Below are positions 1 through 64,000 of a stretch of DNA of 64,000 nucleotides, piece by piece. The position numbers were made by a program, and so were the translations under genes. The stretch's first letter is position 1. Every line of letters begins with the position of its first letter. The notes beneath the pieces are model-generated. The model worked only from the letters and a program-made list of their open reading frames with translations, was not told the DNA's origin and ran no database searches. Origin of the DNA: Emticicia aquatilis (GTDB lineage Bacteria; Bacteroidota; Bacteroidia; Cytophagales; Spirosomataceae); contig NZ_BMKK01000001.1 of the NCBI RefSeq assembly GCF_014644295.1, positions 62,001 to 126,000 on the forward strand. The letters run 5' to 3'.

Positions 1-2933
1 GAAAGATTATTGTACAATCCTCCATTTTTATTCGACAAAAAAACTACATTTGAAATCGTAGGCGAGCTACTTTCATTATAGATTCCTCCACCATAAATTT
101 GAGAAATAAATTTTCCTTCAACCGTAATAAAGCCTGGGTCATTTGGATTATACAAATCCTCGCCATCTCCTTTCGTTATCGTGAATCCATCAACAATAGT
201 TGAAGCGGCATCACTTATTGATAAAATTACAGAGTAACACGAAACAGGATTGCCAGGATTATCTTTACCAAGATAACCATCCAAGGTTGTGGTATTGCCT
301 TTCACTCGTTGAGCAACAGAAGTTTCTGTTCCTGCAAAACCTCCATACAAGGCAACAACATTTACCAAGTAAAATGATTTGTTTGAATGGTTGGTAGGAG
401 CAACATTGCCAAATGGGTCTTTTGATGGCGTATAAGTGCCTTTGGCCACCCAAATTTGTGTAACGCCGCAAGTACGGGCAGCTTTCAAGGCAGATTCTAA
501 ACTTCGGTAGGCATTTGTCCAAGTTGTTCCATTGTTCAGTCCAGTTGCCGAGGCATTTACATACGCAATGCCATTGGTGTAGGTATGTGGGCAGGCTACA
601 TATACATAACCGTTGAGTTCATAAGCACCCATTTCGGGGTTTCCTGTTCGGCTGAGTCCTGTAATGTCTAAGAGTGGTGTACCAGTTGCCGTTCCTAAAT
701 TTAAGCAAGGTGATGTACTTTTTAGTGCCAATCCATCATCAGCAGTCATCCAGATTCCATCTGCTCCCGCAGGATTATCGGCATCAACAAACTGTGGATT
801 TTGAGCAAAAATATTATCCAGTGTACTAATATTGGTAAAATAGGACGGGTAATTTGTCGAATTATTTACAAGTTGCAATGAGGTATTTTTGACATAAATA
901 AAATTATCATTGATATACATATCAATGCCTTGACTGTTGCTTCCAACAATAGATACTGCTGGATAATTTTCCCAAAAAATACAATTAGTAAATGACTTGG
1001 TGTAATTAGCAAGAAAATCGGTTTCAATTACAACGGCTCTACCCGTATTCCGAGTAAAAGTAGAATTGGCTACATTCAAGATACTTTCATCACTACGAAT
1101 CCCTGCCGAATTTCCTGTAAAAACGGAATTATTTAAAGTTACCGAACCATTAAAAGTAGTGAGAGCTTGACTTCCAAAGTTTTCATAAAAAACGACATTC
1201 AAGAAAGTTAGAGAGCCACCTTCATTATAAAATCCTGCACCTCGTTCGTTGTTGTTAATTGATGTACCAGTATAGTTGTGCGAGAAAACTACATTTTTAC
1301 AGTTTAAGGAAGACGAAATACTGATAACTCCACCACCGTAGTACCTATAAACATTATTGGTTTCCAAACTAACTGACGAACTTCCGTTAGCATTTCCATA
1401 TTTGATTGAAAGTCCATCTAAAATGGTTGTATTGGCATCATTTACAGATACAACAACGTGATAACAATTATCAGAAATATCCCCACTAATGCCAATATCT
1501 CCACTCAAAACCGTAACATTACTCGTAACACGCTGACTAATAGCAGTTTCTATTCCTGCAAAACCGCCATAAATAGCTACGCCATCGTACAAATAAAAAG
1601 TTTTATCTCGTGGGTCGGTTGGATTTGTATTTCCATACGGGTCTTTGGTTGGTATGTAGGTCCCCTTTGCTACCCAAATTTGCGTAACGCCACAATTTCT
1701 ACTGGCATTTATGGCAGATTCTAATTCGGTAAAAGCATTTGCCCACGAAGTTCCGTTGTTTAAGCCCGTTGCTGCAAAATTTACGTAGGCTATGTTTCCA
1801 GCAAAAGTTGCACACGTATTATTGTATTCAAAAGCACCCATTTCGGGGTTGCCGAGGCGAGCCAAACCTGTAATGTCTGAACTCAATGCCCCAACAGAAG
1901 TACCTGTGTTTATACAAGGCGAAGGGCCTTTAAGCTGTAAACCATCATCGGCAGTTGCCCATTTATTATCAGAGCCTTGCAGATTAGTTTCGCTAATAAA
2001 TTGTGGATTTTGTGCAAAAATATTGTTGCTTGTACTAATATTTGGGAAATATGTAGCAGAATAATTGGTACTTGCACTGGGCAAAGACGAATTACTAATT
2101 GTTGTTGTGCCCGAATATGTGAATACCTCAGCATTCGCAGTATTACCATAAAATATACTGTTTTTGATTGCAAGCAAAGAGTTGCCATCTGACTCTATTG
2201 AACCTGCCCTATTTTTATAAAAAGTGGCATTGACTATGGTTGCATTTGAGGTATTAACATTATAAATAGCCGATGGTCTTTCAACTGGAAAAGGACTAAA
2301 ATAAATATAAGCATTATCGTAAAAAACAGCATTTTGAATCATGGGCGAAGAACCATCGTTGTATATCCCCATGCCATTATTTGAAACTATAAAAACATTA
2401 TTGAGTACAATATTTGAATTTTTGTTATAAAGCCCCGCACCTCTGGCTCTTGCAATGGTTTGCGATTCTACGGTGATAGAAGTTGAATTTGAAATAGGTG
2501 CGACACTTCCTTTTGTAATTGTTAGTCTATCCAACAAAGTGGTATTATCATCAGCGACTGACAAAACCACATGATATGCTCCCACTCCGAAACCACTCAA
2601 AACGGTTTCATTGCCTGAAACTCTTTGATTTAAGGCAGTTTCTGTACCAACAAAGCCCCCATAAATTGAAACACCATTTTTCAGATAAAAAGTTTTATCG
2701 CCAGCATCGGCTGGAGACGTATTACCAAATGGGTCTTTTGATGGTAGATAAGTGCCAGCCGCCACCCAAATTTGGTCGCCCGAAACAGCCACATCTAAAG
2801 CACTTTGCAAGCTTGTGAAAGCATTGGCCCACGAAGTTCCAGCGTTCGTTCCTGTGGCATTGATGTTTACATAACGGATGGCAGCTTTGGTATTTAAGTT
2901 AATTAGAAATAAGAAAAAAAATAGCTTTTTCAT
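1..2933 (-). CDS. Secreted right-handed parallel beta-helix (choice-of-anchor Q type) protein, C-terminus outside window
   Basis: Open from ATG 2933 to the window edge (about 977 codons), so the C-terminus, where a T9SS or other anchor would lie, is not seen. It starts with a signal peptide (MKKLFFFLFLINLNTKA). The visible part is three copies of a module that begins with YVNxxATGxNxGTSWxNAF, continues with IWVAxGTYxPSKDPFGN and YLxNGVxIYGGFxGTET, and ends in short beta-helix strands rich in Asn and Gly (pectate-lyase fold). Modules begin near 2870, 1797 and 570. Such proteins are surface or secreted adhesins or polysaccharide-binding proteins; the ligand is unknown. The gene is divergent from the histidine kinase at 3098. 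No enzyme active site is recognisable in this part. Confidence 0.85.
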   Translation of the reverse strand, partial: MKKLFFFLFLINLNTKAAIRYVNINATGTNAGTSWANAFTSLQSALDVAVSGDQIWVAAGTYLPSKDPFGNTSPADAGDKTFYLKNGVSIYGGFVGTETALNQRVSGNETVLSGFGVGAYHVVLSVADDNTTLLDRLTITKGSVAPISNSTSITVESQTIARARGAGLYNKNSNIVLNNVFIVSNNGMGIYNDGSSPMIQNAVFYDNAYIYFSPFPVERPSAIYNVNTSNATIVNATFYKNRAGSIESDGNSLLAIKNSIFYGNTANAEVFTYSGTTTISNSSLPSASTNYSATYFPNISTSNNIFAQNPQFISETNLQGSDNKWATADDGLQLKGPSPCINTGTSVGALSSDITGLARLGNPEMGAFEYNNTCATFAGNIAYVNFAATGLNNGTSWANAFTELESAINASRNCGVTQIWVAKGTYIPTKDPYGNTNPTDPRDKTFYLYDGVAIYGGFAGIETAISQRVTSNVTVLSGDIGISGDISDNCYHVVVSVNDANTTILDGLSIKYGNANGSSSVSLETNNVYRYYGGGVISISSSLNCKNVVFSHNYTGTSINNNERGAGFYNEGGSLTFLNVVFYENFGSQALTTFNGSVTLNNSVFTGNSAGIRSDESILNVANSTFTRNTGRAVVIETDFLANYTKSFTNCIFWENYPAVSIVGSNSQGIDMYINDNFIYVKNTSLQLVNNSTNYPSYFTNISTLDNIFAQNPQFVDADNPAGADGIWMTADDGLALKSTSPCLNLGTATGTPLLDITGLSRTGNPEMGAYELNGYVYVACPHTYTNGIAYVNASATGLNNGTTWTNAYRSLESALKAARTCGVTQIWVAKGTYTPSKDPFGNVAPTNHSNKSFYLVNVVALYGGFAGTETSVAQRVKGNTTTLDGYLGKDNPGNPVSCYSVILSISDAASTIVDGFTITKGDGEDLYNPNDPGFITVEGKFISQIYGGGIYNESSSPTISNVVFLSNKNGGLYNNL

Positions 2934-3097
2934 GGGTACAATAGTTTCAACAAAGTTCGTTCAAGCACTATTTCTAATCAATCCATGCTTCCTTGTAATT
3001 TTACCTGTCTTCCATACAGGTAAACCTGTATTTTGCCCCAAAACTTTGGAAAATATTAGTTTTTAACCTTACTTAATGTGATTTTTATAAAGATTTG

Positions 3098-5077
3098 ATG
3101 AAGAAAATATTTTTCATATCACTGTTGTTGATTACTAATAATGCTTTTGCGGGTCGTCCTGTGATAGATAGCTTGTTGAAAAATGTAAAATATTTTTCGA
3201 TTCAAAAACCTTCGTTTGGAAGAGATACTTTGTTAATAAATACCTTGTGGGAATTGGGTTATTACGCTATTTATTTCAGAGAAAAAAACGACAAATTGCT
3301 ATTGGATTCACTCCAAAGATTGACCAACCGCACGCAATGGCAAGCAGGAAAAGGTCTATTTTTGATTAATAAATCTTTCTACGATTCGTATGTGCGAAAC
3401 GATTTTTCGATTGGACTGAAAGATGCCTTAAAAGCCAAAGAAATTTTGAGTAAAACCAATAATTTCCATGCTTTGGCTTATGCAAATCTGCGTATTTCTT
3501 CGATAATGCTCTGGAATTTAGGTAATGAAAAAAAAGACAAATTCAGCATTGCGGGCATACAAGCGGCTAAAGAAATGATAGTTTTGGGTGAAAGAATACA
3601 CGATTTCGATATTCAATGTCAAGGGTATATTTATGCTGCCAATCATTATAATTTCAATAATGATTCGAAAAATGCCACACAAAACCTTGAAAAAGCCAAC
3701 GAAATTATCAGCAAACACAAAGTTGGTTATTTAACCGAAAATCTATTTTATGGAACGTACGGCGTGTTGTTTTCCTACACCAATCAATTTGAAAAAGCAC
3801 TCGAATATTGGGAAAAGTGTTTGAAAATTGCCACGCCACAAAATGATTTCTACACGCTATCGTCGATGAATCGGCTAAAAGCTGATTATTATTATCAATA
3901 TGCCAAAAAAAAAGATTTAGATGCAGCCTTGAAACTTGCCCAAGAATCATTCAAATATGCTACTCAATTTGGGGTTCTAAAATTCATCGCCACTGCCCAA
4001 CGAGAATTATACATAATCAATCGACTCAAAGGCAATAATGCCATTGCTTTGCTTTATTTAGAGCAGTTTTGGAAAAACAATGACTCGCTCAGCAGAGAAA
4101 AAATACAGAAAGTTTATGCCGATTATGAGTTGGCAACCAAAGAATCGCAAATTCAAAAGTTAGAAAACCTACGATTAATCAAAGAAGCAGAAGGCAAAGC
4201 CCAAGAGCTTGAATACCTGAAAACGTTGCAAGTCAAGAATGATTCGTTGATTCTTCAAAAAAATGAGAAAGTGGCTTCTGATTATCAATTGATTTTGCGA
4301 GAATCGGAAGTAAAAAAACTCGAAAACGAGAAGCTACAAACCGAAGCCAATCGTCAGAAAATGATACGTAATCTACTGTTTATCAGTCTTTTATTGGGAG
4401 CTTCACTATTAGGATATTTCTTCAAAAATAATCAAAAGTTAAAAGCGAAAAATCGAGAAATTGAAGAAGCATTGCTGAAAGGACAAACCATCGAACGCAA
4501 GCGAGTTGCGACCGAACTTCACGATAATCTTTCGGCTAAAATCTCAGGCGTAAAGTGGCGATTAGAAGCAATTCAGCCCGATTTTAGAATAGAAAAACAA
4601 CGACAAATCTATGAATCTTCGGTCAATGCTCTTTCTGAAATCTATACTGATGTTAGGCTAATTTCACATAATTTACTACCGATTGAACTCGAAACTAAAG
4701 GACTGACAGTTGCCGTAGAAAACTTAGTTACAGAGCTAAATTCGCTCGAAAAAACTAAATTTTCTACAAAAATCATTGAAAACATTGGGAGATTTGATAA
4801 CAGAATCGAATATGAATTGTTCAGTATTATTCTCGAATTATCGAATAATATCTTGAAACATTCAGGTGCGACAGATGCCTTAATATCTCTACAAAAGACC
4901 GATAATCAACTACAATTATTAGTAAAAGACAACGGCAAAGGTTTCGACACCAACAAAAATCATAGCGGAATAGGCATCAAAAATTTATATTCACGAATAG
5001 AAGCTCTTCAAGGTTTTCTGAAAATCGAAAATACAGCAGGTTTACAAGTAAAAATCCAAATTCCAGTTATATCATAG
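3098..5077 (+). CDS. TPR-containing sensor histidine kinase, NarX/LiaS-type (HisKA_3)
   Basis: 659 residues. I chose ATG 3098 over TTG 3095 because it opens a clean signal peptide (MKKIFFISLLLITNNAFA). The periplasmic part is a set of TPR-like helices (about residues 30-330), then a long coiled coil (about 345-425), one membrane helix (about 427-447), and a HisKA_3 dimerisation domain with the H-box ELHDN (His475). The HATPase_c domain is at the C-terminus (DNGKGFDT, then GIGIKNLYSR). This architecture is common in Bacteroidota and signals to NarL/FixJ regulators. The only such regulator nearby is the convergent gene at 8535-9191, on the far side of the protease pair, so that is its probable partner. 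The ligand is unknown. Confidence 0.9.
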   Translation: MKKIFFISLLLITNNAFAGRPVIDSLLKNVKYFSIQKPSFGRDTLLINTLWELGYYAIYFREKNDKLLLDSLQRLTNRTQWQAGKGLFLINKSFYDSYVRNDFSIGLKDALKAKEILSKTNNFHALAYANLRISSIMLWNLGNEKKDKFSIAGIQAAKEMIVLGERIHDFDIQCQGYIYAANHYNFNNDSKNATQNLEKANEIISKHKVGYLTENLFYGTYGVLFSYTNQFEKALEYWEKCLKIATPQNDFYTLSSMNRLKADYYYQYAKKKDLDAALKLAQESFKYATQFGVLKFIATAQRELYIINRLKGNNAIALLYLEQFWKNNDSLSREKIQKVYADYELATKESQIQKLENLRLIKEAEGKAQELEYLKTLQVKNDSLILQKNEKVASDYQLILRESEVKKLENEKLQTEANRQKMIRNLLFISLLLGASLLGYFFKNNQKLKAKNREIEEALLKGQTIERKRVATELHDNLSAKISGVKWRLEAIQPDFRIEKQRQIYESSVNALSEIYTDVRLISHNLLPIELETKGLTVAVENLVTELNSLEKTKFSTKIIENIGRFDNRIEYELFSIILELSNNILKHSGATDALISLQKTDNQLQLLVKDNGKGFDTNKNHSGIGIKNLYSRIEALQGFLKIENTAGLQVKIQIPVIS

Positions 5078-5238
5078 GTCATTCGCAAAGACCTTTTCTC
5101 CGCTTTTCTTATATTTTCAAATTATTGCTTCAAAAAATACGACAAATGACTTATTGTACCTTATGATTTTGGGCTGCAATTTAGTGTCGTAAAATATATT
5201 GCGATAGTTTTATTTTGATACTTATTTCCCAAAAAACC

Positions 5239-5943
5239 ATGAAAAACTTCTTCTTCAAGTTGTATTGCTGTGTAGGCATTTTGTTGACTTCAAATCTCAT
5301 GGCTCAAAATAGCAGTTACGATTTATTGAACCCATCAATGAAGCAAATTGCTTCGCCAGAAAGTGAGCAAAACTGGATAAAATTTAAAACTTCGGCCAAA
5401 ATCAACCCCGAAACGATTTTTGAAGACCATAAAGTCGCTTTTGAACTATCAGCTTTTGATAAGATGGTGGTCAATAAAACCTTCGTCGATGATATTGGTT
5501 TTACACATCGCAATTATCAGCAATATTTTAAAGGAATTCTGATTGATGGCGAATCAATAAATGTTCATACCAATAAAAATGGTGAAACGTATGCCGCCAC
5601 TGGTCGAATTTTGAAAGGAATAAATGTAGAAATAACCCCAAAAATTACTGCACAACAAGCGATTGAAATAGCCTTAAAGTATGTCAATGCCAAAGAATAT
5701 ATGTGGCAGAATACTTTTTGGGAAAATGAATTGAAAAAGAAAAATAACGACCCAAAGGCAACCTATTACCCTTCTCCAACTTTAGTGATTAAAGAAAAAC
5801 GAAACTACAACCAAGGCTTAGGGATTTTCAATTTGGTTTATCGAATGGATATTGCCTCATCTTCTCCGCACTATTCACAACGAATATTCGTAGATGCTCA
5901 TTCGGGCGAAATCATTGATAAATACCCTCTTGAATCTAATTGA
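5239..5943 (+). CDS. Secreted stand-alone FTP/PepSY propeptide-like protein
   Basis: 234 residues from ATG 5239; a longer TTG frame from 5215 would put eight residues before the signal peptide (MKNFFFKLYCCVGILLTSNLMAQ). The body resembles the N-terminal propeptide of thermolysin/fungalysin peptidases: an FTP segment (FTHRNYQQYFKGILIDGE, about residues 95-115) and a PepSY-like half ending in QRIFVDAHSGEIIDKYP. In ordinary M4 enzymes this propeptide is in the same chain as the protease, where it acts as foldase and inhibitor. Here the frame stops cleanly (TGA) 27 bp before the M4 peptidase gene, which has its own signal peptide. It may therefore act in trans as chaperone or inhibitor (inference). 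Confidence 0.8.
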   Translation: MKNFFFKLYCCVGILLTSNLMAQNSSYDLLNPSMKQIASPESEQNWIKFKTSAKINPETIFEDHKVAFELSAFDKMVVNKTFVDDIGFTHRNYQQYFKGILIDGESINVHTNKNGETYAATGRILKGINVEITPKITAQQAIEIALKYVNAKEYMWQNTFWENELKKKNNDPKATYYPSPTLVIKEKRNYNQGLGIFNLVYRMDIASSSPHYSQRIFVDAHSGEIIDKYPLESN

Positions 5944-5970
5944 TTTCTCCACCTTGAAATTTCGACAATC

Positions 5971-8538
5971 ATGAAAAAAATATACTTACTTTCGTTATTG
6001 ACAACATTTTTAATAGCCTTCCAAGCGAAATCACAGTGCGTCAATTTCAGACAATATCAACCTGCAGGCTGGGACAACAGCATTGTTATTTCGGCTATTA
6101 CGGGTACAAATACCTCAGAAGCAGCCTATTATTTCAACCAAACGCTTTATTTAGACATTGCAATCCAAAACAATGGTACATGTAATGCTTCTACAACCGT
6201 AAAGGCAAATGTATTTTTAGATGGTGTTTTCAAGACTACCCTTACTTATCCTATTTTGAATTCGGGCTTTTTTAGTTCTATTTCAGATTTCATGATTTCG
6301 GGTTCGCTTGGTGTTGGCACTCATACGATTCAAGTCGATATTGATAGCCCAAATATTATTGCAGAATCCAACGAATCAGATAACACTTTTACCCGAACAT
6401 TTACAGTACAACAAGGGGCTTGTGTAGGAGCAACTGCAACGACTATTTTCAATGGAAATCAAGCTTTCAACACCGAGCATTACCAAGATACACAATTTAG
6501 ACTTTACGACCAATGTCAAACTGCCGTTAATAAAATCCGAGATTGGAATAGCACTACAACTGTATCAAATCCTATCGAAATTACAAGCGGAAATAACTCA
6601 TGGACAACTCAAACTCAAAAATTTGGTGCTTCAGTTATGTGGGCTACAAAGTCTGCTTATAATTATTTCAATAGTATTCATTCAAGAAGTTCCTATAATA
6701 ATGCCAACGGCGTATTGGATGGCTATGTAAATGCTGTCTTTTGGAGTGGTTCTGCGTATTATACAGATAATGCATCTATGTCAAACTCTGGATTAATGAA
6801 AGTTGGGCTTAGTTCAACAGGTACACTTACCAATAGCTATGGAACATTAGATGTTATCGGGCATGAATATGCCCATGCTGTAACGGCTTCATCGGCGGCT
6901 TTGGTTTATCAAAACGAATCAGGGGCTTTGAATGAATCATTCAGTGATATTTTTGGAGAATGTATTGAAAACTATACCTTAGGAAGTAATGATTGGCTAA
7001 TGGGAGCAAATCGTACGAGTGGAGCAATACGAAGTATGAGTAACCCGAATACATACAACGACCCAGATACGTATTTAGGTACAAATTGGATTACCGACCC
7101 CAACGTAGATTTAGGCGGCGTTCATACCAATAGTGGCGTTCAGAATTATTGGTTTTATCTGATTACAAATGGCGGAATTGGCACAAATGATAACGGAAAT
7201 CCTTTCAATATCACAGGGCTTGGCATCACCAAAGCACGTGCTATTGCTTATCGTACGCTGACAGTCAATTTAGTTGGGCAGCCCAATGCGACCTACTCAG
7301 TGGCTCGAAATGCCTCTATTCAATCAGCCATAGATTTATATGGAGCAAACTCAACCGAAGTAAATACCGTAACCAATGCTTGGTGTGCGGTTGGTATCGG
7401 CAATGCACCTTCGGCGGTTACAGTTGCGGGAGGTGGTACTTTCTGTAATTCAACAACCATTACAGCATCGGGGGCTTCGGGGGCAACCATTTATTTTCAA
7501 GGAACAAATAGCAGCGGTACTTCCATGGCTAATCCTGGTACAACCCAAACAATTACATCGTCTGGTACCTATTATTTTCGGGCTATCAATGGTTGCGGTT
7601 GGGGAACGGTTGGAAGCGTAACTGTTACAATTGTACCAATGCCAGCGGCTGTTTCGGTGGCAGGCAGTGGAACTTTTTGTAATTCAACAACCATTACGGC
7701 ATCAGGTGGTGCGGGCGGAACAATCTATTTTCAAGGAACAATCCCGAACGGAACTTTCTTTGGTTCAACTTCATTGAGTCAAGTTCCTACAAGTTCAGGA
7801 ACTTACTATTTTAGGTCATATAATGCCACTTGTGGTTGGGGAACACAAGGAAGTGCAATCGTAACTATCCAAAATACTCCTGCTGCCGTTTCAATTACAG
7901 GAAGCGGAACGGTCTGTAACTCAACCACCATTACGGCGTCGGGAGGTGCGGGTGGAACAATTTATTGGCAAGGAACAACCAGTAATGGCACTTCAACCGC
8001 TACACCATCTACGAGCCAAGCCATTACGGCATCAGGAACTTATTATTTTAGGTCATATAATGCTACTTGTGGTTGGGGGCCACAAGGAAGTACAACAATT
8101 ACGATTATTACAAGTCCTGCTGCTGTAAACGTTAGTGGAGGCGGAACAATTTGCGGGAACTCAACCACACTGAGTGCCAATGGTGGAAACGGCGGAACTG
8201 TTTATTGGCAAGGAACAAATAGTAATGGAACATCTACAACAACGCCAAGCATTAGTCAAGTCGTTTCGGCATCAGGGACATACTATTTCAGAGCCAATAA
8301 TGGCTGTGGATGGGGAGCGGCAGGCAGTGCAACGGTTACGATTGTACCAACGAGTTTGAGTCTCAACGGTTCGGCAACTAATGGACTACAAAAAGCCGTA
8401 AATACTATTTCATCTAATCAAAGTATTATTTCGGATAGAAATGTAAGTTATGAAGCAGGAAAAAGTATCGAATTGGTGGGTGTGTTTTCGGCAGCCAATG
8501 GGAGTGTTTTTAGAGCAGAAATAAAGGCTTGTAACTAA
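5971..8538 (+). CDS. Secreted M4-family (thermolysin-like) metallopeptidase with CARDB and Ig-like repeats
   Basis: 855 residues with signal peptide MKKIYLLSLLTTFLIAFQAKS. A CARDB-like beta domain (about residues 45-148) occupies the place of the usual propeptide. The catalytic M4 domain (about 155-485) shows HEYAH (298-302), the third zinc ligand Glu322 in NESFSD, and the acid/base His385 in GGVHTNSG, so it should be active. Four tandem Ig-like repeats of about 78 residues follow, each with CNSTTITASGG and SGTYYFR motifs. A short C-terminal domain ends FRAEIKACN, resembling the coat-hanger/GCx-type C-termini of secreted Bacteroidota proteins. Its stop overlaps the stop of the convergent response regulator. 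It probably degrades extracellular protein. Confidence 0.9.
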   Translation: MKKIYLLSLLTTFLIAFQAKSQCVNFRQYQPAGWDNSIVISAITGTNTSEAAYYFNQTLYLDIAIQNNGTCNASTTVKANVFLDGVFKTTLTYPILNSGFFSSISDFMISGSLGVGTHTIQVDIDSPNIIAESNESDNTFTRTFTVQQGACVGATATTIFNGNQAFNTEHYQDTQFRLYDQCQTAVNKIRDWNSTTTVSNPIEITSGNNSWTTQTQKFGASVMWATKSAYNYFNSIHSRSSYNNANGVLDGYVNAVFWSGSAYYTDNASMSNSGLMKVGLSSTGTLTNSYGTLDVIGHEYAHAVTASSAALVYQNESGALNESFSDIFGECIENYTLGSNDWLMGANRTSGAIRSMSNPNTYNDPDTYLGTNWITDPNVDLGGVHTNSGVQNYWFYLITNGGIGTNDNGNPFNITGLGITKARAIAYRTLTVNLVGQPNATYSVARNASIQSAIDLYGANSTEVNTVTNAWCAVGIGNAPSAVTVAGGGTFCNSTTITASGASGATIYFQGTNSSGTSMANPGTTQTITSSGTYYFRAINGCGWGTVGSVTVTIVPMPAAVSVAGSGTFCNSTTITASGGAGGTIYFQGTIPNGTFFGSTSLSQVPTSSGTYYFRSYNATCGWGTQGSAIVTIQNTPAAVSITGSGTVCNSTTITASGGAGGTIYWQGTTSNGTSTATPSTSQAITASGTYYFRSYNATCGWGPQGSTTITIITSPAAVNVSGGGTICGNSTTLSANGGNGGTVYWQGTNSNGTSTTTPSISQVVSASGTYYFRANNGCGWGAAGSATVTIVPTSLSLNGSATNGLQKAVNTISSNQSIISDRNVSYEAGKSIELVGVFSAANGSVFRAEIKACN
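7408..8347 (+). repeat. Four tandem ~235-bp coding repeats in the M4 peptidase
   Basis: Four in-frame repeats start near 7408, 7641, 7879 and 8115. Each encodes an Ig-like domain with the pattern PAAVxVxGxGTxC, TTITASGGxGGTIYxQGT, SGTYYFR and CGWGxxGSxTVTI. The middle copies are very similar in DNA as well, so unequal recombination could change the copy number. Confidence 0.85.
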
Positions 8539-9191
8539 AGCGATTCAACTAAACCATTTTTGATAGCAAATTTCACCAAACCTATTGAATTTTTAATACC
8601 CAATTTCTTCAAAATATTATGGCGGTGAGTTTCTACCGTAGCGGGGCTGAGGAAAAGTTTTTCAGCAATTTCATTGGTCGATAACTCTTGAGCAATCAAT
8701 TTTATGATTTCAATTTCTCGATTACTCAAGTTCTCTACTTTTTCTTCTATGGTTTCATTCACTAAATCAGAAACCTGTTTATTTCGATTCAATAATTCAA
8801 AAACTACCGATTCGGAATAGTATTTTTTGCCCGAAGTTACCATTTTTAGAGCTTCTTCAAACTCTGCTTTGCCAGCTTTTTTCATGATATATCCCGAAAC
8901 TCCCGCCTGAAATGCTTCTTGTATCGTCTGAGCATCTTCCGAAACCGTCAGTAAAATCACTTTTACCTTCGGAAAACGTTGCCTAATCTGATAGGTTAGT
9001 TCAATACCATTCATTTCGGGCATCGAAAAATCAGATAATACGATTTCAACATCTGTGTGCTGTTGGAGCATCTTCAAAACCTCTGCCCCATTGCTACATA
9101 TACTTACAATCTCATAGTTAGGCATTGTCGAAATCAATATTTCGATACTTTCCAAAATAAACTGATGGTCATCGGCAATGATTAATTTCAT
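8535..9191 (-). CDS. NarL/FixJ-family response regulator
   Basis: 218 residues. The receiver domain has the acidic pair near the N-terminus (IIADDHQ), the phospho-acceptor Asp54 in SDFSMPEMNG and the conserved Lys of the IMKKAGK segment. A LuxR-type HTH follows (NLSNREIEIIKLIAQ, then TVETHRHNILKKLG). It is the probable partner of the HisKA_3 kinase at 3098. It is convergent with the M4 peptidase gene and shares 4 bp at the stop codons. Regulation of the protease pair is an attractive guess, but no binding site is visible. Confidence 0.93.
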   Translation of the reverse strand: MKLIIADDHQFILESIEILISTMPNYEIVSICSNGAEVLKMLQQHTDVEIVLSDFSMPEMNGIELTYQIRQRFPKVKVILLTVSEDAQTIQEAFQAGVSGYIMKKAGKAEFEEALKMVTSGKKYYSESVVFELLNRNKQVSDLVNETIEEKVENLSNREIEIIKLIAQELSTNEIAEKLFLSPATVETHRHNILKKLGIKNSIGLVKFAIKNGLVESL

Positions 9192-9217
9192 GGGTTCAAC
9201 TCAAATCATTTGAAATC

Positions 9218-9251
9218 CAAAGATAATAAATTACGGTACAATGCCTTCAAA
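9218..9251 (-). promoter_or_regulatory. Putative Bacteroidota promoter of the response regulator
   Basis: Read on the minus strand: TTTG (9251-9248), 22 nt, TATCTTTG (9225-9218), which matches the Bacteroidota consensus TTTG/TAnnTTTG. It lies 27 nt upstream of the start codon at 9191. Confidence 0.5.
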
Positions 9252-9353
9252 ATCTAGTTTAAAACAAGCTAAAACTATTATACAGTTAATAGGTTGTTAC
9301 TAAACCAAAATTTGTTTATCAATATTTAATTACCTAAAAACATTATTTATTTA

Positions 9354-9383
9354 TTGTTTATCAATAAATAAATTTTACATTTG
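9354..9383 (+). promoter_or_regulatory. Putative promoter of the DUF2975/XRE pair
   Basis: TTG (9354-9356), 19 nt, TACATTTG (9376-9383), a match to the Bacteroidota -33/-7 consensus, 31 nt before ATG 9415. The surrounding DNA has repeated ATTTATT and TTTATCAATA words (9317-9370) that could be operator half-sites for the small XRE protein of the same operon. Confidence 0.55.
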
Positions 9384-9414
9384 TGCCATCAATCACATTT
9401 TAATATACATTTTT

Positions 9415-9945
9415 ATGAAAACGCAAACCAAAACAATTTTAGAAATTATTAAATATTTGGCACTCATCGGAGCCATCGGTTTTTCGATTGAATGCGGTAG
9501 TCAGCTTATTTCGTTTATCATTAGTTTTACCAATCCTGAATTTGCTAAAAAAATGTATTTGGCTAATAAAAGTATTTTTGAACTACGTAGCTTAAACCTT
9601 ACTTATTTCTATTTCACGAAATCGTTAGTTATCGTATTTGCTGGCTTGAAAGCTCACATTTGGTACTATCTATTTGATTTCCTGCATAAACTAAAATTAA
9701 AAAATCCTTTTACTGACGAGGTTGCTACCAAAATTCAAACCATTAGTTATTTATTACTAAGCCTCTGGATAATGGCCGAAATTGGCAATGGTTATTTCAA
9801 TTATGTTTCTAAGCATACTGATATTGATTTGGTCAATCATTTCAATCATGAAGAATATTTCTTTATGGCGGGCATTGTCTATATCATTGCTCAAATCTTC
9901 AAACGTGGCGTTGAATTACAAGAAGAAAATGAATTAACCGTTTAA
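9415..9945 (+). CDS. DUF2975 family membrane protein
   Basis: 176 residues with four hydrophobic helices (about 15-35, 60-85, 115-135 and 145-165), typical of the DUF2975 family, whose biochemical role is not known. The family is usually encoded next to a small YozG-like XRE regulator, as here: the HTH gene starts 12 bp downstream and is surely co-transcribed. Starts at ATG 9415 behind a good Bacteroidota promoter. Confidence 0.85.
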   Translation: MKTQTKTILEIIKYLALIGAIGFSIECGSQLISFIISFTNPEFAKKMYLANKSIFELRSLNLTYFYFTKSLVIVFAGLKAHIWYYLFDFLHKLKLKNPFTDEVATKIQTISYLLLSLWIMAEIGNGYFNYVSKHTDIDLVNHFNHEEYFFMAGIVYIIAQIFKRGVELQEENELTV

Positions 9946-9956
9946 AAAATACCTTT

Positions 9957-10172
9957 ATGCCCATTATCGTAAACCTTGATGTAATGCTTGCTAAACGCAA
10001 GATGCAGCTCTCAGAATTGGCCGAAAAGGTAGATATTACCCTCCCTAACCTTTCGATATTAAAAACTGGAAAGGCCAAAGCTGTTCGCTTTTCGACCTTA
10101 GAAGCCATCTGTGAGGCCCTTAATTGCCAACCTGGCGATATATTAGAATTTGTACCTGAGAACAATAAATAA
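9957..10172 (+). CDS. Small XRE/Cro-CI family HTH regulator (YozG-like)
   Basis: 71 residues, essentially one HTH domain: LAEKVDITLPNLSILKTGKA is the helix-turn-helix, followed by RFSTLEAICEALNCQPGDILEF, the diagnostic C-terminal half of this family. It is the usual partner of DUF2975 proteins and probably autoregulates the two-gene operon. Confidence 0.9.
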   Translation: MPIIVNLDVMLAKRKMQLSELAEKVDITLPNLSILKTGKAKAVRFSTLEAICEALNCQPGDILEFVPENNK

Positions 10173-10298
10173 TATTAAAATATTTTAAGAATCCACGCAA
10201 CTCTTCTTTTCAAAACTGCATCTACTACTCAAAAGCTACTTTTATAGTCGAAAACCACTCATCCTAAATTTAAAACCACTTATGTAATATCAGTTACC

Positions 10299-10325
10299 TT
10301 GTATTACAAAGTACCGATATATTTG
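10299..10325 (+). promoter_or_regulatory. Possible promoter for the beta-barrel receptor
   Basis: CTTG (ending 10301), 16 nt, TATATTTG (10318-10325). The -7 element is a perfect TAnnTTTG; the spacing is slightly short. It would give a leader of about 200 nt that contains the hairpin at 10373-10399. Confidence 0.4.
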
Positions 10326-10372
10326 TCACAGAAATTATGAAAAAGCAAACGTTATACAATTGAAGAAGTCAA

Positions 10373-10399
10373 AACTGCCTCAAAACTTTTGAGGTAGTT
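10373..10399 (+). terminator. Hairpin in the receptor leader (terminator or attenuator)
   Basis: AACTGCCTCAAAA pairs with TTTTGAGGTAGTT (13 bp with one G-T) around a single-base loop. No long T-run follows, so it may be an mRNA-structure or processing element rather than a strong terminator. It could also end transcription of the DUF2975/XRE operon. Confidence 0.4.
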
Positions 10400-10534
10400 T
10401 ATCAAAATCTTTAAAGGTTGTAACTCGCAAGATATTTTTTGCATCTAATAATTGAATTCACAAAAAACAAAACATGACATGACTCTTATGGGAGTCGTAC
10501 CAAAGAAAAAAGCTATTACTTAACAATTACAAAA

Positions 10535-13120
10535 ATGAAAAAGCTATTACTAACAATGCTACTCGCATTTGCGAGCGTGTTCACCTTTGCCCAAACTAAC
10601 GGAGTTTCGTACAAAGGTAAAATTTCGGGAAGCCTCTTCGACGAGAAAAAACAAGCACTACCCTTCGCCAACGTTTTATTACTCAAAGCTAAAGACTCAA
10701 CCCTTGCCAAAGGTGCTGTAAGTGATTTAGACGGAAAATTCAGCTTTGAGCAAATTGCAGTTGGCAACGACGCACAATACATCGTGTCGATTTCAATGGT
10801 GGGTTATAAAAAATATTTCTCTCCAAAAATCATCTTAAATGATGAAAACCTTGAAGTAAAACTTTCGACGATTCAGTTGAATTTAGATACTCAAAACCTC
10901 AAGGAAGTAACCGTTACTGCCAAAAAGCCATTTATCGAGCAAGCAGCCGATAAACTGATTGTAAACGTTGAGGGCAGCATCGTTGCAACTGGAAGCACAG
11001 TTTTGGAAGTTTTACAAAAATCACCGGGAGTTACAGTTGATAACAACGACAACATCAGCGTAAAAGGCAAACAGGGCGTTTTGGTAATCATGGACGGCAA
11101 GCCAACGTATATGTCGCAAAGTGATTTGACCAACCAGCTCAAAAACATGAATAGTGACCAAATCGAAAAGATTGAAATTATTTCAAATCCATCTTCTCGC
11201 TACGATGCTGCTGGAAAAGCCGTGATTAATATCGTGACGAAGAAAAACAAGAATTATGGTACAAATGGAAGTATTTCGGCAGGATTTTCGGCCAGTTTTC
11301 CTCCATATTTATCAAAAGGCTTAAACGAAGATTTCAGCAAAGTTGAAACCGTAAAACCTGGTATCATGCCAAAATACAATACAAGCTTAAATCTCAACAA
11401 TCGCCAAGGGAAATTTAATACTTTCGCTAACCTTACTTTTTCGGATAACCAACGCTTCAATAACAACGTTTTTGTACGTGACTTAGGCGGAAAGATTTTT
11501 GAGCAATATGCGTATCGCTACAATGCCAGCCAAAACTTTAGCTATAAAGTAGGTACTGATTTCTATGCTACCAAGAAAACGACACTGGGTGTTTTAGTAA
11601 ATGGAAGTGTGGGCTCATGGCAAAATAAACCAAACTCGCCGAACATCAACACAACCTACATAAAGCGTGCAGGTAAAAATGTACCAGATTCGAGCTTGGT
11701 AACTACGGCAAGTACATTAAGAACTTGGAAAAACATTACCTTAAACGCCAACTTTAAGCATACTTTTGACTCAACTGGTAAAGAACTAACAGCCGACGTT
11801 GATTACTCAACTTACCAAAACTTGGGCATCGAGCGTGGAATGGTTTCGAGATTTTATAAGTATATCGATTTAAAAGAAGTAGAGTCTAATACACCACTTA
11901 ATATCACAAGCAACACACCAAATAAGTATAATATCTTTGCTTTGAAGGCTGATTATGTGCATCCATTACCAAAAAGTAAAGCTAAGTTTGAGTTTGGTGT
12001 AAAAAGTAGCTGGGTAAAATCTGATAATGATATTCGTTTCTTTCAGAATGGTGAAGTTGACAAAGGTCGCACAAATTACTTCATCTATGATGAAAATATC
12101 AATGCTGCTTACGCCAATTTTAGTAAAGAGTTGAGCAAGAAATTTAATGTACAGGCGGGCTTGCGTATGGAGCATACACACTCAATCGGTAAATCAGTTA
12201 CGCTTGATGAAAAACGTGAACGTAATTACGCTAAGTTATTTCCAAGTATTTTCTTGAATCAGACGATTAATAAAGATAATCAGATTTCGTATTCTTACAG
12301 CCGTCGAATCGAACGCCCTGATTATGAGTCACTTAACCCATTTGTATATTTCCTTGACCCATATACTTACCAATTGGGTAATGGTTATTTGAAACCACAA
12401 TATACCAATTCATTTGAGCTAACGCACAGTTTCAAACAAGCATTCGTAACGAGTGTTGGGTATAGTGTGACCAACGATTTTATGATTGAGGTTATCAAAA
12501 ATGCTATCAATGACCCTGAGGTTTTGGCTAAAATCAAGAAATATAATAATATTCAAGGCATTGACCCAGAGAAAATCACCTTTGCTACTCGTGAGAATAT
12601 CGCCAAATTTGAAAACATCAATTTCAATTTCAGCGTACCGATTCCGATTACAAAATGGTGGACAGCACAAAACAATATCTCGGTTTTCTATAATAGATAT
12701 TCGGGACAATTATTGGAACAAAACCTCAACGTTGGACAATGGGCATACAATGGTTATACAAGCCACAGCTTAAAATTGCCAAAAGATTTAACAGCCGAAA
12801 TTTCGATGTGGTATAACTCACCAAACGTTTACGGTATGATGCGTGGAAATGCTCAATATGCAGTAAATGCAGGCTTACAGAAGAGTTTTTGGAACAAAAA
12901 AGCGAATTTAAGATTAAACATCAACGATATTTTCTTGACGAATAAATTCACAGGAAAGACTGACTTTGCAGGAGTAAAAATGACACTCAATAACCGTTGG
13001 GATAGCCGTGCTGCACGCTTAACGTTTACTTACAAATTTGGTAATCAGAATGTAAAAGCAGCTCGCCGCCGTAGCACAGCAACCGAAGCAGAACAAAGCA
13101 GGGTTAAAGCTGGAAATTAA
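10535..13120 (+). CDS. Outer-membrane beta-barrel (TonB-dependent-receptor-like) protein with CarboxypepD_reg-like domain
   Basis: 861 residues with signal peptide MKKLLLTMLLAFASVFTFAQ. A CarboxypepD_reg-like Ig fold covers about residues 28-110 (GSLFDEKKQALPFANVLLLK). A plug-like domain follows (VLEVLQKSPGVTVDNNDNI, then KGKQGVLVIMDGKP), and from about residue 240 an OMP_b-brl_3 barrel with alternating aromatic strands. This is the outer membrane beta-barrel family of Bacteroidota, related to TonB-dependent receptors. No SusD partner is adjacent, so the substrate is open. It ends in front of a strong terminator. Confidence 0.88.
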   Translation: MKKLLLTMLLAFASVFTFAQTNGVSYKGKISGSLFDEKKQALPFANVLLLKAKDSTLAKGAVSDLDGKFSFEQIAVGNDAQYIVSISMVGYKKYFSPKIILNDENLEVKLSTIQLNLDTQNLKEVTVTAKKPFIEQAADKLIVNVEGSIVATGSTVLEVLQKSPGVTVDNNDNISVKGKQGVLVIMDGKPTYMSQSDLTNQLKNMNSDQIEKIEIISNPSSRYDAAGKAVINIVTKKNKNYGTNGSISAGFSASFPPYLSKGLNEDFSKVETVKPGIMPKYNTSLNLNNRQGKFNTFANLTFSDNQRFNNNVFVRDLGGKIFEQYAYRYNASQNFSYKVGTDFYATKKTTLGVLVNGSVGSWQNKPNSPNINTTYIKRAGKNVPDSSLVTTASTLRTWKNITLNANFKHTFDSTGKELTADVDYSTYQNLGIERGMVSRFYKYIDLKEVESNTPLNITSNTPNKYNIFALKADYVHPLPKSKAKFEFGVKSSWVKSDNDIRFFQNGEVDKGRTNYFIYDENINAAYANFSKELSKKFNVQAGLRMEHTHSIGKSVTLDEKRERNYAKLFPSIFLNQTINKDNQISYSYSRRIERPDYESLNPFVYFLDPYTYQLGNGYLKPQYTNSFELTHSFKQAFVTSVGYSVTNDFMIEVIKNAINDPEVLAKIKKYNNIQGIDPEKITFATRENIAKFENINFNFSVPIPITKWWTAQNNISVFYNRYSGQLLEQNLNVGQWAYNGYTSHSLKLPKDLTAEISMWYNSPNVYGMMRGNAQYAVNAGLQKSFWNKKANLRLNINDIFLTNKFTGKTDFAGVKMTLNNRWDSRAARLTFTYKFGNQNVKAARRRSTATEAEQSRVKAGN

Positions 13121-13140
13121 GAGATAAAATTAATAGACAA

Positions 13141-13194
13141 AACCTGTAAGGAGCAGTGCGATGTTTCGCAATCCTTGCAGGTTTTTCTTTTTTT
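13141..13194 (+). terminator. Rho-independent terminator of the receptor gene
   Basis: AACCTGTAAGGA pairs with TCCTTGCAGGTT (12 bp, one G-T) around an inner loop, followed by TTTTTCTTTTTTT. It separates this gene from the convergent anti-sigma gene. Confidence 0.85.
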
Positions 13195-14596
13195 ACTCAT
13201 GTCGCAGCAAACTCACGCCCATATTTAGGCTAAAGCCAGTTGTACGATAAAGAAAATGATTATCAAGAGATTGTTGTGCAGAAAGAGCTAACACAACCGA
13301 TGGCTCAAGCCACAAGGCCACTCGATTATTAACTGGTTTACTGATTCGGTAGCCAATTCGTCCATTAAAGACAGGTTTGTTTAAATTAGATGTTTGAACA
13401 CCAGCCCTAAAACCAACCGAAATTGCCTGTAATTTCTTTATAGCATACATTACATCGCTTTGAAGTTCTAAATATTGCCAGTTTCTTTGCTCAATATTTA
13501 TACTATTTGTGGGTTGTACTTCAATATTTAATTCGTCAATTACTTTAACCACTTTCTGGTTATTATTAATTAAACCATAGCTGATATTCGATTTTCCAGT
13601 CATAAAACTGAGCCCTGTACGAATATCGAGTTTTTTTCCTAAAGGATAAACCACACCAGCTTGGGCAGCAAAGCTCAGCCTTTCAGACGAACCATTGAAG
13701 TTCTTAACAAGAAAATTATCGTTTCTATTCGGCGAAAAAACATAGTAATTCAACATCGGACTTACATTGGCATAAACTTCAGTTGGTGGAATAAATACCA
13801 AACGTTCACGGCGTGGTTCTTCAAATACAAAAACTGGTTCGTTTTGAGGTAATGTTGGCACATTTGAAACTTTATTAACTGACTGTATATCAGCATTCTT
13901 TGGTATTAAAAAGGATAATTCAGCGGTAAAAAGATTTACTTTTTCAGTGTTGATTTCCTTACTTTCTTCAATAATATTTGAACTATTTTGTTGAGAATTG
14001 AGATTAGAAATGGTAAGTTCTGAACCTTGTATTATGGTCTGATTTTGTGATTTTGACTCAAAAATTCTATCAACTTGCTCTTGTTTTGCTAAAGTTTCAG
14101 TCATTGAAAAAATCTCCTTCTTTGATTCTTCAACTTTGGGTTCACTAATACTATTGTCAAAAGTTTTGCTTGCAATAAAATTTTCTTTTAGTTCAGATTT
14201 TTTCCAAAAAGTATTTTTCAACTCATTATTTTTTTTTGCTGTGTGATGAGATTCTAAGTCTGTTTTAGCATTTTTTGTAGTTAAAAGTCGTGTAGATTTA
14301 GTAGTTTGTTTATTCTCCCCAACTGGTGTAGATTTAGTATTGTCAGATATTGATTGTTGCTGTTTTGTATCATAAAATGTTGAAAATAGATAACCACCCA
14401 CTGTTAAGCCAAGCACAACACTCGCTGCAATTCCCATAGAGCGATAATTATTCCACCAAAAAACTATCGGACGTCTTTCGGGTTCGGGAGCAATTCTTTC
14501 TTGAATTTTATTCCACACAGCATCATCGGGCATTTCTTCAAAATCTCGAAAACGCTCGTGGTATTCTTTCTCTATGTTATCTTCAAAATTTTCCAT
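13193..14596 (-). CDS. Probable membrane anti-sigma factor with C-terminal outer-membrane-like beta domain
   Basis: 467 residues from ATG 14596. An upstream ATG at 14683 would add low-complexity residues that look like translated spacer, and MENFEDNIEKEYHERF is a normal start for this group. Parts: cytoplasmic helical N-terminus with MPDDAVWNKIQERI (about 1-50), a membrane helix (about 55-75), a long Ser/Lys/Asn-rich linker (80-250), and a C-terminal beta-strand-rich domain (about 285-467; FAAQAGVVYPLGKKLDIRTGLSF) like an outer-membrane beta-barrel repeat. It follows an ECF sigma gene by about 100 bp, so anti-sigma function is inferred from position and layout; no classical zinc anti-sigma motif is seen. 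Confidence 0.65.
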   Translation of the reverse strand: MENFEDNIEKEYHERFRDFEEMPDDAVWNKIQERIAPEPERRPIVFWWNNYRSMGIAASVVLGLTVGGYLFSTFYDTKQQQSISDNTKSTPVGENKQTTKSTRLLTTKNAKTDLESHHTAKKNNELKNTFWKKSELKENFIASKTFDNSISEPKVEESKKEIFSMTETLAKQEQVDRIFESKSQNQTIIQGSELTISNLNSQQNSSNIIEESKEINTEKVNLFTAELSFLIPKNADIQSVNKVSNVPTLPQNEPVFVFEEPRRERLVFIPPTEVYANVSPMLNYYVFSPNRNDNFLVKNFNGSSERLSFAAQAGVVYPLGKKLDIRTGLSFMTGKSNISYGLINNNQKVVKVIDELNIEVQPTNSINIEQRNWQYLELQSDVMYAIKKLQAISVGFRAGVQTSNLNKPVFNGRIGYRISKPVNNRVALWLEPSVVLALSAQQSLDNHFLYRTTGFSLNMGVSLLRHE

Positions 14597-14699
14597 TTGT
14601 AAATGGTTACTTGTTACTGGGTAATTAGTTATTGGTGAACTGCGGAGTTGCTCGTGTGGTGACTGTTTTTCATCAAACATCAAACATTCATCATCTCTC

Positions 14700-15242
14700 C
14701 TACGCCCTCACGCCCATTTCTTCCAGTTTTTTTCTGAGAATTTTCTTGGCAAAAAATAATTGAGACTTTGATGTTCCTTCGGTTATATTAAGTTTTTCGC
14801 TAATTTCTTGGTGAGAAAGTCCATCAATCACAAACAAATTAAAAACTATTCTTGCTCCGTCGGGTAATTCATTAACTGCTGCTAAAAGCTCTTGATTACT
14901 CATCTGACTTATCACATTGTCCGTTTCCCAGTTTCCTGTCGGAATATCTGGAATCTCTTCGATATTTGTCAAATTCACCTTTTTGTGATAATAATCAATG
15001 CACACATTCACTACTACTCTCCTAATCCATGCACTCATTTGCTCGGCACTTCGTAGTTCGTTTAAGTTTAAAAATATCTTCACAAACGCATCTTGCAACA
15101 AATCTTCGGCATCTTCACGGCTTTGAGCGTAACGACGGCAAATACCAAAAAAGCGACCTTTATACTGATGATAAAGTGCCGCTTGTGCCTTAGAATCTCG
15201 TCTGAGGCACCCTTCTAATAATTCACGGTCGTTTGACTGCAC
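14700..15242 (-). CDS. ECF-type RNA polymerase sigma-70 factor
   Basis: 180 residues. Region 2 (ALYHQYKGRFFGICRRYAQS, then DAEDLLQDAFVKIF, about 25-75) and region 4 with its HTH (LPDGARIVFNLFVIDGLSHQ, then GTSKSQLFFAKKILRKKL, about 125-175) are both present. It starts a two-gene unit with the anti-sigma-like gene. The two genes encoded immediately upstream on the same strand (lipoprotein, giant T9SS protein) carry ECF-like promoters and are candidates for its regulon. Confidence 0.93.
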   Translation of the reverse strand: MQSNDRELLEGCLRRDSKAQAALYHQYKGRFFGICRRYAQSREDAEDLLQDAFVKIFLNLNELRSAEQMSAWIRRVVVNVCIDYYHKKVNLTNIEEIPDIPTGNWETDNVISQMSNQELLAAVNELPDGARIVFNLFVIDGLSHQEISEKLNITEGTSKSQLFFAKKILRKKLEEMGVRA

Positions 15243-15274
15243 AAAAGCTGGGTAATAGTGTAGGCTATATGAAT

Positions 15275-16225
15275 TTAATTAAAATTTATTGTTACTTTGG
15301 CTTGGACAAAGGCTTTTTCGGTTCTATAAAGTGCATATTCAAAAGTTTGTATTCCTTTCGGGGTGGTTGCCGATTTAAAATATATCACCGAATTTCCTGC
15401 ATTATTTTTATCAACCCTAAGTGTTCCGATTGCTGGATTTTTAATAATTCTTAAATCCGCTTTCTGATATTTTGGACAGATAAGGTCATTTTGCAAAACA
15501 TTTAAAGCCAAATCAGTATCGGGTGTATAACTCAAAACATTGATTATATCATCGGTCATTCCCGTTATACAATCCTTTGACTCAGTAATACTTAATTCAA
15601 CGGGTGCAACAGGATTTTTTGTGTTATTTATCCCTAATCTATAAAAGAAAATATCATCACCTATAAAATCTTGGTTGGGGGTATAAACTACCTTTCGGTC
15701 TTTTATCTCTGCTTTACCATTTGCGGGTGGTATCTCAATTTTTAAAGAATTTTCGCTTATCATCCCGCAAGTTTTGTCGTTTGCTATAACATTTATTTCC
15801 GTAGATTGCCCTATCTCTACGCTGACTTTATCTCCGATTGTTCCAGCATAACATGGCAAATCAAGCTGGCTACTTACAAAGTTTATTTTAATTTCTTCAC
15901 TTACGATACTGCCAGCCGCAACCTTTCCACTGATAATAAAAGCATCATTGGTAGCATCAGGATTCGTAGCCCGATAAAACACAAATCCATTTTGCAAAAA
16001 CTTTGCTTCACCATTTTTGGGTACCTGACTCACTACCAACGAATTAGCCAATTTTAATTTTTCAAAAGCGGTCGGGTCAATACTCAAATTTGATTCAACC
16101 AAAGTATAAAATACATTTGATGGATTTTCTTCATTAGTTACAATATTGCCCACACTGTCTTCTCTCGTAACATCGCACGAAAAAACAAACATGCAAACCA
16201 ATAAGAAAGATAAAATTCGAGCCAT
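15275..16225 (-). CDS. Lipoprotein with bacterial Ig/cadherin-like domains
   Basis: 316 residues from ATG 16225. The frame opens at 16261, but that start would sit inside the promoter motif, and MARILSFLLVCMFVFSC gives a proper lipoprotein signal with Cys17. The body has two repeats of the bacterial Ig-like/cadherin type: VEIGQSTEINVIANDKTCG with VVYTPNQDFIGDDIFFY, and LSYTPDTDLALNVLQNDLIC with FEYALY. The IxVxxND and YTPNxxFxGxDxFxY patterns are typical of surface proteins. It is probably a structural or adhesive lipoprotein co-regulated with the T9SS protein upstream. Confidence 0.75.
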   Translation of the reverse strand: MARILSFLLVCMFVFSCDVTREDSVGNIVTNEENPSNVFYTLVESNLSIDPTAFEKLKLANSLVVSQVPKNGEAKFLQNGFVFYRATNPDATNDAFIISGKVAAGSIVSEEIKINFVSSQLDLPCYAGTIGDKVSVEIGQSTEINVIANDKTCGMISENSLKIEIPPANGKAEIKDRKVVYTPNQDFIGDDIFFYRLGINNTKNPVAPVELSITESKDCITGMTDDIINVLSYTPDTDLALNVLQNDLICPKYQKADLRIIKNPAIGTLRVDKNNAGNSVIYFKSATTPKGIQTFEYALYRTEKAFVQAKVTINFN

Positions 16226-16245
16226 TTTTGTTTCTTTTATATACT

Positions 16246-16269
16246 GACTGTATTTTTTCAAAAAGGTTG
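16246..16269 (-). promoter_or_regulatory. ECF-sigma-like promoter of the lipoprotein gene
   Basis: Minus strand: CAACCTTTT (16269-16261), then CAGTCAGTAT (16250-16241). AACC to GTC spacing is 16 nt. It matches the motif at 19450-19474 in both boxes and sits 21 nt before the start codon, as expected for AACC/GTC-type ECF promoters. Confidence 0.55.
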
Positions 16270-16277
16270 TAATGGGC

Positions 16278-19200
16278 TTAATTATTTTTTATAATTTTTT
16301 TCACAACTCGTTTGTCTTTCACTTCAAACACTAAGAGATATGTACCCTCTTGCAATGATTTTAGGTCAATAAACTGACTATTTGAAGAAACATCATATTT
16401 CCCAATCAATTTACCCGAAATGTCCGTTAATTTTACATCAATCGGAGTATTAATGAGCGTTGGAATTGAAATAAATATTTTTTCTTCAGTTGGATTTGGA
16501 AAAACTTCTATGTCAAAATCATGCCTCTCCTCTCCTACTGCAAGTATCGTTTCAACGCTAATGGCCACAGTTTTACTCATGGTAGTACACCCAAATTTAG
16601 AAATCTGCAACGCATAATTACCCGCTTCTTTTACTTCTAAACTACTCTGATTTGCTCCTAACAAAGGTTTGCTATCTTTTAGCCATTGCATACTTACATT
16701 ATCGCAACTTTCCAACTGTATTGTTGCTTTATCATTAGGGTAAATTGATTTTTTATCAACAGAAATCGTCGGCGAGTTCAAGATAATTGCTCTATTATCA
16801 GTTCCATTATCACAGGTTTTAAGCTGTATAATTTCCGAAATGGCACTACAACCATCTTGGCTTGTCACCAAAACCTTGTATTGACTTTTGTCTTTTACAA
16901 ATATTTCAGACTTGTTTAGATTAGTTAAAATCAAATCATCTCGATACCAAACATATTTATAACTATTATCGTAATCTGTAAAAAGTTTGAACGAATCCAC
17001 CACACATGTATTTCCTGCATACGAGAACCCAACATTTGGTTTAAAAAATGGACGAGTATTCAAGGCTTTAGATACCTCAAATACCGAACTAACGTTACAG
17101 CCATTGATTACCACCGTTCGTTTATAAACTCCCGACTGGTTCGTTGTATAAGTTGCGGTGGTAGCAACCGTATTATTTTCTTTTTTCCAACTATAAGGTC
17201 CGTAGTCTATATCCTTTGCGGGCATAAGCTCTATACTTTCTTTATCACATACCAATGTTTTTTTAATAGTTTCATGTATAAAATCTTTGTCATCATTAAT
17301 TCCTATGAGGGGTGTTGCACTTCCCACGACCGATACCGCACCCTGAGCCAAAACTCTGAACCGAAAAAAATTGGCTCGTTGGTCTTGTGGTTTTACAAAC
17401 TCAACTTCTACGGGACTTTCGGAAGCTTCTCCCTTTAAGATAAATGGCACAGTAGGAAAATTACCATTAATATCTGATACCTCTACCACATATTTTACCT
17501 TTTCGGTAGAAGGAATATTGGTTGTGAAATCAATTTTTATTTTTGATTGATTGCAATAAAAAGGAGTTAACGTACTACTCCAATAATAATTAGGCGATGG
17601 ATAGGTATTAAAGAACTTCGGCGAATGTGTAACGATTGTATTTTTTTCAGCGAAAAGAGTCGTCGTATAGATTCCTGAATAACGAGTCATAACTGATAGT
17701 TGACCATCTAAGGAGCGAATTTTAACAAAGACACATGCTTGTTCTCCAATTTCATTGCTAATATTTGTCCATTTTGGGGTATCCGACAAAATATTTTCTC
17801 CCATAAATACACCTTTCTCGGTGGCTAAAAACAATTTCTGAAACACCAACGAATACTCTAAGTAATTGATTTTCAAATCTTTAATAGCATCAGTGTTGAT
17901 TTGTTTTATTATTTTATCAACACCATTGTTCATTATCGCAAATAAGTATTTTGTTTTATCACAAATCAAAACTTGGCTCCCATCTGAGGTTAATTCTTCA
18001 ATCTGTATTTCATTAAAAGTTTTTATTGGTAATTGAAACTGAAATATTTTTTTCACTATAAAAGCCGTATTTTCAGCATCAGGGTTAAGAATAGTCAAAA
18101 AACGTCCGTCACGCAACAGACAAAATACTGTATTGATAGTAGAATTATAGTAAATATCAACAATTGGGGTTGTGGTAGTTTCTATAATGCTTAATTTCCC
18201 AAGAGATAAATTTCCTGTGTTATTTCCAATCCATCTACCTAATTGACCATTATTTGTCAGAAACAAATTTATATTATTTGGTAATGCAATAATCTTTCGC
18301 CCTTCTAAATGATTAAAACCAATAAAATTTATTTTATCAGCCTCCACAGCTGCAAAAGTATTTTTAGCATCTACCACAATATTATTATAATATTCCCCTT
18401 GATTAATCACTTCGTAGGCATCGCCTCGTTCTATACTATTCATCAAAAACATCCCTTTTGTGCTAAGAGCAACAATATTATTATCACCAGCAAAAGGCTT
18501 TTTAGCAAACATTCTATACTCGCCTTGAAGCTGCCCTAAATTTCGTTCTTGAAGTCTTGATTCTTTATAAATAACGATACCCTTTTTAGTAGCAAAAACT
18601 ATATCGTTTCCTACAAAAACAGTTTCGTTAATATCAGTTGGGCTTAATAGCGGTTGATAAGTTAATCCCCCATCAATCGAGTATTTAGTCAATAATTTTA
18701 TTTTTTTTCTATCAACGGTAAACCCATGAAAAACCTCACCACTTTGAACCACATAGGCATGAAATTCTTCTAATTCAGGATATGGCATTTCTTCTTTCCG
18801 CATTTGGTCAAGCGAAATATTATTCCATAACACATTATTTCCATCACTATAAAGTCCATTATTATCTTCCATTAAAACATAGATGCGTTCATTTTCTTGC
18901 ACCCAAAGCTGTTTAATTATTCTTGAGTTTTCAACTCTCAGCACTTTCTTCCAAGTTTTCCCTTCATCCAAGCTTGTAAACACATCATTTTTGGTAGCAG
19001 CTATCACCTTACCTTCTTTTGATACCCAAATATCATAAAATCTCGTAGAGGCTTCATTATTTATAATTTCTGACCAAGTTTTCCCTCCATCAGTAGTTTT
19101 CCAATTCACGAAATCTCCAATTGCAAAAGCAACTAATGGTTTATTTGGATGAAATTTCATTTTGTACACACGCCTATTCACCAATGAAGACCTCTGCCAT

Positions 19201-19421
19201 TGGCTATTTGCATCAACTACATTATCATTAAATAATAACCCATCTTCTAACGTACACGCCCACAGCTTTTGGGCATCATTTGGGTCAGTTGCAATATCAA
19301 TTACTTCTTTTGAACCTAAATTATAATTGACTGGACCACGAAATCTCCACGAGATTTTTGTAAAATCCGTTTGAGCAAACAATGGTAAACAAATTATGTA
19401 GCATATAAATATCTTTCTCAT
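16278..19421 (-). CDS. Giant T9SS type A sorting-domain protein with beta-propeller (sialidase/BNR-like) N-terminus
   Basis: 1047 residues with signal peptide MRKIFICYIICLPLFAQ. The first 330 residues have BNR/sortilin-like repeats (TTDGGKTWSEI, SLDEGKTWKKV, SIDGGLTYQPL), indicating a propeller. The middle contains more propeller-like strands and then Ig-like segments with Cys (YGPYSWKKENNT, MQWLKDSKPLLG). The C-terminal about 80 residues are a type A T9SS domain (VFPNPTEEKIFIS, LTDISGKLIG, LQEGTYLLVFEV, KKIIKNN). It should be exported through T9SS and attached to, or released from, the cell surface. Ligand unknown. Confidence 0.88.
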   Translation of the reverse strand: MRKIFICYIICLPLFAQTDFTKISWRFRGPVNYNLGSKEVIDIATDPNDAQKLWACTLEDGLLFNDNVVDANSQWQRSSLVNRRVYKMKFHPNKPLVAFAIGDFVNWKTTDGGKTWSEIINNEASTRFYDIWVSKEGKVIAATKNDVFTSLDEGKTWKKVLRVENSRIIKQLWVQENERIYVLMEDNNGLYSDGNNVLWNNISLDQMRKEEMPYPELEEFHAYVVQSGEVFHGFTVDRKKIKLLTKYSIDGGLTYQPLLSPTDINETVFVGNDIVFATKKGIVIYKESRLQERNLGQLQGEYRMFAKKPFAGDNNIVALSTKGMFLMNSIERGDAYEVINQGEYYNNIVVDAKNTFAAVEADKINFIGFNHLEGRKIIALPNNINLFLTNNGQLGRWIGNNTGNLSLGKLSIIETTTTPIVDIYYNSTINTVFCLLRDGRFLTILNPDAENTAFIVKKIFQFQLPIKTFNEIQIEELTSDGSQVLICDKTKYLFAIMNNGVDKIIKQINTDAIKDLKINYLEYSLVFQKLFLATEKGVFMGENILSDTPKWTNISNEIGEQACVFVKIRSLDGQLSVMTRYSGIYTTTLFAEKNTIVTHSPKFFNTYPSPNYYWSSTLTPFYCNQSKIKIDFTTNIPSTEKVKYVVEVSDINGNFPTVPFILKGEASESPVEVEFVKPQDQRANFFRFRVLAQGAVSVVGSATPLIGINDDKDFIHETIKKTLVCDKESIELMPAKDIDYGPYSWKKENNTVATTATYTTNQSGVYKRTVVINGCNVSSVFEVSKALNTRPFFKPNVGFSYAGNTCVVDSFKLFTDYDNSYKYVWYRDDLILTNLNKSEIFVKDKSQYKVLVTSQDGCSAISEIIQLKTCDNGTDNRAIILNSPTISVDKKSIYPNDKATIQLESCDNVSMQWLKDSKPLLGANQSSLEVKEAGNYALQISKFGCTTMSKTVAISVETILAVGEERHDFDIEVFPNPTEEKIFISIPTLINTPIDVKLTDISGKLIGKYDVSSNSQFIDLKSLQEGTYLLVFEVKDKRVVKKIIKNN

Positions 19422-19449
19422 TCGCAGAGTTTTTTTACTTTCAGATACT

Positions 19450-19474
19450 GACAGATAATATTACCAAAAGGTTG
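19450..19474 (-). promoter_or_regulatory. ECF-sigma-like promoter of the giant T9SS gene
   Basis: Minus strand: CAACCTTTT (19474-19466) and TGTCAGTATCTGA (19453-19441); AACC to GTC spacing is 17 nt. Same words as upstream of the neighbouring lipoprotein gene. It lies 28 nt before ATG 19421. Confidence 0.55.
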
Positions 19475-19482
19475 GAATGAGC

Positions 19483-19516
19483 AAAAAAAAACCTCAAACT
19501 TTCGTTTGAGGTTTTT
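19483..19516 (-). terminator. Terminator of the ribosomal protein gene cluster
   Basis: On the minus strand AAACCTCAAAC pairs with GTTTGAGGTTT around GAAA, followed by a run of T. It lies just downstream of the rplQ stop and upstream of the ECF promoter. Confidence 0.85.
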
Positions 19517-19536
19517 CATCAAGAACTTTCGAGCAA

Positions 19537-20127
19537 TTAAGCTTCTTTAGTTTCTTCGCCTTCAGCGGCTGGTGCTTCTGGAGCTTCTTCTACTGCAGGA
19601 GCAGCTTCAGCTACTACTTCAGCAGCTGGTGCATCTTCTACAACCACAGCTGATGATTCATCAGCAACAGGAGCAGCTTCAACAGCAGCAGAACCTTCAG
19701 CTTTCTTACCACCACGACGGCTACGACGAGTTTTCGTAGTTTTCTCTTCTGCCGAAGTCAATAATGCTTCGTTATAGTCAACCAATTCAATCAAGGCAAC
19801 TTCAGCGTTATCACCAAAACGTGTTCCTAATTTGATGATACGAGTATAACCACCGTTACGGTTAGCTACTTTCTCAGCAATTTCACCAAACAATGTTTTG
19901 ATTGCTTCTTTGTCTTGTAGGTAAGAAAAAACAGTTCTACGAGAGTGAGTGCTATCATTTTTTGATTTAGTAATCAAAGGCTCAACATATTTACGCAATT
20001 CTTTAGCTTTAGCCAAAGTTGTTTCAATACGTTTGTACTGGATTAAAGAAATCGCTAAATTTTTCAACAACGCATCTCTGTGCGAGTGAGTTCTACCTAA
20101 ATGGTTGATTTTGTTTCCGTGTCTCAT
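19537..20127 (-). CDS. rplQ: 50S ribosomal protein L17
   Basis: 196 residues from ATG 20127 ([20 protein letters not shown]), the canonical L17 start; the frame is open further upstream but without family similarity. The L17 core ends near residue 117 ([11 protein letters not shown]). After a basic patch ([11 protein letters not shown]) comes an Ala/Glu/Val-rich acidic tail of about 65 residues, an extension absent from E. coli L17 and seen in several Bacteroidota. Last gene of the alpha operon, separated from rpoA by a terminator. Confidence 0.97.
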
Positions 20128-20230
20128 TGTATTTGTTTCGTAAGTAACGGTCAAAAATGCCTACGCAGTCTTGGCAATTCCACCTATCACGATTGTTAAT
20201 TAATTTACTCGATAACTGCGGTTCGAAAAA

Positions 20231-20268
20231 TATAAAAAATCCTCTTCCCAAGTATTCATGGAAAGAGG
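20231..20268 (-). terminator. Terminator between rpoA and rplQ
   Basis: Minus strand: CCTCTTTCC pairs with GGGAAGAGG around a 10-nt loop, followed by ATTTTTTAT. It lies right after the rpoA stop, so rplQ needs read-through or its own promoter in the 100 bp that follow. Confidence 0.75.
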
Positions 20269-20279
20269 AAAGTCTAATA

Positions 20280-21269
20280 TCAATCTTCGTCTAACTTATA
20301 TTTCAATACATCCATACCGAAATGTAAGCCTTTGTCAGCAACTAATTGCTCCAACTCCGTTAATGACTTCTTACCGAAGTTACGGAATTTCATCATATCA
20401 GCTACTTCAAGTCTTGCCAAATCGCCCAATGTACGAATATCAGCAGATTTCAAACAGTTGTACGCACGTACTGACAAGTCTAAATCTTGCAACGAAGTCT
20501 TCAATAGCTTACGCATGTGTAAGAATTCTTCATCAACAATATTGTCTTCATCATCTTTCTTGGTATCAAATACCATGTTTTCGTCCGTAAACTTCAAGAA
20601 GTGTTGAATCAAAATATGAGCAGCTTCTTGCAAAGCTCTCTCTGGGTGGATTGAACCATCAGTTTTGATTTCAAGTAAGAGTTTTTCGTAGTCAGTTCTT
20701 TGTTCTACACGAGTATTCTCAATGCTATACTTAACATTTTTGATAGGTGTAAAAATTGAATCAATCGAAATAAACCCAATTGGTAAATCGTTTTGTTTTT
20801 GTTCGTCAGCAGCTACATAACCACGGCCTTTGTCCACAATTACTTCAAGCTCTAATTCTTTTTGGTCATCCATACGAGCGATTACCAAATCAGGATTCAG
20901 AATTTGAAAACTTTGTGTAAACTTACCGAGGTCACCTGCAGTCAAAACAGATTGGTTTTTGATTCTAACTGTAAATTTGTTATCTACATAATCAGAAACT
21001 TTTTTGAAACGAACCATTTTAAGGTTAAGGATGATTTCTGTAACATCATCAACAACCCCATCAATGCTCGAAAATTCGTGTAATACCCCCGGGAATCTTA
21101 CCGAAGTAATTGCGTAACCTTCCAAAGAAGATAACAAAATACGACGAAGTGCGTTTCCGATGGTCACACCATACCCTCTTTCGAGTGGTTTAAACTCGAA
21201 AAAGCCATGGAAGTCGTCAGCTTTTTCCATGACAACCTTGTCAGGCATTTGAAATGCTAATATTGACAT
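20280..21269 (-). CDS. rpoA: DNA-directed RNA polymerase subunit alpha
   Basis: 329 residues. The N-terminal dimerisation domain (about 1-230) carries the conserved [14 protein letters not shown] segment and PFxGV-like loop ([20 protein letters not shown]). The C-terminal domain (about 245-320; [34 protein letters not shown]) contacts DNA and activators. Full length for the family. It lies between rpsD and rplQ, with terminator-like hairpins on both sides. Confidence 0.98.
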
Positions 21270-21322
21270 ACGTATGCAGTGTGTTTGTTTTCGTTAACTA
21301 AAAGGTGGTTAGCTACACCACC

Positions 21323-21370
21323 AATAAAAAAACGTAGCTGTGCCACTACTGTATTGAACAGTAATGGCAC
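21323..21370 (-). terminator. Strong terminator-like hairpin between rpsD and rpoA
   Basis: Minus strand: GTGCCATTACTG pairs with CAGTAGTGGCAC (12 bp, one G-T) around TTCAATA, followed by AGCTACGTTTTTTT. A second small hairpin (GGTGGT/ACCACC, 21304-21322) follows. Its position inside an essential operon suggests attenuation or a transcript boundary. Confidence 0.7.
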
Positions 21371-21386
21371 AACCACTGTACAAATA

Positions 21387-21992
21387 TTATTTGTTATACA
21401 ACTCGACGATAGCCTGCTCGTTGAAGTTTTCAGGTATTTGGTCACGCTCTGGGTAGCTGATAAATTTACCAACCATTTCAGTAGCATCCCACTCTAACCA
21501 GTTGTAACGTTTTGCATTACGTGCTTTCAAACTGTCAGCGATTGCAACAAGAGCTTTTGATTTCTCACGTACACCAACAATTTGACCTGGCTTTAAAATC
21601 AACGAAGGAACATTTAAAACAGTTCCATCAACTGTGATGTGGCAGTGTGTTACTAATTGACGTGCAGCACGGCGTGTTGGAGCAATTCCTAAACGATAAA
21701 CTGTGTTGTCAAGACGACCTTCACAAAGTTTCAATAGGTTATCACCAGTACGCCCTTCTTTAACAGAAGCAAGGTGGAAGAAACGTGCAAACTGACGCTC
21801 TAAAATACCATAAGTGTATTTTACCTTTTGTTTTTCGATTAATTGTTGACCGTACTCTGATTTTTTGCTTTTACGACCTTTTCCGTGTTGGCCTGGAGGA
21901 TAAGCTTTTTTACTCAACGCTTTGCTTGGCCCCATTACTGGTTCACCAAACTTTCTTGAAATCCTTACTTTTGGACCTGTGTATCTTGCCAT
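21387..21992 (-). CDS. rpsD: 30S ribosomal protein S4
   Basis: 201 residues, full length. N-terminal [18 protein letters not shown] without the zinc Cys cluster of other S4 forms, then the S4 RNA-binding domain ([37 protein letters not shown]). A primary 16S rRNA binder and, in many bacteria, a translational regulator of the alpha operon. In keeping with that, the gaps on both sides carry hairpins. Confidence 0.98.
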
Positions 21993-22070
21993 TTTTTTTG
22001 GTTTTTAAACTCGAAATAGAGATTGATTAGCCCCAATGTCCAAACTATCAATCGAATTGGTTGCCCAAAC

Positions 22071-22120
22071 AACAGCTAAAAAGCTGTTTTTCTATTTCTA
22101 ATTCCGTTAATAAACGGAAT
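22071..22120 (-). other. Two hairpins in the rpsK-rpsD gap
   Basis: AACAGC/GCTGTT (22071-22088) and a perfect 8-bp stem ATTCCGTT/AACGGAAT with loop AATA (22101-22120). The spacer is AT-rich and about 225 bp long. They may be mRNA-processing or regulatory structures ahead of rpsD; no T-run follows on the minus strand. Confidence 0.4.
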
Positions 22121-22218
22121 AATTAACAATTTATTATATAATTAAGAAACAAAAGAACGAAAACTTTCGAAACTAAATTTAAACTTAGTCCAAATGTTTT
22201 CATTCTTTTGTAGATGTA

Positions 22219-22614
22219 TTAAACTCTTCTACGCTTAGGCGGACGACATCCGTTATGAGGAAGTGGCGTTACATCAGTAATTGTAGTAACTTCGATACCT
22301 GAGTTTTGAATAGTACGGATTGCCGACTCACGTCCTGACCCTGGTCCTTTTACAAAAACTTCAGCTTTACGCATTCCTGCTTCGTAAGCTACTTGAGCAC
22401 AACTCTGAGCTGCCATTTGTGCAGCGTATGGTGTATTTTTCTTTGAACCTTTGAAGCCCATTTTACCTGCTGAACCCCAAGAAATTACTTGACCTTGGCT
22501 ATTTGTAACAGAGATAATGATGTTATTGAAAGATGCTTTGATGTGAACTTGGCCTACTGGCTCAACAATCACAATTCTCTTTTTTGCTTTATCTTTTCTT
22601 TTTGCTTGTGCCAT
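22219..22614 (-). CDS. rpsK: 30S ribosomal protein S11
   Basis: 131 residues. Contains the S11 hallmarks [20 protein letters not shown], the glycine-rich [19 protein letters not shown] and the C-terminal [16 protein letters not shown]. Binds the 16S platform with S6/S18 near the E site. Between rpsM and rpsD in the usual order; about 120 bp downstream of rpsM. Confidence 0.98.
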
Positions 22615-22734
22615 TGTGACAAAACATTGTTAAATGATTGGCAGTACAGAAAAACCTGTACTCTGTTCGATTCTCTTTCCCACAAGAAAACCCAAATATT
22701 TACTAAAAACCTCACTAAGAGATTAAGAGTGGGA

Positions 22735-23109
22735 TTACTTAGTAGCTTTCTTCTTGTTAGCTACAGTCTTACGCTTACCTTTACGGGTACGTGAGTTGTT
22801 TTTGGTACGTTGTCCACGAAGTGGTAAACCTTTACGGTGACGAACACCACGGTAGCAACCAATATCCATCAAACGTTTGATAGCAAGTTGCACTTCTGAA
22901 CGCAATTGACCTTCAACAGTCATCTCTTCCGTAATGATACCACGGATGGCATTTGCTTCACTGTCATTCCATTCGCCAGCTTTTTTATCAAAACTGATAT
23001 TTGCTTTTGTTAGAATTTTTTGTGAGGCACTACGGCCAATACCGTAGATGTAAGTAAGGGCGATTTCGCCTCTTTTTTTGTCTGGGATATCAACACCTGC
23101 AATCCTCAT
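22735..23109 (-). CDS. rpsM: 30S ribosomal protein S13
   Basis: 124 residues. Starts [20 protein letters not shown] with the helix-two-turns-helix [12 protein letters not shown], and a basic C-terminal tail ([20 protein letters not shown]) that reaches toward the P-site tRNA. Only 5 bp from rpmJ, so translation of the two is probably coupled. Confidence 0.98.
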
Positions 23110-23114
23110 AGAAA

Positions 23115-23231
23115 TTAGCCTTGTCTTTGTTTAAACTTAGGATTCTTTTTGTTAATAACGTAAATTTTACCCTTACGACGGATAACTTTACATTCAGCAC
23201 TACGCTTCTTTACTGATGCTTTAACTTTCAT
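23115..23231 (-). CDS. rpmJ: 50S ribosomal protein L36 (zinc-less form)
   Basis: 38 residues from ATG 23231 ([20 protein letters not shown]); the frame is open further upstream but the extension is plainly spacer. Only one of the four zinc ligands of the C+ form is kept (Cys14); the others are Arg, Asn and Phe. It is thus a C-minus L36, as is usual in Bacteroidota, and independent of zinc. Confidence 0.96.
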
Positions 23232-23378
23232 AACGAATATGATTCCACCCCTGACCCCTAAAGGGGGATTTTTGTAAGAATATTTTTGTGTCTTGGGGTA
23301 ATTTATAGCCACAAAATTTCACACTAATGCTATAATTCTTTACGTTATACTTTACACTTTCCCTGTAAAGGGCTGGGG

Positions 23379-23597
23379 TTATTTATAACGATACGTGATT
23401 CGAGCTTTTGTAAGGTCATAAGGTGACATTTCGAGTCTTACCTTATCACCTGGCAAAATACGAATATAATTCATTCTCATTTTACCAGAAATATGAGCGA
23501 TTAACTCATGCTGATTCTCTAAACGCACACGAAACATGGCATTTGAAAGAGCCTCAGTAATGATGCCGTCAACTTCGATATTTGATTGTTTTGCCAT
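23379..23597 (-). CDS. infA: Translation initiation factor IF-1
   Basis: 72 residues, one OB fold of S1 type: [20 protein letters not shown], then [20 protein letters not shown] and the terminal [10 protein letters not shown]. Full length. Binds the A site of the 30S subunit during initiation. Sits between map and rpmJ as in many bacteria. Confidence 0.98.
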
Positions 23598-23645
23598 TTA
23601 ATTTAATATGCTGACTTTCATTTAAAAAGTCGCTGTTCTTATGTA

Positions 23646-24455
23646 CTATGCGATTACTAAATTCTTTTTTGCTAAAACCTCTTCGATATACTGAAAAGTA
23701 GTTAAGATTTCGGCAGTACCTTTTCTAACAACAACCGTGTGTTCATAATGAGCAGCTTGCTTGCGGTCTTCAGTTCGAATAGTCCAATTATCGTTTTCTT
23801 GAACAACCCCTCTGCGTCCTAAAGTAATCATTGGTTCGATTGCCAGTACCATTCCTTCAAGAAGTTTAGGCCCATTTCCACGCTTACCAAAGTTTGGAAC
23901 CTCTGGTGCTTCATGCAGAAACTTTCCAACCCCATGACCAACTAACTCTCTCACAACACCATAACGCTGTGCTTCTGCATAATTTTGAACGGCATAACTT
24001 ACATCCCCAATTCGATTACCTACCCTTGCTTGTTCAATACCTTTGAATAAAGAACGATAAGTATGTTTAAGCAAATCAAGTACTTCATTCTGAACCTCAC
24101 CAATAGTGTAAGTATAAGCACTATCTGCGTGAAATCCTTTTTTATATACTCCGCAATCAATCGAAACTATATCGCCATCTTTTAAAACTCTATTACTCGG
24201 TATTCCGTGAACTACAACTTCATTTACTGAAATACATAAACTCGCTGGAAAACCATTATAATTCAAAAAAGATGGTTGAGCTGCATTATCTTGGATGTAC
24301 TCAAAAGCTACTTTATCAAGTGCTTTAGTCGTAACACCAGGCTCAATTAATTTAGCAACTTCAGCATGAGCTTTACCTAAAATATGGCCATTCTCTCTAA
24401 TTATCTCTAACTCTTCTTCAGATTTTAGATAAATTATTCTATCTTTTTTACTCAT
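23646..24455 (-). CDS. map: Type I methionine aminopeptidase
   Basis: 269 residues of the pita-bread fold. Metal ligands are visible as Asp in SIDCGVY, Asp in HADSAYT, His in GHGVGKFLHE, Glu in AIEPMITLG and Glu in HYEHTVVV; the substrate-facing His is in CISVNEVVVHGIP. It removes the initiator Met from nascent chains. Located 18 bp after secY with no adk gene between them. Confidence 0.97.
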   Translation of the reverse strand: MSKKDRIIYLKSEEELEIIRENGHILGKAHAEVAKLIEPGVTTKALDKVAFEYIQDNAAQPSFLNYNGFPASLCISVNEVVVHGIPSNRVLKDGDIVSIDCGVYKKGFHADSAYTYTIGEVQNEVLDLLKHTYRSLFKGIEQARVGNRIGDVSYAVQNYAEAQRYGVVRELVGHGVGKFLHEAPEVPNFGKRGNGPKLLEGMVLAIEPMITLGRRGVVQENDNWTIRTEDRKQAAHYEHTVVVRKGTAEILTTFQYIEEVLAKKNLVIA

Positions 24456-24473
24456 GACTGCGTTGTCGTTTTG

Positions 24474-25808
24474 TTATGCAGGAACGTTAGCATCAATCTG
24501 ACGACCTTGGATACGTCCTGACTGCATCAAACCTTCGTAACGCTTCATTAATAAATAACTCTCAATTTGTTGCAATGTATCTAAAACAACACCTACAAGA
24601 ATCAATAATGAAGTACCTCCAAAGAATGAAGCAAAACCTTGAGTCATACCTAAAAGGCCAGCGAATGCAGGTAAAATAGCAATCACTGCTAAAAGAACCC
24701 CACCAGGTAATGTAATTCTATCTAAAATATTGGCTACAAAATCAGATGTTGGTTGACCAGGCTTAACACCAGGAATGAATCCACCACCACGTTTCATATC
24801 ATCAGCAATTTGATTAGGATTAATCGAAATCGCAGTATAGAAAAATGTAAATCCAATAATCAAAATAGCGTAGATTAAACAATACTGCCATGAAGTTGGG
24901 CTATTCATAATAATTGCCCAGCTTTGGAAAGTATCACTTTTTGTACTCTCTGCTAAATATGTCAATACTAATCCCGGGATAAACATCAAGGCTTGACCAA
25001 AAATAATTGGCATTACACCAGCGATGTTCAACTTTAATGGAAGATACTGACGTTGTCCTGTTACTACTTTATTGCCAACAATTTGTTTAGCATATTGAAC
25101 AGGAATTCTTCTTGTTGCCTGTGTAATTGCAACCGCAAATAAAACAACTAAGAATAAAGCCACAAGTTCAAGTACAAAGAAAAGGATTTGACCATTTCCA
25201 CCTCTTGATTGAGCCTCACCGATAATTGCTCCAGGGAATCTTGAAACGATACCAATCATAATCATCATTGATATACCGTTACCAACCCCTTTTTCGGTCA
25301 TTCTTTCACCCAACCACATACACATTACAGTACCTGAAACGATTAAAATTACTGAACTAAAGTAAAATAACCCTTGGCTAATTGTAATTGCATCAGTTGG
25401 AATTGTAGCTCTTACATAAGTTAATGCTTGAGCAGCAGCTACAATGATTGTTAACCAACGAGTAATCTGATTCAATTTTCTACGACCAGACTCACCTTCT
25501 TTTTGTAATTTACTAAAATATGGTAGAGCAAGTGTAAGCAATTGGATTGCGATGGATGCCGAAATATAAGGCATAATTCCGAGTGCCATAACTGAAGCAT
25601 TTTGGAAAGCACCACCGACGAGTGTATTTAATAGACCTAACAAACCGTTAGTTTGAGTAAGGTCTTTCAATTTTGCTACATCAACACCTGGCAAAACCAC
25701 GTGTGAACCAATTCTGAAAATTAAGATAATCAATATAGTCTGGAGAATTCTCTTTCTCAGCTCCTCTATTGACCAAATGTTTCGGAGTGTCGTAATGAAT
25801 TTGTTCAT
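24474..25808 (-). CDS. secY: Protein translocase subunit SecY
   Basis: 444 residues with ten hydrophobic segments. Recognisable parts are the N-terminal IWSIEELRKRILQTILIILI, the plug and TM2 region (NTLVGGAFQNASVMALGIMP), the cytoplasmic loop RRIPVQYAKQIVG and the C5 loop DDMKRGGGFIPGVKPGQPT. It forms the inner-membrane Sec channel with SecE and SecG. The first gene after rplO, as in the spc operon. Confidence 0.98.
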   Translation of the reverse strand: MNKFITTLRNIWSIEELRKRILQTILIILIFRIGSHVVLPGVDVAKLKDLTQTNGLLGLLNTLVGGAFQNASVMALGIMPYISASIAIQLLTLALPYFSKLQKEGESGRRKLNQITRWLTIIVAAAQALTYVRATIPTDAITISQGLFYFSSVILIVSGTVMCMWLGERMTEKGVGNGISMMIMIGIVSRFPGAIIGEAQSRGGNGQILFFVLELVALFLVVLFAVAITQATRRIPVQYAKQIVGNKVVTGQRQYLPLKLNIAGVMPIIFGQALMFIPGLVLTYLAESTKSDTFQSWAIIMNSPTSWQYCLIYAILIIGFTFFYTAISINPNQIADDMKRGGGFIPGVKPGQPTSDFVANILDRITLPGGVLLAVIAILPAFAGLLGMTQGFASFFGGTSLLILVGVVLDTLQQIESYLLMKRYEGLMQSGRIQGRQIDANVPA

Positions 25809-25840
25809 TTTAATAGGAAAAACAAGGCGTTTTAGTGAAA

Positions 25841-26641
25841 TTACTCAGCTTTACCTGCATTGAGTTTGTCTTGCAATTCCTTCAACTCATCCCACTTGCC
25901 ATCACGAGCCAAAGCGGCTTGGTCTGCCCAAGTAGCTGGGTTGTGCATCGCAAATTTGGAACCTGCTGCATCAAGGATTTCAGAAACTTTCTCAACTGGA
26001 GTTGCTGCTAAATCTGCAAATGTAACAATTCCTGCATTAATTAACAAATCTGCAATTTTCGGACCAACTCCTTCGATTAATTTTAAATCGTCACCTTCAG
26101 CTTTTTTTTTTGCTGCTTTCTTTGGTTTCTCTTCAGCAACAACCTCTGCAACTGGCTGAGCGACCGCAGTAGCAGAAGCTTCAGGATTGAATGTTGCATC
26201 AACTGTAGCAGAACCACCAGCTTTCTCGATAGCAGCAACTGCTGAAGCAGAGAAAGCGTTAGCACGTAAATTAACCGTTGCAGTCAATTCACCACGACCT
26301 AATACCTTTACCAAATCAGATTTTGAAATAAGTCCATTATTATACAATACACCTAAATCAATGTTAGTGATACCAGTTTTATCAAATAATGCTTGAATTG
26401 TATCCAAGTTGATAGCTTTGTACTCAACACGGTTGATATTTTTGAAACCGAACTTAGGAACACGACGTTGTAGAGGCATTTGACCACCTTCAAAACCACG
26501 TTTTTGGCTGTAACCTGAACGAGATTTTGCACCTTTATGACCACGTTTAGCAGTGCCACCACCACCTGAACCGTGACCACGACCTACTCTATCATTTGCT
26601 TTTACTGAACCTTTCGCTGGTTTTAGAGATTCTAATTTCAT
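25841..26641 (-). CDS. rplO: 50S ribosomal protein L15 with C-terminal helix-hairpin-helix extension
   Basis: 266 residues, against about 145-150 for ordinary L15. The L15 core is residues 1-150 (KANDRVGRGHGSGGGGTAKR, RGFEGGQMPLQRRVPKFGFK). After an Ala/Val/Lys linker, residues about 185-266 form a helix-hairpin-helix-like domain (LKLIEGVGPKIADLLINAGI, FADLAATPVEKVSEILDAAG), as found attached to some ribosomal and DNA-repair proteins. The frame is intact, so the fusion is genuine. What the domain binds is unknown; rRNA is a reasonable guess. Confidence 0.95.
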   Translation of the reverse strand: MKLESLKPAKGSVKANDRVGRGHGSGGGGTAKRGHKGAKSRSGYSQKRGFEGGQMPLQRRVPKFGFKNINRVEYKAINLDTIQALFDKTGITNIDLGVLYNNGLISKSDLVKVLGRGELTATVNLRANAFSASAVAAIEKAGGSATVDATFNPEASATAVAQPVAEVVAEEKPKKAAKKKAEGDDLKLIEGVGPKIADLLINAGIVTFADLAATPVEKVSEILDAAGSKFAMHNPATWADQAALARDGKWDELKELQDKLNAGKAE

Positions 26642-26771
26642 TGTAATTCGATTAATTTAATCGGGTTAATAATACGCAAATCTGACCTTCAGATTTACTC
26701 GGCTATGCCTGCTAGCTTATCTAAGTACTAAAAGTAAATAAATAAGTTTTTGAATAAAGAAGTATTCTTGC

Positions 26772-26951
26772 TTATGCTTGCTCAACAACTAATAGGTGAT
26801 TCACCGCATTAATCATTCCTTGCACTGCAGGGTTTAATTCTTTTTCAACAGTACGATTGATTTTACCAAGGCCTAAAGCAGCTATTGTACGCTTTTGAAC
26901 TTCTGGTCTGCCAATTGTACTTCTCACTTGAGTAATTTTTACCTTTGCCAT
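26772..26951 (-). CDS. rpmD: 50S ribosomal protein L30
   Basis: 59 residues from ATG 26951 (MAKVKITQVRSTIGRPEVQK); the earlier in-frame ATG at 26972 is spacer. A normal short bacterial L30 with RTIAALGLGKINRTVE. Between rpsE and rplO. Confidence 0.97.
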   Translation of the reverse strand: MAKVKITQVRSTIGRPEVQKRTIAALGLGKINRTVEKELNPAVQGMINAVNHLLVVEQA

Positions 26952-27031
26952 TTTTTTATTAGCTGTATGCAATAAGCTTTAAGTTAACCAATGCACAAGA
27001 TGGCAGTCAGTAAACTTAAAGCTCAGAGCTA

Positions 27032-27535
27032 TTATCCGTTGAATACTTTAGTCATTTTTACACTACGTTGGAAAGCTACTGCATGTGGAGCTCTCATTTG
27101 GCTAAGAGCATCGATAGTTGCTTTTACTACGTTGTGAGGGTTTGATGAACCTTTAGACTTTGCCAATACATTATGAATTCCGGCTGCTTCTAAAACGGCA
27201 CGCATCGCACCACCAGCAATAATACCTGTACCAGGAGCTGCTGGTTTAACGAATACTAAACCACCTGAGAATTTTCCATGAATTTCATGAGGCACTGTAT
27301 CGTTAATTACAGGAACAGTTACTAAGTTTTTCTTAGCATCTTCGATAGCTTTTGCAATTGCATCAGTTACCTCATTTGCTTTACCTAAGCCCTGTCCTAC
27401 TACTCCTTTACCATCGCCTAAAACAACGATAGCTGAGAAGCTAAAACGACGTCCACCTTTTACTACTTTTGCTACACGATTGATGGCGACTACTCTTTCT
27501 TTGAGTTCTGCCTCGTTTACTTTTGCTTTGTTCAT
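27032..27535 (-). CDS. rpsE: 30S ribosomal protein S5
   Basis: 167 residues. N-terminal dsRBD-like half ([33 protein letters not shown]) and C-terminal half ([20 protein letters not shown]). Acts in decoding accuracy. Follows rplR by 18 bp. Confidence 0.98.
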
Positions 27536-27553
27536 TGATTCAGAATTTCAAGA

Positions 27554-27901
27554 TTAGAATTTCAAACCGCCTTCTCTGGCTCCTTCAGCCACAGCCTTGA
27601 TGTTACCATGATACAAATAGCCATTACGGTCGAAAACACAGGCAAGGATTCCTTTTTCGGTCGCTTTTTCAGCTATCTTTTTACCAACTTCTTTTGAATT
27701 GTCGATTTTAACACCTTTCAAACCTAATTCGGTTGTTGAAACGGCTGCTAAAGTTTCACCTTTAGAATCGTCAATTAATTGAGCGTAGATGGCAGTATTT
27801 GAACGGAATACCGACAAACGTGGTCTCTCGGTTGTACCAGAGATTTTGTTACGGATACTCCACTTAATTTTTTGTCTTCTATCAGTTTTTACACTTGACA
27901 T
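27554..27901 (-). CDS. rplR: 50S ribosomal protein L18
   Basis: 115 residues with [33 protein letters not shown] and [20 protein letters not shown] near the C-terminus. Binds 5S rRNA together with L5, also encoded in this cluster. Confidence 0.98.
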
Positions 27902-27982
27902 TGTATTTGCTATTTTGTGATTTTCAGAGCAGCAAGTATTAAACTTTTAAAACTTGTTTCTCCTACGTCTTGTGTCTAATGA

Positions 27983-28543
27983 TTATTTCTTCTTACCAGA
28001 TGTTTTACCAGCCTTACGACGAATAACTTCACCAACAAATCTAATACCTTTACCTTTGTATGGTTCAACTTTACGTAATGACTTGATTTTTGAAGCTACT
28101 AAGCCGATTAACTGCTTATCTGTACCTTCAAGAGTTACCATCGGGTTCTTACCTTTTTCCATCGCTGTTGTCACTTTCAATTCTGAAGGAACTACGAAGT
28201 AAACATTGTGCGAGAAACCTAAGCTTAAATCAAGGACATTACCATTATTGGCAGCCTTGTAACCAACACCGACGATTTCCATTTCAGCTTTATAGCCAGT
28301 GCTAACGCCGATAACCATGTTATTGATTAATGAGCGATACAAACCGTGAAGGGCTTTGTGTCTTTTTTGTTCAGTTGGTCTTTCAACTTTCAATTCGTTA
28401 TCTTCAACTGAAACAGTGATATCCGAATCAACCTTTTGTGTAAGTGTACCCTTTGGTCCTTTTACAGTAACTACATTTTGAGCATCTACTGAAATACTTA
28501 CTCCACTTGGAAGGGCAACTGGTTTTTTACCAATTCTTGACAT
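27983..28543 (-). CDS. rplF: 50S ribosomal protein L6
   Basis: 186 residues, two L6 repeats: MSRIGKKPVALPSGVSISVD at the start and VGYKAANNGNVLDLSLGFSH, then YKGKGIRFVGEVIRRKAGKT at the end. Located near the sarcin-ricin loop in the ribosome. Preceded by a 130-bp gap after rpsH. Confidence 0.98.
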   Translation of the reverse strand: MSRIGKKPVALPSGVSISVDAQNVVTVKGPKGTLTQKVDSDITVSVEDNELKVERPTEQKRHKALHGLYRSLINNMVIGVSTGYKAEMEIVGVGYKAANNGNVLDLSLGFSHNVYFVVPSELKVTTAMEKGKNPMVTLEGTDKQLIGLVASKIKSLRKVEPYKGKGIRFVGEVIRRKAGKTSGKKK

Positions 28544-28673
28544 TTTATAAATAGTTTAAGGCTTCAAAACACTTTCGTTGGCACGAGTTATTAGGAGCGG
28601 TCAACAAATAATTTACTTGAGTGAAGACGATAAAGTGCAGCGATGCACATAAAGTCAATAATTGAGCATTGTA

Positions 28674-29075
28674 TTAATATACGTAGCACAATACCTCACC
28701 ACCTACTTTCAAGGCACGAGCTTCTTTATCAGTCATTACACCTTTCGATGTAGAAACGATAGCAATACCCAAACCATTCAATACACGTGGAATTTCGGTT
28801 GTACCAGCATATTTACGTAAACCTGGCTTTGAAACTCTCTTTAAATCTACGATAGCAGATTGTTTCGTAACTGGATTGTACTTCAATGCAATTTTGATTA
28901 CTCCTTGAGGAGCAACTTCTTCGAATTTATAACTTTGAATAAAGCCTTTATCGTAAAGTACTTGAGTAATCGCTTTTTTGATGTTCGAAGCAGGAATTTC
29001 TACCACTCTGTGACGTGCCTTGATGGCATTTCGGATTCTGGTAAGGAAGTCTGCTATTGGATCCGTTGTAATCAT
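28674..29075 (-). CDS. rpsH: 30S ribosomal protein S8
   Basis: 133 residues: [20 protein letters not shown], and the C-terminal RNA-binding [20 protein letters not shown]. In E. coli S8 is the repressor of the spc operon. Upstream is a 200-bp gap, the largest in this half of the cluster. Confidence 0.98.
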
Positions 29076-29148
29076 TTTTGATATTTAATTTTGGATACCT
29101 AAGCCAGCGTTAAGCAGTATCGTGAGCACGACTTTCTTAACTGGGCTG

Positions 29149-29156
29149 CAAAATTA
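29149..29156 (-). promoter_or_regulatory. Possible internal promoter ahead of rpsH
   Basis: Minus strand TAATTTTG, a perfect TAnnTTTG -7 element, followed by CAGCCC and lying about 75 nt before rpsH. The -33 box is poor, so this is tentative; the 200-bp gap between rpsN and rpsH supports a regulatory region. Confidence 0.35.
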
Positions 29157-29276
29157 GAAAATGTTTTTTAGAAAAAGTAGTATTTGTGCAAGTAATTATC
29201 AAGAAGAACAAATATTCTTTATTAAGTCATAAAATAACTTTAAATATTTACATCAAAATAAGTACTTCTACAAAAA

Positions 29277-29546
29277 TTACCAAGATGCTTTTGTAACTCC
29301 TGGGATTAATCCTTTACTTGCCATTTCACGGAAAGTAACACGATTGATACCGAATTTACGCATATATCCTCTCGGACGGCCTGTCAATTGACAACGATTG
29401 TGTAAACGTACAGGTGAAGCGTTGCGAGGTAGTTTGTCTAAGCCAATTAGGTCGCCTGCTTCTTTCAAAGCAGCACGCTTTGAAGCGTATTTAGCAACAC
29501 AAGCTGCTTTTTTTCTATCTCTTGCTTTTATTGATTCTTTTGCCAT
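29277..29546 (-). CDS. rpsN: 30S ribosomal protein S14 (zinc-less long form)
   Basis: 89 residues with [20 protein letters not shown] and [20 protein letters not shown]. The length and the lack of a CxxC...CxxC cluster mark the C-minus long type. Follows rplE by 35 bp. Confidence 0.97.
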
Positions 29547-29581
29547 TGTATGACTGAATTATAAATATCGAAATCTTAATA

Positions 29582-30130
29582 TTATTTCTTAATGCTTGCA
29601 AAAGGCATTCCCATTGCTTTTAATAATTCGTATGCTTCAGCATCTGTTTCAGCTGATGTTACGAATGTAATATCCATACCTTGAATCTTAGAGATTTTAT
29701 CAATCGAGATTTCAGGGAAGATGATTTGCTCTTTCACACCGAAGGTATAGTTTCCACGTCCGTCAAAGCCTTTATCGCTAATACCTTTGAAGTCACGTAC
29801 ACGTGGAAGAGCAATGGCAGTCAAACGGTCTAAGAATTCATACATTTTATCTCCACGTAAAGTTACTTTTACACCAATTGGCATATTTTCACGTAGTTTA
29901 AAGTTTGATACGGCTTTCTTAGAAAGTGTAGCTACTGCTTTCTGACCAGTAATTGTAGTGATTTCTTCTAAACTACTGTCAATTAATTTCTTGTCCCCAG
30001 TTGCAGCTCCAACCCCACGGTTCACTACAATCTTTTTCAATGCTGGAACTTGCATCACTGATTTGTATCCAAACTTTTCTTTCAAAGCTGGTACAACGTC
30101 TTTGGTGTATTTTTCTCTTAAACGTGCCAT
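29582..30130 (-). CDS. rplE: 50S ribosomal protein L5
   Basis: 182 residues: [60 protein letters not shown] and the C-terminal [20 protein letters not shown]. 5S rRNA binder at the central protuberance. Confidence 0.98.
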
Positions 30131-30212
30131 TAGATTTTTTAATAGGAGGATTTCCGACCCTCATATTTATTGGTAGAAGCTTCGGCAGAAGCTAATTCCA
30201 AATGGTAATTGA

Positions 30213-30551
30213 TTAAATAAATTTTCCAGTTTCCTTAGAAAATCTTTGTAACTTTCCTTTGTCGTTTTCTTTACGACCAGTACGTGTTGGTTTGCCAGTA
30301 GCTGGGTCAACTAACATAACGTTACTGATGTGAATAGGGGCTGCAAACTCACGGATTTCGCCTTGAGGAGATTGAGCAGAAGGTTTTACGTGCTTCTTCA
30401 TGATGTTTACACCTTCAACAACTACACGTTGTTTTGATGTAATCACTTCACTGATTACGCCACGCTTTCCTTTAGCATTGCCGGCAATCACTTCAACAGT
30501 ATCGCCAGTGCGAACGTGTTGTTTCTGCTGCTTATTGAATTTTCTTTCCAT
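30213..30551 (-). CDS. rplX: 50S ribosomal protein L24
   Basis: 112 residues. KOW motif in VRTGDTVEVIAGNAKGKRGV, followed by VVEGVNIMKKHVKPS and SNVMLVDPATGKPTR. An assembly initiator of the 50S subunit. The flanking spacer (30552-30600) is a low-complexity GAATTTGAAAATTTGG stretch. Confidence 0.98.
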   Translation of the reverse strand: MERKFNKQQKQHVRTGDTVEVIAGNAKGKRGVISEVITSKQRVVVEGVNIMKKHVKPSAQSPQGEIREFAAPIHISNVMLVDPATGKPTRTGRKENDKGKLQRFSKETGKFI

Positions 30552-30622
30552 TACTTTGAATTTGAAAATTTGGAAATTTTAGAATTTGAAAATAGTTTGG
30601 TTTACACCACTTATCATTCAAA

Positions 30623-30991
30623 TTAAAGAACTTCTGGAGCCAAAGAAACGATTTTCATGAATTGTTTCTCACGCAATTCGCGAGCAACAGGTCCAAAAAT
30701 ACGAGTGCCACGTGGCTCATCTTGATTGTTTAATAATACGACTGCGTTGTCTTCAAAACGAATGTAAGTACCATCTTTGCGACGAACTTCTTTAGTAGTT
30801 CTCACAACAACAGCCTTTGATACAGTTCCTTTCTTCATGTTTGAAGATGAAAGGGCTGATTTCACCGTTACGACAACTTTATCACCGATTGATGCATAAC
30901 GTTTACGTGTGCCACCCAATACACGGATAACAAGCACTTCTTTTGCACCACTGTTGTCGGCAACACCTGCTCTTGATTCTTGCTGTAACAT
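30623..30991 (-). CDS. rplN: 50S ribosomal protein L14
   Basis: 122 residues from ATG 30991 ([20 protein letters not shown]), the invariant L14 start; an ATG at 31039 would add spacer. Includes [13 protein letters not shown] and the C-terminal [20 protein letters not shown]. Normal length. Confidence 0.98.
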
Positions 30992-31092
30992 TGTCTTATG
31001 AATAGTTAAGACCCCTAAGTCGGATTCGACCCTGCTCAAGGGGTAATTTGGTTAATAGCTTTCTCCAGCTAAGGAGAATAAAATTGGGGCTA

Positions 31093-31347
31093 TTATTTCG
31101 CTTTTTCTACGATTTCTACTAATCTCCAATTTTTGTTTTTGCTCAAAGGACGAGTCTCTTGAATTTTCACAGTATCACCGATACCTGCTTCATTGTTCTC
31201 GTCATGGAACATAAACTTCTTGGTTTTGAGCATAAACTTTCCGTACTTCGGATGTTTCAATTTACGAACCACAGCTACAACACCTGATTTATCCATCTTG
31301 TTGCTTACTACCGTTCCGATACGCTCTTTTCTGAGATTTCTTTCCAT
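31093..31347 (-). CDS. rpsQ: 30S ribosomal protein S17
   Basis: 84 residues, an OB fold: [50 protein letters not shown] and [17 protein letters not shown]. Early 16S rRNA binder. Next to rpmC as usual. Confidence 0.98.
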
Positions 31348-31391
31348 TGTTCAGATACTTGATATCCTGTATTTACAGGGATTGCTATAAT

Positions 31392-31574
31392 TTATCTTGC
31401 GTTCAATTCGGTCATCAATTGAGCTATCAATCTACGAGACTGACGGATACGCATCGGATTTTCGATGGGTGTAATGGCGTGAGCAAACTGTAATTTCAAG
31501 ATTCTATCTTTTTCAACAGCGATATTTTGCTCTAACTGCTCAACTGACAATGCTTTAATTTCTGACTTCTTCAT
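31392..31574 (-). CDS. rpmC: 50S ribosomal protein L29
   Basis: 60 residues from ATG 31574 (MKKSEIKALSVEQLEQNIAV). The longer frame to 31664 translates the repeat-rich spacer and is rejected. Contains LQFAHAITPIENPMRIRQSR, the family signature. Sits at the tunnel exit. Confidence 0.97.
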   Translation of the reverse strand: MKKSEIKALSVEQLEQNIAVEKDRILKLQFAHAITPIENPMRIRQSRRLIAQLMTELNAR

Positions 31575-31590
31575 TTTTTTATTTAAACTT

Positions 31591-31690
31591 TGTCGAGTTC
31601 TGAATTCTGAACGGTCGGCCGTAGCGGCTCTGAGTTCTGAGTTGTAAAACTCGCATTTGAACATTCAGAATTCAGCACCCAGCACTCAGA
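31591..31690. repeat. Intergenic TTCTGAGTTCTGA-type repeat cluster
   Basis: Between rplP and rpmC. Contains repeated GAATTCTGAAC, CTCTGAGTTCTGAGTT and, inverted, CATTCAGAATTCAGCACC and CACTCAGAACT, with a GC-rich centre (CGGTCGGCCGTAGCGG). The arms can pair. The same words recur at 33918-33948. Confidence 0.6.
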
Positions 31691-31700
31691 ACTATTGTTA

Positions 31701-32129
31701 TTATTCAGCTCCTTCTTGGTAGTCTCTACGTACTACAAACTTCGTTTGAACTGGAAGTTTTTGAGCCGCTAAACGAAGTGCTTCGGTTGCTAACTCTACT
31801 GGAACTCCAGTTGCCTCGAATAAAATTGTACCTGGCTTAACGCTGGCTACCCAGTATTCAGGTGCACCTTTACCTTTACCCATACGTACCTCTAAAGGCT
31901 TCTTAGTGATTGGTTTGTCTGGAAAAATACGAATCCATACTTGACCTTCACGTTTCATTGCACGGGTAACACCGATACGTGCTGCTTCAATCTGACGAGA
32001 GGTAATGAAACCTGGCTCTAAAGATTTGATAGCGAATGTTCCGAAAGCTATCTCGTGTCCACGAGTGGCAAGACCTTTTATTCTGCCTTTTTGTTGCTTA
32101 CGAAATTTGGTTCTTCTTGGTTGTAACAT
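31701..32129 (-). CDS. rplP: 50S ribosomal protein L16
   Basis: 142 residues: [60 protein letters not shown] and [13 protein letters not shown]. Full length. Contacts the A-site tRNA region. Confidence 0.98.
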
Positions 32130-32240
32130 GACGATGTTATATTTTCAGCACTGAGTGCTTAGTTTCAAGTTTTATTATCTTATGTTTCAATGAGTACATC
32201 AAAATCTTTCGAGAAGTAAACCTGAAACTAAGTTAGGTGC

Positions 32241-33101
32241 TTATCTCTTATTTGGACCTGTACCTCTGTTGTTATTATTGTTGCGATTTCCGCCACGGTT
32301 ATTACCGTTGTTGCGTCCACCACCTCTGTTGTCATCACGACCACCACCTCTGCGGTCGTCACGGCCTCCGCCTCTGCGGTCATCACGACCACCACGTCCG
32401 CCAGCTTGTGCATCTGCTCCACCTCTTTCGTTGTTCGATTGAGAAGTACCACCACCTGCTGGAGTCAAGTCACGCTTACCGTAAACTTCACCTTTGAAAA
32501 TCCATACTTTGATACCGATTTTTCCGTACACAGTAAGGGCTTCAGAGATAGCGTAGTCTATGTCAGCACGAAGTGTATGCAAAGGAATACGTCCTTCTTT
32601 GTACATTTCGTTACGTGCCATCTCAGCACCTGCTAAACGACCACCTAACTTTACTTTAATACCTTGTGCACCTACACGAACTGCAGCTTGAATAGCTTGC
32701 TTCATGGCACGACGGTAAGAAATACGAGCTTCAAGTTGTTGAGCGATTGATTCACCTACTAATTTAGCGTCGAGTTCTGGACGTTTGATTTCGTAGATAT
32801 TAATCTGAACATCTTTGCCCGTTAATTTTTTTAGCTCTTCCTTGATTTTATCAACCTCATTTCCACCTTTTCCGATAACAACACCTGGACGGGCTGTATG
32901 GATTGTAAGTGTGATGCGTTTTAAAGTACGCTCGATAACTACTTTCGAGATAGCACCTTTTGGAATACGAGCTGAAACGTATTTACGGATTTCTTGGTCT
33001 TCAACTAATTTCTCAGCGAAAGTTTTTCCACCATACCAGTTAGAATCCCATCCTCTGATATAACCAAGTCTTAGACCTACCGGATTTACTTTTTGTCCCA
33101 T
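32241..33101 (-). CDS. rpsC: 30S ribosomal protein S3 with Gly/Arg/Asn-rich C-terminal tail
   Basis: 286 residues. N-terminal [22 protein letters not shown] domain with [16 protein letters not shown], then [20 protein letters not shown] and [19 protein letters not shown]. From about residue 217 a tail of about 70 residues consists of [12 protein letters not shown] and NNNNRG repeats, resembling RGG-type RNA-binding tails. The tail DNA (32250-32420) is itself repetitive (CGACCACCACCTCTGCGGTC), so its length could vary. Confidence 0.97.
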
Positions 33102-33157
33102 TGGTAATTTACTTTATTAAGCAATACGAGTAGTGTATCGTTTGCTATTTGATTTAA

Positions 33158-33502
33158 TTAATTTGCACTATCAACTACAATTGTAAGGTGGTGAGAACGC
33201 TTACGAACACGGTATCCACGTCCTTGTGGAGCTGGTCTCATGCGTTTCAACATACGTCCACCATCAACGAAAATTGACTTTACGTACAATTCTGCGTCTT
33301 CGATTTTCAAGTCTTCATTCTTTTGTTGCCAGTTAGCAACTGCCGATAATAAGACTTTTTTAACCACTGGTGCGGCGTGTTGTGGCTGAAAGCTCAAAAT
33401 GCCTAAAGCCTGACTTACCTTTTTCCCTCTAATAAGGTCAATCACTAATCTTGCCTTACGAGGCGAGGTAGGGTAATCATTAAGTTTTGCTACTGCTTCC
33501 AT
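33158..33502 (-). CDS. rplV: 50S ribosomal protein L22
   Basis: 114 residues: [35 protein letters not shown] and the tunnel loop [20 protein letters not shown]. Lines the peptide tunnel, a macrolide-resistance site in other bacteria. Confidence 0.98.
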
Positions 33503-33512
33503 TATTCTTGAA

Positions 33513-33625
33513 ATGTAGAATTATGAATTTAGAATTAAGAATTAAGAGTTAAGAATTATGTTTACATTTCGGTATTCACACTTCATTTTACATTCTACAT
33601 TCTTCATTCTTCATTCTTCATTGTA
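33513..33625. repeat. Low-complexity intergenic repeats between rpsS and rplV
   Basis: GAATTAAGAATTAAGAGTTAAGAATTA followed by CATTTTACATTCTACATTCTTCATTCTTCATTCTTCATT. The two halves are simple repeats of TTAAGAA and of TTCATTC. Probably slippage-prone spacer with no coding sense. Confidence 0.65.
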
Positions 33626-33629
33626 ATTA

Positions 33630-33908
33630 TTATCTTTTACCTTTATCTTTTTTTGCTACGTGACCACGGAAGTTACGAGTTGGTGAAAATTCACCAAGTT
33701 TGTGTCCTACCATGTTATCAGTTACATAAACAGGAATAAATTTATTTCCGTTATGTACTGCGAAGGTGTGTCCAATGAAATCTGGAGAAATCATTGAGCG
33801 ACGTGACCACGTTTTGATAACTGACTTTTTGCCTGAGTTATTCATGTCAACAACTTTCTTGTCGAGGCGAAAATCAATGTATGGTCCTTTTTTAAGTGAA
33901 CGTGCCAT
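33630..33908 (-). CDS. rpsS: 30S ribosomal protein S19
   Basis: 92 residues: [60 protein letters not shown]. Complete. Forms the head of the 30S subunit with S13. Confidence 0.98.
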
Positions 33909-33917
33909 TTTTAATTG

Positions 33918-33948
33918 TTCTGAGTTCTGAGTCCTGAGTTCTGAATAA
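33918..33948. repeat. Short GTTCTGAGTTCTGAG repeat
   Basis: GTTCTGAGTTCTGAGTCCTGAGTTCTGAA between rplB and rpsS: three to four copies of a 7-bp word also found at 31591-31690. Confidence 0.55.
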
Positions 33949-33975
33949 AATCAAAACTTTAAAACTGCTTAATGA

Positions 33976-34800
33976 TTATTTACTTCTTCTTGAAATGATT
34001 AGTCTTGTTGAAGGCTTAGTCGTATCACGAGTTTTCTTACCTTTCGCTAATAAACCGTTACGTGAACGTGGATGACCACCTGACGAACGACCTTCACCAC
34101 CACCCATCGGGTGGTCAACTGGGTTCATTGCAACACCTCTTACTCTTGGACGAACCCCTAACCAGCGTTTACGACCAGCTTTTCCAAGCGTTACGTTCAT
34201 GTGGTCTGCGTTTGATACTGTACCTACTGTGGCAACACAAGTAGCAAGTACCATTCTCATTTCACCAGATGGCATTTTTAAGGTAACATATTTGCCATCT
34301 TTTGCAAGTACTTGAGCGTAAGCCCCAGCACTACGAGCCATCTGAGCACCTTTACCAGGTTGTAATTCGATGTTGTGAATGATTGTACCAAGTGGCATGT
34401 TTCCTACTGGAAGTGAGTTACCGATTTCTGGTGCAACATTTGAACCTGCAATGATAGTTTGTCCAACTTTCAATCCTTGAGGAGCAATAATATAAGCCTT
34501 CTCGCCATCAGCGTATTGTACGAGTGCAATACGTGCAGTACGATTTGGGTCATACTCGATAGTTTTTACTTCAGCCGTAACATCTACTTTGTTTCTTTTG
34601 AAGTCAATCAAACGATATCTACGTTTGTGACCACCACCAATGTAGCGTGCAGTACGGTGACCTTCGCTATTTCTACCACCAGTTTTTTTGATGGTTACCG
34701 TAAGGCTTTTCTCTGGCTTACTTGCTGTAATGTCTGAAAAATCAGGAGCAATTCTATGACGTTGGCCAGGTGTGTTTGGTTTTAATTTTTTGATACCCAT
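33976..34800 (-). CDS. rplB: 50S ribosomal protein L2
   Basis: 274 residues: [40 protein letters not shown], and the peptidyl-transferase-proximal [20 protein letters not shown]. Complete length for the family. Confidence 0.98.
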
Positions 34801-34878
34801 TGTTACTTAATCTTTTGCAGCCAAAGGCTATACTTTAATTTAGTAAATTGTGTAATACTTGGCTACTTTTAGCACTTA

Positions 34879-35166
34879 TTACAAATTTTCGTAGAAATCG
34901 ATTAAATCACCATCTTTCAATGTTACTACTGCTTTCTTGAAAGTAGAAGTCATACCTGATGATGCTCTGCTACGAGTCATTCTCGATTTCTTTTTGCCGA
35001 TTTGGCGAACAGTGTTTACGTCTGTTACAGTAACACCGTACATTTTTTCGACAGCTTTTGCGATTTCGATTTTGTTCGCATTCAACTCAACCTCAAACAC
35101 AAATTTACCACTTGTAGTAAGTTTTTGTGATTTTTCGGTAACGATTGGTCTTTTGAGTACGCTCAT
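34879..35166 (-). CDS. rplW: 50S ribosomal protein L23
   Basis: 95 residues from ATG 35166 (MSVLKRPIVTEKSQKLTTSG). The family PxVTEK motif is at the start, and KIEIAKAVEKMYGVTVTDVN in the middle. Docking point for trigger factor and SRP at the tunnel exit. The ATG at 35190 is in the spacer. Confidence 0.98.
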   Translation of the reverse strand: MSVLKRPIVTEKSQKLTTSGKFVFEVELNANKIEIAKAVEKMYGVTVTDVNTVRQIGKKKSRMTRSRASSGMTSTFKKAVVTLKDGDLIDFYENL

Positions 35167-35204
35167 TTTTGTATTATTTATAAGCTGCAATGCAACTATA
35201 AGTC

Positions 35205-35831
35205 TTAATTCAATATTGTTTCAATTTTCGACAATGCACCTTCGCTAATTAAAACTTTGTCAGCGTTAATTAAATCGTAAGTACTTACTTCATCAACACT
35301 CAAAACCTTAGTTTTAGGAATATTACGTGCTGATAAATATACGTTGCTATCATAATCGCCTATGATGAATAGGGTTTTAGTGCCAGCTAAAGAAAGTGCG
35401 TTGAGGAATGACAAATATGATTTTGTCTTTGGAGCTTCAAAAGTAAAGTTTTCAATGATTGAAACATTGTTTTCAGAAGCTCTTGAAGAAAGTACTGACT
35501 TACGAGCCAACACTTTGATTTTTTTGTTGAGTTTGAAATCGTAATCACGTGGAACTGGACCGAATACACGGCCACCACCTACGAAGATTGGAGATTTGGT
35601 AGAACCGTGACGAGCACCTCCTGAACCTTTCTGACGAACGATTTTCTTAGTAGAACGAGCGATTTCTGCTCTTTGCTTTGCTTTGTGAGTTCCTTGACGT
35701 TGGTTAGCCAAATAATGTTTTACATCTAAGTAAACAACATGTTGGTTTGGCTCAATTCCGAAAACACTGTCAGCTAATGTAGCTACGCGACCTGTGTCTT
35801 TTCCGTCTTTGCTTAATACTGGTAAATTCAT
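35205..35831 (-). CDS. rplD: 50S ribosomal protein L4
   Basis: 208 residues: tunnel loop RQGTHKAKQRAEIARSTKKI, KGSGGARHGSTKSPIFVGGG, and the C-terminal NALSLAGTKTLFIIGDYDSN. In E. coli L4 represses the S10 operon; whether that holds here, with rpsJ missing from the operon head, is open. Confidence 0.98.
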   Translation of the reverse strand: MNLPVLSKDGKDTGRVATLADSVFGIEPNQHVVYLDVKHYLANQRQGTHKAKQRAEIARSTKKIVRQKGSGGARHGSTKSPIFVGGGRVFGPVPRDYDFKLNKKIKVLARKSVLSSRASENNVSIIENFTFEAPKTKSYLSFLNALSLAGTKTLFIIGDYDSNVYLSARNIPKTKVLSVDEVSTYDLINADKVLISEGALSKIETILN

Positions 35832-35936
35832 TTGCTTATTACTGTATTTTTTCGATGTCGTTCAGCTTCGACCTAAATAGCTCCTGCCCTGTGGAAGCTT
35901 TTTCTATAACACCCCTTTAAAGGGCTGGGGGTTATC

Positions 35937-36557
35937 TTATTTATGTAATGTAATGTAACCGTTTTTCGCTCCTGGGATTGAACCATTCACTACGATTAGG
36001 TTTTGCTCTGTAAGTACTTTTAATACTTTCAAGTTTTGGATTGTAGTACGAGTGTTACCCATACGACCACCCATGCGAACACCTTTGAATACACGTGATG
36101 GGAATGAACAAGCACCAATCGAACCTGGGTGACGACCTCTGTTATGCTGACCGTGTGTTTGACCACCTACCCCAGCAAATCCATGACGCTTAACAACCCC
36201 TTGAAAGCCACGACCTTTCGAGTTTCCAGTTACGTCTAAGAAATCTCCTTCTGCAAAAACATCTTCTACACGAATTGTTTCGCCAAGGCTATATTCTTTT
36301 TCGAATTCTTTGAATTCTACTAATTTACGCTTAGGTGTTGTACCTGCTTTCTTAAAATGACCTACAAGCGAGCGGCTTGTATTTTTTTCTTTCTTTTCGC
36401 CGTAACCTAATTGAATAGCTGTGTAGCCATCTTTTTCTTCAGTACGAACTTGAGTAACAACGCATGGGCCTGCTTCTATCAATGTACATGGCACTGCTTG
36501 ACCTTCTGCGTTGAAGATAGTTGTCATTCCAACTTTCTTTCCAATAATTCCAGACAT
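35937..36557 (-). CDS. rplC: 50S ribosomal protein L3
   Basis: 206 residues: [60 protein letters not shown]. It is the first gene of the cluster on this strand. In most bacteria rpsJ precedes it, but the next 436 bp hold no S10 frame and the next gene is unrelated, so the operon begins here. Confidence 0.98.
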
Positions 36558-36630
36558 GGTATTTTACGCTTTATTTTGCTAATTTAACCTAAACTTTCAC
36601 CGTTTCGCCAGTTCAACGTAAACTGGGGTG

Positions 36631-36661
36631 CAAAATTCGTGAAAATAATGCACGATTACAA
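36631..36661 (-). promoter_or_regulatory. Probable promoter of the rplC-led operon
   Basis: Minus strand: TTG (36661-36659), 20 nt, GAATTTTG (36638-36631), one base from TAnnTTTG, followed by CACC. The leader of about 70 nt carries a 6-bp hairpin (CCAGTT/AACTGG, 36608-36626) before rplC. Confidence 0.5.
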
Positions 36662-36689
36662 GTTTAAGCCAATAATTTATTTACTTTTT

Positions 36690-36935
36690 TCAGAGGTTGA
36701 CCACTGCCAACTTAAACTTTGCATTGCAAACCACGTGGGTAAGGACCAAAAGGTGCAGGACAATTCCTTGTTACCTTGCAATGATTCCTGTAAATGTTCA
36801 AAAGCTTTCGGAGACCGTTTCAAATGAGTGTAGTGAATAAATTCAGACGACTCAACAGGTCAATAATCAAATTGGTTTCCCGCATGAGCTGGGACTTCAT
36901 TTGACCAGAGAAGAATACTCCGTTTCTTAATGAGA
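36690..36935 (-). ncRNA. Candidate structured RNA upstream of rplC
   Basis: About 245 nt of clearly higher GC than the surrounding spacer, driven by a near-perfect promoter (36939-36970). Pairings visible on the minus strand: CATTGCAA (36783-36776) with TTGCAATG (36729-36722), enclosing GGU/ACC and AAGGA/UCCUU stems; GGTCAA with TTGACC near the 5' part, enclosing a CCC/GGG hairpin; CGGAG with CTCCG. No long start-to-stop frame explains it, although one frame without ATG is open for about 59 codons. It could be an independent ncRNA (6S RNA and other housekeeping RNAs should be tested) or a long leader of the ribosomal operon. Class not recognised. Confidence 0.5.
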
Positions 36936-36938
36936 GTG

Positions 36939-36970
36939 CAAAGGTAGAAGTTTTATTTTTTAGTTACAAA
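36939..36970 (-). promoter_or_regulatory. Strong Bacteroidota promoter of the candidate RNA
   Basis: Minus strand: TTTG (36970-36967), 20 nt, TACCTTTG (36946-36939), then CACTC. Both boxes match the consensus exactly. It points toward rplC and lies just after the end of the 36994-39705 gene. Confidence 0.75.
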
Positions 36971-36993
36971 TGTTTAGTGGAAATATTTTATAT

Positions 36994-39705
36994 TTATTTC
37001 AACTTCACTGTCCAAACCTCAAATTTGGTTTTGTTGGGGTTATAAATGTACAACTTATTATAGGCTTCGGCATACGAAAGTGCGGGTAATGCACTGGCTG
37101 GCAACGGTTTATCCCCGATAGTTTTACCTTTTAGGTCAAAGAATGTATTATTTTTTCCATCAAAAATTGAAATTACTCGCAGGTCATTTCCTAAATCGAA
37201 ATACTTCAATTGAGATTTCATAAAGTTGGTACTTTCAATTTTTATGACTGATGCTCCTTGCTTATTGAAAATCACCATCGAAGTTGGAGTACGACGCACC
37301 ACTAACCAATCTTTGCGATTTTGGTCGAATAATAGTTCAAATACCGTTCCTTTATCGGGTCGCTCCAACTGAATATTGGCGTCGGTTATGCTATTGCCGA
37401 ACATATCTACTTTCTTGATTTCACCGATTTCAGAAAGTAAAGTAATTACCGAGTTTTTGTTGCCATCTTCTTCCACTATCATTCCTACTGGTCTGGCAGT
37501 TAGTGGCACTTTCGGAAAACCACTTAGGTTCGGTCCTTGCTCGTAAAATACATTGAGTGTACCATCTTTTTGAAGGACAGCCAAATATGGATTGTTTTTA
37601 TACTTAACTGGCTGAATCTGAACTATACTGCCGAGCTGAGTCGGGGTCTTTATCTTGCTTACTTTTTGGGTTTCTTCATTAATTATATATATCGCCCCCG
37701 AAGCATCAACGACATAGATTTTGGTTTCGTTGGCGGCTAAGGCTTTTACTCCACCATCGAGCGATAATTCGGGCGAACTGGCTACAATCCCTTTTGTATT
37801 ATCTCTACTCAAAACCACCAAATCAGTTACTGTGGTGGTCAGATAATGCAAAAGGCCATCTTGAAAATAATCGGTTGGTAATAAATAGTTGGTGTTGATT
37901 GCCTGTCCCACCGGAATAGCATTGATTTCTTTAGCAGTATTTGACAATAATTTCAGGTGACTATCTGCCTGCTGAATAATAATTTCATCGGCGGCATTAA
38001 CTGGATTTTTGATAATGTTTGGAATACCAGCCAATGGGCTATTGACAACTAAACTATCTTGCAGGAACAGCTTATTAACGACAGCCGCTTTTTGAGTCTG
38101 TGGGACTTTTTCTATCAAAAACTTAGTGCCGAAGGTGCTATTAATCACAAAGTTTTCGATGGCGATAAAGCGTAAATCTTTCACTCTAACTTCATGCTTG
38201 ACAGTTGAGGCTTGCCATTTTTTTGGTAATGAATAATAAATATTGTTCCATACTCGCTGAGGGCTAATGATTGCGGTTACTTGCGATTGTGGACTAAGTT
38301 TGGCTATAAAATCTCGATAAATGCTCGATTTTGCCCAAGTTTGACCTGTGTTTAGATTATTGAGGTATTCACGCATAGCATCGTCATCGCTCGCCAAAAT
38401 GATATAATCATCTTTTTGAGTATAGTAGCAGTCAGAAAAACCTTTGAATACAGAACCAAAAAGCATGGCGGGTAATTGGCTGACATCAATTTTTCTTACA
38501 TAATTATTGAGGTATGTGAACGGTTGGGATTTGAAATAACTCGAAATCTTTTCGGCATTGGTAGCTAAATCATCAAATAAATTGAGAGCTTCGGCCGAAT
38601 CTTCGGTTTTGATGAGCAGGATTTTCTTCGATGGTTCATCCGATGAAGTTTCCATCTCGCATAAAACTATTTCATCTTTTAGAATCGAATAAAAACTATT
38701 GATATTGGCATTAAGCAAACGATTCACACTATCTTTTTCGGCAACGAGTTCGGGTTCTTCGTTTTTCATATAAGTATTAAACTCCTGTGCCAACAAAAGT
38801 TTATTCTTAAAACTCAGACGAATCGTGATAGCTGTATTTTCGGGAATTAGCCCCGTACATGCAAATGGCTGTGGTTTCTGGCGAGCAAAAATCCCTAAAA
38901 ACGGAATAGCATTTTTGCCTTTTGAGTAAATGTAGGCAGAAATGATATTAGGTAGTTTTTGTTTCTCGAAAACAATATCGGGATTTCGTGGGGTGATATT
39001 TCCGAAAAACTCAATGAGATTAGGCGACAATTGTGACGGAAGAATATCGGCTACATCTTGCAAACTTTTACTTTTGAAATAAATGTGGGCAGTTCCTTTT
39101 CTACTTTCTTTGAATGGCACTCGTTCGATTGCTACACCTGACTTGATTCGATTGGCTACTTCTTCGAGCAATACTTTTGACGCACTACAAATCAAGAAAT
39201 CATCATGCACAAAGAAATTGAATATTGGACGGCTGTTTACATCGTATAATTCGTTGATACGTAATCCTTTATAGTTACGTCCGTAAACTTTACGTTTGGT
39301 AGCATCTGGCACTAAAAGATTATTCAAGAAGGCTTCATCACCGAAATTTCCCGCAGGAATATATATAATGTATTCGAGGTTTTTCTTGTTTTCTCGGTGA
39401 AGCGAATAAGTAATAAGTTTTTTCTCGAAGAACTTTTTAGCAATATCTTGGTTATCAATATTTTCGCCTACCTTTTTTAGTTGAACTAAGGCATCGTAAA
39501 AAAAAGGAATATCAGCAAGCTGAGTGGGGTCAGTTTTGGAATAAAGTGATTGTTGAATTTCGGAGCTTTCGACAACCAAAAAAGTACTGTCAGGCACAAA
39601 ATTCCAAGCATCTTTACGTGGAGCAAACCATATTTGATAAGCAATAAATAGAGCAACCACCAATAAGATTGCATTCAGATACCACAATTGTCTTGCTTTT
39701 AGCAT
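36994..39705 (-). CDS. Large membrane-anchored protein of unknown function
   Basis: 903 residues, not recognised. One N-terminal membrane helix (LWYLNAILLVVALFIAYQIW, residues 7-26) with no cleavage site suggests an inner-membrane anchor with the body outside. Residues about 35-590 contain alternating alpha/beta segments and two DDFLICSAS-like and DDYIILASD-like repeats (near 165-180 and 455-470), so the region may be a duplicated domain. Residues about 610-903 have short strands typical of a beta-propeller (IYVVDASGAIYIINEE, LAVLQKDGTLNVFYE). It stands alone between the ribosomal cluster and mnmE. Function should not be guessed. Confidence 0.75.
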   Translation of the reverse strand: MLKARQLWYLNAILLVVALFIAYQIWFAPRKDAWNFVPDSTFLVVESSEIQQSLYSKTDPTQLADIPFFYDALVQLKKVGENIDNQDIAKKFFEKKLITYSLHRENKKNLEYIIYIPAGNFGDEAFLNNLLVPDATKRKVYGRNYKGLRINELYDVNSRPIFNFFVHDDFLICSASKVLLEEVANRIKSGVAIERVPFKESRKGTAHIYFKSKSLQDVADILPSQLSPNLIEFFGNITPRNPDIVFEKQKLPNIISAYIYSKGKNAIPFLGIFARQKPQPFACTGLIPENTAITIRLSFKNKLLLAQEFNTYMKNEEPELVAEKDSVNRLLNANINSFYSILKDEIVLCEMETSSDEPSKKILLIKTEDSAEALNLFDDLATNAEKISSYFKSQPFTYLNNYVRKIDVSQLPAMLFGSVFKGFSDCYYTQKDDYIILASDDDAMREYLNNLNTGQTWAKSSIYRDFIAKLSPQSQVTAIISPQRVWNNIYYSLPKKWQASTVKHEVRVKDLRFIAIENFVINSTFGTKFLIEKVPQTQKAAVVNKLFLQDSLVVNSPLAGIPNIIKNPVNAADEIIIQQADSHLKLLSNTAKEINAIPVGQAINTNYLLPTDYFQDGLLHYLTTTVTDLVVLSRDNTKGIVASSPELSLDGGVKALAANETKIYVVDASGAIYIINEETQKVSKIKTPTQLGSIVQIQPVKYKNNPYLAVLQKDGTLNVFYEQGPNLSGFPKVPLTARPVGMIVEEDGNKNSVITLLSEIGEIKKVDMFGNSITDANIQLERPDKGTVFELLFDQNRKDWLVVRRTPTSMVIFNKQGASVIKIESTNFMKSQLKYFDLGNDLRVISIFDGKNNTFFDLKGKTIGDKPLPASALPALSYAEAYNKLYIYNPNKTKFEVWTVKLK

Positions 39706-39800
39706 ATTTCAAAAGTCGAAAGTACAGGGCTGTAAGTCGATAGTTTCAAATAAATTATCGACGTATTATCTACAATCACTGATTTTAAGATTTTAGTTGG

Positions 39801-39808
39801 TAGATTTG
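39801..39808 (+). promoter_or_regulatory. Possible mnmE promoter -7 element
   Basis: TAGATTTG, a perfect TAnnTTTG, 92 nt before ATG 39900. The -33 region is not consensus. Confidence 0.4.
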
Positions 39809-39899
39809 CAAAAATAAGTAATTAAAACCACGATTAAAAGATTTACAGGATTTGTAAGCTTGATTAATGGGATGGTTTAATAAGTTTTTTATACAATAA

Positions 39900-41222
39900 A
39901 TGATTCAATTAGAAACAATTTGTGCGTTGGCTACGCCACAAGGCATTGGAGCAATCGGGGTAATCCGTGTTTCGGGCGAGCGTACATTTGAGATTGTCAA
40001 TAAAATTTTCAAGGGAAAAGACCTAACGAAAGTAGATTCCCACACGATTCATTTCGGTACGATTCGAGATGGCGGCGTGATTGTCGATGAAGTTTTGATA
40101 GCAGTTTTTAAAACTCCCAAAAGTTTTACGAAAGAAGATGTCGTAGAAATTTCTTGTCACGGTAGCGACTATATAATAAGGTATATTCTGAAACTTCTGC
40201 TCCAAAACGGTTGCCGAATGGCACAGGCAGGAGAGTTTACGCAACGTGCATTTTTAAACGGTCAATTTGATTTAGTACAAGCCGAAGCCGTAGCAGATTT
40301 GATTGCCGCTGACTCCGAAGCAGCCCATAAAACTGCCATGAACTTGATGCGTGGAGGTTTCTCGAATCAATTGAAGGCATTGCGTGAAGAACTGATTCAT
40401 TTTGCAAGTTTGGTTGAATTAGAATTAGATTTTGGCGAAGAAGACGTAGAATTTGCAGAAAGAGATGACTTAAAATCTTTAATATTGAAAATTCAAAATT
40501 TTCTGAAAAATCTAATAGATTCTTTTGATGCGGGAAATGTGATAAAAGAAGGTCTTCCTGTGGCGATAATTGGCCCGCCCAATGCAGGAAAATCTACTTT
40601 ACTCAATGTCTTGTTGAATGAAGAAAGGGCAATCGTAACCGAAATTGCTGGCACAACCCGTGATGTGATTGAAGATGTGCTTTTTATTGAAGGGATAAAG
40701 TTTAGATTTATTGATACCGCAGGAATCAGAGAGACAAAAGATGTTGTAGAATCAATTGGTATCGAACGCTCGAAAGATGCCATGCGTAGAGCAGAAATTG
40801 TGCTATTGCTGTCGGATAGTCAAGATTCAAATGAAGATTTTATTTCAGAATTTGATGAAGATAAGATTATTAGAGTAAGAAATAAGATTGATTTGGTGGC
40901 AAAAGCAGAAAATGTAGATGGCTTGGGTATTTCAGCAAAAAACAACATCGGTATTGATGAACTCAAAGCTGCAATCGTAGCTAAAGCAAAAATGAAAAAA
41001 CAAGCTGATACAATGCTGACGAATTTACGCCACTATGAACACCTTGTAAAAGCCAACGAAGCATTGAGTGAAGTATTGAATGGTTTAGATTTAGGTATAA
41101 CAGGCGATTTCTTGGCTCAAGATATTCGTCTTTCGTTGCATCATTTGGGTGAGATTACGGGAGCTATCTCTTCCGATGATTTACTGGCCAATATATTTAG
41201 TAAATTTTGCATTGGAAAGTAA
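39900..41222 (+). CDS. mnmE: tRNA uridine-5-carboxymethylaminomethyl(34) synthesis GTPase MnmE
   Basis: 440 residues. The N-terminal tetrahydrofolate-binding domain covers about 1-115 (ICALATPQGIGAIGVIRVSG). The helical domain holds an inserted G domain with GPPNAGKS (about 226-233), TTRD, DTAG (about 271) and NKID. The C-terminus is FCIGK, with the essential Cys. With MnmG it makes the cmnm5 modification of U34 in certain tRNAs. The last 16 bases before the stop are the core of the integration site of the downstream island, yet the protein C-terminus is preserved. Confidence 0.97.
   Translation: MIQLETICALATPQGIGAIGVIRVSGERTFEIVNKIFKGKDLTKVDSHTIHFGTIRDGGVIVDEVLIAVFKTPKSFTKEDVVEISCHGSDYIIRYILKLLLQNGCRMAQAGEFTQRAFLNGQFDLVQAEAVADLIAADSEAAHKTAMNLMRGGFSNQLKALREELIHFASLVELELDFGEEDVEFAERDDLKSLILKIQNFLKNLIDSFDAGNVIKEGLPVAIIGPPNAGKSTLLNVLLNEERAIVTEIAGTTRDVIEDVLFIEGIKFRFIDTAGIRETKDVVESIGIERSKDAMRRAEIVLLLSDSQDSNEDFISEFDEDKIIRVRNKIDLVAKAENVDGLGISAKNNIGIDELKAAIVAKAKMKKQADTMLTNLRHYEHLVKANEALSEVLNGLDLGITGDFLAQDIRLSLHHLGEITGAISSDDLLANIFSKFCIGK
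41205..41220 (+). repeat. attL core in the 3' end of mnmE
   Basis: TTTTGCATTGGAAAGT, identical to 52488-52503. Upstream, CAATATATT is also shared at slightly shifted spacing. Both copies encode FCIGK followed by a stop (TAA here, TGA in the right copy), so integration rebuilds the gene end. Confidence 0.85.
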
Positions 41223-41341
41223 TACTATAAAAATAGATGAAAACAAAGGAAAACAAAAGAAATATAAATCACTTATAATAAACACTTTACAGTATATTTT
41301 ATTTTCATTATTTATCAAATATTTTCATTATTTATTATTAT

Positions 41342-41364
41342 TTTTATTGATTATTTATTAATTT
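41342..41364 (+). repeat. Left arm-site-like direct repeat
   Basis: TTTTATTGATTATTTATTAATTT; matches 52428-52450 in the same orientation with one mismatch. Located 120 bp inside attL and ahead of the integrase gene. Likely integrase arm-type site or part of the int promoter region. Confidence 0.55.
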
Positions 41365-41390
41365 TAGTAACAAATCAATAAAATATAAAT

Positions 41391-42473
41391 ATGAATGTAA
41401 TAATTAGAGAAAGAGCTTTAAAAGGTAATAGAAAGAGTTTGTTTCTGGATGTATATGTAAATGGAAAGCAAACCCAAGAAACATTAGGTCTTTACTTAGA
41501 AGATGACAAGAATAATCCATTAGTAAAACAGAAAAATAAAGAGACATTAAGATTAGCAGACCAACTGAAGTTAAAAAGATTAACAGAAATCCAACATTTA
41601 GGCTTAGGGTTTCGTGTTCCTCAAAAGAATAATAAAACATTTTCCGAATATTTCAATGATTTAGTTTCAGAGAGAATAAAAACAGGTAAAAACCATGAAA
41701 CTTGGATAAGTGTTAATAAACACCTCAATGATTTTAAAAAACCAATTTTATTTGGCGAACTTACAGAAGATTTTTTAGAAACGTTTAGAGCATATCTCTT
41801 AAAAAAGGTACACCAAAACTCCGCAAGTAATTACTTCAATAAATTAAAAGCCTCTATACACAGAGCATATAGAGAAAAATTAATCTATGAAAACCCTGCT
41901 GATAGGGTAACCGCACCAAGATTAGTAGAAACTCATAGAGAGTTTTTAACAAATGAAGAGTTAAATAAATTAGTAGAAGAGCCTTGCAAAAACAACTTAC
42001 TTAAAAAGGCATTTATATTTAGCTGTCTTACAGGTTTAAGGTGGTCAGACGTCAATAATTTAAAATGGAAAAATATTCAAATTATTGATAACATTCCTCA
42101 CATAGTATATACACAAAAAAAGACTAAAAACTCTGAAACACTCCCAATATCTGCTAATGCTTTGGAATTATTAGGAGAAAGACAGAAGGACGAAGATAGA
42201 GCTTTTAAAGGGTTAAAATATAGTGCATACAACAATTCAACTTTAGCTATATGGGTTTTGAATGTAGGTATAAAAAAACATATTACTTTCCATTGTGCAA
42301 GACATACTAATGCAATGTTATTGCTCAATAATGGAGTAGATATTTATACTGTCTCTGAGATGTTGGGTCATAGGGATTTAAAAACAACTCAGATTTATGC
42401 TAAAATAATGAATGAAACAAAAATAAAAGCATTATCTAAGCTACCTAAAATTGAACTAAAAAATTTAACTTGA
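41391..42473 (+). CDS. Tyrosine recombinase/integrase of the island
   Basis: 360 residues. An N-terminal arm-binding-like part (NVIIRERALKGNRKSLFLDV) and a SAM-like core-binding domain (about 80-190) precede the catalytic domain. Catalytic residues visible: Arg in TGLRWSD, His and Arg in HCARHTNA, His in MLGHRDL and the Tyr nucleophile in TTQIYAKI. Bacteroidota ICE/phage type. It sits 170 bp inside attL, pointing into the island, and should catalyse integration at the mnmE core. Confidence 0.95.
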   Translation: MNVIIRERALKGNRKSLFLDVYVNGKQTQETLGLYLEDDKNNPLVKQKNKETLRLADQLKLKRLTEIQHLGLGFRVPQKNNKTFSEYFNDLVSERIKTGKNHETWISVNKHLNDFKKPILFGELTEDFLETFRAYLLKKVHQNSASNYFNKLKASIHRAYREKLIYENPADRVTAPRLVETHREFLTNEELNKLVEEPCKNNLLKKAFIFSCLTGLRWSDVNNLKWKNIQIIDNIPHIVYTQKKTKNSETLPISANALELLGERQKDEDRAFKGLKYSAYNNSTLAIWVLNVGIKKHITFHCARHTNAMLLLNNGVDIYTVSEMLGHRDLKTTQIYAKIMNETKIKALSKLPKIELKNLT

Positions 42474-42527
42474 GATTTGAGTTCTATCATTTTTATTTAG
42501 TCTATCCTACTTTAATTTTATTAGAGA

Positions 42528-43457
42528 ATGAATGATAATAAACATCATTTTGAAAATGCCTTAAATAAGACATCACAGTTAATTTTTAGGCTTTTATTCT
42601 ATACCAAGAAAAGTGAGCCCTTTTCTTATGCAAAAGATTATAGTTATAACTTGGTATTTGAAGATTTATGTAATGAACTTACAACAACAAACGAAACGAT
42701 ATTTTTTTTAGAAAGATTAGATGTTTTATTATCAAACAATGTTGAGTTAGAGGAATATTTTACTGATAGATTAGATAAAATCGGGGAATGTGTATTTGAT
42801 GAAATTACCCAAGAAGACATATTATCAGAGATAAATACTCATGGTAGTGGAGCATTATCTGCACAGTCAAGATGGCTCACAAAAAGATTTAATCAATTAA
42901 ATGAATTAAAAGAAAAAGTAGCCCAGTATAAGAAAAACCTTTTAAAACTTGAAAACCCTGTTTCTAATGTTAAAAATGATGATGTAACTAATAATGAACA
43001 AATTACTCCATATTATAGGGGTAATTCATCAAATGTAGATTCAGAAATTAACATTGATAAAAATGTACAGAGTCAAGACAACAATGAATCATTTGCTGAA
43101 AAATTCCTTTTTTTTCTGAAAGGTAAAAGTTTAACAAATAAACCTTACATGACACTTAATGAATATAATCATCTAATCGAAGCCACAAATTATTTATTCG
43201 AGAAATTAGAAGTTCCAGAAGACCTCAAACCTATAAAAAGTACTGCATTAAGAGCTGGAGAAATAAGATATTCTTTCTATTTAATGACAAAAGAAAAGTA
43301 TCCTGATACAGTGTATTCAGAGAATATATTTATTTTTCTAACAAGAATATTTCCAAGATTAAATGATAATAAAAAAAATTATCGAAAATCTACGAACTAT
43401 AAAAAATTCAGTGAAGAGCCCAAAAACTACCAACTTTTACTAAGTAGGAACAAATAA
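42528..43457 (+). CDS. Uncharacterised island protein
   Basis: 309 residues, not recognised. The first 130 residues are helical with charged patches, then a Lys/Asn-rich linker with low complexity (about 150-195), then a helical C-terminal region (YMTLNEYNHLIEATNYLF, RAGEIRYSFYLMTKEKYPDT). The place between integrase and HTH genes resembles that of RteC-like regulators or element-specific accessory proteins in Bacteroidota mobile elements, but the sequence does not establish that. Base composition matches the island. Confidence 0.65.
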   Translation: MNDNKHHFENALNKTSQLIFRLLFYTKKSEPFSYAKDYSYNLVFEDLCNELTTTNETIFFLERLDVLLSNNVELEEYFTDRLDKIGECVFDEITQEDILSEINTHGSGALSAQSRWLTKRFNQLNELKEKVAQYKKNLLKLENPVSNVKNDDVTNNEQITPYYRGNSSNVDSEINIDKNVQSQDNNESFAEKFLFFLKGKSLTNKPYMTLNEYNHLIEATNYLFEKLEVPEDLKPIKSTALRAGEIRYSFYLMTKEKYPDTVYSENIFIFLTRIFPRLNDNKKNYRKSTNYKKFSEEPKNYQLLLSRNK

Positions 43458-43762
43458 ATTTATTGTTCACGAAATCACTTTTTGTCCACCTTGTTGCCAC
43501 TTATCCACTTCGTAATCTTGTGCTATTAAAATAATAGCATAAGTATGGTACATCTATTTGAAACTGAACAGTTTACTCCACAAATTAAAGAAATTGCTAA
43601 AAAGCTATCTAATCTCATAGTCTTTTTGAAAACTATTTTACGCTTAAATAAGGTTCCTCCCTAACTTTTATGCAACAAGTAATTGTAGTATAATCTACTT
43701 TAGCTATTCTCCAAAAAATAAGTTTAGTATACAACTATCATTTTGAAAATCATAAAAGAATC
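43458..43762 (+). other. 305-bp gap with a possible gene remnant
   Basis: AT-rich spacer between the unknown protein and the HTH gene. It holds a 39-codon frame (43545-43664) that may be a truncated HTH-protein start. Otherwise nothing recognisable. Confidence 0.5.
43545..43664 (+). pseudogene. Short ORF, possible remnant of an HTH_17-type gene
   Basis: 39 codons from ATG 43545 to TAA, with MVHLFETEQFTPQIKEIAKK, a helical N-terminus like those that precede the HTH in small Bacteroidota excisionase-type proteins, then LRLNKVPP and stop. The HTH part is missing. It may be a decayed duplicate of the following gene or a real small peptide; similarity is weak. Confidence 0.3.
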
Positions 43763-44074
43763 ATGGAAATAATTGAAAACCACCAAGTTCTAATCAATGC
43801 CTTAAAAGAGGTATTAAATGGAAATATTGTCTCAAAAATAAATAAACCGTTCATGGATTTTAAAGAAACTTGTAGTTTCTTAGGTATTTCTGCCTCTTGT
43901 TTGTACAAGTATCGTATGAATAATGTGGTACCTTATTACAAAGCAGGGAAGAAATTATACTTCAAAAAAGAAGACTTAGAAAATTGGTTAAATATAAGAA
44001 AAGTAAAATCAAATGATGAATTAACAACCGAAATAGAAATTCACACTAAAAGAAAATACCACTATGTTCGATAA
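43763..44074 (+). CDS. Excisionase-like helix-turn-helix protein (HTH_17)
   Basis: 103 residues. A helical N-terminus (about 1-30) is followed by an MerR/excisionase-type winged HTH: DFKETCSFLGISASCLYKYR, VVPYYKAGKKLYFKKEDLEN. Such proteins in Bacteroidota elements act as excisionase or in control of mobilisation genes. Its last 11 bp overlap the start of the Rep-like gene, so the two are translationally linked. Confidence 0.85.
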   Translation: MEIIENHQVLINALKEVLNGNIVSKINKPFMDFKETCSFLGISASCLYKYRMNNVVPYYKAGKKLYFKKEDLENWLNIRKVKSNDELTTEIEIHTKRKYHYVR

Positions 44075-45050
44075 TATTTCATTCAAATTAGAAAATTTCT
44101 CAAAAGAACGATTCTATAAATTAGTTACCAAGCATATAGGGGCAAATGTTAACTCCATTACTTATGCTAAATCTCAACGAGGTGGGAAACGGTATATAAA
44201 CTGGGAAAATTTAAGAATTGAGTTTTATCCACATTCCAAACAACTTTGGATAAAAAATTCTATTCATAAATTTTATAACACTCACATTTTAAATTGGGGG
44301 GCATATAACCATAATACTTTTACACTTGCAAATTTTAATGAAACAGTGCTGTTTCTTTGTAACACATTAGACTGTTATCCTAATGATTTGAAGTTATTTG
44401 GTCATTTTGAGTTTGGTTTAAATATAATTGTGAATCAAAAACCGTTTAGCATAATTTCAAGATTTGACTCCATTGTTACCACTGCTTCAAATCCTTTTTA
44501 TGTCATGCCAAATGAATATGGAAAACCTATCGAAAAGAGGTGTGATTTTACGAACTATGCAGTAAAATTTTATGATAAAGGAAAACAAGCACAGGTAAAG
44601 GGCAAAATATTAAGATATGAATTTGTGTGCAAAAACATTGAGCAAACAAGAAAAATATTTGGTAAACTTGGTAATGAACAAATTACACTACAAGACTTAC
44701 TCAATGTAGAAAATTGGCATAAATGCTATGACAAATTAATAAGTGTATTCGGTTCAATTAGAAAAACACCATTTGCTGATAACTTATCCCCCTTAGAATA
44801 TGCATCAGTCAAAGCATATACAGATACCGTTTTTATGGAAGACCATAAAAAAATTCTAAGTAATAAAAATGAGTATAAAAAAGTGTTTGCAGAATGTAAA
44901 GAGGTGTATCAAACAGTTATTCAAAGAGAAGGCACTTGTTTTGTTGAACTTAAAGAAAAATTTAAACAAACTTTTGAAAGTCTAATTTTAGAAAAAAATA
45001 AAATAAGAAATGTAAGTATTGAGCTTAAATTGCAATTTGCTACTAATTAA
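44064..45050 (+). CDS. Rep-like (phage/plasmid replication, gene II/X or CRI-like) protein
   Basis: 328 residues. Features consistent with filamentous-phage/plasmid replication proteins: an alternating N-terminus (FKLENFSKERFYKLVTKHIG), an FGHFEFGLNIIV strand, and YDKGKQAQVKGKILRYEFVC (a YDK...LRYE pattern, about residues 172-192). I see no definite HUH motif, so assignment is tentative. It probably acts in replication of the excised circle. It overlaps the HTH gene by 11 bp and ends at a strong terminator. Confidence 0.5.
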   Translation: MFDNISFKLENFSKERFYKLVTKHIGANVNSITYAKSQRGGKRYINWENLRIEFYPHSKQLWIKNSIHKFYNTHILNWGAYNHNTFTLANFNETVLFLCNTLDCYPNDLKLFGHFEFGLNIIVNQKPFSIISRFDSIVTTASNPFYVMPNEYGKPIEKRCDFTNYAVKFYDKGKQAQVKGKILRYEFVCKNIEQTRKIFGKLGNEQITLQDLLNVENWHKCYDKLISVFGSIRKTPFADNLSPLEYASVKAYTDTVFMEDHKKILSNKNEYKKVFAECKEVYQTVIQREGTCFVELKEKFKQTFESLILEKNKIRNVSIELKLQFATN

Positions 45051-45054
45051 AATT

Positions 45055-45089
45055 AAGCACTTTTCATAACTAATGAGAAGTGCTTTTTT
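45055..45089 (+). terminator. Terminator of the integrase/Rep side of the island
   Basis: AAGCACTTTTCAT pairs with ATGAGAAGTGCTT (13 bp, one G-T) around AACTA, then TTTTC. It closes the left, plus-strand half of the island. Confidence 0.85.
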
Positions 45090-45394
45090 CTTTATTAACA
45101 AAGCTAAGTAACTCAAGTTTTAGGGTTTATAATATAATAATAAACTACTCCATCTTTTTAACATTCTTTATCCTTCTATACAAACATGAATATTGTAACA
45201 AAAATACGATAACAAACTGTTGAATAACTGTACGAAACTTTAAGTCAACAAATGAACTTTTGTCTTGACTAAATCATATCAGAAATAAGATAGAGATACT
45301 TTTAACTTAAAAACCTAACCTTATATTAACATTTTCAACTAATAAATACCTATTTTACAAAGGCTATTTGATAAACAAATAAAAAGAATAAATT
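45090..45394. other. 305-bp AT-rich gap between convergent genes
   Basis: After the terminator nothing codes. One weak hairpin is visible (AGTCAACAAA with TTTGTCTTGACT, near 45243-45273). Confidence 0.5.
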
Positions 45395-45940
45395 TTAGAA
45401 GGCATTTGTATAGTCTGAATACCCTAAATCTGAAAGCCTAATACTCATAGCATGTTGGCTAACTTCAAATTTTCTTGCAAGCTCATCTATTAGAGATAAA
45501 ATATTATTTTTATTAATACTGTTTTCAATAGCTTCTTTTATTAATTTCTTAGGCATCAATAAAGCTGCTGCAAAACTATTGGCTTCTTTTTCTTTTAAGA
45601 TTTCACCTCTGGAAGATTTTTCGTCTCTATTATAAATAGCAATAACATTAGATTCATTTTTATCAATAAAAAGGGGGTTCTCATTTTTATGTAGTATAAA
45701 ATGACCTAATTCGTGAGCTATAGTAAATCTTTTTCGGTTAATATGATGTTTCATATTAACTCCAATTATAGATTCCTTATCTTTAATAGCCAAAAAACCC
45801 GAAATTTCATCTTCTATATCAAGTTCAGAAATTGGTAATTTTAAATATTTTGCACACTCCTCAACTTTTATTGGATATGAAAATGTGTTTGAATCACGCA
45901 GAAGCCCTTCTGCTTTTAATTCAATAGCTTGATTTATCAT
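45395..45940 (-). CDS. ImmA/IrrE-family metallopeptidase (CapP-like)
   Basis: 181 residues. Zinc site HELGH at 76-80 (RFTIAHELGH) and the downstream EKEANSFAAALLMP segment that gives the third ligand; KEVSQHAMSIRL-type C-terminal helices follow (VSQHAMSIRLSDLG). ImmA/IrrE enzymes cut XRE repressors and so relieve repression after DNA damage or other signals. The gene follows the XRE gene by 20 bp in the same operon and faces away from the CBASS operon. That arrangement is like the CapH/CapP pair described for some CBASS loci; the equivalence is inferred. Confidence 0.85.
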   Translation of the reverse strand: MINQAIELKAEGLLRDSNTFSYPIKVEECAKYLKLPISELDIEDEISGFLAIKDKESIIGVNMKHHINRKRFTIAHELGHFILHKNENPLFIDKNESNVIAIYNRDEKSSRGEILKEKEANSFAAALLMPKKLIKEAIENSINKNNILSLIDELARKFEVSQHAMSIRLSDLGYSDYTNAF

Positions 45941-45960
45941 AACATAAGTAGTTTGAAAGT

Positions 45961-46305
45961 TTATCTATTAATAAAATCATTTAAGTATGATTTTAGATTT
46001 TTTGTATCATCTATATTAGCATCATTTAGAGCCTCACGCAATTTGAAGTTGTCTGAAACACTATAAAGTTCATTAGTTGATGGTATTAAAAGATTGATAT
46101 TGACATTAATAATTATTGAAATGTCATGAAGTAAATGAAGACTAATTTGTCTTTTGCCTGATAAAATATTTGATAAAGTAGACCTACTCTTAACATCTTC
46201 TAATTTTTCTAAAAGCTGAGATTGCTTAATATTGTTTTGTTTCATATACCTAACAATATTTTCTCCTATTAGCATATAGAATTGCTTCTTTTGCTCTTCT
46301 TTCAT
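45961..46305 (-). CDS. XRE-family repressor (CapH-like)
   Basis: 114 residues. HTH: ENIVRYMKQNNIKQSQLLEK, RSTLSNILSGKRQISLHLLH, NVNINLLIPST; a short C-terminal tail (about 75-114) with acidic residues could be the cleavage and dimerisation region. First gene of the operon with the ImmA-like peptidase. It probably represses its own promoter and possibly the divergent CBASS promoter region. It may equally be the maintenance repressor of the island itself. Confidence 0.85.
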   Translation of the reverse strand: MKEEQKKQFYMLIGENIVRYMKQNNIKQSQLLEKLEDVKSRSTLSNILSGKRQISLHLLHDISIIINVNINLLIPSTNELYSVSDNFKLREALNDANIDDTKNLKSYLNDFINR

Positions 46306-46340
46306 ATTTCTTATTAATTTCTTTTATTGAAATATTTGCA

Positions 46341-46372
46341 CAAATCTAAACTATAAATAACACTAATACAAA
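46341..46372 (-). promoter_or_regulatory. Promoter of the XRE/ImmA operon
   Basis: Minus strand: TTTG (46372-46369), 20 nt, TAGATTTG (46348-46341); perfect match to the Bacteroidota consensus, 36 nt before ATG 46305. Confidence 0.7.
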
Positions 46373-46512
46373 TTTATCACTTTGGTAACTCGCTTTTTTA
46401 ATCAACTTATGTACAATATTTGAAAACAAATAAAAAAAATGAAAACATTCTTGCTTTGGAAAACTTATTTGTTTTTCTTTGCTAATGAATTAATATTAAA
46501 ACATATAAAATT

Positions 46513-46689
46513 ATGGCAACTAATAAACCATTTGGCGATAATGCCAGAAAAGGGTCAATTAAGGAACGTTCACAGGTTTTGAATACCAAAACTGAACTTT
46601 GGGTTAAAAGAGATTCTACCACAGGTAGATTTATGGATGTGAAGACATCTTCAAACGAACCATTCAAAGGGGTTCGCAAAGAAAAGTAG
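46513..46689 (+). CDS. 58-residue conserved-looking basic protein
   Basis: ATG 46513 to TAG 46689. Composition and pattern: KPFGDNARKGSIKERSQVLN, TELWVKRDSTTGRFMDVKTS, ending PFKGVRKEK. The ARKGSIKxRSQ, KRDxxTGRFMD and PFKGVRKE words look like a conserved small-protein family, but I cannot name a function. It is the first gene on the plus strand after the divergent repressor, so it may be co-induced with the CBASS operon. Antisense frames in this span are shadows. Confidence 0.7.
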   Translation: MATNKPFGDNARKGSIKERSQVLNTKTELWVKRDSTTGRFMDVKTSSNEPFKGVRKEK

Positions 46690-46766
46690 TTACTACTGGA
46701 AGTAACCGTCTAAGCTTTTAGGTCGATAAGTTAAAAGCTATTTTTAACCATTCTATTTTATGTAAG

Positions 46767-46922
46767 ATGAATTTAATAACAAATGATTCATTAGACTTAG
46801 GATTCGGAAACTATTCAATAAAAGCAAGTGGAGAAAATGCTAGAATAATTTCTATTGGAATCTTTATCTTTTTAGTAGCGGCTGGTTTTGCATATTTAGC
46901 AAAGCAGTCAAATACAAACTGA
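46767..46922 (+). CDS. 51-residue single-pass membrane protein
   Basis: ATG 46767 to TGA 46922. The N-terminal half is polar (MNLITNDSLDLGFGNYSIKA); residues about 26-46 form one membrane helix (ARIISIGIFIFLVAAGFAYL), then KQSNTN. It lies between the 58-residue gene and the CD-NTase gene and is followed by a perfect terminator. It could be an accessory to the membrane effector or a leader gene; no homology is recognised. Confidence 0.6.
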   Translation: MNLITNDSLDLGFGNYSIKASGENARIISIGIFIFLVAAGFAYLAKQSNTN

Positions 46923-46925
46923 GAA

Positions 46926-46952
46926 AATGGGGCATAGTCCCCATTATTTTTT
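46926..46952 (+). terminator. Terminator/attenuator directly before the CD-NTase gene
   Basis: AATGGGG pairs with CCCCATT around CATAGT, followed by ATTTTTT. It starts 4 bp after the small membrane-protein gene and ends 20 bp before the CD-NTase ATG, leaving no room for another promoter between, so CBASS transcripts from upstream must pass it. Confidence 0.85.
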
Positions 46953-46971
46953 AAACTAAACTCCAATAAAC

Positions 46972-47952
46972 ATGAATAAAAGTGAACATTTAGACTCCGT
47001 AATAAAAACTCACCAAATTACAAAAGAGGAAAAACTTCTTAACAAATTCAGAGAAAGGAATAAAGAAGTCAAAGACGATTTATTTGAACATTACAAAGGG
47101 AGTATTTACAATCCTTTTAATTCGGGTTCGTATGCTAAAAATACGGCTATAAATACAAAGTTCGATTTTGATTTAATTGCTCCATTTAAAAGATATGCTT
47201 TTGGCACAAAAGGAACTCTCAAGGAAATGTACGAAGATGTTTACGATTTTCTTTATGAGAAATATAAAGATGTAGCAAAAGTAAAAAAACAAAAAGTGTC
47301 AATCGGAATTGAATTTTATGCAGATTCAGAAAATGATATTGTAAAAATTGATGTTACTCCTGGTAGAGAACTGAACGAAAAACAATATATAGAAGATAGT
47401 AAACTAAACCTATATGTCTATTCCAGATATGGAAAATTTGATGCTGGAAGTGAAAGAATTCAGACAAATATTCAGGCTCAAATAGATAGCATTAGAAATA
47501 GAGCTACTACCGAAAAAGATTCTATCAGAAAAATTATCAGACTTTTAAAGGTTTGGAAAAAGACGAAATTCGATTATCCTACAAAATCATATTTCTTGGA
47601 ATTAATAACAATTAAGGCTTTTGATAATAAAACTATAGCGGGTAATCTTTGGGATAAACTGAAAACAGTTTTAGAGTATATAAAAGATGAAGTAACAAAA
47701 GACAGCTTTACTCTAAAAGATAAAGGCAATAGTTCAAACGACTTAGCCGATACTTTAACTGAATCTGAAAAAAGAACACTTTCAAATGATATGAAAAATA
47801 TACTTGATAGAATTGAAGAAAATGATGAGAATATAAAAACATATTTTCCCGAAAATGCTAAGTTTAAAGAAGATAAAAAAGAAGAAAATAAATACCAAGT
47901 AAAAGGTAGTGGTTTTTTCACTATTCCACCAAAAAACGAAAGATTTGGATAA
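46972..47952 (+). CDS. CBASS CD-NTase (cGAS/DncV-like cyclic oligonucleotide synthase)
   Basis: 326 residues of the SMODS/nucleotidyltransferase fold. Active-site motif GS (residues 52-53) in SGSYAKNTAI, the acidic pair D65/D67 in KFDFDLIAPF and the third acid D127 in VKIDVTP are all present. A helical C-terminal half (IRKIIRLLKVWKK, YPTKSYFLELITIKAF) follows. It would make a cyclic di- or trinucleotide on phage infection; the product cannot be read from the sequence. It ends 3 bp before Cap2, and the C-terminal tail (VKGSGFFTIPPKNERFG) is the part that Cap2 conjugates to a target in type II systems. Confidence 0.92.
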   Translation: MNKSEHLDSVIKTHQITKEEKLLNKFRERNKEVKDDLFEHYKGSIYNPFNSGSYAKNTAINTKFDFDLIAPFKRYAFGTKGTLKEMYEDVYDFLYEKYKDVAKVKKQKVSIGIEFYADSENDIVKIDVTPGRELNEKQYIEDSKLNLYVYSRYGKFDAGSERIQTNIQAQIDSIRNRATTEKDSIRKIIRLLKVWKKTKFDYPTKSYFLELITIKAFDNKTIAGNLWDKLKTVLEYIKDEVTKDSFTLKDKGNSSNDLADTLTESEKRTLSNDMKNILDRIEENDENIKTYFPENAKFKEDKKEENKYQVKGSGFFTIPPKNERFG

Positions 47953-47955
47953 TTA

Positions 47956-49635
47956 ATGGAAGATAGACTACATAAAATTATAGGATATGTCTCTGAACTT
48001 AAAGATGTTTCAATTGTAGATACTTTTGAGATAACTAACGATTTAGATATAAAAGGTGCTATTTCCATTAAATTACCTGATAATCAAGAATCATTAATTT
48101 TTGAAGTAAGAATACTACCAGAATATCCATTAAAAACAGGAAATTCTGAATCAATTACTTTTATTAATATTGGCTTATTAAAATATAAGCACATTATGAA
48201 AAGTGGTTCTATCTGTATTCACACTTCACATTGTACTGATTTAAGAAAAAAGATTGAGATTGACTTTAATTCATTAAAAAGATGGATTTGGGAGTATTAC
48301 ATAAATGGTAAAGAAGATAAACATTATGAACATCTTATACTAAATCCGTCACCAATTAAAACAGCATATTATTCTTATTTATTTACAGAAGTGAGTCATT
48401 CTTTTAATAAAGGTGATTTTGGATATTTTGAATATTCGCTGATGAGTGAAGGGAGCTATTATGGAAATAAAATATATAATAATGTTGTCCAAGAATTTAA
48501 AACAAAATACCAAAAAAGCATTATTCAGTGTCAATGGGGAATTCAAATAAAAAGTCTTAGACGAGTAAGTAGTAATCATGGAATATACATATATATAGAA
48601 ACGCCACCAGCTAATTTTGAAAAATTTGCGTTTGAAACATGGAAAGAATTAGAACCACTAATTAGTCAAGATTTTCTTAAATTTTTATATGATTTTGAAG
48701 TCTCAAATAAAAACAATAGAGGAGTAAATATTCCTTTATTGTTAGGATATAAGATAACTGATAATGAAATACATTGGCAAACGGCTAATTTAGAAATTGG
48801 TAATTTTCCAATTTATCACAAAAAAGAAAATCAAAAATATATAGGATATTTTGATGATAGAAATATCGAATGGGGAATTACAAAAAACTGTTCCTATAAA
48901 TATTTCTTTGGTCGTGGAAAAATGGAGGATAAAATAAGTCAAGGACGAATTTTAATTATAGGAGTTGGAGCCATTGGAAGTATGGTGGCTACAACATTAG
49001 CAAGAGGAGGTTGTACTAAAATAGATGTTGTTGATTTTGATGTAAAAGAGCCTGAAAATGTTTGTAGAGCCGAATACTCATTTCTAACAGGAATAAACGA
49101 TAAAGTAACAGATATTTCAAATTATTTACACTCAATATCTCCTTTTATAGATGTAAAAATAATACAAAAAGGTGGGCTTTTTAATTCTATTTTAAAAATT
49201 CAAGATTGGGAAAAATTTGAAATTCAAATTCATGAAACAGAGAAGAAAGAGTTTTTTAATCAATATGATTTAATTTTTGATTGCTCAACAGATAATGATT
49301 TAATGTTTGTTTTAAATCAATTAGAACTACACAATTTAATTTCAATGGCTATAACAAATAAGGCAAAAAGCTTAGTTTGTTCAACAGAAATCAAAAGTTA
49401 TGATTGGGTTATAAATCAATTTGAAAAGATACTTGACAATGATATTGAAGACCTACATTATCCTACTGGTTGTTGGAGTCCAACCTTTAAAGCATCTTAT
49501 AACGATATAAGTGTGTTAGTTCAATATGCCTTAAAACATATTAATTTAAGACTTTCACAAGATATATCACTAAGAAACTTTGTTGTAGAAACTAATACTG
49601 ATAATGAGTTAAATATTAAACTAAAAGAATTTTGA
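47956..49635 (+). CDS. cap2: CBASS Cap2, E2-E1 fusion ubiquitin-transfer-like enzyme
   Basis: 559 residues. E2-like N-terminal domain with catalytic Cys87 in SGSICIHTSH (about 1-150), a linker domain (about 155-310), then an E1/ThiF adenylation domain with the nucleotide loop GVGAIG (336-341), VDFDVKEPENVCRAEY and the catalytic Cys506 in TGCWSPTF. Cap2 joins the CD-NTase C-terminus to a cell component and primes cyclic nucleotide synthesis (known for type II CBASS). All key residues are present. Start ATG 47956; stop overlaps cap3. Confidence 0.93.
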   Translation: MEDRLHKIIGYVSELKDVSIVDTFEITNDLDIKGAISIKLPDNQESLIFEVRILPEYPLKTGNSESITFINIGLLKYKHIMKSGSICIHTSHCTDLRKKIEIDFNSLKRWIWEYYINGKEDKHYEHLILNPSPIKTAYYSYLFTEVSHSFNKGDFGYFEYSLMSEGSYYGNKIYNNVVQEFKTKYQKSIIQCQWGIQIKSLRRVSSNHGIYIYIETPPANFEKFAFETWKELEPLISQDFLKFLYDFEVSNKNNRGVNIPLLLGYKITDNEIHWQTANLEIGNFPIYHKKENQKYIGYFDDRNIEWGITKNCSYKYFFGRGKMEDKISQGRILIIGVGAIGSMVATTLARGGCTKIDVVDFDVKEPENVCRAEYSFLTGINDKVTDISNYLHSISPFIDVKIIQKGGLFNSILKIQDWEKFEIQIHETEKKEFFNQYDLIFDCSTDNDLMFVLNQLELHNLISMAITNKAKSLVCSTEIKSYDWVINQFEKILDNDIEDLHYPTGCWSPTFKASYNDISVLVQYALKHINLRLSQDISLRNFVVETNTDNELNIKLKEF

Positions 49636-50108
49636 TTTTAACAAATATAGAAATAGGACTAAGTATAGAAATTGACGATAAATTGGTAGGTAATCTTATT
49701 TATATCGGCAAGAAACACTATCCGAATGAGTTTGGGGGTTTTCTTATCGGTAATTATTCAGATGATTTTAAGAAATTAAATATTACAGATACTATTTTAC
49801 CAAATAGATATAAATCAACTCCATTTTTATTTGAAAGAGAAAATATAGGAGTAGACGAACAATTTGAAAAGTTTTATAAAGAAAACCCTCAAAAATTTTA
49901 TGTTGGGGAATGGCATACACACCCCAATAACCTACCTATTCCAAGTAATATGGATATTAAAGCCATGAATAATATTACTAATTCTAAAGAAGTGGCTATT
50001 CAAAATCCTATATTCTTAATAATTGGGTATAATAAAATTAAAACAGAACTTGGTTTTTACATTATTTTTAAAAATAAAATATATAAATATGAAACAGTTA
50101 ATAAATAA
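49632..50108 (+). CDS. cap3: CBASS Cap3, JAMM/MPN isopeptidase
   Basis: 158 residues. JAMM motif complete: Glu33 in NEFGGFLIG, His95 and His97 in EWHTHP, Ser105 and Asp108 in PSNMD. Cap3 removes the CD-NTase conjugate made by Cap2. No ATG is available near the start; translation must begin at TTG 49632, which overlaps the Cap2 stop as TTGA, so it is coupled to Cap2. The 3' end overlaps the effector gene by 20 bp. Confidence 0.92.
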   Translation: MILTNIEIGLSIEIDDKLVGNLIYIGKKHYPNEFGGFLIGNYSDDFKKLNITDTILPNRYKSTPFLFERENIGVDEQFEKFYKENPQKFYVGEWHTHPNNLPIPSNMDIKAMNNITNSKEVAIQNPIFLIIGYNKIKTELGFYIIFKNKIYKYETVNK

Positions 50109-50835
50109 AATTATTGGAGTTTTGGTATTGTCAATCTTTACTGTTACTTACAGTTTGGGGCAGAAGGATAGCACGAAAGCTAAGTTAGAAAAAATTGATT
50201 TTAGAATAGAAAAAGTAGAGGGTTTTCAAGAAATAACAAAACAAGGATTAGATAATAACTTCAAACAACTAGAGAACAAAATTAATGACGATTATTCTTT
50301 ATTAAAATACTTAGGTTGGATAGGTTTAGGTTTAAATCTTATTGTTTTAATCGGTGGTTTATGGAAATACAAAGAGTATGTAGAAAAAAAACTAACTGAA
50401 AAGTTTGATAAAATTATTACACAAAAAGAAGCTAATATATTGGAGATTTTAGACAAACAAGACATAGAAAAACAAATTGTTAATACAAAGAAAATTCTTG
50501 TTCTTTCTTCAAAAAATGCCAGTGATATTTTTATAAGAAAGTTTTTTAGAGCTATGGGATTTCCTGTAAATAATGTAAATTTTGAAAAGGTAGATTCATT
50601 TCAAAATTTTGGAAACTATGATTTAATTTTTGCAAATAATGAAGACAATACTTTAGATATTAATTTGATTCAAGAATTTTTTCAAAAAAGTAATAATAAA
50701 ACAGTTTTGTTTTTCTTTGGTAGTCAATATCCAAGAGGAACAAGTGAATCTGATAGAATGAATTTAGCAAATAGTCGAACACAGATTTATGGAAACCTTA
50801 TAAACTTGCTAAGATACCAAGAGGTTTTAAAATAA
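50089..50835 (+). CDS. CBASS membrane effector: signal/TM, periplasmic coiled coil, TM, cytoplasmic Rossmann-like domain
   Basis: 248 residues from ATG 50089. An earlier in-frame ATG (50023) lies inside cap3 and would spoil the signal helix. N-terminal helix with cleavage-like site (LVLSIFTVTYSLGQ, 11-25), coiled coil (about 28-68), TM helix (about 72-93, YLGWIGLGLNLIVLIGGLW), charged coiled coil (95-130), then an alpha/beta domain (134-248) with alternating strands KILVLSS, YDLIFANN and KTVLFFFG. The last resembles receiver- or NARF/TIR-like Rossmann folds without a clear catalytic set. By position it is the cell-killing effector; the C-terminal domain would sense the nucleotide and the membrane part would act. 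Confidence 0.8.
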   Translation: MKQLINKIIGVLVLSIFTVTYSLGQKDSTKAKLEKIDFRIEKVEGFQEITKQGLDNNFKQLENKINDDYSLLKYLGWIGLGLNLIVLIGGLWKYKEYVEKKLTEKFDKIITQKEANILEILDKQDIEKQIVNTKKILVLSSKNASDIFIRKFFRAMGFPVNNVNFEKVDSFQNFGNYDLIFANNEDNTLDINLIQEFFQKSNNKTVLFFFGSQYPRGTSESDRMNLANSRTQIYGNLINLLRYQEVLK

Positions 50836-51152
50836 TTATTTTTCTTTATAACTAGTAGAGTTTTGGTATATTGAATTAAGGGGTTTATAAAATAGCATTG
50901 AACTTAGTTTTTATTCATATTTTGATAATCTCTAAAGATAGAAAGAAGGAGTGATTAATAAAAAGTCAGGCAAAAAGAAAAAGTATTATTCTTTCAAAGA
51001 AAAGATATAATTATAGAAAGACTAAGTTTGTATAATTCTTTGTTTTAACAATAGATAATTGTTAAGTAAGGATTATTCCTATCAAATAGAAGATAATGTG
51101 TTAGAATCAGTTTTTCAATGGTATTTTTAAAGAATTATAGAGATAATTAAAC
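50836..51152. other. 317-bp gap after the CBASS operon
   Basis: AT-rich. No reading frame of note, no clear terminator hairpin, and nothing recognisable between the CBASS effector and the convergent lipoprotein gene. Confidence 0.5.
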
Positions 51153-52055
51153 TCATTTATTAATTTTAATATCTATTACTTCGTTTATTGAATCAGATTC
51201 AAGATTATCACCAATAATAAATCTATATACTCCATTTTTATTAAATATTAATTCAGGCTTACTTTCACCAGCTTTTGTTCCTTTAAAAGTAGCTGTATTA
51301 ATAATTGTACTTTCTAAATTTTCAAAACCATTAGGAGTTATAGTTGATTCGACAAAACCATCATTTCCAGAATAAACAACATAAAAGAAATTATTAGAAG
51401 GGTCAACTATTCCAAACTCCTTTCCATGAGGTATTTTTAATTTTAATAAAAATAATTCACCATGATTAATTTCAGTAGGATACTTTAAGAAAATACCATC
51501 AGTACTTTTAGAAGATGTTTGCTTTTCAACCTCAGATTTTTTTTCACCTGTTTTTTCCTGTTTTTTCACATTTTCTTTCACGAATGGTACAAATCCTTCA
51601 ACTACCTCTTGTCCTTCTTTTATATAGGATAAAATCAAGGTTTTATCGGTTAATTCCTTAACTTCATATCTTTCTTTTTTATTATTCAAGGTAATAATGA
51701 TAGTTCCCAATCCATCAAACTCCCAACTTCCTGTTTGAGTTAATAAAACTGAAAGCCCATCTTCTGAATTACTAATCGTATAATTGCCATTTCCCTCAAA
51801 TTCAAATATCGAAGTTTCCATCATTTTAAAAACTCCTTGTCCCATTGCTCCTGCTAATTGTTCAGTTAAACTTGAACTCTGAGAAAGTTCAGCTAATCTA
51901 TCTTTCTTTTCATTTATGGTTTTCGGGCTATAAATCCATTTCTTACAAAGTCGTTTAATCTTTGTTTCCTTACTAACACAAGAACTAAAACAGAATGGCA
52001 AAAAGATAAAAAGCAAAATTTGAAGTAATACCAGATTTGATTTAGAAGATAGCAT
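51153..52055 (-). CDS. Island-encoded lipoprotein with lipocalin-like domain
   Basis: 300 residues from ATG 52055. The frame is open to 52154, but that start lies in the large hairpin. Lipoprotein signal LLFIFLPFCFSSC with Cys about 23. Residues 30-165 fit a lipocalin-like small beta-barrel (CKKWIYSP, FEFEGNGNYTI, GSWEFDGLGTIIITLNNKKE). A Lys/Glu linker (about 170-200) and a second beta domain (about 205-300) follow. Function unknown; an exported cargo protein that could act at the cell surface (for instance in exclusion) is only a guess. Confidence 0.7.
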   Translation of the reverse strand: MLSSKSNLVLLQILLFIFLPFCFSSCVSKETKIKRLCKKWIYSPKTINEKKDRLAELSQSSSLTEQLAGAMGQGVFKMMETSIFEFEGNGNYTISNSEDGLSVLLTQTGSWEFDGLGTIIITLNNKKERYEVKELTDKTLILSYIKEGQEVVEGFVPFVKENVKKQEKTGEKKSEVEKQTSSKSTDGIFLKYPTEINHGELFLLKLKIPHGKEFGIVDPSNNFFYVVYSGNDGFVESTITPNGFENLESTIINTATFKGTKAGESKPELIFNKNGVYRFIIGDNLESDSINEVIDIKINK

Positions 52056-52098
52056 GAATTGAGATATTAAATAAAAAGCATGAACAATTACATTTACT

Positions 52099-52216
52099 TG
52101 TATTCTGAGGCTCTGGTAAACCTTACAAACAAAGCAAAGTAACGTCCATGCCATGCACAGACGTTTTGGCTTTACTTCCCTGTTTGTAATAGAAACTTAC
52201 CAGATTTCAGAATACA
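52099..52216. repeat. Large imperfect inverted repeat (118 nt)
   Basis: Nested complementary arms: TGTATTCTG with CAGAATACA, TCTGGTAA with TTACCAGA, TACAAACA with TGTTTGTA, AAGTAA with TTACTT and CGTC with GACG, loop CATGCCATGCACA. Small bulges interrupt the stem. It is upstream of the lipoprotein gene on its strand. Candidates: replication origin or nick site for the Rep-like protein, a recombination hairpin, or a MITE. Confidence 0.75.
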
Positions 52217-52427
52217 GGACTTTTAGCTAAACGCACTATAATATTTTACTTACTATATATTTTCTAAGATAATGTGTATTATTTTAAATATACGGTTTCC
52301 TCCTTTATCTTTACAGTTAATTATTCAATTTTATTCTAAAATAAATATATTGACTAATATAAAACAATAAAAAATAATAAAGTTTTTAATACCATATTTT
52401 TATAACCTTTTTATGGTTTTTAATTAC

Positions 52428-52450
52428 TTTTATTGATTATGTATTAATTT
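52428..52450 (+). repeat. Right arm-site-like direct repeat
   Basis: TTTTATTGATTATGTATTAATTT, one mismatch to 41342-41364, 38 bp inside attR. Together the two copies flank the attP core in the circular form. Confidence 0.55.
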
Positions 52451-52487
52451 GTATTTGTAACTATTTAATAATCAATATATTAATACT

Positions 52488-52503
52488 TTTTGCATTGGAA
52501 AGT
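52488..52503 (+). repeat. attR core
   Basis: TTTTGCATTGGAAAGT, identical to the mnmE 3' copy at 41205-41220 and followed by G where the left has A. This gives an FCIGK-TGA remnant of an mnmE end. Confidence 0.85.
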
Positions 52504-52588
52504 GATTTATCTCATAGCATAGATAAAATCATTATTAAATATTTACGATTATTTTCAATTTAATAGTCGCTATTTCGCCTAACCAACA

Positions 52589-53395
52589 ATGAGTTTTTCA
52601 GAACAATTATTCGAAAAAATAAAAGAATACGCTACGTCAAAAGAGATAACTTGGATAGAAAGTAAAGCCAGTGGCAGTTTACAATCGCTACAGACTGCGT
52701 TTGTGGCTACACCAAGATTTATTAGCAAAACTCTCATTCAATCTACTGAAACTATCAACGATTTATCTATCAAAGATTGGTCGCTGGACAGACTCGTTAG
52801 AGTTTACTTGCTTTCGCAAATGGATAGTTCAGATAAAGATTCCTACACCAAAGCCCTTGATACACTCTTTGAAACTGCTGAAAATAATGAGGCGGTTGCA
52901 CTTATTTCTGCACTACCCTTTTTGGCTTTTCCTGATTATTGGATGCTAAGGGCTACTGATGCAGTGCGTTCAAACATTGGTTTAGTTTTCGACGCAATTG
53001 CATTTCAGAATCCATTTCCGATGCAATATTTCTCTGAACTGGCTTGGAATCAACTGGTTTTGAAGTGTATTTTCAATGATAAACCTATTCACCGAATTCA
53101 AGGTTTAAACGAACGAGCAAATCAAGAATTGGCAATTTCGATTTCTAACCTTGCCCATGAGCGTTGGGCTGCTGGTCGCACGATTCCTGCTCAGGCTTGG
53201 CGATTGGTCAGTAAATTTATGAATGAAGCAATTTTTAAAGATATTTGTACCCTATTTGTATCTCAAAATCAAAATGACCAAATAGCGGCTACTTTGGTTT
53301 GTAACGAAACTGATTTTTCAGCGGCCAAAGAAGAATTAGAAAAACACCAAGAATTACAGAACAAAACCTTTAGTTGGTCAATGCTTGAGGTTTAG
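52589..53395 (+). CDS. eboA: EboA domain-containing protein
   Basis: 268 residues, alpha-helical. The conserved block NPFPMQYFSELAWNQLVLKC followed by RANQELAISISNLAHERWAA, about residues 145-205, is the EboA signature. First gene of the ebo cluster; EboA has no known enzyme activity. It starts 85 bp beyond the island end, so the island may have separated the cluster from its old upstream context. Confidence 0.88.
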   Translation: MSFSEQLFEKIKEYATSKEITWIESKASGSLQSLQTAFVATPRFISKTLIQSTETINDLSIKDWSLDRLVRVYLLSQMDSSDKDSYTKALDTLFETAENNEAVALISALPFLAFPDYWMLRATDAVRSNIGLVFDAIAFQNPFPMQYFSELAWNQLVLKCIFNDKPIHRIQGLNERANQELAISISNLAHERWAAGRTIPAQAWRLVSKFMNEAIFKDICTLFVSQNQNDQIAATLVCNETDFSAAKEELEKHQELQNKTFSWSMLEV

Positions 53396-53428
53396 AAACG
53401 GAGTATTAACAACAATAGAATCAATAAA

Positions 53429-54448
53429 ATGTGTCAAAAACATTCTGAAATATCGCAAAATCCTTCACACTTTGAAGGCACAGCCGAAGAACTCGTAACG
53501 TCAAAAACAGTACAGGCGAATTATGCTGATTATACAAAAGGCATGAAGTTCTTCGACCCACATATTCACATGACTTCCCGCACCACCGACGATTATACGG
53601 CTTTGATTGATGCGGGTGTGGTAGCCATTATTGAACCTGCTTTTTGGTTGGGTCAACCACGTACGGGCTTGGCTTCTTTCAAAGATTATTTTAGCAGTTT
53701 GGTTGGCTGGGAGCGTTTCCGTTCGTCGCAGTTTGGAATCAAACATTACTGCACGATTGGCTTAAATTCTCGTGAAGCAAATAATGAGGCATTAGCAGAG
53801 CAAGTCATGGAAATTTTACCTTTGTTTTTGTACAAAGAAGGTGTAGTTGGTGTTGGAGAAATTGGTTTTGACGACCAAACCGCCGCCGAAGAAAAATACT
53901 ATCGATTGCAACTCGAATTATCGAAAGAAGCTGGTTTGCCAGTACAAGTTCATACACCACACCGTGATAAAAAGAAAGGAACTGAACTAAGTATGGCCAT
54001 TGCTCTCGAACACGGAATCGACCCAAGCATGGTAATTATCGACCATAATAATGAAGAAACGGTAGAAAGTGTGCTTGATAAAGGTTTTTGGGCGGCATTT
54101 ACGATTTATCCATTTACAAAAATGGGGAATGAACGTATGGTTGAAATCGTGAAAAAATATGGCTCGGAGAGAATTATGGTCAATTCAGCAGCTGACTGGG
54201 GTATAAGCGACCCTTTGGCAGTGCCAAAAACGGCAGCTTTAATGAAAATCAAAGGTATTTCGGACGAAGATATTCGTTTAGTAACTTACCAAAATGCCAT
54301 TGATGCTTTTGCCCAAAGCGGACAAATCAATGTGGCTGATTTTGAGACGCCACAGGTAATTGACCAAAGCCTCAAATTCAATGGAAATACGGTTTTGCGT
54401 GGTGGCCAAATACCGAGAATTGATAAAAATTCGTTGATAATTAGTTAG
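53429..54448 (+). CDS. eboB: EboB, TatD-like metal-dependent hydrolase
   Basis: 339 residues. TIM-barrel with metal ligands DPHIHM, Glu in VGVGEIGFDD, His in VQVHTPH, His in VIIDHNN and an Asp in NSAADWG. TatD family by fold; the substrate in ebo clusters is not known. Follows eboA by 33 bp. Confidence 0.9.
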   Translation: MCQKHSEISQNPSHFEGTAEELVTSKTVQANYADYTKGMKFFDPHIHMTSRTTDDYTALIDAGVVAIIEPAFWLGQPRTGLASFKDYFSSLVGWERFRSSQFGIKHYCTIGLNSREANNEALAEQVMEILPLFLYKEGVVGVGEIGFDDQTAAEEKYYRLQLELSKEAGLPVQVHTPHRDKKKGTELSMAIALEHGIDPSMVIIDHNNEETVESVLDKGFWAAFTIYPFTKMGNERMVEIVKKYGSERIMVNSAADWGISDPLAVPKTAALMKIKGISDEDIRLVTYQNAIDAFAQSGQINVADFETPQVIDQSLKFNGNTVLRGGQIPRIDKNSLIIS

Positions 54449-54483
54449 TCGATGGTCAATAGACGATAGACAATAGTAAAAAA

Positions 54484-55386
54484 TTGATTTTACAAAATAC
54501 AACCTTGAACCTAAAAGCCTACTTACAACTGACCCGACCTGCCAATATTATCACGGCTATTGCTGATATTTTGGCTGGCGTTGCTATTGCTACCTTCTCA
54601 TTTTCGATTGAAGAGATAAACCCAACAAAAGTTATCTTTTTGTGCCTTTCTACCATTGGTTTGTACGGTGGTGGCATTGTCTTTAATGATATTTTTGATT
54701 TAGAACTGGATAAAGTTGAGCGTCCTGAAAGAGTAATTCCGAGTGGAAAGGTAAGCAAAAATAATGCAATCATTTTCGGCGTTTTGTTATTGCTATTAGG
54801 CGTTTTTGCGGCACTTGTGAATAGTTCAATAAGCAGTATAATTGCCTTATCAGTAGCTATTTGTGCATTGATTTATGACAAATACGGCAAGCATCATTCG
54901 TTTTTTGGACCAATCAATATGGGGCTTTGTCGTGGTGGAAATCTGATATTGGGAATGAGTATCATCGAAGCATCCATTCCGCAATGGTGGTGGCTTGGTC
55001 TTTTGCCAGTTTGCTATATTGCTGCCATCACGATGATTAGCCGAGGCGAAGTACACGGCGGAAATAAGAACACACTCTATTTTGCTGCATTTTTATACGT
55101 TTTGGTCAGCACTTTTCAGTTGTTTATCTCTTTTAATTTAGGAAATCTACTAATTACGGTAGGATTCGTAATTTTGCATATTTATTTGATATTCAAACCT
55201 TTAATTACGGCAATTTCAAATCCAATTGGGCCAAATATCGGTAAAGCCGTGAAAGCAGGAGTACTTTCGCTCATCGTAATGGATGCCGCATGGGTAAGTG
55301 TTTCGGGCAACATTTTTCTTGCTATCGCAGTTTTATGTTTATTACCGATTTCGATGAAGTTGGCAAAAGTTTTTGCCGTAACTTAA
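54484..55386 (+). CDS. eboC: EboC, UbiA-like prenyltransferase
   Basis: 300 residues with eight or nine membrane helices and the first Asp-rich motif NDIFDLELDKVERPERVIPS, typical for UbiA. The second Asp motif is less clear (YDKYGKHHSFFGPINMG fits). Probably attaches a prenyl group to a small aromatic or cyclitol metabolite. No ATG exists near the start; TTG 54484 is used (TTG 54508 is also possible). Spacer before it contains GTCAATAGACGATAGACAATAG repeats. Confidence 0.88.
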   Translation: MILQNTTLNLKAYLQLTRPANIITAIADILAGVAIATFSFSIEEINPTKVIFLCLSTIGLYGGGIVFNDIFDLELDKVERPERVIPSGKVSKNNAIIFGVLLLLLGVFAALVNSSISSIIALSVAICALIYDKYGKHHSFFGPINMGLCRGGNLILGMSIIEASIPQWWWLGLLPVCYIAAITMISRGEVHGGNKNTLYFAAFLYVLVSTFQLFISFNLGNLLITVGFVILHIYLIFKPLITAISNPIGPNIGKAVKAGVLSLIVMDAAWVSVSGNIFLAIAVLCLLPISMKLAKVFAVT

Positions 55387-55400
55387 TTAGAAGTAAAATG

Positions 55401-55540
55401 ACGATTTACGAATGTTGAATGACGAATTTTCTCAAAAATTCACATATTTTGAAAATATATTTTCAGTCAAGCATAAAAACCAAATTTATAGTTTACATTT
55501 TTTATAAATTTATTTCGGGACAAAACAATTCGTAAATCGT
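55401..55540. repeat. Inverted repeat in the eboC-eboD gap
   Basis: ACGATTTACGAAT (55401-55413) and ATTCGTAAATCGT (55528-55540), followed by further degenerate copies (CGTCAATCGTAAATTC, 55562-55577). Spacer repeats of this kind recur elsewhere in the window. Confidence 0.6.
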
Positions 55541-55590
55541 AATCGCTACGGCGAACCGTTCGTCAATCGTAAATTCTATAACCCAATATA

Positions 55591-56736
55591 ATGAACCTTA
55601 TTCAACAAGCCTTTCAAGTTCCGTATTCATTTAATATTGTTTTTACGAAAGGGCTTTTTTCATCTGATAATCAAGAGTTTAGTGATTTTCTAACAAATTT
55701 TGGTGATACTCGATTTCAAAAGAAAATTTTGTTTTTAATTGATGCGGGAGTAGCCGAAAACCATCCTTCGTTGGCAGGTTCTATTCAATCTTACTTCAAA
55801 AATCACCACAGTATTATTTTAGTTGATGAAATTTTGGTAATGCCTGGTGGCGAAATCGTAAAAAATGATACGCAGTATTTAGACCAAACGCTTTTGGCCA
55901 TCAATAAATACGGCATCGACCGCCATTCGTTTGTGGCAGCCATCGGTGGAGGAGCGTTTTTGGACATGGTTGGCTATGCCTCAACGATTGCTCACCGAGG
56001 CGTAAAACATATACGCATTCCCACAACTGTTCTTTCTCAAAATGATTCGGGTGTTGGTGTAAAAAATGGAGTTAATTTTTTAGGAAAGAAAAACTTTCTT
56101 GGCACTTTTTCTCCACCCGTTGCGGTTTTCAATGACTCTGACTTCTTGACCTCACTTTCTGACCGAGATTGGCGTTCGGGAATTTCGGAAGCTGTGAAAG
56201 TGGCTTTGATAAAAGATTTACCATTTTTTGAATGGCTTGAAGCTAATGCTCATGCAATGGCAAACCGTGATATGGAAGTAATGCACGAACAGATTTTCCG
56301 TTCGGCGGCATTGCATACTAATCATATTTCGAGTGGCGACCCATTTGAAATGGGTTCGGCTCGACCGCTGGATTTTGGGCACTGGGCAGCTCATAAGTTG
56401 GAGTATTTAACCAATTTCGAGATTCGACACGGTGAAGCTGTTGCCATCGGAATTGCACTTGATTCGATTTATTCGCAACTTTTAGGCCTTATTTCACAAG
56501 AAGAAGTAAACCGAATCATTCATTTGCTCAAAAATCTTGGTTTCACGCTTTACCACGAAAAACTCGGTGAGAACGACAAATTAAATTTGTGGGAAGGTTT
56601 GAATGAATTTAGAGAACACTTGGGCGGACAACTCACTATCACGATTTTAGAAAAATTGGGCAAAGGCCGTGAGATTCACGAAGTAGATTTTGAGCTAATG
56701 AAACAGGCAGTGGATGAATTGAAAATGAATATTTGA
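55591..56736 (+). CDS. eboD: EboD, 3-dehydroquinate synthase-like enzyme
   Basis: 381 residues. NAD-binding AIGGGAFLDMVGYASTIAHR, RIPTTVLSQNDSGVGVKNGV, and the metal ligands Glu in SEAVKVALIKD, His in DFGHWAAHKLE and His in IRHGEAVAIG, as in AroB-type sugar phosphate cyclases. Ebo members form a separate branch, so the product may differ from dehydroquinate. Confidence 0.9.
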   Translation: MNLIQQAFQVPYSFNIVFTKGLFSSDNQEFSDFLTNFGDTRFQKKILFLIDAGVAENHPSLAGSIQSYFKNHHSIILVDEILVMPGGEIVKNDTQYLDQTLLAINKYGIDRHSFVAAIGGGAFLDMVGYASTIAHRGVKHIRIPTTVLSQNDSGVGVKNGVNFLGKKNFLGTFSPPVAVFNDSDFLTSLSDRDWRSGISEAVKVALIKDLPFFEWLEANAHAMANRDMEVMHEQIFRSAALHTNHISSGDPFEMGSARPLDFGHWAAHKLEYLTNFEIRHGEAVAIGIALDSIYSQLLGLISQEEVNRIIHLLKNLGFTLYHEKLGENDKLNLWEGLNEFREHLGGQLTITILEKLGKGREIHEVDFELMKQAVDELKMNI

Positions 56737-56769
56737 TATTTTTAAGTTCATCAGAATTGTACCTTATAT

Positions 56770-56862
56770 GAATCATACACGCCGTTTGAGAAATTGGGTT
56801 TAACCAACTTAAAAGTTCTTTAGATATTTTACCCAATTTCTCAAGAGGTGATTGTATGATTC
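56770..56862 (+). terminator. Long hairpin after eboD
   Basis: GAATCATACA and TTGAGAAATTGGGT (56770-56799) pair with ACCCAATTTCTCAA and TGTATGATTC (56831-56862), 24 bp in two blocks, followed by GTGTTTTTTTG. Terminator or MITE-like insertion splitting the ebo operon. Confidence 0.65.
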
Positions 56863-56939
56863 GTGTTTTTTTGTTACTTTTTTTCAAAAAAAAGTAAAGC
56901 GAAGAAGTATAAAAGTAGATTACACAATTCTATTCGACT

Positions 56940-58133
56940 ATGCAAACCCCATACGGACACCTTTCTTATTGTAGTAATATTCATCCCGGCGAAGATTGGG
57001 ATGCTCATTTTTCGGTACTTCAAAGAAGTATTCCGGAAATAAAAGCGGCTGTTTTTCCAAACGAAAAGATGGGTATTGGCCTACGACTGGCTAATCAAGC
57101 AAGCATTGACTTATCGGAAAAATCTAATTTTGACACTTTCAAGAATTGGCTCGAAGCAAACGACTGCTATGTTTTTACGATGAATGGTTTTCCATACGGA
57201 GGCTTTCATAACGTAGTTGTAAAAGACCAAGTTCACGCCCCCGATTGGACAACAACCGAACGCACCAATTATACTATCAGAAGTTTTAGTTTACTGGCTC
57301 AACTTTTACCAACTCATTTAACTGAAGGGGGTATTTCCACGTCTCCTCTCTCCTACCGTTTTTGGTGGAAAACTGCCGATTCTTTAGAGGAAGCAACTAA
57401 AATTGCTACAAGAAACATGATTTTAGTAGTAGAATCACTTATTGAAATAAAAGCTACTAAAGGAAAAATACTTCATCTTGATATTGAACCAGAACCTGAC
57501 GGAATTCTCGAAAACTCTGATGAATATATCGCTTGGTATAATAATTACTTACTCCCAATGGGTATTGAACAACTTGTGAGCAAAGGATTTTCGAGCGAAC
57601 AAGCTGCTGAAGCTATCAAAACACATATCCAATTATGTTATGATGTTTGTCACTTTGCAGTAGGTTTTGAAGCTCCGCAAGTGGTCATTGACAAGTTAGA
57701 ATCAGAAGGATTGAAAGTTGGAAAAATACAAATTAGTTCGGCTTTAAAAATTGATTTTTCGAGCGATGCTGAAGAAAAACTGAGAGTTATTGCTCAATAC
57801 AATGAACCAACTTATTTGCACCAAGTTGTGGCTCAACGAAAAGATGGAAGTTTTCAGAAATTCCCAGATTTGACAGAAGCAATTGAAGGTTTTGACGAAA
57901 ACATTCATTCTTGGAAAGTGCATTTCCATGTGCCATTATTCTTGGAAAACTACGGTGTATTGAGTTCTACTCAATCTGATATTGTTGATACAATAAATGT
58001 TCATAAAAATAAACCTTTCACCAATCACCTCGAAATCGAAACTTATACTTGGGGAGTTTTACCAACTGAATTCCAAGCCCCTTTGAATGAATCAATTATT
58101 AGAGAAATTAATTGGGTGAAAGGACTCCTATAA
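56940..58133 (+). CDS. eboE: EboE, metabolite traffic protein (xylose-isomerase-like barrel)
   Basis: 397 residues. QTPYGHLSYCSNIHPGEDWD at the N-terminus, LHLDIEPEPDGILENSDEYI, CYDVCHFAVGFE and GKIQISSALKI are conserved EboE words and place metal ligands (Glu, Asp, His) in a TIM barrel. Role in metabolite traffic is by family name; reaction unknown. Confidence 0.88.
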   Translation: MQTPYGHLSYCSNIHPGEDWDAHFSVLQRSIPEIKAAVFPNEKMGIGLRLANQASIDLSEKSNFDTFKNWLEANDCYVFTMNGFPYGGFHNVVVKDQVHAPDWTTTERTNYTIRSFSLLAQLLPTHLTEGGISTSPLSYRFWWKTADSLEEATKIATRNMILVVESLIEIKATKGKILHLDIEPEPDGILENSDEYIAWYNNYLLPMGIEQLVSKGFSSEQAAEAIKTHIQLCYDVCHFAVGFEAPQVVIDKLESEGLKVGKIQISSALKIDFSSDAEEKLRVIAQYNEPTYLHQVVAQRKDGSFQKFPDLTEAIEGFDENIHSWKVHFHVPLFLENYGVLSSTQSDIVDTINVHKNKPFTNHLEIETYTWGVLPTEFQAPLNESIIREINWVKGLL

Positions 58134-58141
58134 TCTTTTCC

Positions 58142-58230
58142 ACCACGGAGTTGCACAAAGTTTTGCACGGAGTTTCTCGGAGGGTTTTCACTCTATGCAA
58201 CTCTGTGATAAACTCACAAAACTCCGTGGT
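58142..58230. repeat. ACCACGGAGTT inverted repeat in the eboE-eboF gap
   Basis: ACCACGGAGTT (58142-58152) and AACTCCGTGGT (58220-58230) enclose GCACAAAG, GCACGGAGTTTCTCGGAG and GCAACTCTGTGATAAACTCACAAAA, all variants of one word. Typical dispersed Bacteroidota spacer repeat. Confidence 0.65.
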
Positions 58231-58251
58231 TAAAACATTTCAAACTAAAAA

Positions 58252-59637
58252 ATGCAAAAAACAGTAGTCATAGATATAGTTGGTCTCAGCACGAGTGTGA
58301 TTGGTGAGCATACACCTTTTTTACAGCAATTTATTGCAAAAAACAAGCTAACACATATAAAACCACCTTTTCCTGCTGTAACGACTACCTCGCAAAGTTG
58401 TTATGTTACAGGGAAAAATCCAGATGAACATGGTATCGTGGGCAATGGCTGGTACGACCGTGAAGCCAACGAAATGAAATTTTGGAAGCAGTCGAATAAA
58501 TTAGTTCGGGCTGAAAAAATTTGGGAGGCTGCCAAACGTAAAAATCCAAATTTTACAGCATCAAAGATGTTTTGGTGGTACAATATGTATTCATCGGCAG
58601 ATTTTTCTGCAACGCCTCGCCCGCAATATCATTCGGATGGAAAAAAAGAACCTGACTGCTACACCTACCCTGCTGATTTACGAGATAAATTACAAGCCAA
58701 ATTCGGCACTTTTCCATTGTTTAAATTTTGGGGGCCAAATACGAGCATTGATTGTTCAAAATGGATTGCCGATGCTGCCTTAGAAGTTGATAGAGAAAAT
58801 GACCCAACACTTACACTCATTTATTTACCACATTTAGATTATTGTTTACAGAAATTTGGCGTTGATTTCAATAAAATTGCCAAAGATTTGAACGAAATTG
58901 ATGAGTTGGTAAAAGAATTAGTAGAATATTACGAAGCAAAAAATACCAACGTAATTCTGCTTTCCGAATATGGAATTAACAACGTAAGTAATCCAATACA
59001 TATTAATCGTATTTTGCGTGAAAATGGTTTGATTTCGGTAAGAGTTGAAAATGGACATGAACTTCTTGATGGCGGTGCTTCAAAAGCATTTGCCGCCGCC
59101 GACCACCAAATTGCCCATGTTTATATCAATGATTTAAGTCAAAAAGAGCGAATCAAGTCTATTTTATCTAAGGTAGAAGGAATTGCTTTGATAATGGACG
59201 AAGCCGAGAAACGTGAGCATAAAATCAACCACGAACGGGCAGGAGATTTGGTTTTGATGGCAAAAGCCGATAGTTGGTTTACGTACTATTATTGGTTGGA
59301 TGATAAAGTTGCTCCTGATTTCGCCCGAAGTGTTGATATTCATAACAAACCAGGTTACGACCCTGTGGAGATGTTTATGAACCCTAAAAATCCGTTCATC
59401 AAACTGCGTGCAGCTTATAAACTCGCTCGAAAACTCTTAGGTTTCAGATACAGAATGGATGTAATTCCGCTCGATGCAACCCTCATCAAAGGCTCGCACG
59501 GAACGCTTGATATTGGTAAAGAGTACTATCCTGTTTTGATTAGTAATCAAACTACTTCTGATGAAATTTTGGCAACTGACGTTTATTCAGTAATTTGGGA
59601 GGCTATTTTTGGCGAAAAGCCATTACCTACCAAATAA
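58252..59637 (+). CDS. eboF: EboF, nucleotide pyrophosphatase/phosphodiesterase-type (alkaline phosphatase superfamily)
   Basis: 461 residues. Metal site and Thr nucleophile in AVTTTSQSCYVTGKNPDEHG, Asp/His ligands in LPHLDYCLQ, SEYGINN and KGSHGTLDIG. No signal peptide, so it works in the cytoplasm. Its stop is 17 bp from the start of the following amidohydrolase gene. Confidence 0.88.
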   Translation: MQKTVVIDIVGLSTSVIGEHTPFLQQFIAKNKLTHIKPPFPAVTTTSQSCYVTGKNPDEHGIVGNGWYDREANEMKFWKQSNKLVRAEKIWEAAKRKNPNFTASKMFWWYNMYSSADFSATPRPQYHSDGKKEPDCYTYPADLRDKLQAKFGTFPLFKFWGPNTSIDCSKWIADAALEVDRENDPTLTLIYLPHLDYCLQKFGVDFNKIAKDLNEIDELVKELVEYYEAKNTNVILLSEYGINNVSNPIHINRILRENGLISVRVENGHELLDGGASKAFAAADHQIAHVYINDLSQKERIKSILSKVEGIALIMDEAEKREHKINHERAGDLVLMAKADSWFTYYYWLDDKVAPDFARSVDIHNKPGYDPVEMFMNPKNPFIKLRAAYKLARKLLGFRYRMDVIPLDATLIKGSHGTLDIGKEYYPVLISNQTTSDEILATDVYSVIWEAIFGEKPLPTK

Positions 59638-59654
59638 TTAATCCTGAAACTTTC

Positions 59655-61358
59655 ATGAAAAAAGCGTGTATCCTATTTATGTTTTTGACAAATATTCTTT
59701 TTGCTCAAAAACAAACGTTAATTACTAATGCTACAATCATTGACACAAAGAATGAACAAATTCTCAATGGTCAAAGTATTTTGATTGAAAACGACAAAAT
59801 CGTAAAAATTGGCAATAATATTACAGCTACATCAAACGCTAAAGTCATTGACTTGAAAGGGAAATGGGTGTTACCCGGTTTAGTCGATAGTCACATACAT
59901 CTTTTTCAGTCAGGTGGGCTCTACACTCGTCCCGATGGGTTAGATTTAAGAAAATATCGTTCTTATGAAGCAGAAAGGCAATGGTTGAAAGATAATGCAG
60001 GCGATTTACTAAAACGATATTTGGCTTGTGGAATAACTACTGTGATTGATATTGGTGGGCCGCTCTATAATTTTAATATCCGCAATCAATTCAACCAAGA
60101 AACTTTATCTCCGCATATAATCATGACAGGGCCTTTGATTTCGACCTATCAGCCCGAAGCTTTCAAAATCGAAGATGCTCCAATTATAAAAGCCAATACT
60201 CCAAAAGAAGCTCGTAAAATCGTACAAGCACAGCTCCCACAAAAACCTGATTTTATAAAAATTTGGTTTATCAATGCAACAAACAATCACGAAGCAAATT
60301 TGCCAATTTTAGAAGCGACAATTGACGAAGCAACGAAAAACGACCTACAAGTGGCCGTACACGCTACCGATTTACGCTCAGCAAAACTTGCTATAAAAGC
60401 GGGTGCAAAATACTTGGTTCATAATGTATATGAAGCCATAGATGAAGAATTTATAGGCTTAATGCAACAATTTAAAGTTACCTTAAACCCAACAATGATT
60501 GTCAGTTTGTACTCGGGCAAAACTTATAATAATTCACAAATTATATCAAAATACGACTTCCAGAAAGCCAATCCATTTGTAATTGGCACATTATTCGATT
60601 TAAAAACGCTCTCTGATACAACACTCATCAATACACGAATGCGAGTCGTTAATTCAAATGCCTATAAAATTCGTCGTGCCAAAGTTGATTCTGTTCAACG
60701 AGTCAATTTAAAAAGATTATTTGATGCGGGTATCAATATTGTTGTCGGCACAGATGCTGGTAATCTAAGCGTTTTTCACGGTACGTCTTTTTTAGATGAA
60801 TTATTAGAAATGAAAAAAGCAGGGTTATCCAATAGTCAATTACTCAAAATGGCAACTTTTAATGCTGCTAATATTTTTACCAAACATCAAAATTTTGGAG
60901 CAATTGAAGAAGGACAACTCGCCAATTTATTAGTTTTGAATAGCAATCCTCTCGAAAATCTTGAGTCTCTACACGATATAAACACAGTTTTTAATAAGGG
61001 TCAAGAAATTAAACCGAGCGAAATTCTGATTGACACGCCAGAAATTTTAGCTCAAAAGCAGTTAAATGGCTATAATGCACGTGATATTGAGGCTTTTTTA
61101 GAACCTTATGCCGATGACGTCGAGATTTACACATTTCCGAATACTTTACGAAGTAAGGGAAAAGATGAAATGCGAAAATCTTATGATACTTACTTCAAGA
61201 AAACACCGAATCTTCATTGTGAGATAAAAAACCGCATCATTCAAGGCAACACCGTTATTGATAAAGAATACATCACAGGTGCAGGCAAACCTTTTGAAGC
61301 TTCTGCTATTTATCAGATTGAAAATAATAAAATTAAAAGGGTTTATTTTGTGAGATAA
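59655..61358 (+). CDS. Secreted amidohydrolase fused to a SnoaL/NTF2-like domain
   Basis: 567 residues from ATG 59655, which opens signal peptide MKKACILFMFLTNILFAQ; the longer frame to 59595 lies inside eboF. The amidohydrolase domain (about 20-455) has PGLVDSHIHLF, AVHATDL, HNVYEAIDE and VGTDAGN. Residues about 470-567 form an NTF2-like fold (NARDIEAFLEPYADDVEIYT, KRVYFVR). It follows eboF by 17 bp and may be co-transcribed with it. Confidence 0.85.
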   Translation: MKKACILFMFLTNILFAQKQTLITNATIIDTKNEQILNGQSILIENDKIVKIGNNITATSNAKVIDLKGKWVLPGLVDSHIHLFQSGGLYTRPDGLDLRKYRSYEAERQWLKDNAGDLLKRYLACGITTVIDIGGPLYNFNIRNQFNQETLSPHIIMTGPLISTYQPEAFKIEDAPIIKANTPKEARKIVQAQLPQKPDFIKIWFINATNNHEANLPILEATIDEATKNDLQVAVHATDLRSAKLAIKAGAKYLVHNVYEAIDEEFIGLMQQFKVTLNPTMIVSLYSGKTYNNSQIISKYDFQKANPFVIGTLFDLKTLSDTTLINTRMRVVNSNAYKIRRAKVDSVQRVNLKRLFDAGINIVVGTDAGNLSVFHGTSFLDELLEMKKAGLSNSQLLKMATFNAANIFTKHQNFGAIEEGQLANLLVLNSNPLENLESLHDINTVFNKGQEIKPSEILIDTPEILAQKQLNGYNARDIEAFLEPYADDVEIYTFPNTLRSKGKDEMRKSYDTYFKKTPNLHCEIKNRIIQGNTVIDKEYITGAGKPFEASAIYQIENNKIKRVYFVR

Positions 61359-61370
61359 ACCAAAACTTCC

Positions 61371-62156
61371 ATGCAAAACCTCCGAACCGTAAATATTACT
61401 CGCTACGTAACACCTTTGCGAGAAGGTGGGTCGTTGCCTGCCATTGTAGAGGCTGATGATGGATTTTTGTATGTACTTAAATTTCGTGGGGCTGGTCAAG
61501 GCGTAAAAGCATTAATAGCCGAGTTAATTGGTGGAGAATTAGCTCGATTCTTAGGTATAAAAATGCCCGAAATTGTCTTTGCTACGCTTGATGATTCTTT
61601 CAGCAAAACCGAACCAGACGAAGAAATCCAAGATTTACTACAAGCGAGTGTTGGACTGAATTTAGGCATACATTATCTTTCTGGCTCAATTACTTTCGAC
61701 CCCGTTGTTTCGCAGGTATCTCCCCTACTGGCTTCTCAAATTGTGTGGCTGGATTGTATCCTAACAAACGTTGACCGTACTTTCCGAAATACCAATATGC
61801 TCATGTGGCACAAAGAATTATGGTTGATAGACCACGGTGCTTCGCTCTATTTTCATCACTCGTGGGATAGCTGGCAGTCGCAAGCCGAACGCCCATTTGC
61901 CGCCATCAAAGACCACGTTTTGTTACCCAAAGCAAGCGAACTTGATGCAGTAAATGAAGCATTTAAACAGAAACTCACTCCCGAAATCATAGGTGACATC
62001 ACAGGACTAATTCCAGACGAATGGCTTTTGGCCGATACTTATGACGAAACCGCCGAAGACCGCCGTGCAGTTTATACCCAATTTTTAGTAAAACGTTTAG
62101 AAATCTCCGATTTATTAGTAAAAGAAGCCCAAAATGCAAGAGAAAGTCTTATATGA
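61371..62156 (+). CDS. HipA-like kinase (HipA_2 family)
   Basis: 261 residues with GSLPAIVEADDGFLYVLKFR (ATP-binding lobe), AELIGGELARFLGI, and the catalytic-loop-like LDCILTNVDRTFRNTNML plus LWLIDHGASLYFHH. This is the short HipA-like family that pairs with DUF3037, not classical HipA with HipB. Overlaps the DUF3037 gene by 23 bp. Confidence 0.85.
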   Translation: MQNLRTVNITRYVTPLREGGSLPAIVEADDGFLYVLKFRGAGQGVKALIAELIGGELARFLGIKMPEIVFATLDDSFSKTEPDEEIQDLLQASVGLNLGIHYLSGSITFDPVVSQVSPLLASQIVWLDCILTNVDRTFRNTNMLMWHKELWLIDHGASLYFHHSWDSWQSQAERPFAAIKDHVLLPKASELDAVNEAFKQKLTPEIIGDITGLIPDEWLLADTYDETAEDRRAVYTQFLVKRLEISDLLVKEAQNARESLI

Positions 62157-62517
62157 ATACGCTGTCATTCGGGTAGTTCCAAGAGTTGAACGAGAGGAAT
62201 TTCTGAATGTTGGTATTATTTTATACTGTGCCAAGCAGCATTTTTTGCAGTCAATTTTTAAGATTGAAGAAGAACGTTTACGTGCTTTTTCGGCTAATAT
62301 TGATTGCGAAGAACTACATAATTACCTCGAAACTTGGCAAAAAATCTGTAAAGGAGGAAAGAATGGCGGCCCGATTGGAAGTTTGGCAATTTCGGCACGT
62401 TTCAGATGGCTTACAGCTACCCGCAGCACAATTATTCAAACCTCGAAAGTTCATCCTGGCTACTGCACTGATGCCCAAGAAATGCTAACAACCTTATTCT
62501 CGGAGTTGGTTTTATGA
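62134..62517 (+). CDS. DUF3037 domain-containing protein
   Basis: 127 residues: YEYAVIRVVPRVEREEFLNV, GIILYCAKQHFLQ, LAISARFRWLTATRSTIIQT, VHPGYCTD. Known partner of HipA_2 kinases; role not established. Starts at ATG 62134 inside the kinase gene, indicating coupling. Confidence 0.9.
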   Translation: MQEKVLYEYAVIRVVPRVEREEFLNVGIILYCAKQHFLQSIFKIEEERLRAFSANIDCEELHNYLETWQKICKGGKNGGPIGSLAISARFRWLTATRSTIIQTSKVHPGYCTDAQEMLTTLFSELVL

Positions 62518-62621
62518 CTTTTTAAATAAGTCAATCAAAACCGATAAATAAAAATGGTTGGTATCTTCGCTAAATCTCAAAAGTTTTGTGGAACTTCGAT
62601 TAAACTTAAAACACTTTTGTT

Positions 62622-64000
62622 ATGAGATTTCGAGAAACACAAAATGGACTAACCGTTACGGCAATTTGCGGTACAACGTGTGTGCTATTATCATTCGATA
62701 TGAAAGTAGCCAAAACCGAAGGTTTACTTGGCTTCGCAATCGAACGAGAAGACAAAACCGAGGGCGATAAGTATTTTCTAAAAGGTTTCAAATACTTTGA
62801 AGAAACAGCAGTTATTGTTGGCGAAGGACAGCTTTTCACTTCATTCGAGCATCCGATTCAATCTTTTATGTGGGAAGATTTTACGGTAAAAAAAGAACAC
62901 GAATATATTTATAATATTATCCCTGTCTTTGGAAAACCCAAATTTCTCGAATATGGCAAAAGTTGTGCTATTAAAGTAACTACCCCAAGCTATGAACTGG
63001 CCGAACACGCAGTTTACTTTAATCGTGGGGTAGCAGGAAGCAATGCCTATGCCATAAAATTCGGAAATAAAAAACCGAGTGAAATGCCCGCAGATGAACA
63101 AAAAAAGGCACTCGAATGGCTTTCGAGGGGACTTTTTGAAGCACTCATTGGCTTCATTGAGTCGGCTAAAGATAATACATTTAAACTAAGGGCGGCTCTA
63201 TATGAATTTGAATACCAGCCAGTTTTAGAAGCTTTCAAAAAAGCCAAAGAAAGAGGAGTTGATGTACATATTGTTTATGATTCGAGGGGACAAAAAGAAA
63301 AAAATACAAAAGCTATTCACGAAGCTGCTCTACCAGCCGAAATGTTAACTCCACGAACCAAAGACCCAGATTTTATTTCTCACAATAAATTTATAGTTCT
63401 TTACAAAAATAACCTGCCCATCAAAGTTTGGACAGGCTCAACTAATATTACCGAAAAAGGGATTTTTGGACAATGTAACACTGGTCATTTAGTAAGTAAT
63501 CCAAAAATAGCTGCTCAATATGCCGATTATTGGGAATGCCTAAATACCGACCCAGAGCAAGATATTATTCAACAAAAGACAGAGGCGATTCAGAAAGATT
63601 TAAAATTAGAAGAAATACCCTCAGGAACATCTGTTTTCTTTAGCCCAAGAAGCAAGAAAGATATTCTTAAAACCTATGCGTCGTTGATTGATGGTTCTAA
63701 AGCATTGGTATGCGGAATGTTTCCGTTCTCGTTTAATAAGGCCATTAAAAATGTGGTCGTGAAGCCAACCGAACACCTCAAATATATCTTAATTGATAAA
63801 CAAGATAAAAACACAACCCTTCCTAATACCGACTTTGATAATATGATTGTTTATGGTGGATATTTTAAAGAGCCACTTTTCAATTGGGTCAAAGAAACAA
63901 GTGCAGGAAGTTTGTTTAAGAGTGGCACAAATTTTATTCATAACAAAATTTTGCTAATCGACCCTATGAGTGAAAACCCAGTAGTAATTATTGGTTCGGC
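62622..64000 (+). CDS. Phospholipase D-like domain protein, C-terminus outside window
   Basis: ATG 62622, open to the right edge (459 codons). An N-terminal part of about 180 residues is not recognised. First HKD-type motif in HNKFIVLYKNN followed by GSTNIT (about residues 250-270) and the second near the edge, HNKILLIDP, followed by IIGSA. Two half-sites fit a PLD-fold nuclease or phosphatidyltransferase; no signal peptide is seen, so a cytoplasmic nuclease-like role is more likely. Confidence 0.85.
   Translation, partial: MRFRETQNGLTVTAICGTTCVLLSFDMKVAKTEGLLGFAIEREDKTEGDKYFLKGFKYFEETAVIVGEGQLFTSFEHPIQSFMWEDFTVKKEHEYIYNIIPVFGKPKFLEYGKSCAIKVTTPSYELAEHAVYFNRGVAGSNAYAIKFGNKKPSEMPADEQKKALEWLSRGLFEALIGFIESAKDNTFKLRAALYEFEYQPVLEAFKKAKERGVDVHIVYDSRGQKEKNTKAIHEAALPAEMLTPRTKDPDFISHNKFIVLYKNNLPIKVWTGSTNITEKGIFGQCNTGHLVSNPKIAAQYADYWECLNTDPEQDIIQQKTEAIQKDLKLEEIPSGTSVFFSPRSKKDILKTYASLIDGSKALVCGMFPFSFNKAIKNVVVKPTEHLKYILIDKQDKNTTLPNTDFDNMIVYGGYFKEPLFNWVKETSAGSLFKSGTNFIHNKILLIDPMSENPVVIIGS

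Follow-up and report, generated by a model that had tools for sequence, protein, structure and literature searches.

The family M4 metallopeptidases are classed as cis zymogens, with propeptides regarded as intramolecular chaperones. In the window considered here (a stretch of 64,000 nucleotides of the Emticicia aquatilis contig NZ_BMKK01000001.1, positions 62,001 to 126,000), an FTP/PepSY propeptide and an M4 peptidase are encoded by two adjacent genes. A propeptide split off at the exact boundary of the pro and mature parts, with its conservation kept, constitutes an uncommon natural test of whether covalent linkage is needed for folding assistance and inhibition, and also bears on what self-cleavage adds.

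Organisation of the propeptide and M4 peptidase genes

The locus incorporates the following features (positions in the window, strand, description):

3095..5077, +, flanking histidine kinase (HK; context)
5239..5943, +, separate propeptide protein of 234 aa with signal peptide, FTP and PepSY (ATG 5239, stop TGA 5941-5943)
5239..5307, +, signal peptide of the propeptide protein (approximate; read from the sequence by eye, ...SNLMAQ)
5461..5607, +, FTP domain, residues 75-123 (Pfam PF07504, E=1.4e-12, above cut-off)
5641..5934, +, PepSY domain (PF03413, E=1.3e-5, above cut-off; the Pfam match covers residues 135-152)
5941..6420, +, in-frame insert of 480 nt relative to the cis relatives (TGA, 27-nt spacer, ATG, signal peptide and CARDB)
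5971..8538, +, M4 metallopeptidase gene, 855 aa (ATG 5971 to TAA 8538)
5971..6033, +, signal peptide of the M4 protein (approximate; read from the sequence by eye, ...FQAKSQ)
6112..6396, +, CARDB domain, residues 48-142 (PF07705, E=1.9e-9)
6433..7398, +, thermolysin-type catalytic domain, residues 155-476 (PF01447 and PF02868)
6862..6876, +, HEYAH zinc motif (among the invariant columns)
7411..8388, +, about four Ig-like repeats in the M4 protein, which match GhpA, the grappling hook protein of Aureispira (9flp, residues 504-764, 1.4e-9)
8389..8535, +, GCX_COOH (3-coathanger stack) domain, C-terminal in the M4 protein (NCBIfam NF045639, E=1.9e-13)
8535..9191, -, flanking LuxR-type response regulator (RR; context)

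The initial annotation had described a separate secreted FTP/PepSY protein with an M4 peptidase beginning 27 bp further on, the latter having a signal peptide of its own, CARDB instead of a propeptide, and intact active-site residues. This description agrees with the two ORFs (5239-5943 and 5971-8538), which are separated by positions 5944-5970 (27 bp), with their Pfam domains, with the signal-like start of the M4 protein, and with the active-site columns detailed below. FTP/PepSY and M4 are not joined in one open frame as they are in a cis zymogen: the propeptide frame is closed by a TGA (5941-5943), its sole terminator before the M4 ORF, after which a separate ATG and signal peptide follow. 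Both ORFs are read in one frame, and what separates them is this TGA plus nine codons.

The 855-aa ORF is a member of peptidase family M4, on the basis of the Pfam cut-offs, the zinc and catalytic residues and the thermolysin fold. It matches Peptidase_M4 (PF01447; residues 155-305, E=7.4e-14) and Peptidase_M4_C (PF02868; residues 309-476, E=1.4e-45), and retains 14/14 columns that are invariant across 70 aligned sequences, including HExxH, the Glu and the active-site His. The third-ligand Glu, in GALNESFSD, and the His, in GGVHTNSG, both lie downstream of HEYAH. Structural comparison of the M4 domain model with thermolysin (4tnl) gave a Z of 40.3 and an rmsd of 1.8 over 302 residues. Drift of the M4 domain, in which 11/90 conserved columns differ, was considered and dropped, as the strongest differences (NAVF and TDNAS) are common to the closest fused relatives.

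Position and origin of the split

The closest M4 relatives found (G222, G307, G387 and G463, with 58 %, 57 %, 54 % and 48 % identity, respectively) are all fused and lack CARDB. At the junction of the aligned fused relatives (L175-L178), PLESN (PMESN in G222 and SLEASG in G463) is followed by Cys and then by ...TIFNG, SIFNG or TIWNG. The window propeptide ends in ...DKYPLESN, followed by the TGA, and homology restarts at Cys151 (6421) of the M4 ORF: CVGATATTIFNG. Since the same PLESN/Cys junction flanks an in-frame segment of 480 nt, the split represents the insertion of a domain where the pro and mature parts meet and not a frameshift. It had initially been anticipated that fused homologues, together with a frameshift at this site, would speak against a trans-acting propeptide. 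The homologues are indeed fused, whereas in place of a frameshift there is a domain-sized insertion that keeps the frame and supplies a new start codon and a signal peptide.

On the simplest reading of this arrangement, the insert would be the 5' portion of a different gene for a secreted protein, and the TGA either arrived with it or arose from the ancestral codon for Cys (TGT or TGC) by mutation to TGA. The GC3 is uniform over the propeptide, insert and M4 regions (0.30-0.35). A donor of the signal-CARDB segment was not found, with the genome giving just a weak 38 % partial match, and nothing beyond an 8-mer was observed as a target-site duplication at the cassette ends. CARDB is likewise absent between propeptide and M4 in the fused relatives that carry extra sequence there (L090, L118 and L128). 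Separate propeptide and M4 trees gave no supported placement of the window sequence in either, and promoter and terminator scans of the locus gave results at chance level.

Conservation and predicted structure of the propeptide

The 234-aa protein is a member of the FTP/PepSY M4 propeptide family, with both domains and the positions conserved in cis propeptides, and the alignment of its PepSY domain to cis propeptides extends to residue about 232. Against a profile built without it (leave-one-out), it scores 204.6 bits, placing it 19th of 31, with the others ranging from 121 to 249, and it departs at 0/15 columns conserved in at least 85 % of the relatives. When propeptide identity was regressed on M4 identity across 2628 fused-protein pairs, which are not independent of one another, the window propeptide showed a mean residual of +0.7 points (sd 5.1), which places it 48th among 74 when these are ordered starting with the most diverged. 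The term 'relic', as initially applied to the propeptide, is thus not borne out, considering the mid-range profile score, the 15/15 conserved positions and the lack of excess divergence relative to the M4 domain. The absence of decay would equally be expected from a recent split.

The propeptide model matches the propeptide chain of MCP-02 (3nqz_A; Foldseek, 1.3e-8) and also 3nqy_A, and the titles of 3nqy and 3nqz refer to an autoprocessed enzyme or complex, i.e. a cut propeptide crystallised with its enzyme. As a device to model propeptide and M4 together, a read-through chain (residues 1-724, with the TGA as Trp) was modelled using an alignment of 69 fused homologues. The pLDDT is mostly 90 or more in the propeptide and mostly over 90 in the M4 domain, except for the loop at 504-514, while CARDB was not confidently modelled and about 150 residues are unplaced. 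The pTM of 0.77 despite these unplaced residues suggests that propeptide and M4 are confidently placed relative to each other, in a modelled docking that is driven by the fused-homologue alignment. The N-terminal CARDB of the M4 protein could obstruct docking of the propeptide.

Distribution of separately encoded M4 propeptides

The host genome (6.7 Mb) contains two further M4 genes, both with a cis propeptide. Surveys for other splits used one genome per species, with weak matches being missed and counts applying to the matches listed. No other intact stand-alone propeptide adjoining an M4 gene was found among the matches listed from 222 genomes of the family. Among the approximately 150 best propeptide matches listed from 396 genomes of the class, all were located in long frames, with the exception of that of the window, those at contig edges and those in disrupted genes, while the 44 matches listed from 392 genomes of the phylum included one more short frame (G723). 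Furthermore, of the 80 M4 loci that ranked best across about 85,000 species, all those complete enough to judge are fused. The initial view that the two-gene arrangement is unusual, with M4 propeptides otherwise occurring in cis, is supported by the lack of a second intact case among the family, class and phylum matches listed. Likewise, the open-access literature, of which the coverage was incomplete, yielded no account of an M4 propeptide with a gene of its own. A clean and real conversion of a cis zymogen to two genes has apparently taken place in one genome only.

Several split genes were rejected as further cases. Those in the family (G158, G178, G062, G094, G083 and G163; L130-L135) have stops or frame changes within PepSY, the linker or M4, and the positions of these breaks, along with M4 halves that lack a signal peptide, suggest that the genes are disrupted or misassembled, being either pseudogenes or assembly errors. 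An in-frame PepSY stop is found at a nearly identical point in two different genera among these genes. The short frames G224 and G475 are at contig edges, G467 has a stop within PepSY, and the frames of G549 and G723 end inside the M4 domain or close to its beginning, G723 being a truncated fused gene in which the start of the M4 domain is still present. Tandem M4 zymogen genes are frequent in the Bacteroidota, with some overlapping or a few bp apart (L058, L070, L073, L084, L087, L088, L097, L099, L101 and L112).

A putative two-gene zymogen and alternative explanations

The most economical role for the detached propeptide would be that of a trans-acting foldase or inhibitor. On the evidence of the sequence, the locus probably encodes a two-gene M4 zymogen, in which the free propeptide would associate in trans with the M4 domain of the adjacent gene product, within the periplasm, and serve as both foldase and inhibitor. 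The relative placement of propeptide and M4 in the read-through model lends this action indirect support. As the comparison with fused relatives shows, an ancestral single-chain gene with the order signal-FTP-PepSY-M4 gained a stop, start, signal peptide and CARDB segment exactly at the pro/mature boundary. Judging from the 27 bp spacing, the propeptide and M4 genes are probably carried on one transcript, and their signal peptides suggest that the two products would be exported separately via Sec. In the periplasm, the free propeptide may bind the M4 catalytic domain in trans, aid its folding and block the active site, in the same manner as cis propeptides, and the M4 protein would then depart to the cell surface, with the propeptide left behind or digested. 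As the M4 protein alone has a C-terminal sorting-type domain, the propeptide would be expected to stay in the periplasm rather than diffuse with the enzyme. The ancestral pro/mature junction probably lies near the processing site, and since the stop is located at this junction, the propeptide C-terminus would be about where self-cleavage would leave it. The thermolysin prosequence works in trans in vitro. For the S8 protease CspB, co-expression of the prodomain in trans restores folding and inhibits (PMC3567191).

A more specific form of this proposal is put forward tentatively, as quite possible: that the propeptide is obligatory, shares an operon with its enzyme and works exclusively in trans, assisting folding and inhibiting the enzyme within the periplasm, and that it arose by a start-signal-CARDB insertion at the processing site. 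If this is true, zymogen control would move from self-cleavage to stoichiometry and separate export.

Alternatively, the split may be recent and the propeptide gene a leftover that has not yet decayed, with the M4 protein folding alone or aided by CARDB. The restriction to a single genome, the lack of the cassette at the same site in three congeners and the new N-terminal domain in the former place of the propeptide are in keeping with this explanation. It is nevertheless considered unlikely, as the key propeptide positions are fully kept without relative excess divergence, the start, signal peptide and frame are all intact, and the similar GC3 of the insert and its neighbours bears no mark of very recent foreign DNA. 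It is quite improbable that the propeptide is now chiefly an inhibitor or immunity protein, rather than a foldase, directed against this enzyme or against the genome's two remaining M4 enzymes. Such a role has precedents in M4 operons with a separate inhibitor (protealysin-emfourin; PMC9505478) and in the stand-alone propeptide-like inhibitors of subtilases (SUB1-ProM; PMC6993865), and two cis M4 genes are present in the same genome. However, foldase and inhibitor are not separable from sequence alone, and the adjacency and shared ancestral junction favour the neighbouring M4 as partner. Finally, although the ORFs share a reading frame that is interrupted by just one TGA and the nine codons after it, it is highly improbable that one chain is made, whether through read-through of the TGA or because the TGA is an error of sequencing, considering that a shared frame has a one-in-three chance, that a whole signal peptide and new ATG would sit mid-chain, and that the internal signal peptide and CARDB are both missing from the relatives.

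Comparison with known systems

The proposed two-gene zymogen resembles the M4 zymogens thermolysin, vibriolysin MCP-02 and pseudolysin in its FTP/PepSY propeptide, thermolysin fold and complete zinc site, and in the location of the propeptide immediately upstream, with the boundary positioned as in the fused relatives. It differs in that the propeptide is a separate product and that the M4 protein starts with a signal peptide of its own and carries CARDB near the N-terminus. In SUB1-ProM, TgMIC5, POIA1, yeast PBI and crammer, a propeptide fold is similarly encoded by its own gene, sometimes beside the protease. These belong to S8 or C1 proteases and accompany enzymes that retain a cis propeptide, whereas the adjoining enzyme at this locus is without one. 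The lipase-specific foldases (Lif) of Pseudomonas and Burkholderia are separate, membrane-anchored periplasmic steric chaperones encoded beside an exported enzyme. The putative chaperone gene described here likewise adjoins that of an exported enzyme, while both the fold and the enzyme are unrelated to those of the Lif systems. In the protealysin-emfourin operon, too, the gene of an M4 peptidase adjoins that of a small partner protein, with emfourin being a separate inhibitor protein and protealysin described as intracellular (PMC9505478). In contrast, the partner in the window, which matches FTP/PepSY and has a signal peptide, corresponds to the propeptide of the enzyme itself. A possible use of a detached propeptide is the production of M4 enzymes by co-expression.

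Genomic context

In three congeners, the orthologous convergent HK and RR are approximately 10 bp apart, with no genes between them (RR identity of 62-64 %; orthology of HK and RR denotes reciprocal best matches among the loci compared). As the cassette is missing at this site, the M4 genes have been either gained in this lineage or lost in the others. Convergent HK/LuxR-type regulator pairs (L167-L172) are present in several copies in the genus, most about 10 bp apart, and among the pairs read, genes are inserted between the partners only in the window copy. A fused M4 gene of Emticicia oligotrophica (L139; G103:C4) is located on a 34-kb plasmid (NC_018745.1), and plasmid carriage represents a possible route for the spread of M4 genes in the genus. 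Positions 3-2933 of the window, on the minus strand, encode a long repetitive secreted protein of at least 977 aa, which continues past the window edge and which, by eye, appears to consist of parallel beta-helix repeats.

What the first reader, a model, noticed from the sequence alone, without database searches (positions are those of the whole stretch)
46972..50835. Complete type II CBASS operon on an mnmE island, with an effector I cannot assign
CD-NTase (GS, D65/D67/D127), Cap2 (C87, GVGAIG, C506), Cap3 (E33, H95, H97, S105, D108) and a membrane protein are packed with 3-bp gaps and overlaps. All catalytic residues are intact, so the system should be functional. Sequence shows the motifs; the anti-phage role follows from known CBASS biology; activity in this host is inferred.
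Basis: partly seen in the sequence, partly recalled or inferred. Interest (0 to 1): 0.8.

Follow-up and report, generated by a model that had tools for sequence, protein, structure and literature searches.

The report
Type II CBASS with NARF membrane effector
This is an intact-looking bacterial antiviral signalling operon on a small mobile island, and its unassigned last gene belongs to a membrane-protein family that is also found inside type III CRISPR operons.

Summary
Window 46972-50835 encodes a CD-NTase, Cap2 (E1-E2), Cap3 (JAMM) and a membrane protein in one tight operon with the named catalytic residues in place. It lies on an 11.3-kb integrase island in the 3' end of mnmE, with 16-bp flanking repeats and an empty site in 5 of 10 relatives.

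The effector can be assigned. From ATG 50089 it has a signal-like hydrophobic segment, a helical stretch, a TM helix and a cytosolic NARF domain (Pfam PF20299, 9.6e-20) with a receiver-like predicted fold. Of 16 followed TM-NARF loci, 9 adjoin a CD-NTase, 6 lie in Cas10-Csm (type III-A-like) CRISPR operons and 1 is truncated. CBASS and CRISPR NARF profiles align over the domain (99.5%, 7.5e-23). Best explanation: an infection-induced cyclic oligonucleotide, perhaps a trinucleotide, binds NARF and drives membrane disruption; product, binding and killing are inferred.

CBASS is known; the effector makes this a poorly characterised variant. The link may extend to the predicted CRISPR effector Cam2, whose sequence I could not obtain.

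The parts
46972..47952 (+). CD-NTase (cyclic oligonucleotide synthase), ends in ...NERFG
   Evidence: PADLOC cyclase PDLC00803 2.6e-75; SMODS 9e-06; nearest solved relative CdnC 6p80 5e-05; GS, D65, D67, D127
47956..49635 (+). Cap2, E1-E2 conjugating enzyme
   Evidence: PADLOC E1-E2 PDLC00852 2.9e-206; ThiF 1.4e-17; PDB Cap2 7to3 1.2e-08, C506 aligned to an Ala of the solved chain
49632..50108 (+). Cap3, JAMM/JAB isopeptidase (TTG start inferred)
   Evidence: PADLOC JAB PDLC00890 2.4e-53; Prok-JAB 8e-13; E33, H95, H97, S105, D108
50089..50835 (+). TM-NARF effector: signal-like segment (residues 4-22), helical stretch, TM about 71-89, cytosolic NARF domain about 134-245
   Evidence: PF20299 NARF 9.6e-20; PADLOC Mem_03 1e-08; hydropathy; AF2 models
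45395..45940 (-). CapP-like M78 metallopeptidase (HELGH)
   Evidence: PADLOC capP 3.5e-34; Peptidase_M78 8.8e-22; PDB CapP 7t5t 5.5e-04; HELGH
45961..46305 (-). CapH-like HTH repressor
   Evidence: HTH_3 6.5e-07; homologue beside the CapP homologue in L013, 3e-08
46926..46945 (+). terminator-like hairpin just before the CD-NTase
   Evidence: consensus scan only; 3 terminator-like sites in 46200-47100 (two of them overlapping here) against a mean of 0.5 in shuffles
41205..41220 (+). left flanking 16-bp repeat, at the 3' end of mnmE
   Evidence: exact repeat
52488..52503 (+). right flanking 16-bp repeat
   Evidence: exact repeat; 0 of 2000 shuffles reach 16 bp
41391..42473 (+). tyrosine integrase of the island
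   Evidence: Phage_integrase 6.6e-24

Best explanation
A type II CBASS operon whose effector is a membrane protein with a NARF domain. Cap2 conjugates, and Cap3 releases, the CD-NTase C-terminus (...RFG), which sets how ready the enzyme is. On infection the CD-NTase makes a cyclic oligonucleotide, perhaps a cyclic trinucleotide. The messenger is bound by the cytosolic NARF domain, which is predicted to fold like a receiver domain, and this orders or opens the TM and periplasmic helices so that the inner membrane is breached and the infected cell stops growing or dies. The divergent HTH/M78 pair probably represses the operon until DNA damage activates the protease. Shown here: gene content, residues, domain families and genomic association. 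Predicted: membrane architecture and fold. Inferred: messenger identity, binding, membrane breach, regulation.
For: Families and residues. TM-NARF genes are next to a cyclic-nucleotide synthase in 15 of 16 followed loci: CD-NTase in 9, Cas10 in 6. The 6 Cas10s keep GGDD (6 of 6). NARF passes Pfam's cut-off in 4 of the 6 type III effectors, and a CBASS profile (7 rows) and a CRISPR profile (5 rows) align at 99.5%, 7.5e-23. The CD-NTase of L033, and by 60-75% identity its kin in the other E2-only loci, is a relative of the cAAG synthases (7ljm, 1.7e-100); the window's nearest bacterial solved relative is CdnC. Hydrophobic segments: two in 10 of 14 effectors, one in 4 of 14. Membrane effectors opened by cyclic nucleotides have a precedent: CRISPR Cap1 (PMC12642688; outline, part 1 of 7 and discussion seen). 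An M78 gene lies within about 1.4 kb of 6 of 9 TM-NARF CBASS operons.
Against: No ligand, product or toxicity data exist here. The CD-NTase is divergent and its product cannot be read from sequence; a 2-row profile hit human OAS2 (1.1e-06) just above CdnC (4e-06). AF2 confidence is moderate (domain alone: mean pLDDT 72.8, pTM 0.63; full length: 57.8, 0.42), and no Foldseek hit in the PDB reaches 1e-3. In the second-look list receivers are tied (Z within 1) with unrelated Rossmann proteins. Sequence support for a receiver relation is weak (hhalign 10.9%). Topology rests on a crude hydropathy scan. NARF falls below Pfam's cut-off in some CBASS members too (L005 18.9, L035 18.8).
Confidence: 0.78

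Rival explanations
1. Panoptes-like inverted logic: the messenger holds the NARF effector off, and loss of messenger (phage sponges) releases it.
For: Panoptes does this with a different membrane effector (passages of PMC12657218 and PMC12657230).
Against: Cap2/Cap3 or an E2-like partner accompany the CD-NTase in 9 of 9 CBASS loci, which fits a regulated synthase rather than a constitutive one. In the type III loci the synthase is Cas10, which is triggered by target RNA (introduction of PMC12642688).
Confidence: 0.1
2. The NARF domain is not the sensor but a protein-interaction or receiver-type module; the membrane protein is an accessory and something else is the effector.
For: The predicted fold is receiver-like and says nothing about nucleotide binding. 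Proteins with an EAD11-like N-terminus and, by eye, NARF-like tails lie near two type III loci, so related domains may serve in other assemblies.
Against: It is the only protein of the window's four-gene operon without an assigned enzymatic role, and no second effector candidate is in that operon.
Confidence: 0.12
3. The operon is decayed or silent on this island.
For: Terminator-like hairpin directly before the CD-NTase; no expression data.
Against: All four frames are open and the named active-site residues are kept.
Confidence: 0.08

Closest known systems
Type II CBASS (CD-NTase, Cap2, Cap3, effector)
   Same: gene content, E1-E2 and JAMM partners, catalytic residues
   Different: divergent CD-NTase; the effector's only PADLOC 2023 match is a type III CRISPR model, not a CBASS effector model
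Cam2 of type III CRISPR (predicted effector, PMC11229360, passages read)
   Same: N-terminal TM part plus C-terminal receiver-like domain; type III loci; proposed there to be cA3-activated
   Different: described for CRISPR; I could not obtain a Cam2 sequence, so identity with TM-NARF is untested
PADLOC Mem_03 (PDLC01157), membrane protein of type III operons
   Same: matches the window effector (1e-08) and type III L015 (1.1e-08) about equally; also CBASS L028 (3.6e-06)
   Different: described as 2TM with a possible diverged CARF in type III operons; no match to CBASS L005 in the same scan
Cap14/Cap15/Cap16 (CBASS) and CRISPR Cap1, Cam1, Csx23
   Same: membrane helices plus a cytosolic nucleotide sensor (passages)
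   Different: Cap15, Cap1, Cam1 and Csx23 sensors are described as beta-barrel, CARF-like, CARF and a unique domain, not NARF; Cap14 and Cap16 sensors were not looked up
CapH/CapP
   Same: HTH + M78 protease next to an immune operon
   Different: divergent here, with two small ORFs (58 and 51 aa) between the pair and the operon; regulation not tested

Membership tests
Type II CBASS | CD-NTase with GS and catalytic acidic residues | tested here: met
   GS 52-53, D65, D67, D127; also kept in the L028 homologue
Type II CBASS | Cap2 with E2 Cys, ATP-binding GxGxxG and E1 Cys | tested here: met
Type II CBASS | Cap3 with JAMM motif | tested here: met
Type II CBASS | effector activated by the messenger; phage defence | not testable with these tools
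   needs biochemistry and plating
NARF (PF20299) | score over Pfam's cut-off (25 bits) | tested here: met
   71.4 bits, 74.3
Cam2 | N-terminal TM helices plus C-terminal receiver-like domain | tested here: inconclusive
   TM by hydropathy; AF2 domain, VIA Z 9.5 to receiver 4qpj_D (rmsd 2.6, 100 aligned), 9.2 to 3n53_A (2.3, 95), tied with some unrelated Rossmann folds; no Foldseek hit under 1e-3
Cam2 | sequence relation to the published Cam2 proteins | not tested
   no Cam2 sequence could be obtained
Cam2 | found in type III CRISPR loci | tested here: inconclusive
   homologues lie in Cas10-Csm loci (6 of 16 followed), the window protein itself in CBASS
CapH/CapP | HTH + M78 (HExxH) pair next to the immune operon | tested here: met
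CapH/CapP | protease activated by ssDNA cleaves the repressor and derepresses the operon | not testable with these tools
   property taken from passages of PMC13373217

The most novel reading that the evidence does not exclude
TM-NARF proteins, including the predicted CRISPR effector Cam2, form one family of pseudo-receiver membrane effectors gated by cyclic trinucleotides and exchanged between CBASS and type III CRISPR, making the receiver fold a third Rossmann-type second-messenger sensor beside CARF and SAVED.
Probability: 0.4. Interest if true: 0.72.

Novelty: new variant of a known kind. Interest (0 to 1): 0.52.

Why it matters
It assigns the effector of a CBASS operon for which the PADLOC models hold no CBASS effector match, and ties it by sequence to membrane proteins of type III CRISPR operons. 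That turns two separate 'unknown membrane protein' problems into one testable question: does the NARF/receiver-like domain bind a cyclic oligonucleotide and open the membrane? It also points to CBASS loci with a tractable partner (relatives of the solved cAAG synthase) in which the ligand can be tested first.

Tried and rejected
Effector as an unassignable membrane protein: rejected, it is NARF. Longer effector start (TTG 50023): set aside for ATG 50089, which gives a signal-like N-terminus. Viral relatives: none in 3 viral-contig scans (effector alone; Cap2; effector alignment); none in phage records for the effector. Cap2 and CD-NTase in plasmids gave only distant relatives (30 records and 3 records, all under 60% identity), not followed. 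Receiver relation by sequence: hhalign against two REC domains gave 10.9% and E 0.0028, not convincing. By fold, about 40 of the 50 rows shown are response regulators or receivers by my reading of their titles; the rest include pilus proteins, B12-binding mutases, ITPK1, TIR-STING and an uncharacterised Rossmann protein, some with Z within 1 of the top rows. No CARF or SAVED chain is named among those 50 rows; this excludes nothing. Tree of 14 NARF domains: CBASS and CRISPR rows are mixed (3 label changes), but only 1 of 11 inner branches is well supported and one origin is not ruled out, so it does not show exchange. Rows dropped: five weaker hits (G655, G706, G755; G1015, G1067) not followed; L058 rejected as an unrelated protein in a housekeeping region; of three sub-cut-off Pfam hits, L002 falls on a REC domain, L003 and L004 were not examined. 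L030 is the weakest member: no Pfam hit, 3.7e-6 with profile A1 mainly in the helical part, 7e-07 to the L028 effector over 205 residues. My script label 'Csm4_L015' is a misnomer: that gene matches the Cas6-like gene of L029. Papers: 0 with NARF and CBASS, 0 with the full name of NARF; of 16 papers holding two of four terms, NARF occurs in one, unrelated; Cam2 + CRISPR + REC domain: PMC11229360 and an unrelated plant review; CBASS + effector + response regulator + transmembrane: 7 papers, of which by listing only PMC11229360 deals with such an effector; none. The library is open-access only. Small-ORF conservation used wrong frames and is void; searches give the right frames, conservation was not retested.
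Full report
What is there. Four co-directional genes occupy 46972-50835: CD-NTase, Cap2, Cap3 and a membrane protein. Spacing is 3 bp, then overlaps of 4 and 20 bp. PADLOC models match the first three strongly: cyclase 2.6e-75, E1-E2 2.9e-206, JAB 2.4e-53. In the alignment to solved Cap2 (7to3) C506 falls on an alanine, which I recall to be the mutated E1 cysteine. The CD-NTase is divergent: SMODS scores 26.4 bits against a cut-off of 26.5 (28.6 in the genome search), and the NCBIfam cyclase cut-offs are not met.

Island. An exact 16-bp repeat lies at 41205-41220, in the end of mnmE, and at 52488-52503; 0 of 2000 shuffles of the right end reach 16 bp. A tyrosine integrase (41391-42473, Phage_integrase 6.6e-24) follows mnmE. 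GC is 24-30% in the 1-kb windows from 41 to 53 kb, against 35-40% in the neighbouring kilobases. In 5 of 10 same-genus relatives mnmE lies within about 1.5 kb of the gene that borders the island on the right; in the other 5 mnmE was not within the flank held.

The effector. From ATG 50089 the protein has 248 residues with hydrophobic segments at 4-22 and 71-89. The first reads like a signal sequence, so the mature protein may have one TM helix, with a helical stretch outside and the NARF domain inside; this topology is inferred. Pfam NARF (PF20299, 'Nucleotidyltransferase-Associated Rossmannoid Fold') matches at 9.6e-20. The only PADLOC match is Mem_03, a membrane protein of type III CRISPR operons (1e-08). 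The own genome has one NARF match and one SMODS match, both here.

Relatives. A two-row profile gave matches (E up to 1e-3) in 6 of 222 genomes of the family and 12 of 390 of the order; a ten-row domain profile (E up to 1e-4) gave 6 of 395 of the class and 2 of 395 of the phylum; these sets overlap, and each count includes the window's own genome. A scan of a collection of 84,980 species' genomes gave 6 loci, 5 of them already seen; one of 72,556 plasmids, of Spirosoma oryzicola, matched. I followed 16 distinct TM-NARF loci, the window included. Nine adjoin a CD-NTase: six with an E2-like partner only (L005, L012, L013, L025, L026, L031), and three with Cap2 and Cap3 (window, L027, and L028 where they are fused). 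Six lie in Cas10-Csm operons (L015, L029, L030, L055, L056, L057), with repeat arrays seen in L029 and L030. PADLOC was run on the Cas10 of three of these and the Csm3 of one; the other cas genes rest on BLAST to those and on reading the ORFs. One locus (L014) holds a truncated gene beside IetAS-type genes, and no CD-NTase or Cas10 match was found there. Five weak hits were not followed, and one (L058) was false. All six Cas10s keep GGDD, and a crude search finds no HD pair in the first 120 residues of five of six.

One family across two systems. NARF passes the Pfam cut-off in four of the six CRISPR effectors (L029 33.4, L055 26.8, L056 27.0, L057 33.5 bits; L015 17.8 below; L030 none). Some CBASS members are also below it: L005 18.9, L035, the same locus as L027, 18.8. 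A CBASS profile (7 rows) and a CRISPR profile (5 rows, without L030) align over nearly the whole domain, 99.5%, 7.5e-23. A tree mixes the two groups but is poorly supported.

Fold. AF2 on the domain with seven sequences gives mean pLDDT 72.8, pTM 0.63, order helix-b1-a-b2-a-b3-a-b4-a. The second-look aligner puts receiver and pseudo-receiver domains on top: 4qpj_D Z 9.5, rmsd 2.6, 100 aligned; 3n53_A Z 9.2, 2.3, 95; AmiR 1qo0_D Z 9.1, 3.1, 111. Unrelated Rossmann proteins are tied with them (for instance 4r3u_C Z 8.7), and no Foldseek hit is under 1e-3. There is no acidic pair directly after strand 1 (KKILVLSSKNAS), as I recall receivers to have, so phosphorylation is unlikely. The architecture resembles Cam2, described as TM helices plus receiver-like domain in 26 type III loci and proposed to be cA3-activated (passages of PMC11229360). 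I could not test identity with Cam2.

Likely messenger. The CD-NTase of L033 is close to the cAAG synthases (7ljm, 1.7e-100), and those of the other E2-only loci and of L027 are its kin (60-75% to the Spirosoma enzyme). The window's CD-NTase is nearest to CdnC among solved structures (5e-05), followed by two nucleotidyltransferases (6p8u, 6p82); a two-row profile hits human OAS2 (1.1e-06) and then CdnC (4e-06). That CdnC makes cA3 is recalled. A cyclic trinucleotide is my favoured guess, at about even odds. CD-NTase tails differ with the partner...RFG with separate Cap2 and Cap3 (window, L027)...YA with the fused form (L028), other endings with the E2-like partner alone (5 loci printed). Conjugation of a C-terminal alanine, reversed by Cap3, is shown for B. 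cereus CBASS (passages of PMC11153139).

Regulation. A divergent HTH gene (45961-46305) and M78 gene (45395-45940, HELGH) match CapH/CapP: capP 3.5e-34, solved CapP 7t5t 5.5e-04. M78 genes adjoin 6 of 9 TM-NARF CBASS loci (window, L005 fused to an HTH and in the same direction, L013, L025, L026, L031; no match in the stretch held of L012, L027, L028). A CapH match by BLAST was seen only in L013. ssDNA-activated CapP cleaves the repressor (passages of PMC13373217). A terminator-like hairpin lies just before the CD-NTase.

Mechanism and standing. Shown: content, residues, families, associations. Predicted: membrane segments, fold. Inferred: product, binding, membrane damage, control. Membrane effectors opened by cyclic nucleotides have a structural precedent in CRISPR Cap1 (part 1 of 7 of the text and the discussion seen). 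Inverted signalling is known from Panoptes (passages) and is the main mechanistic rival. CBASS is a known kind; this is a variant by its effector. Pfam's name for NARF suggests that its curators knew a nucleotidyltransferase link; the link to membrane proteins of type III CRISPR was not found in my searches, which cover open-access papers only.

Noticed in passing
L056:9539-10264 (-), L057:545-1279 (-): Proteins with an EAD11-like N-terminus (1.4e-05 and 9.5e-06, both just under Pfam's cut-off) and, by eye, a NARF-like C-terminal motif, in or near type III loci that also hold a TM-NARF gene.
   Followed up: partly
L057:59-529 (+): Fragment matching the C-terminal part of Cap2 (37%, 3.6e-16) near the start of the stretch held, next to a type III operon: possibly a CBASS beside the CRISPR locus.
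   Followed up: no
L014:4239-8404: Truncated 210-aa TM-NARF gene beside an IetS-type subtilase and an AAA ATPase, with no CD-NTase or Cas10 match.
   Followed up: partly
window 46513-46689 and 46767-46922: Two small ORFs (58 and 51 aa, the second with a hydrophobic segment by eye) between the CapH/CapP-like pair and the CD-NTase, followed by a terminator-like hairpin.
   Followed up: partly
window 51153-52154 (-): Island protein with a weak Lipocalin_4 match (0.0018, under the cut-off), function unknown.
   Followed up: no
L015:9651-9978: Four tandem copies of an 82-nt unit upstream of the TM-NARF gene of a type III locus, unlike a CRISPR array.
   Followed up: no
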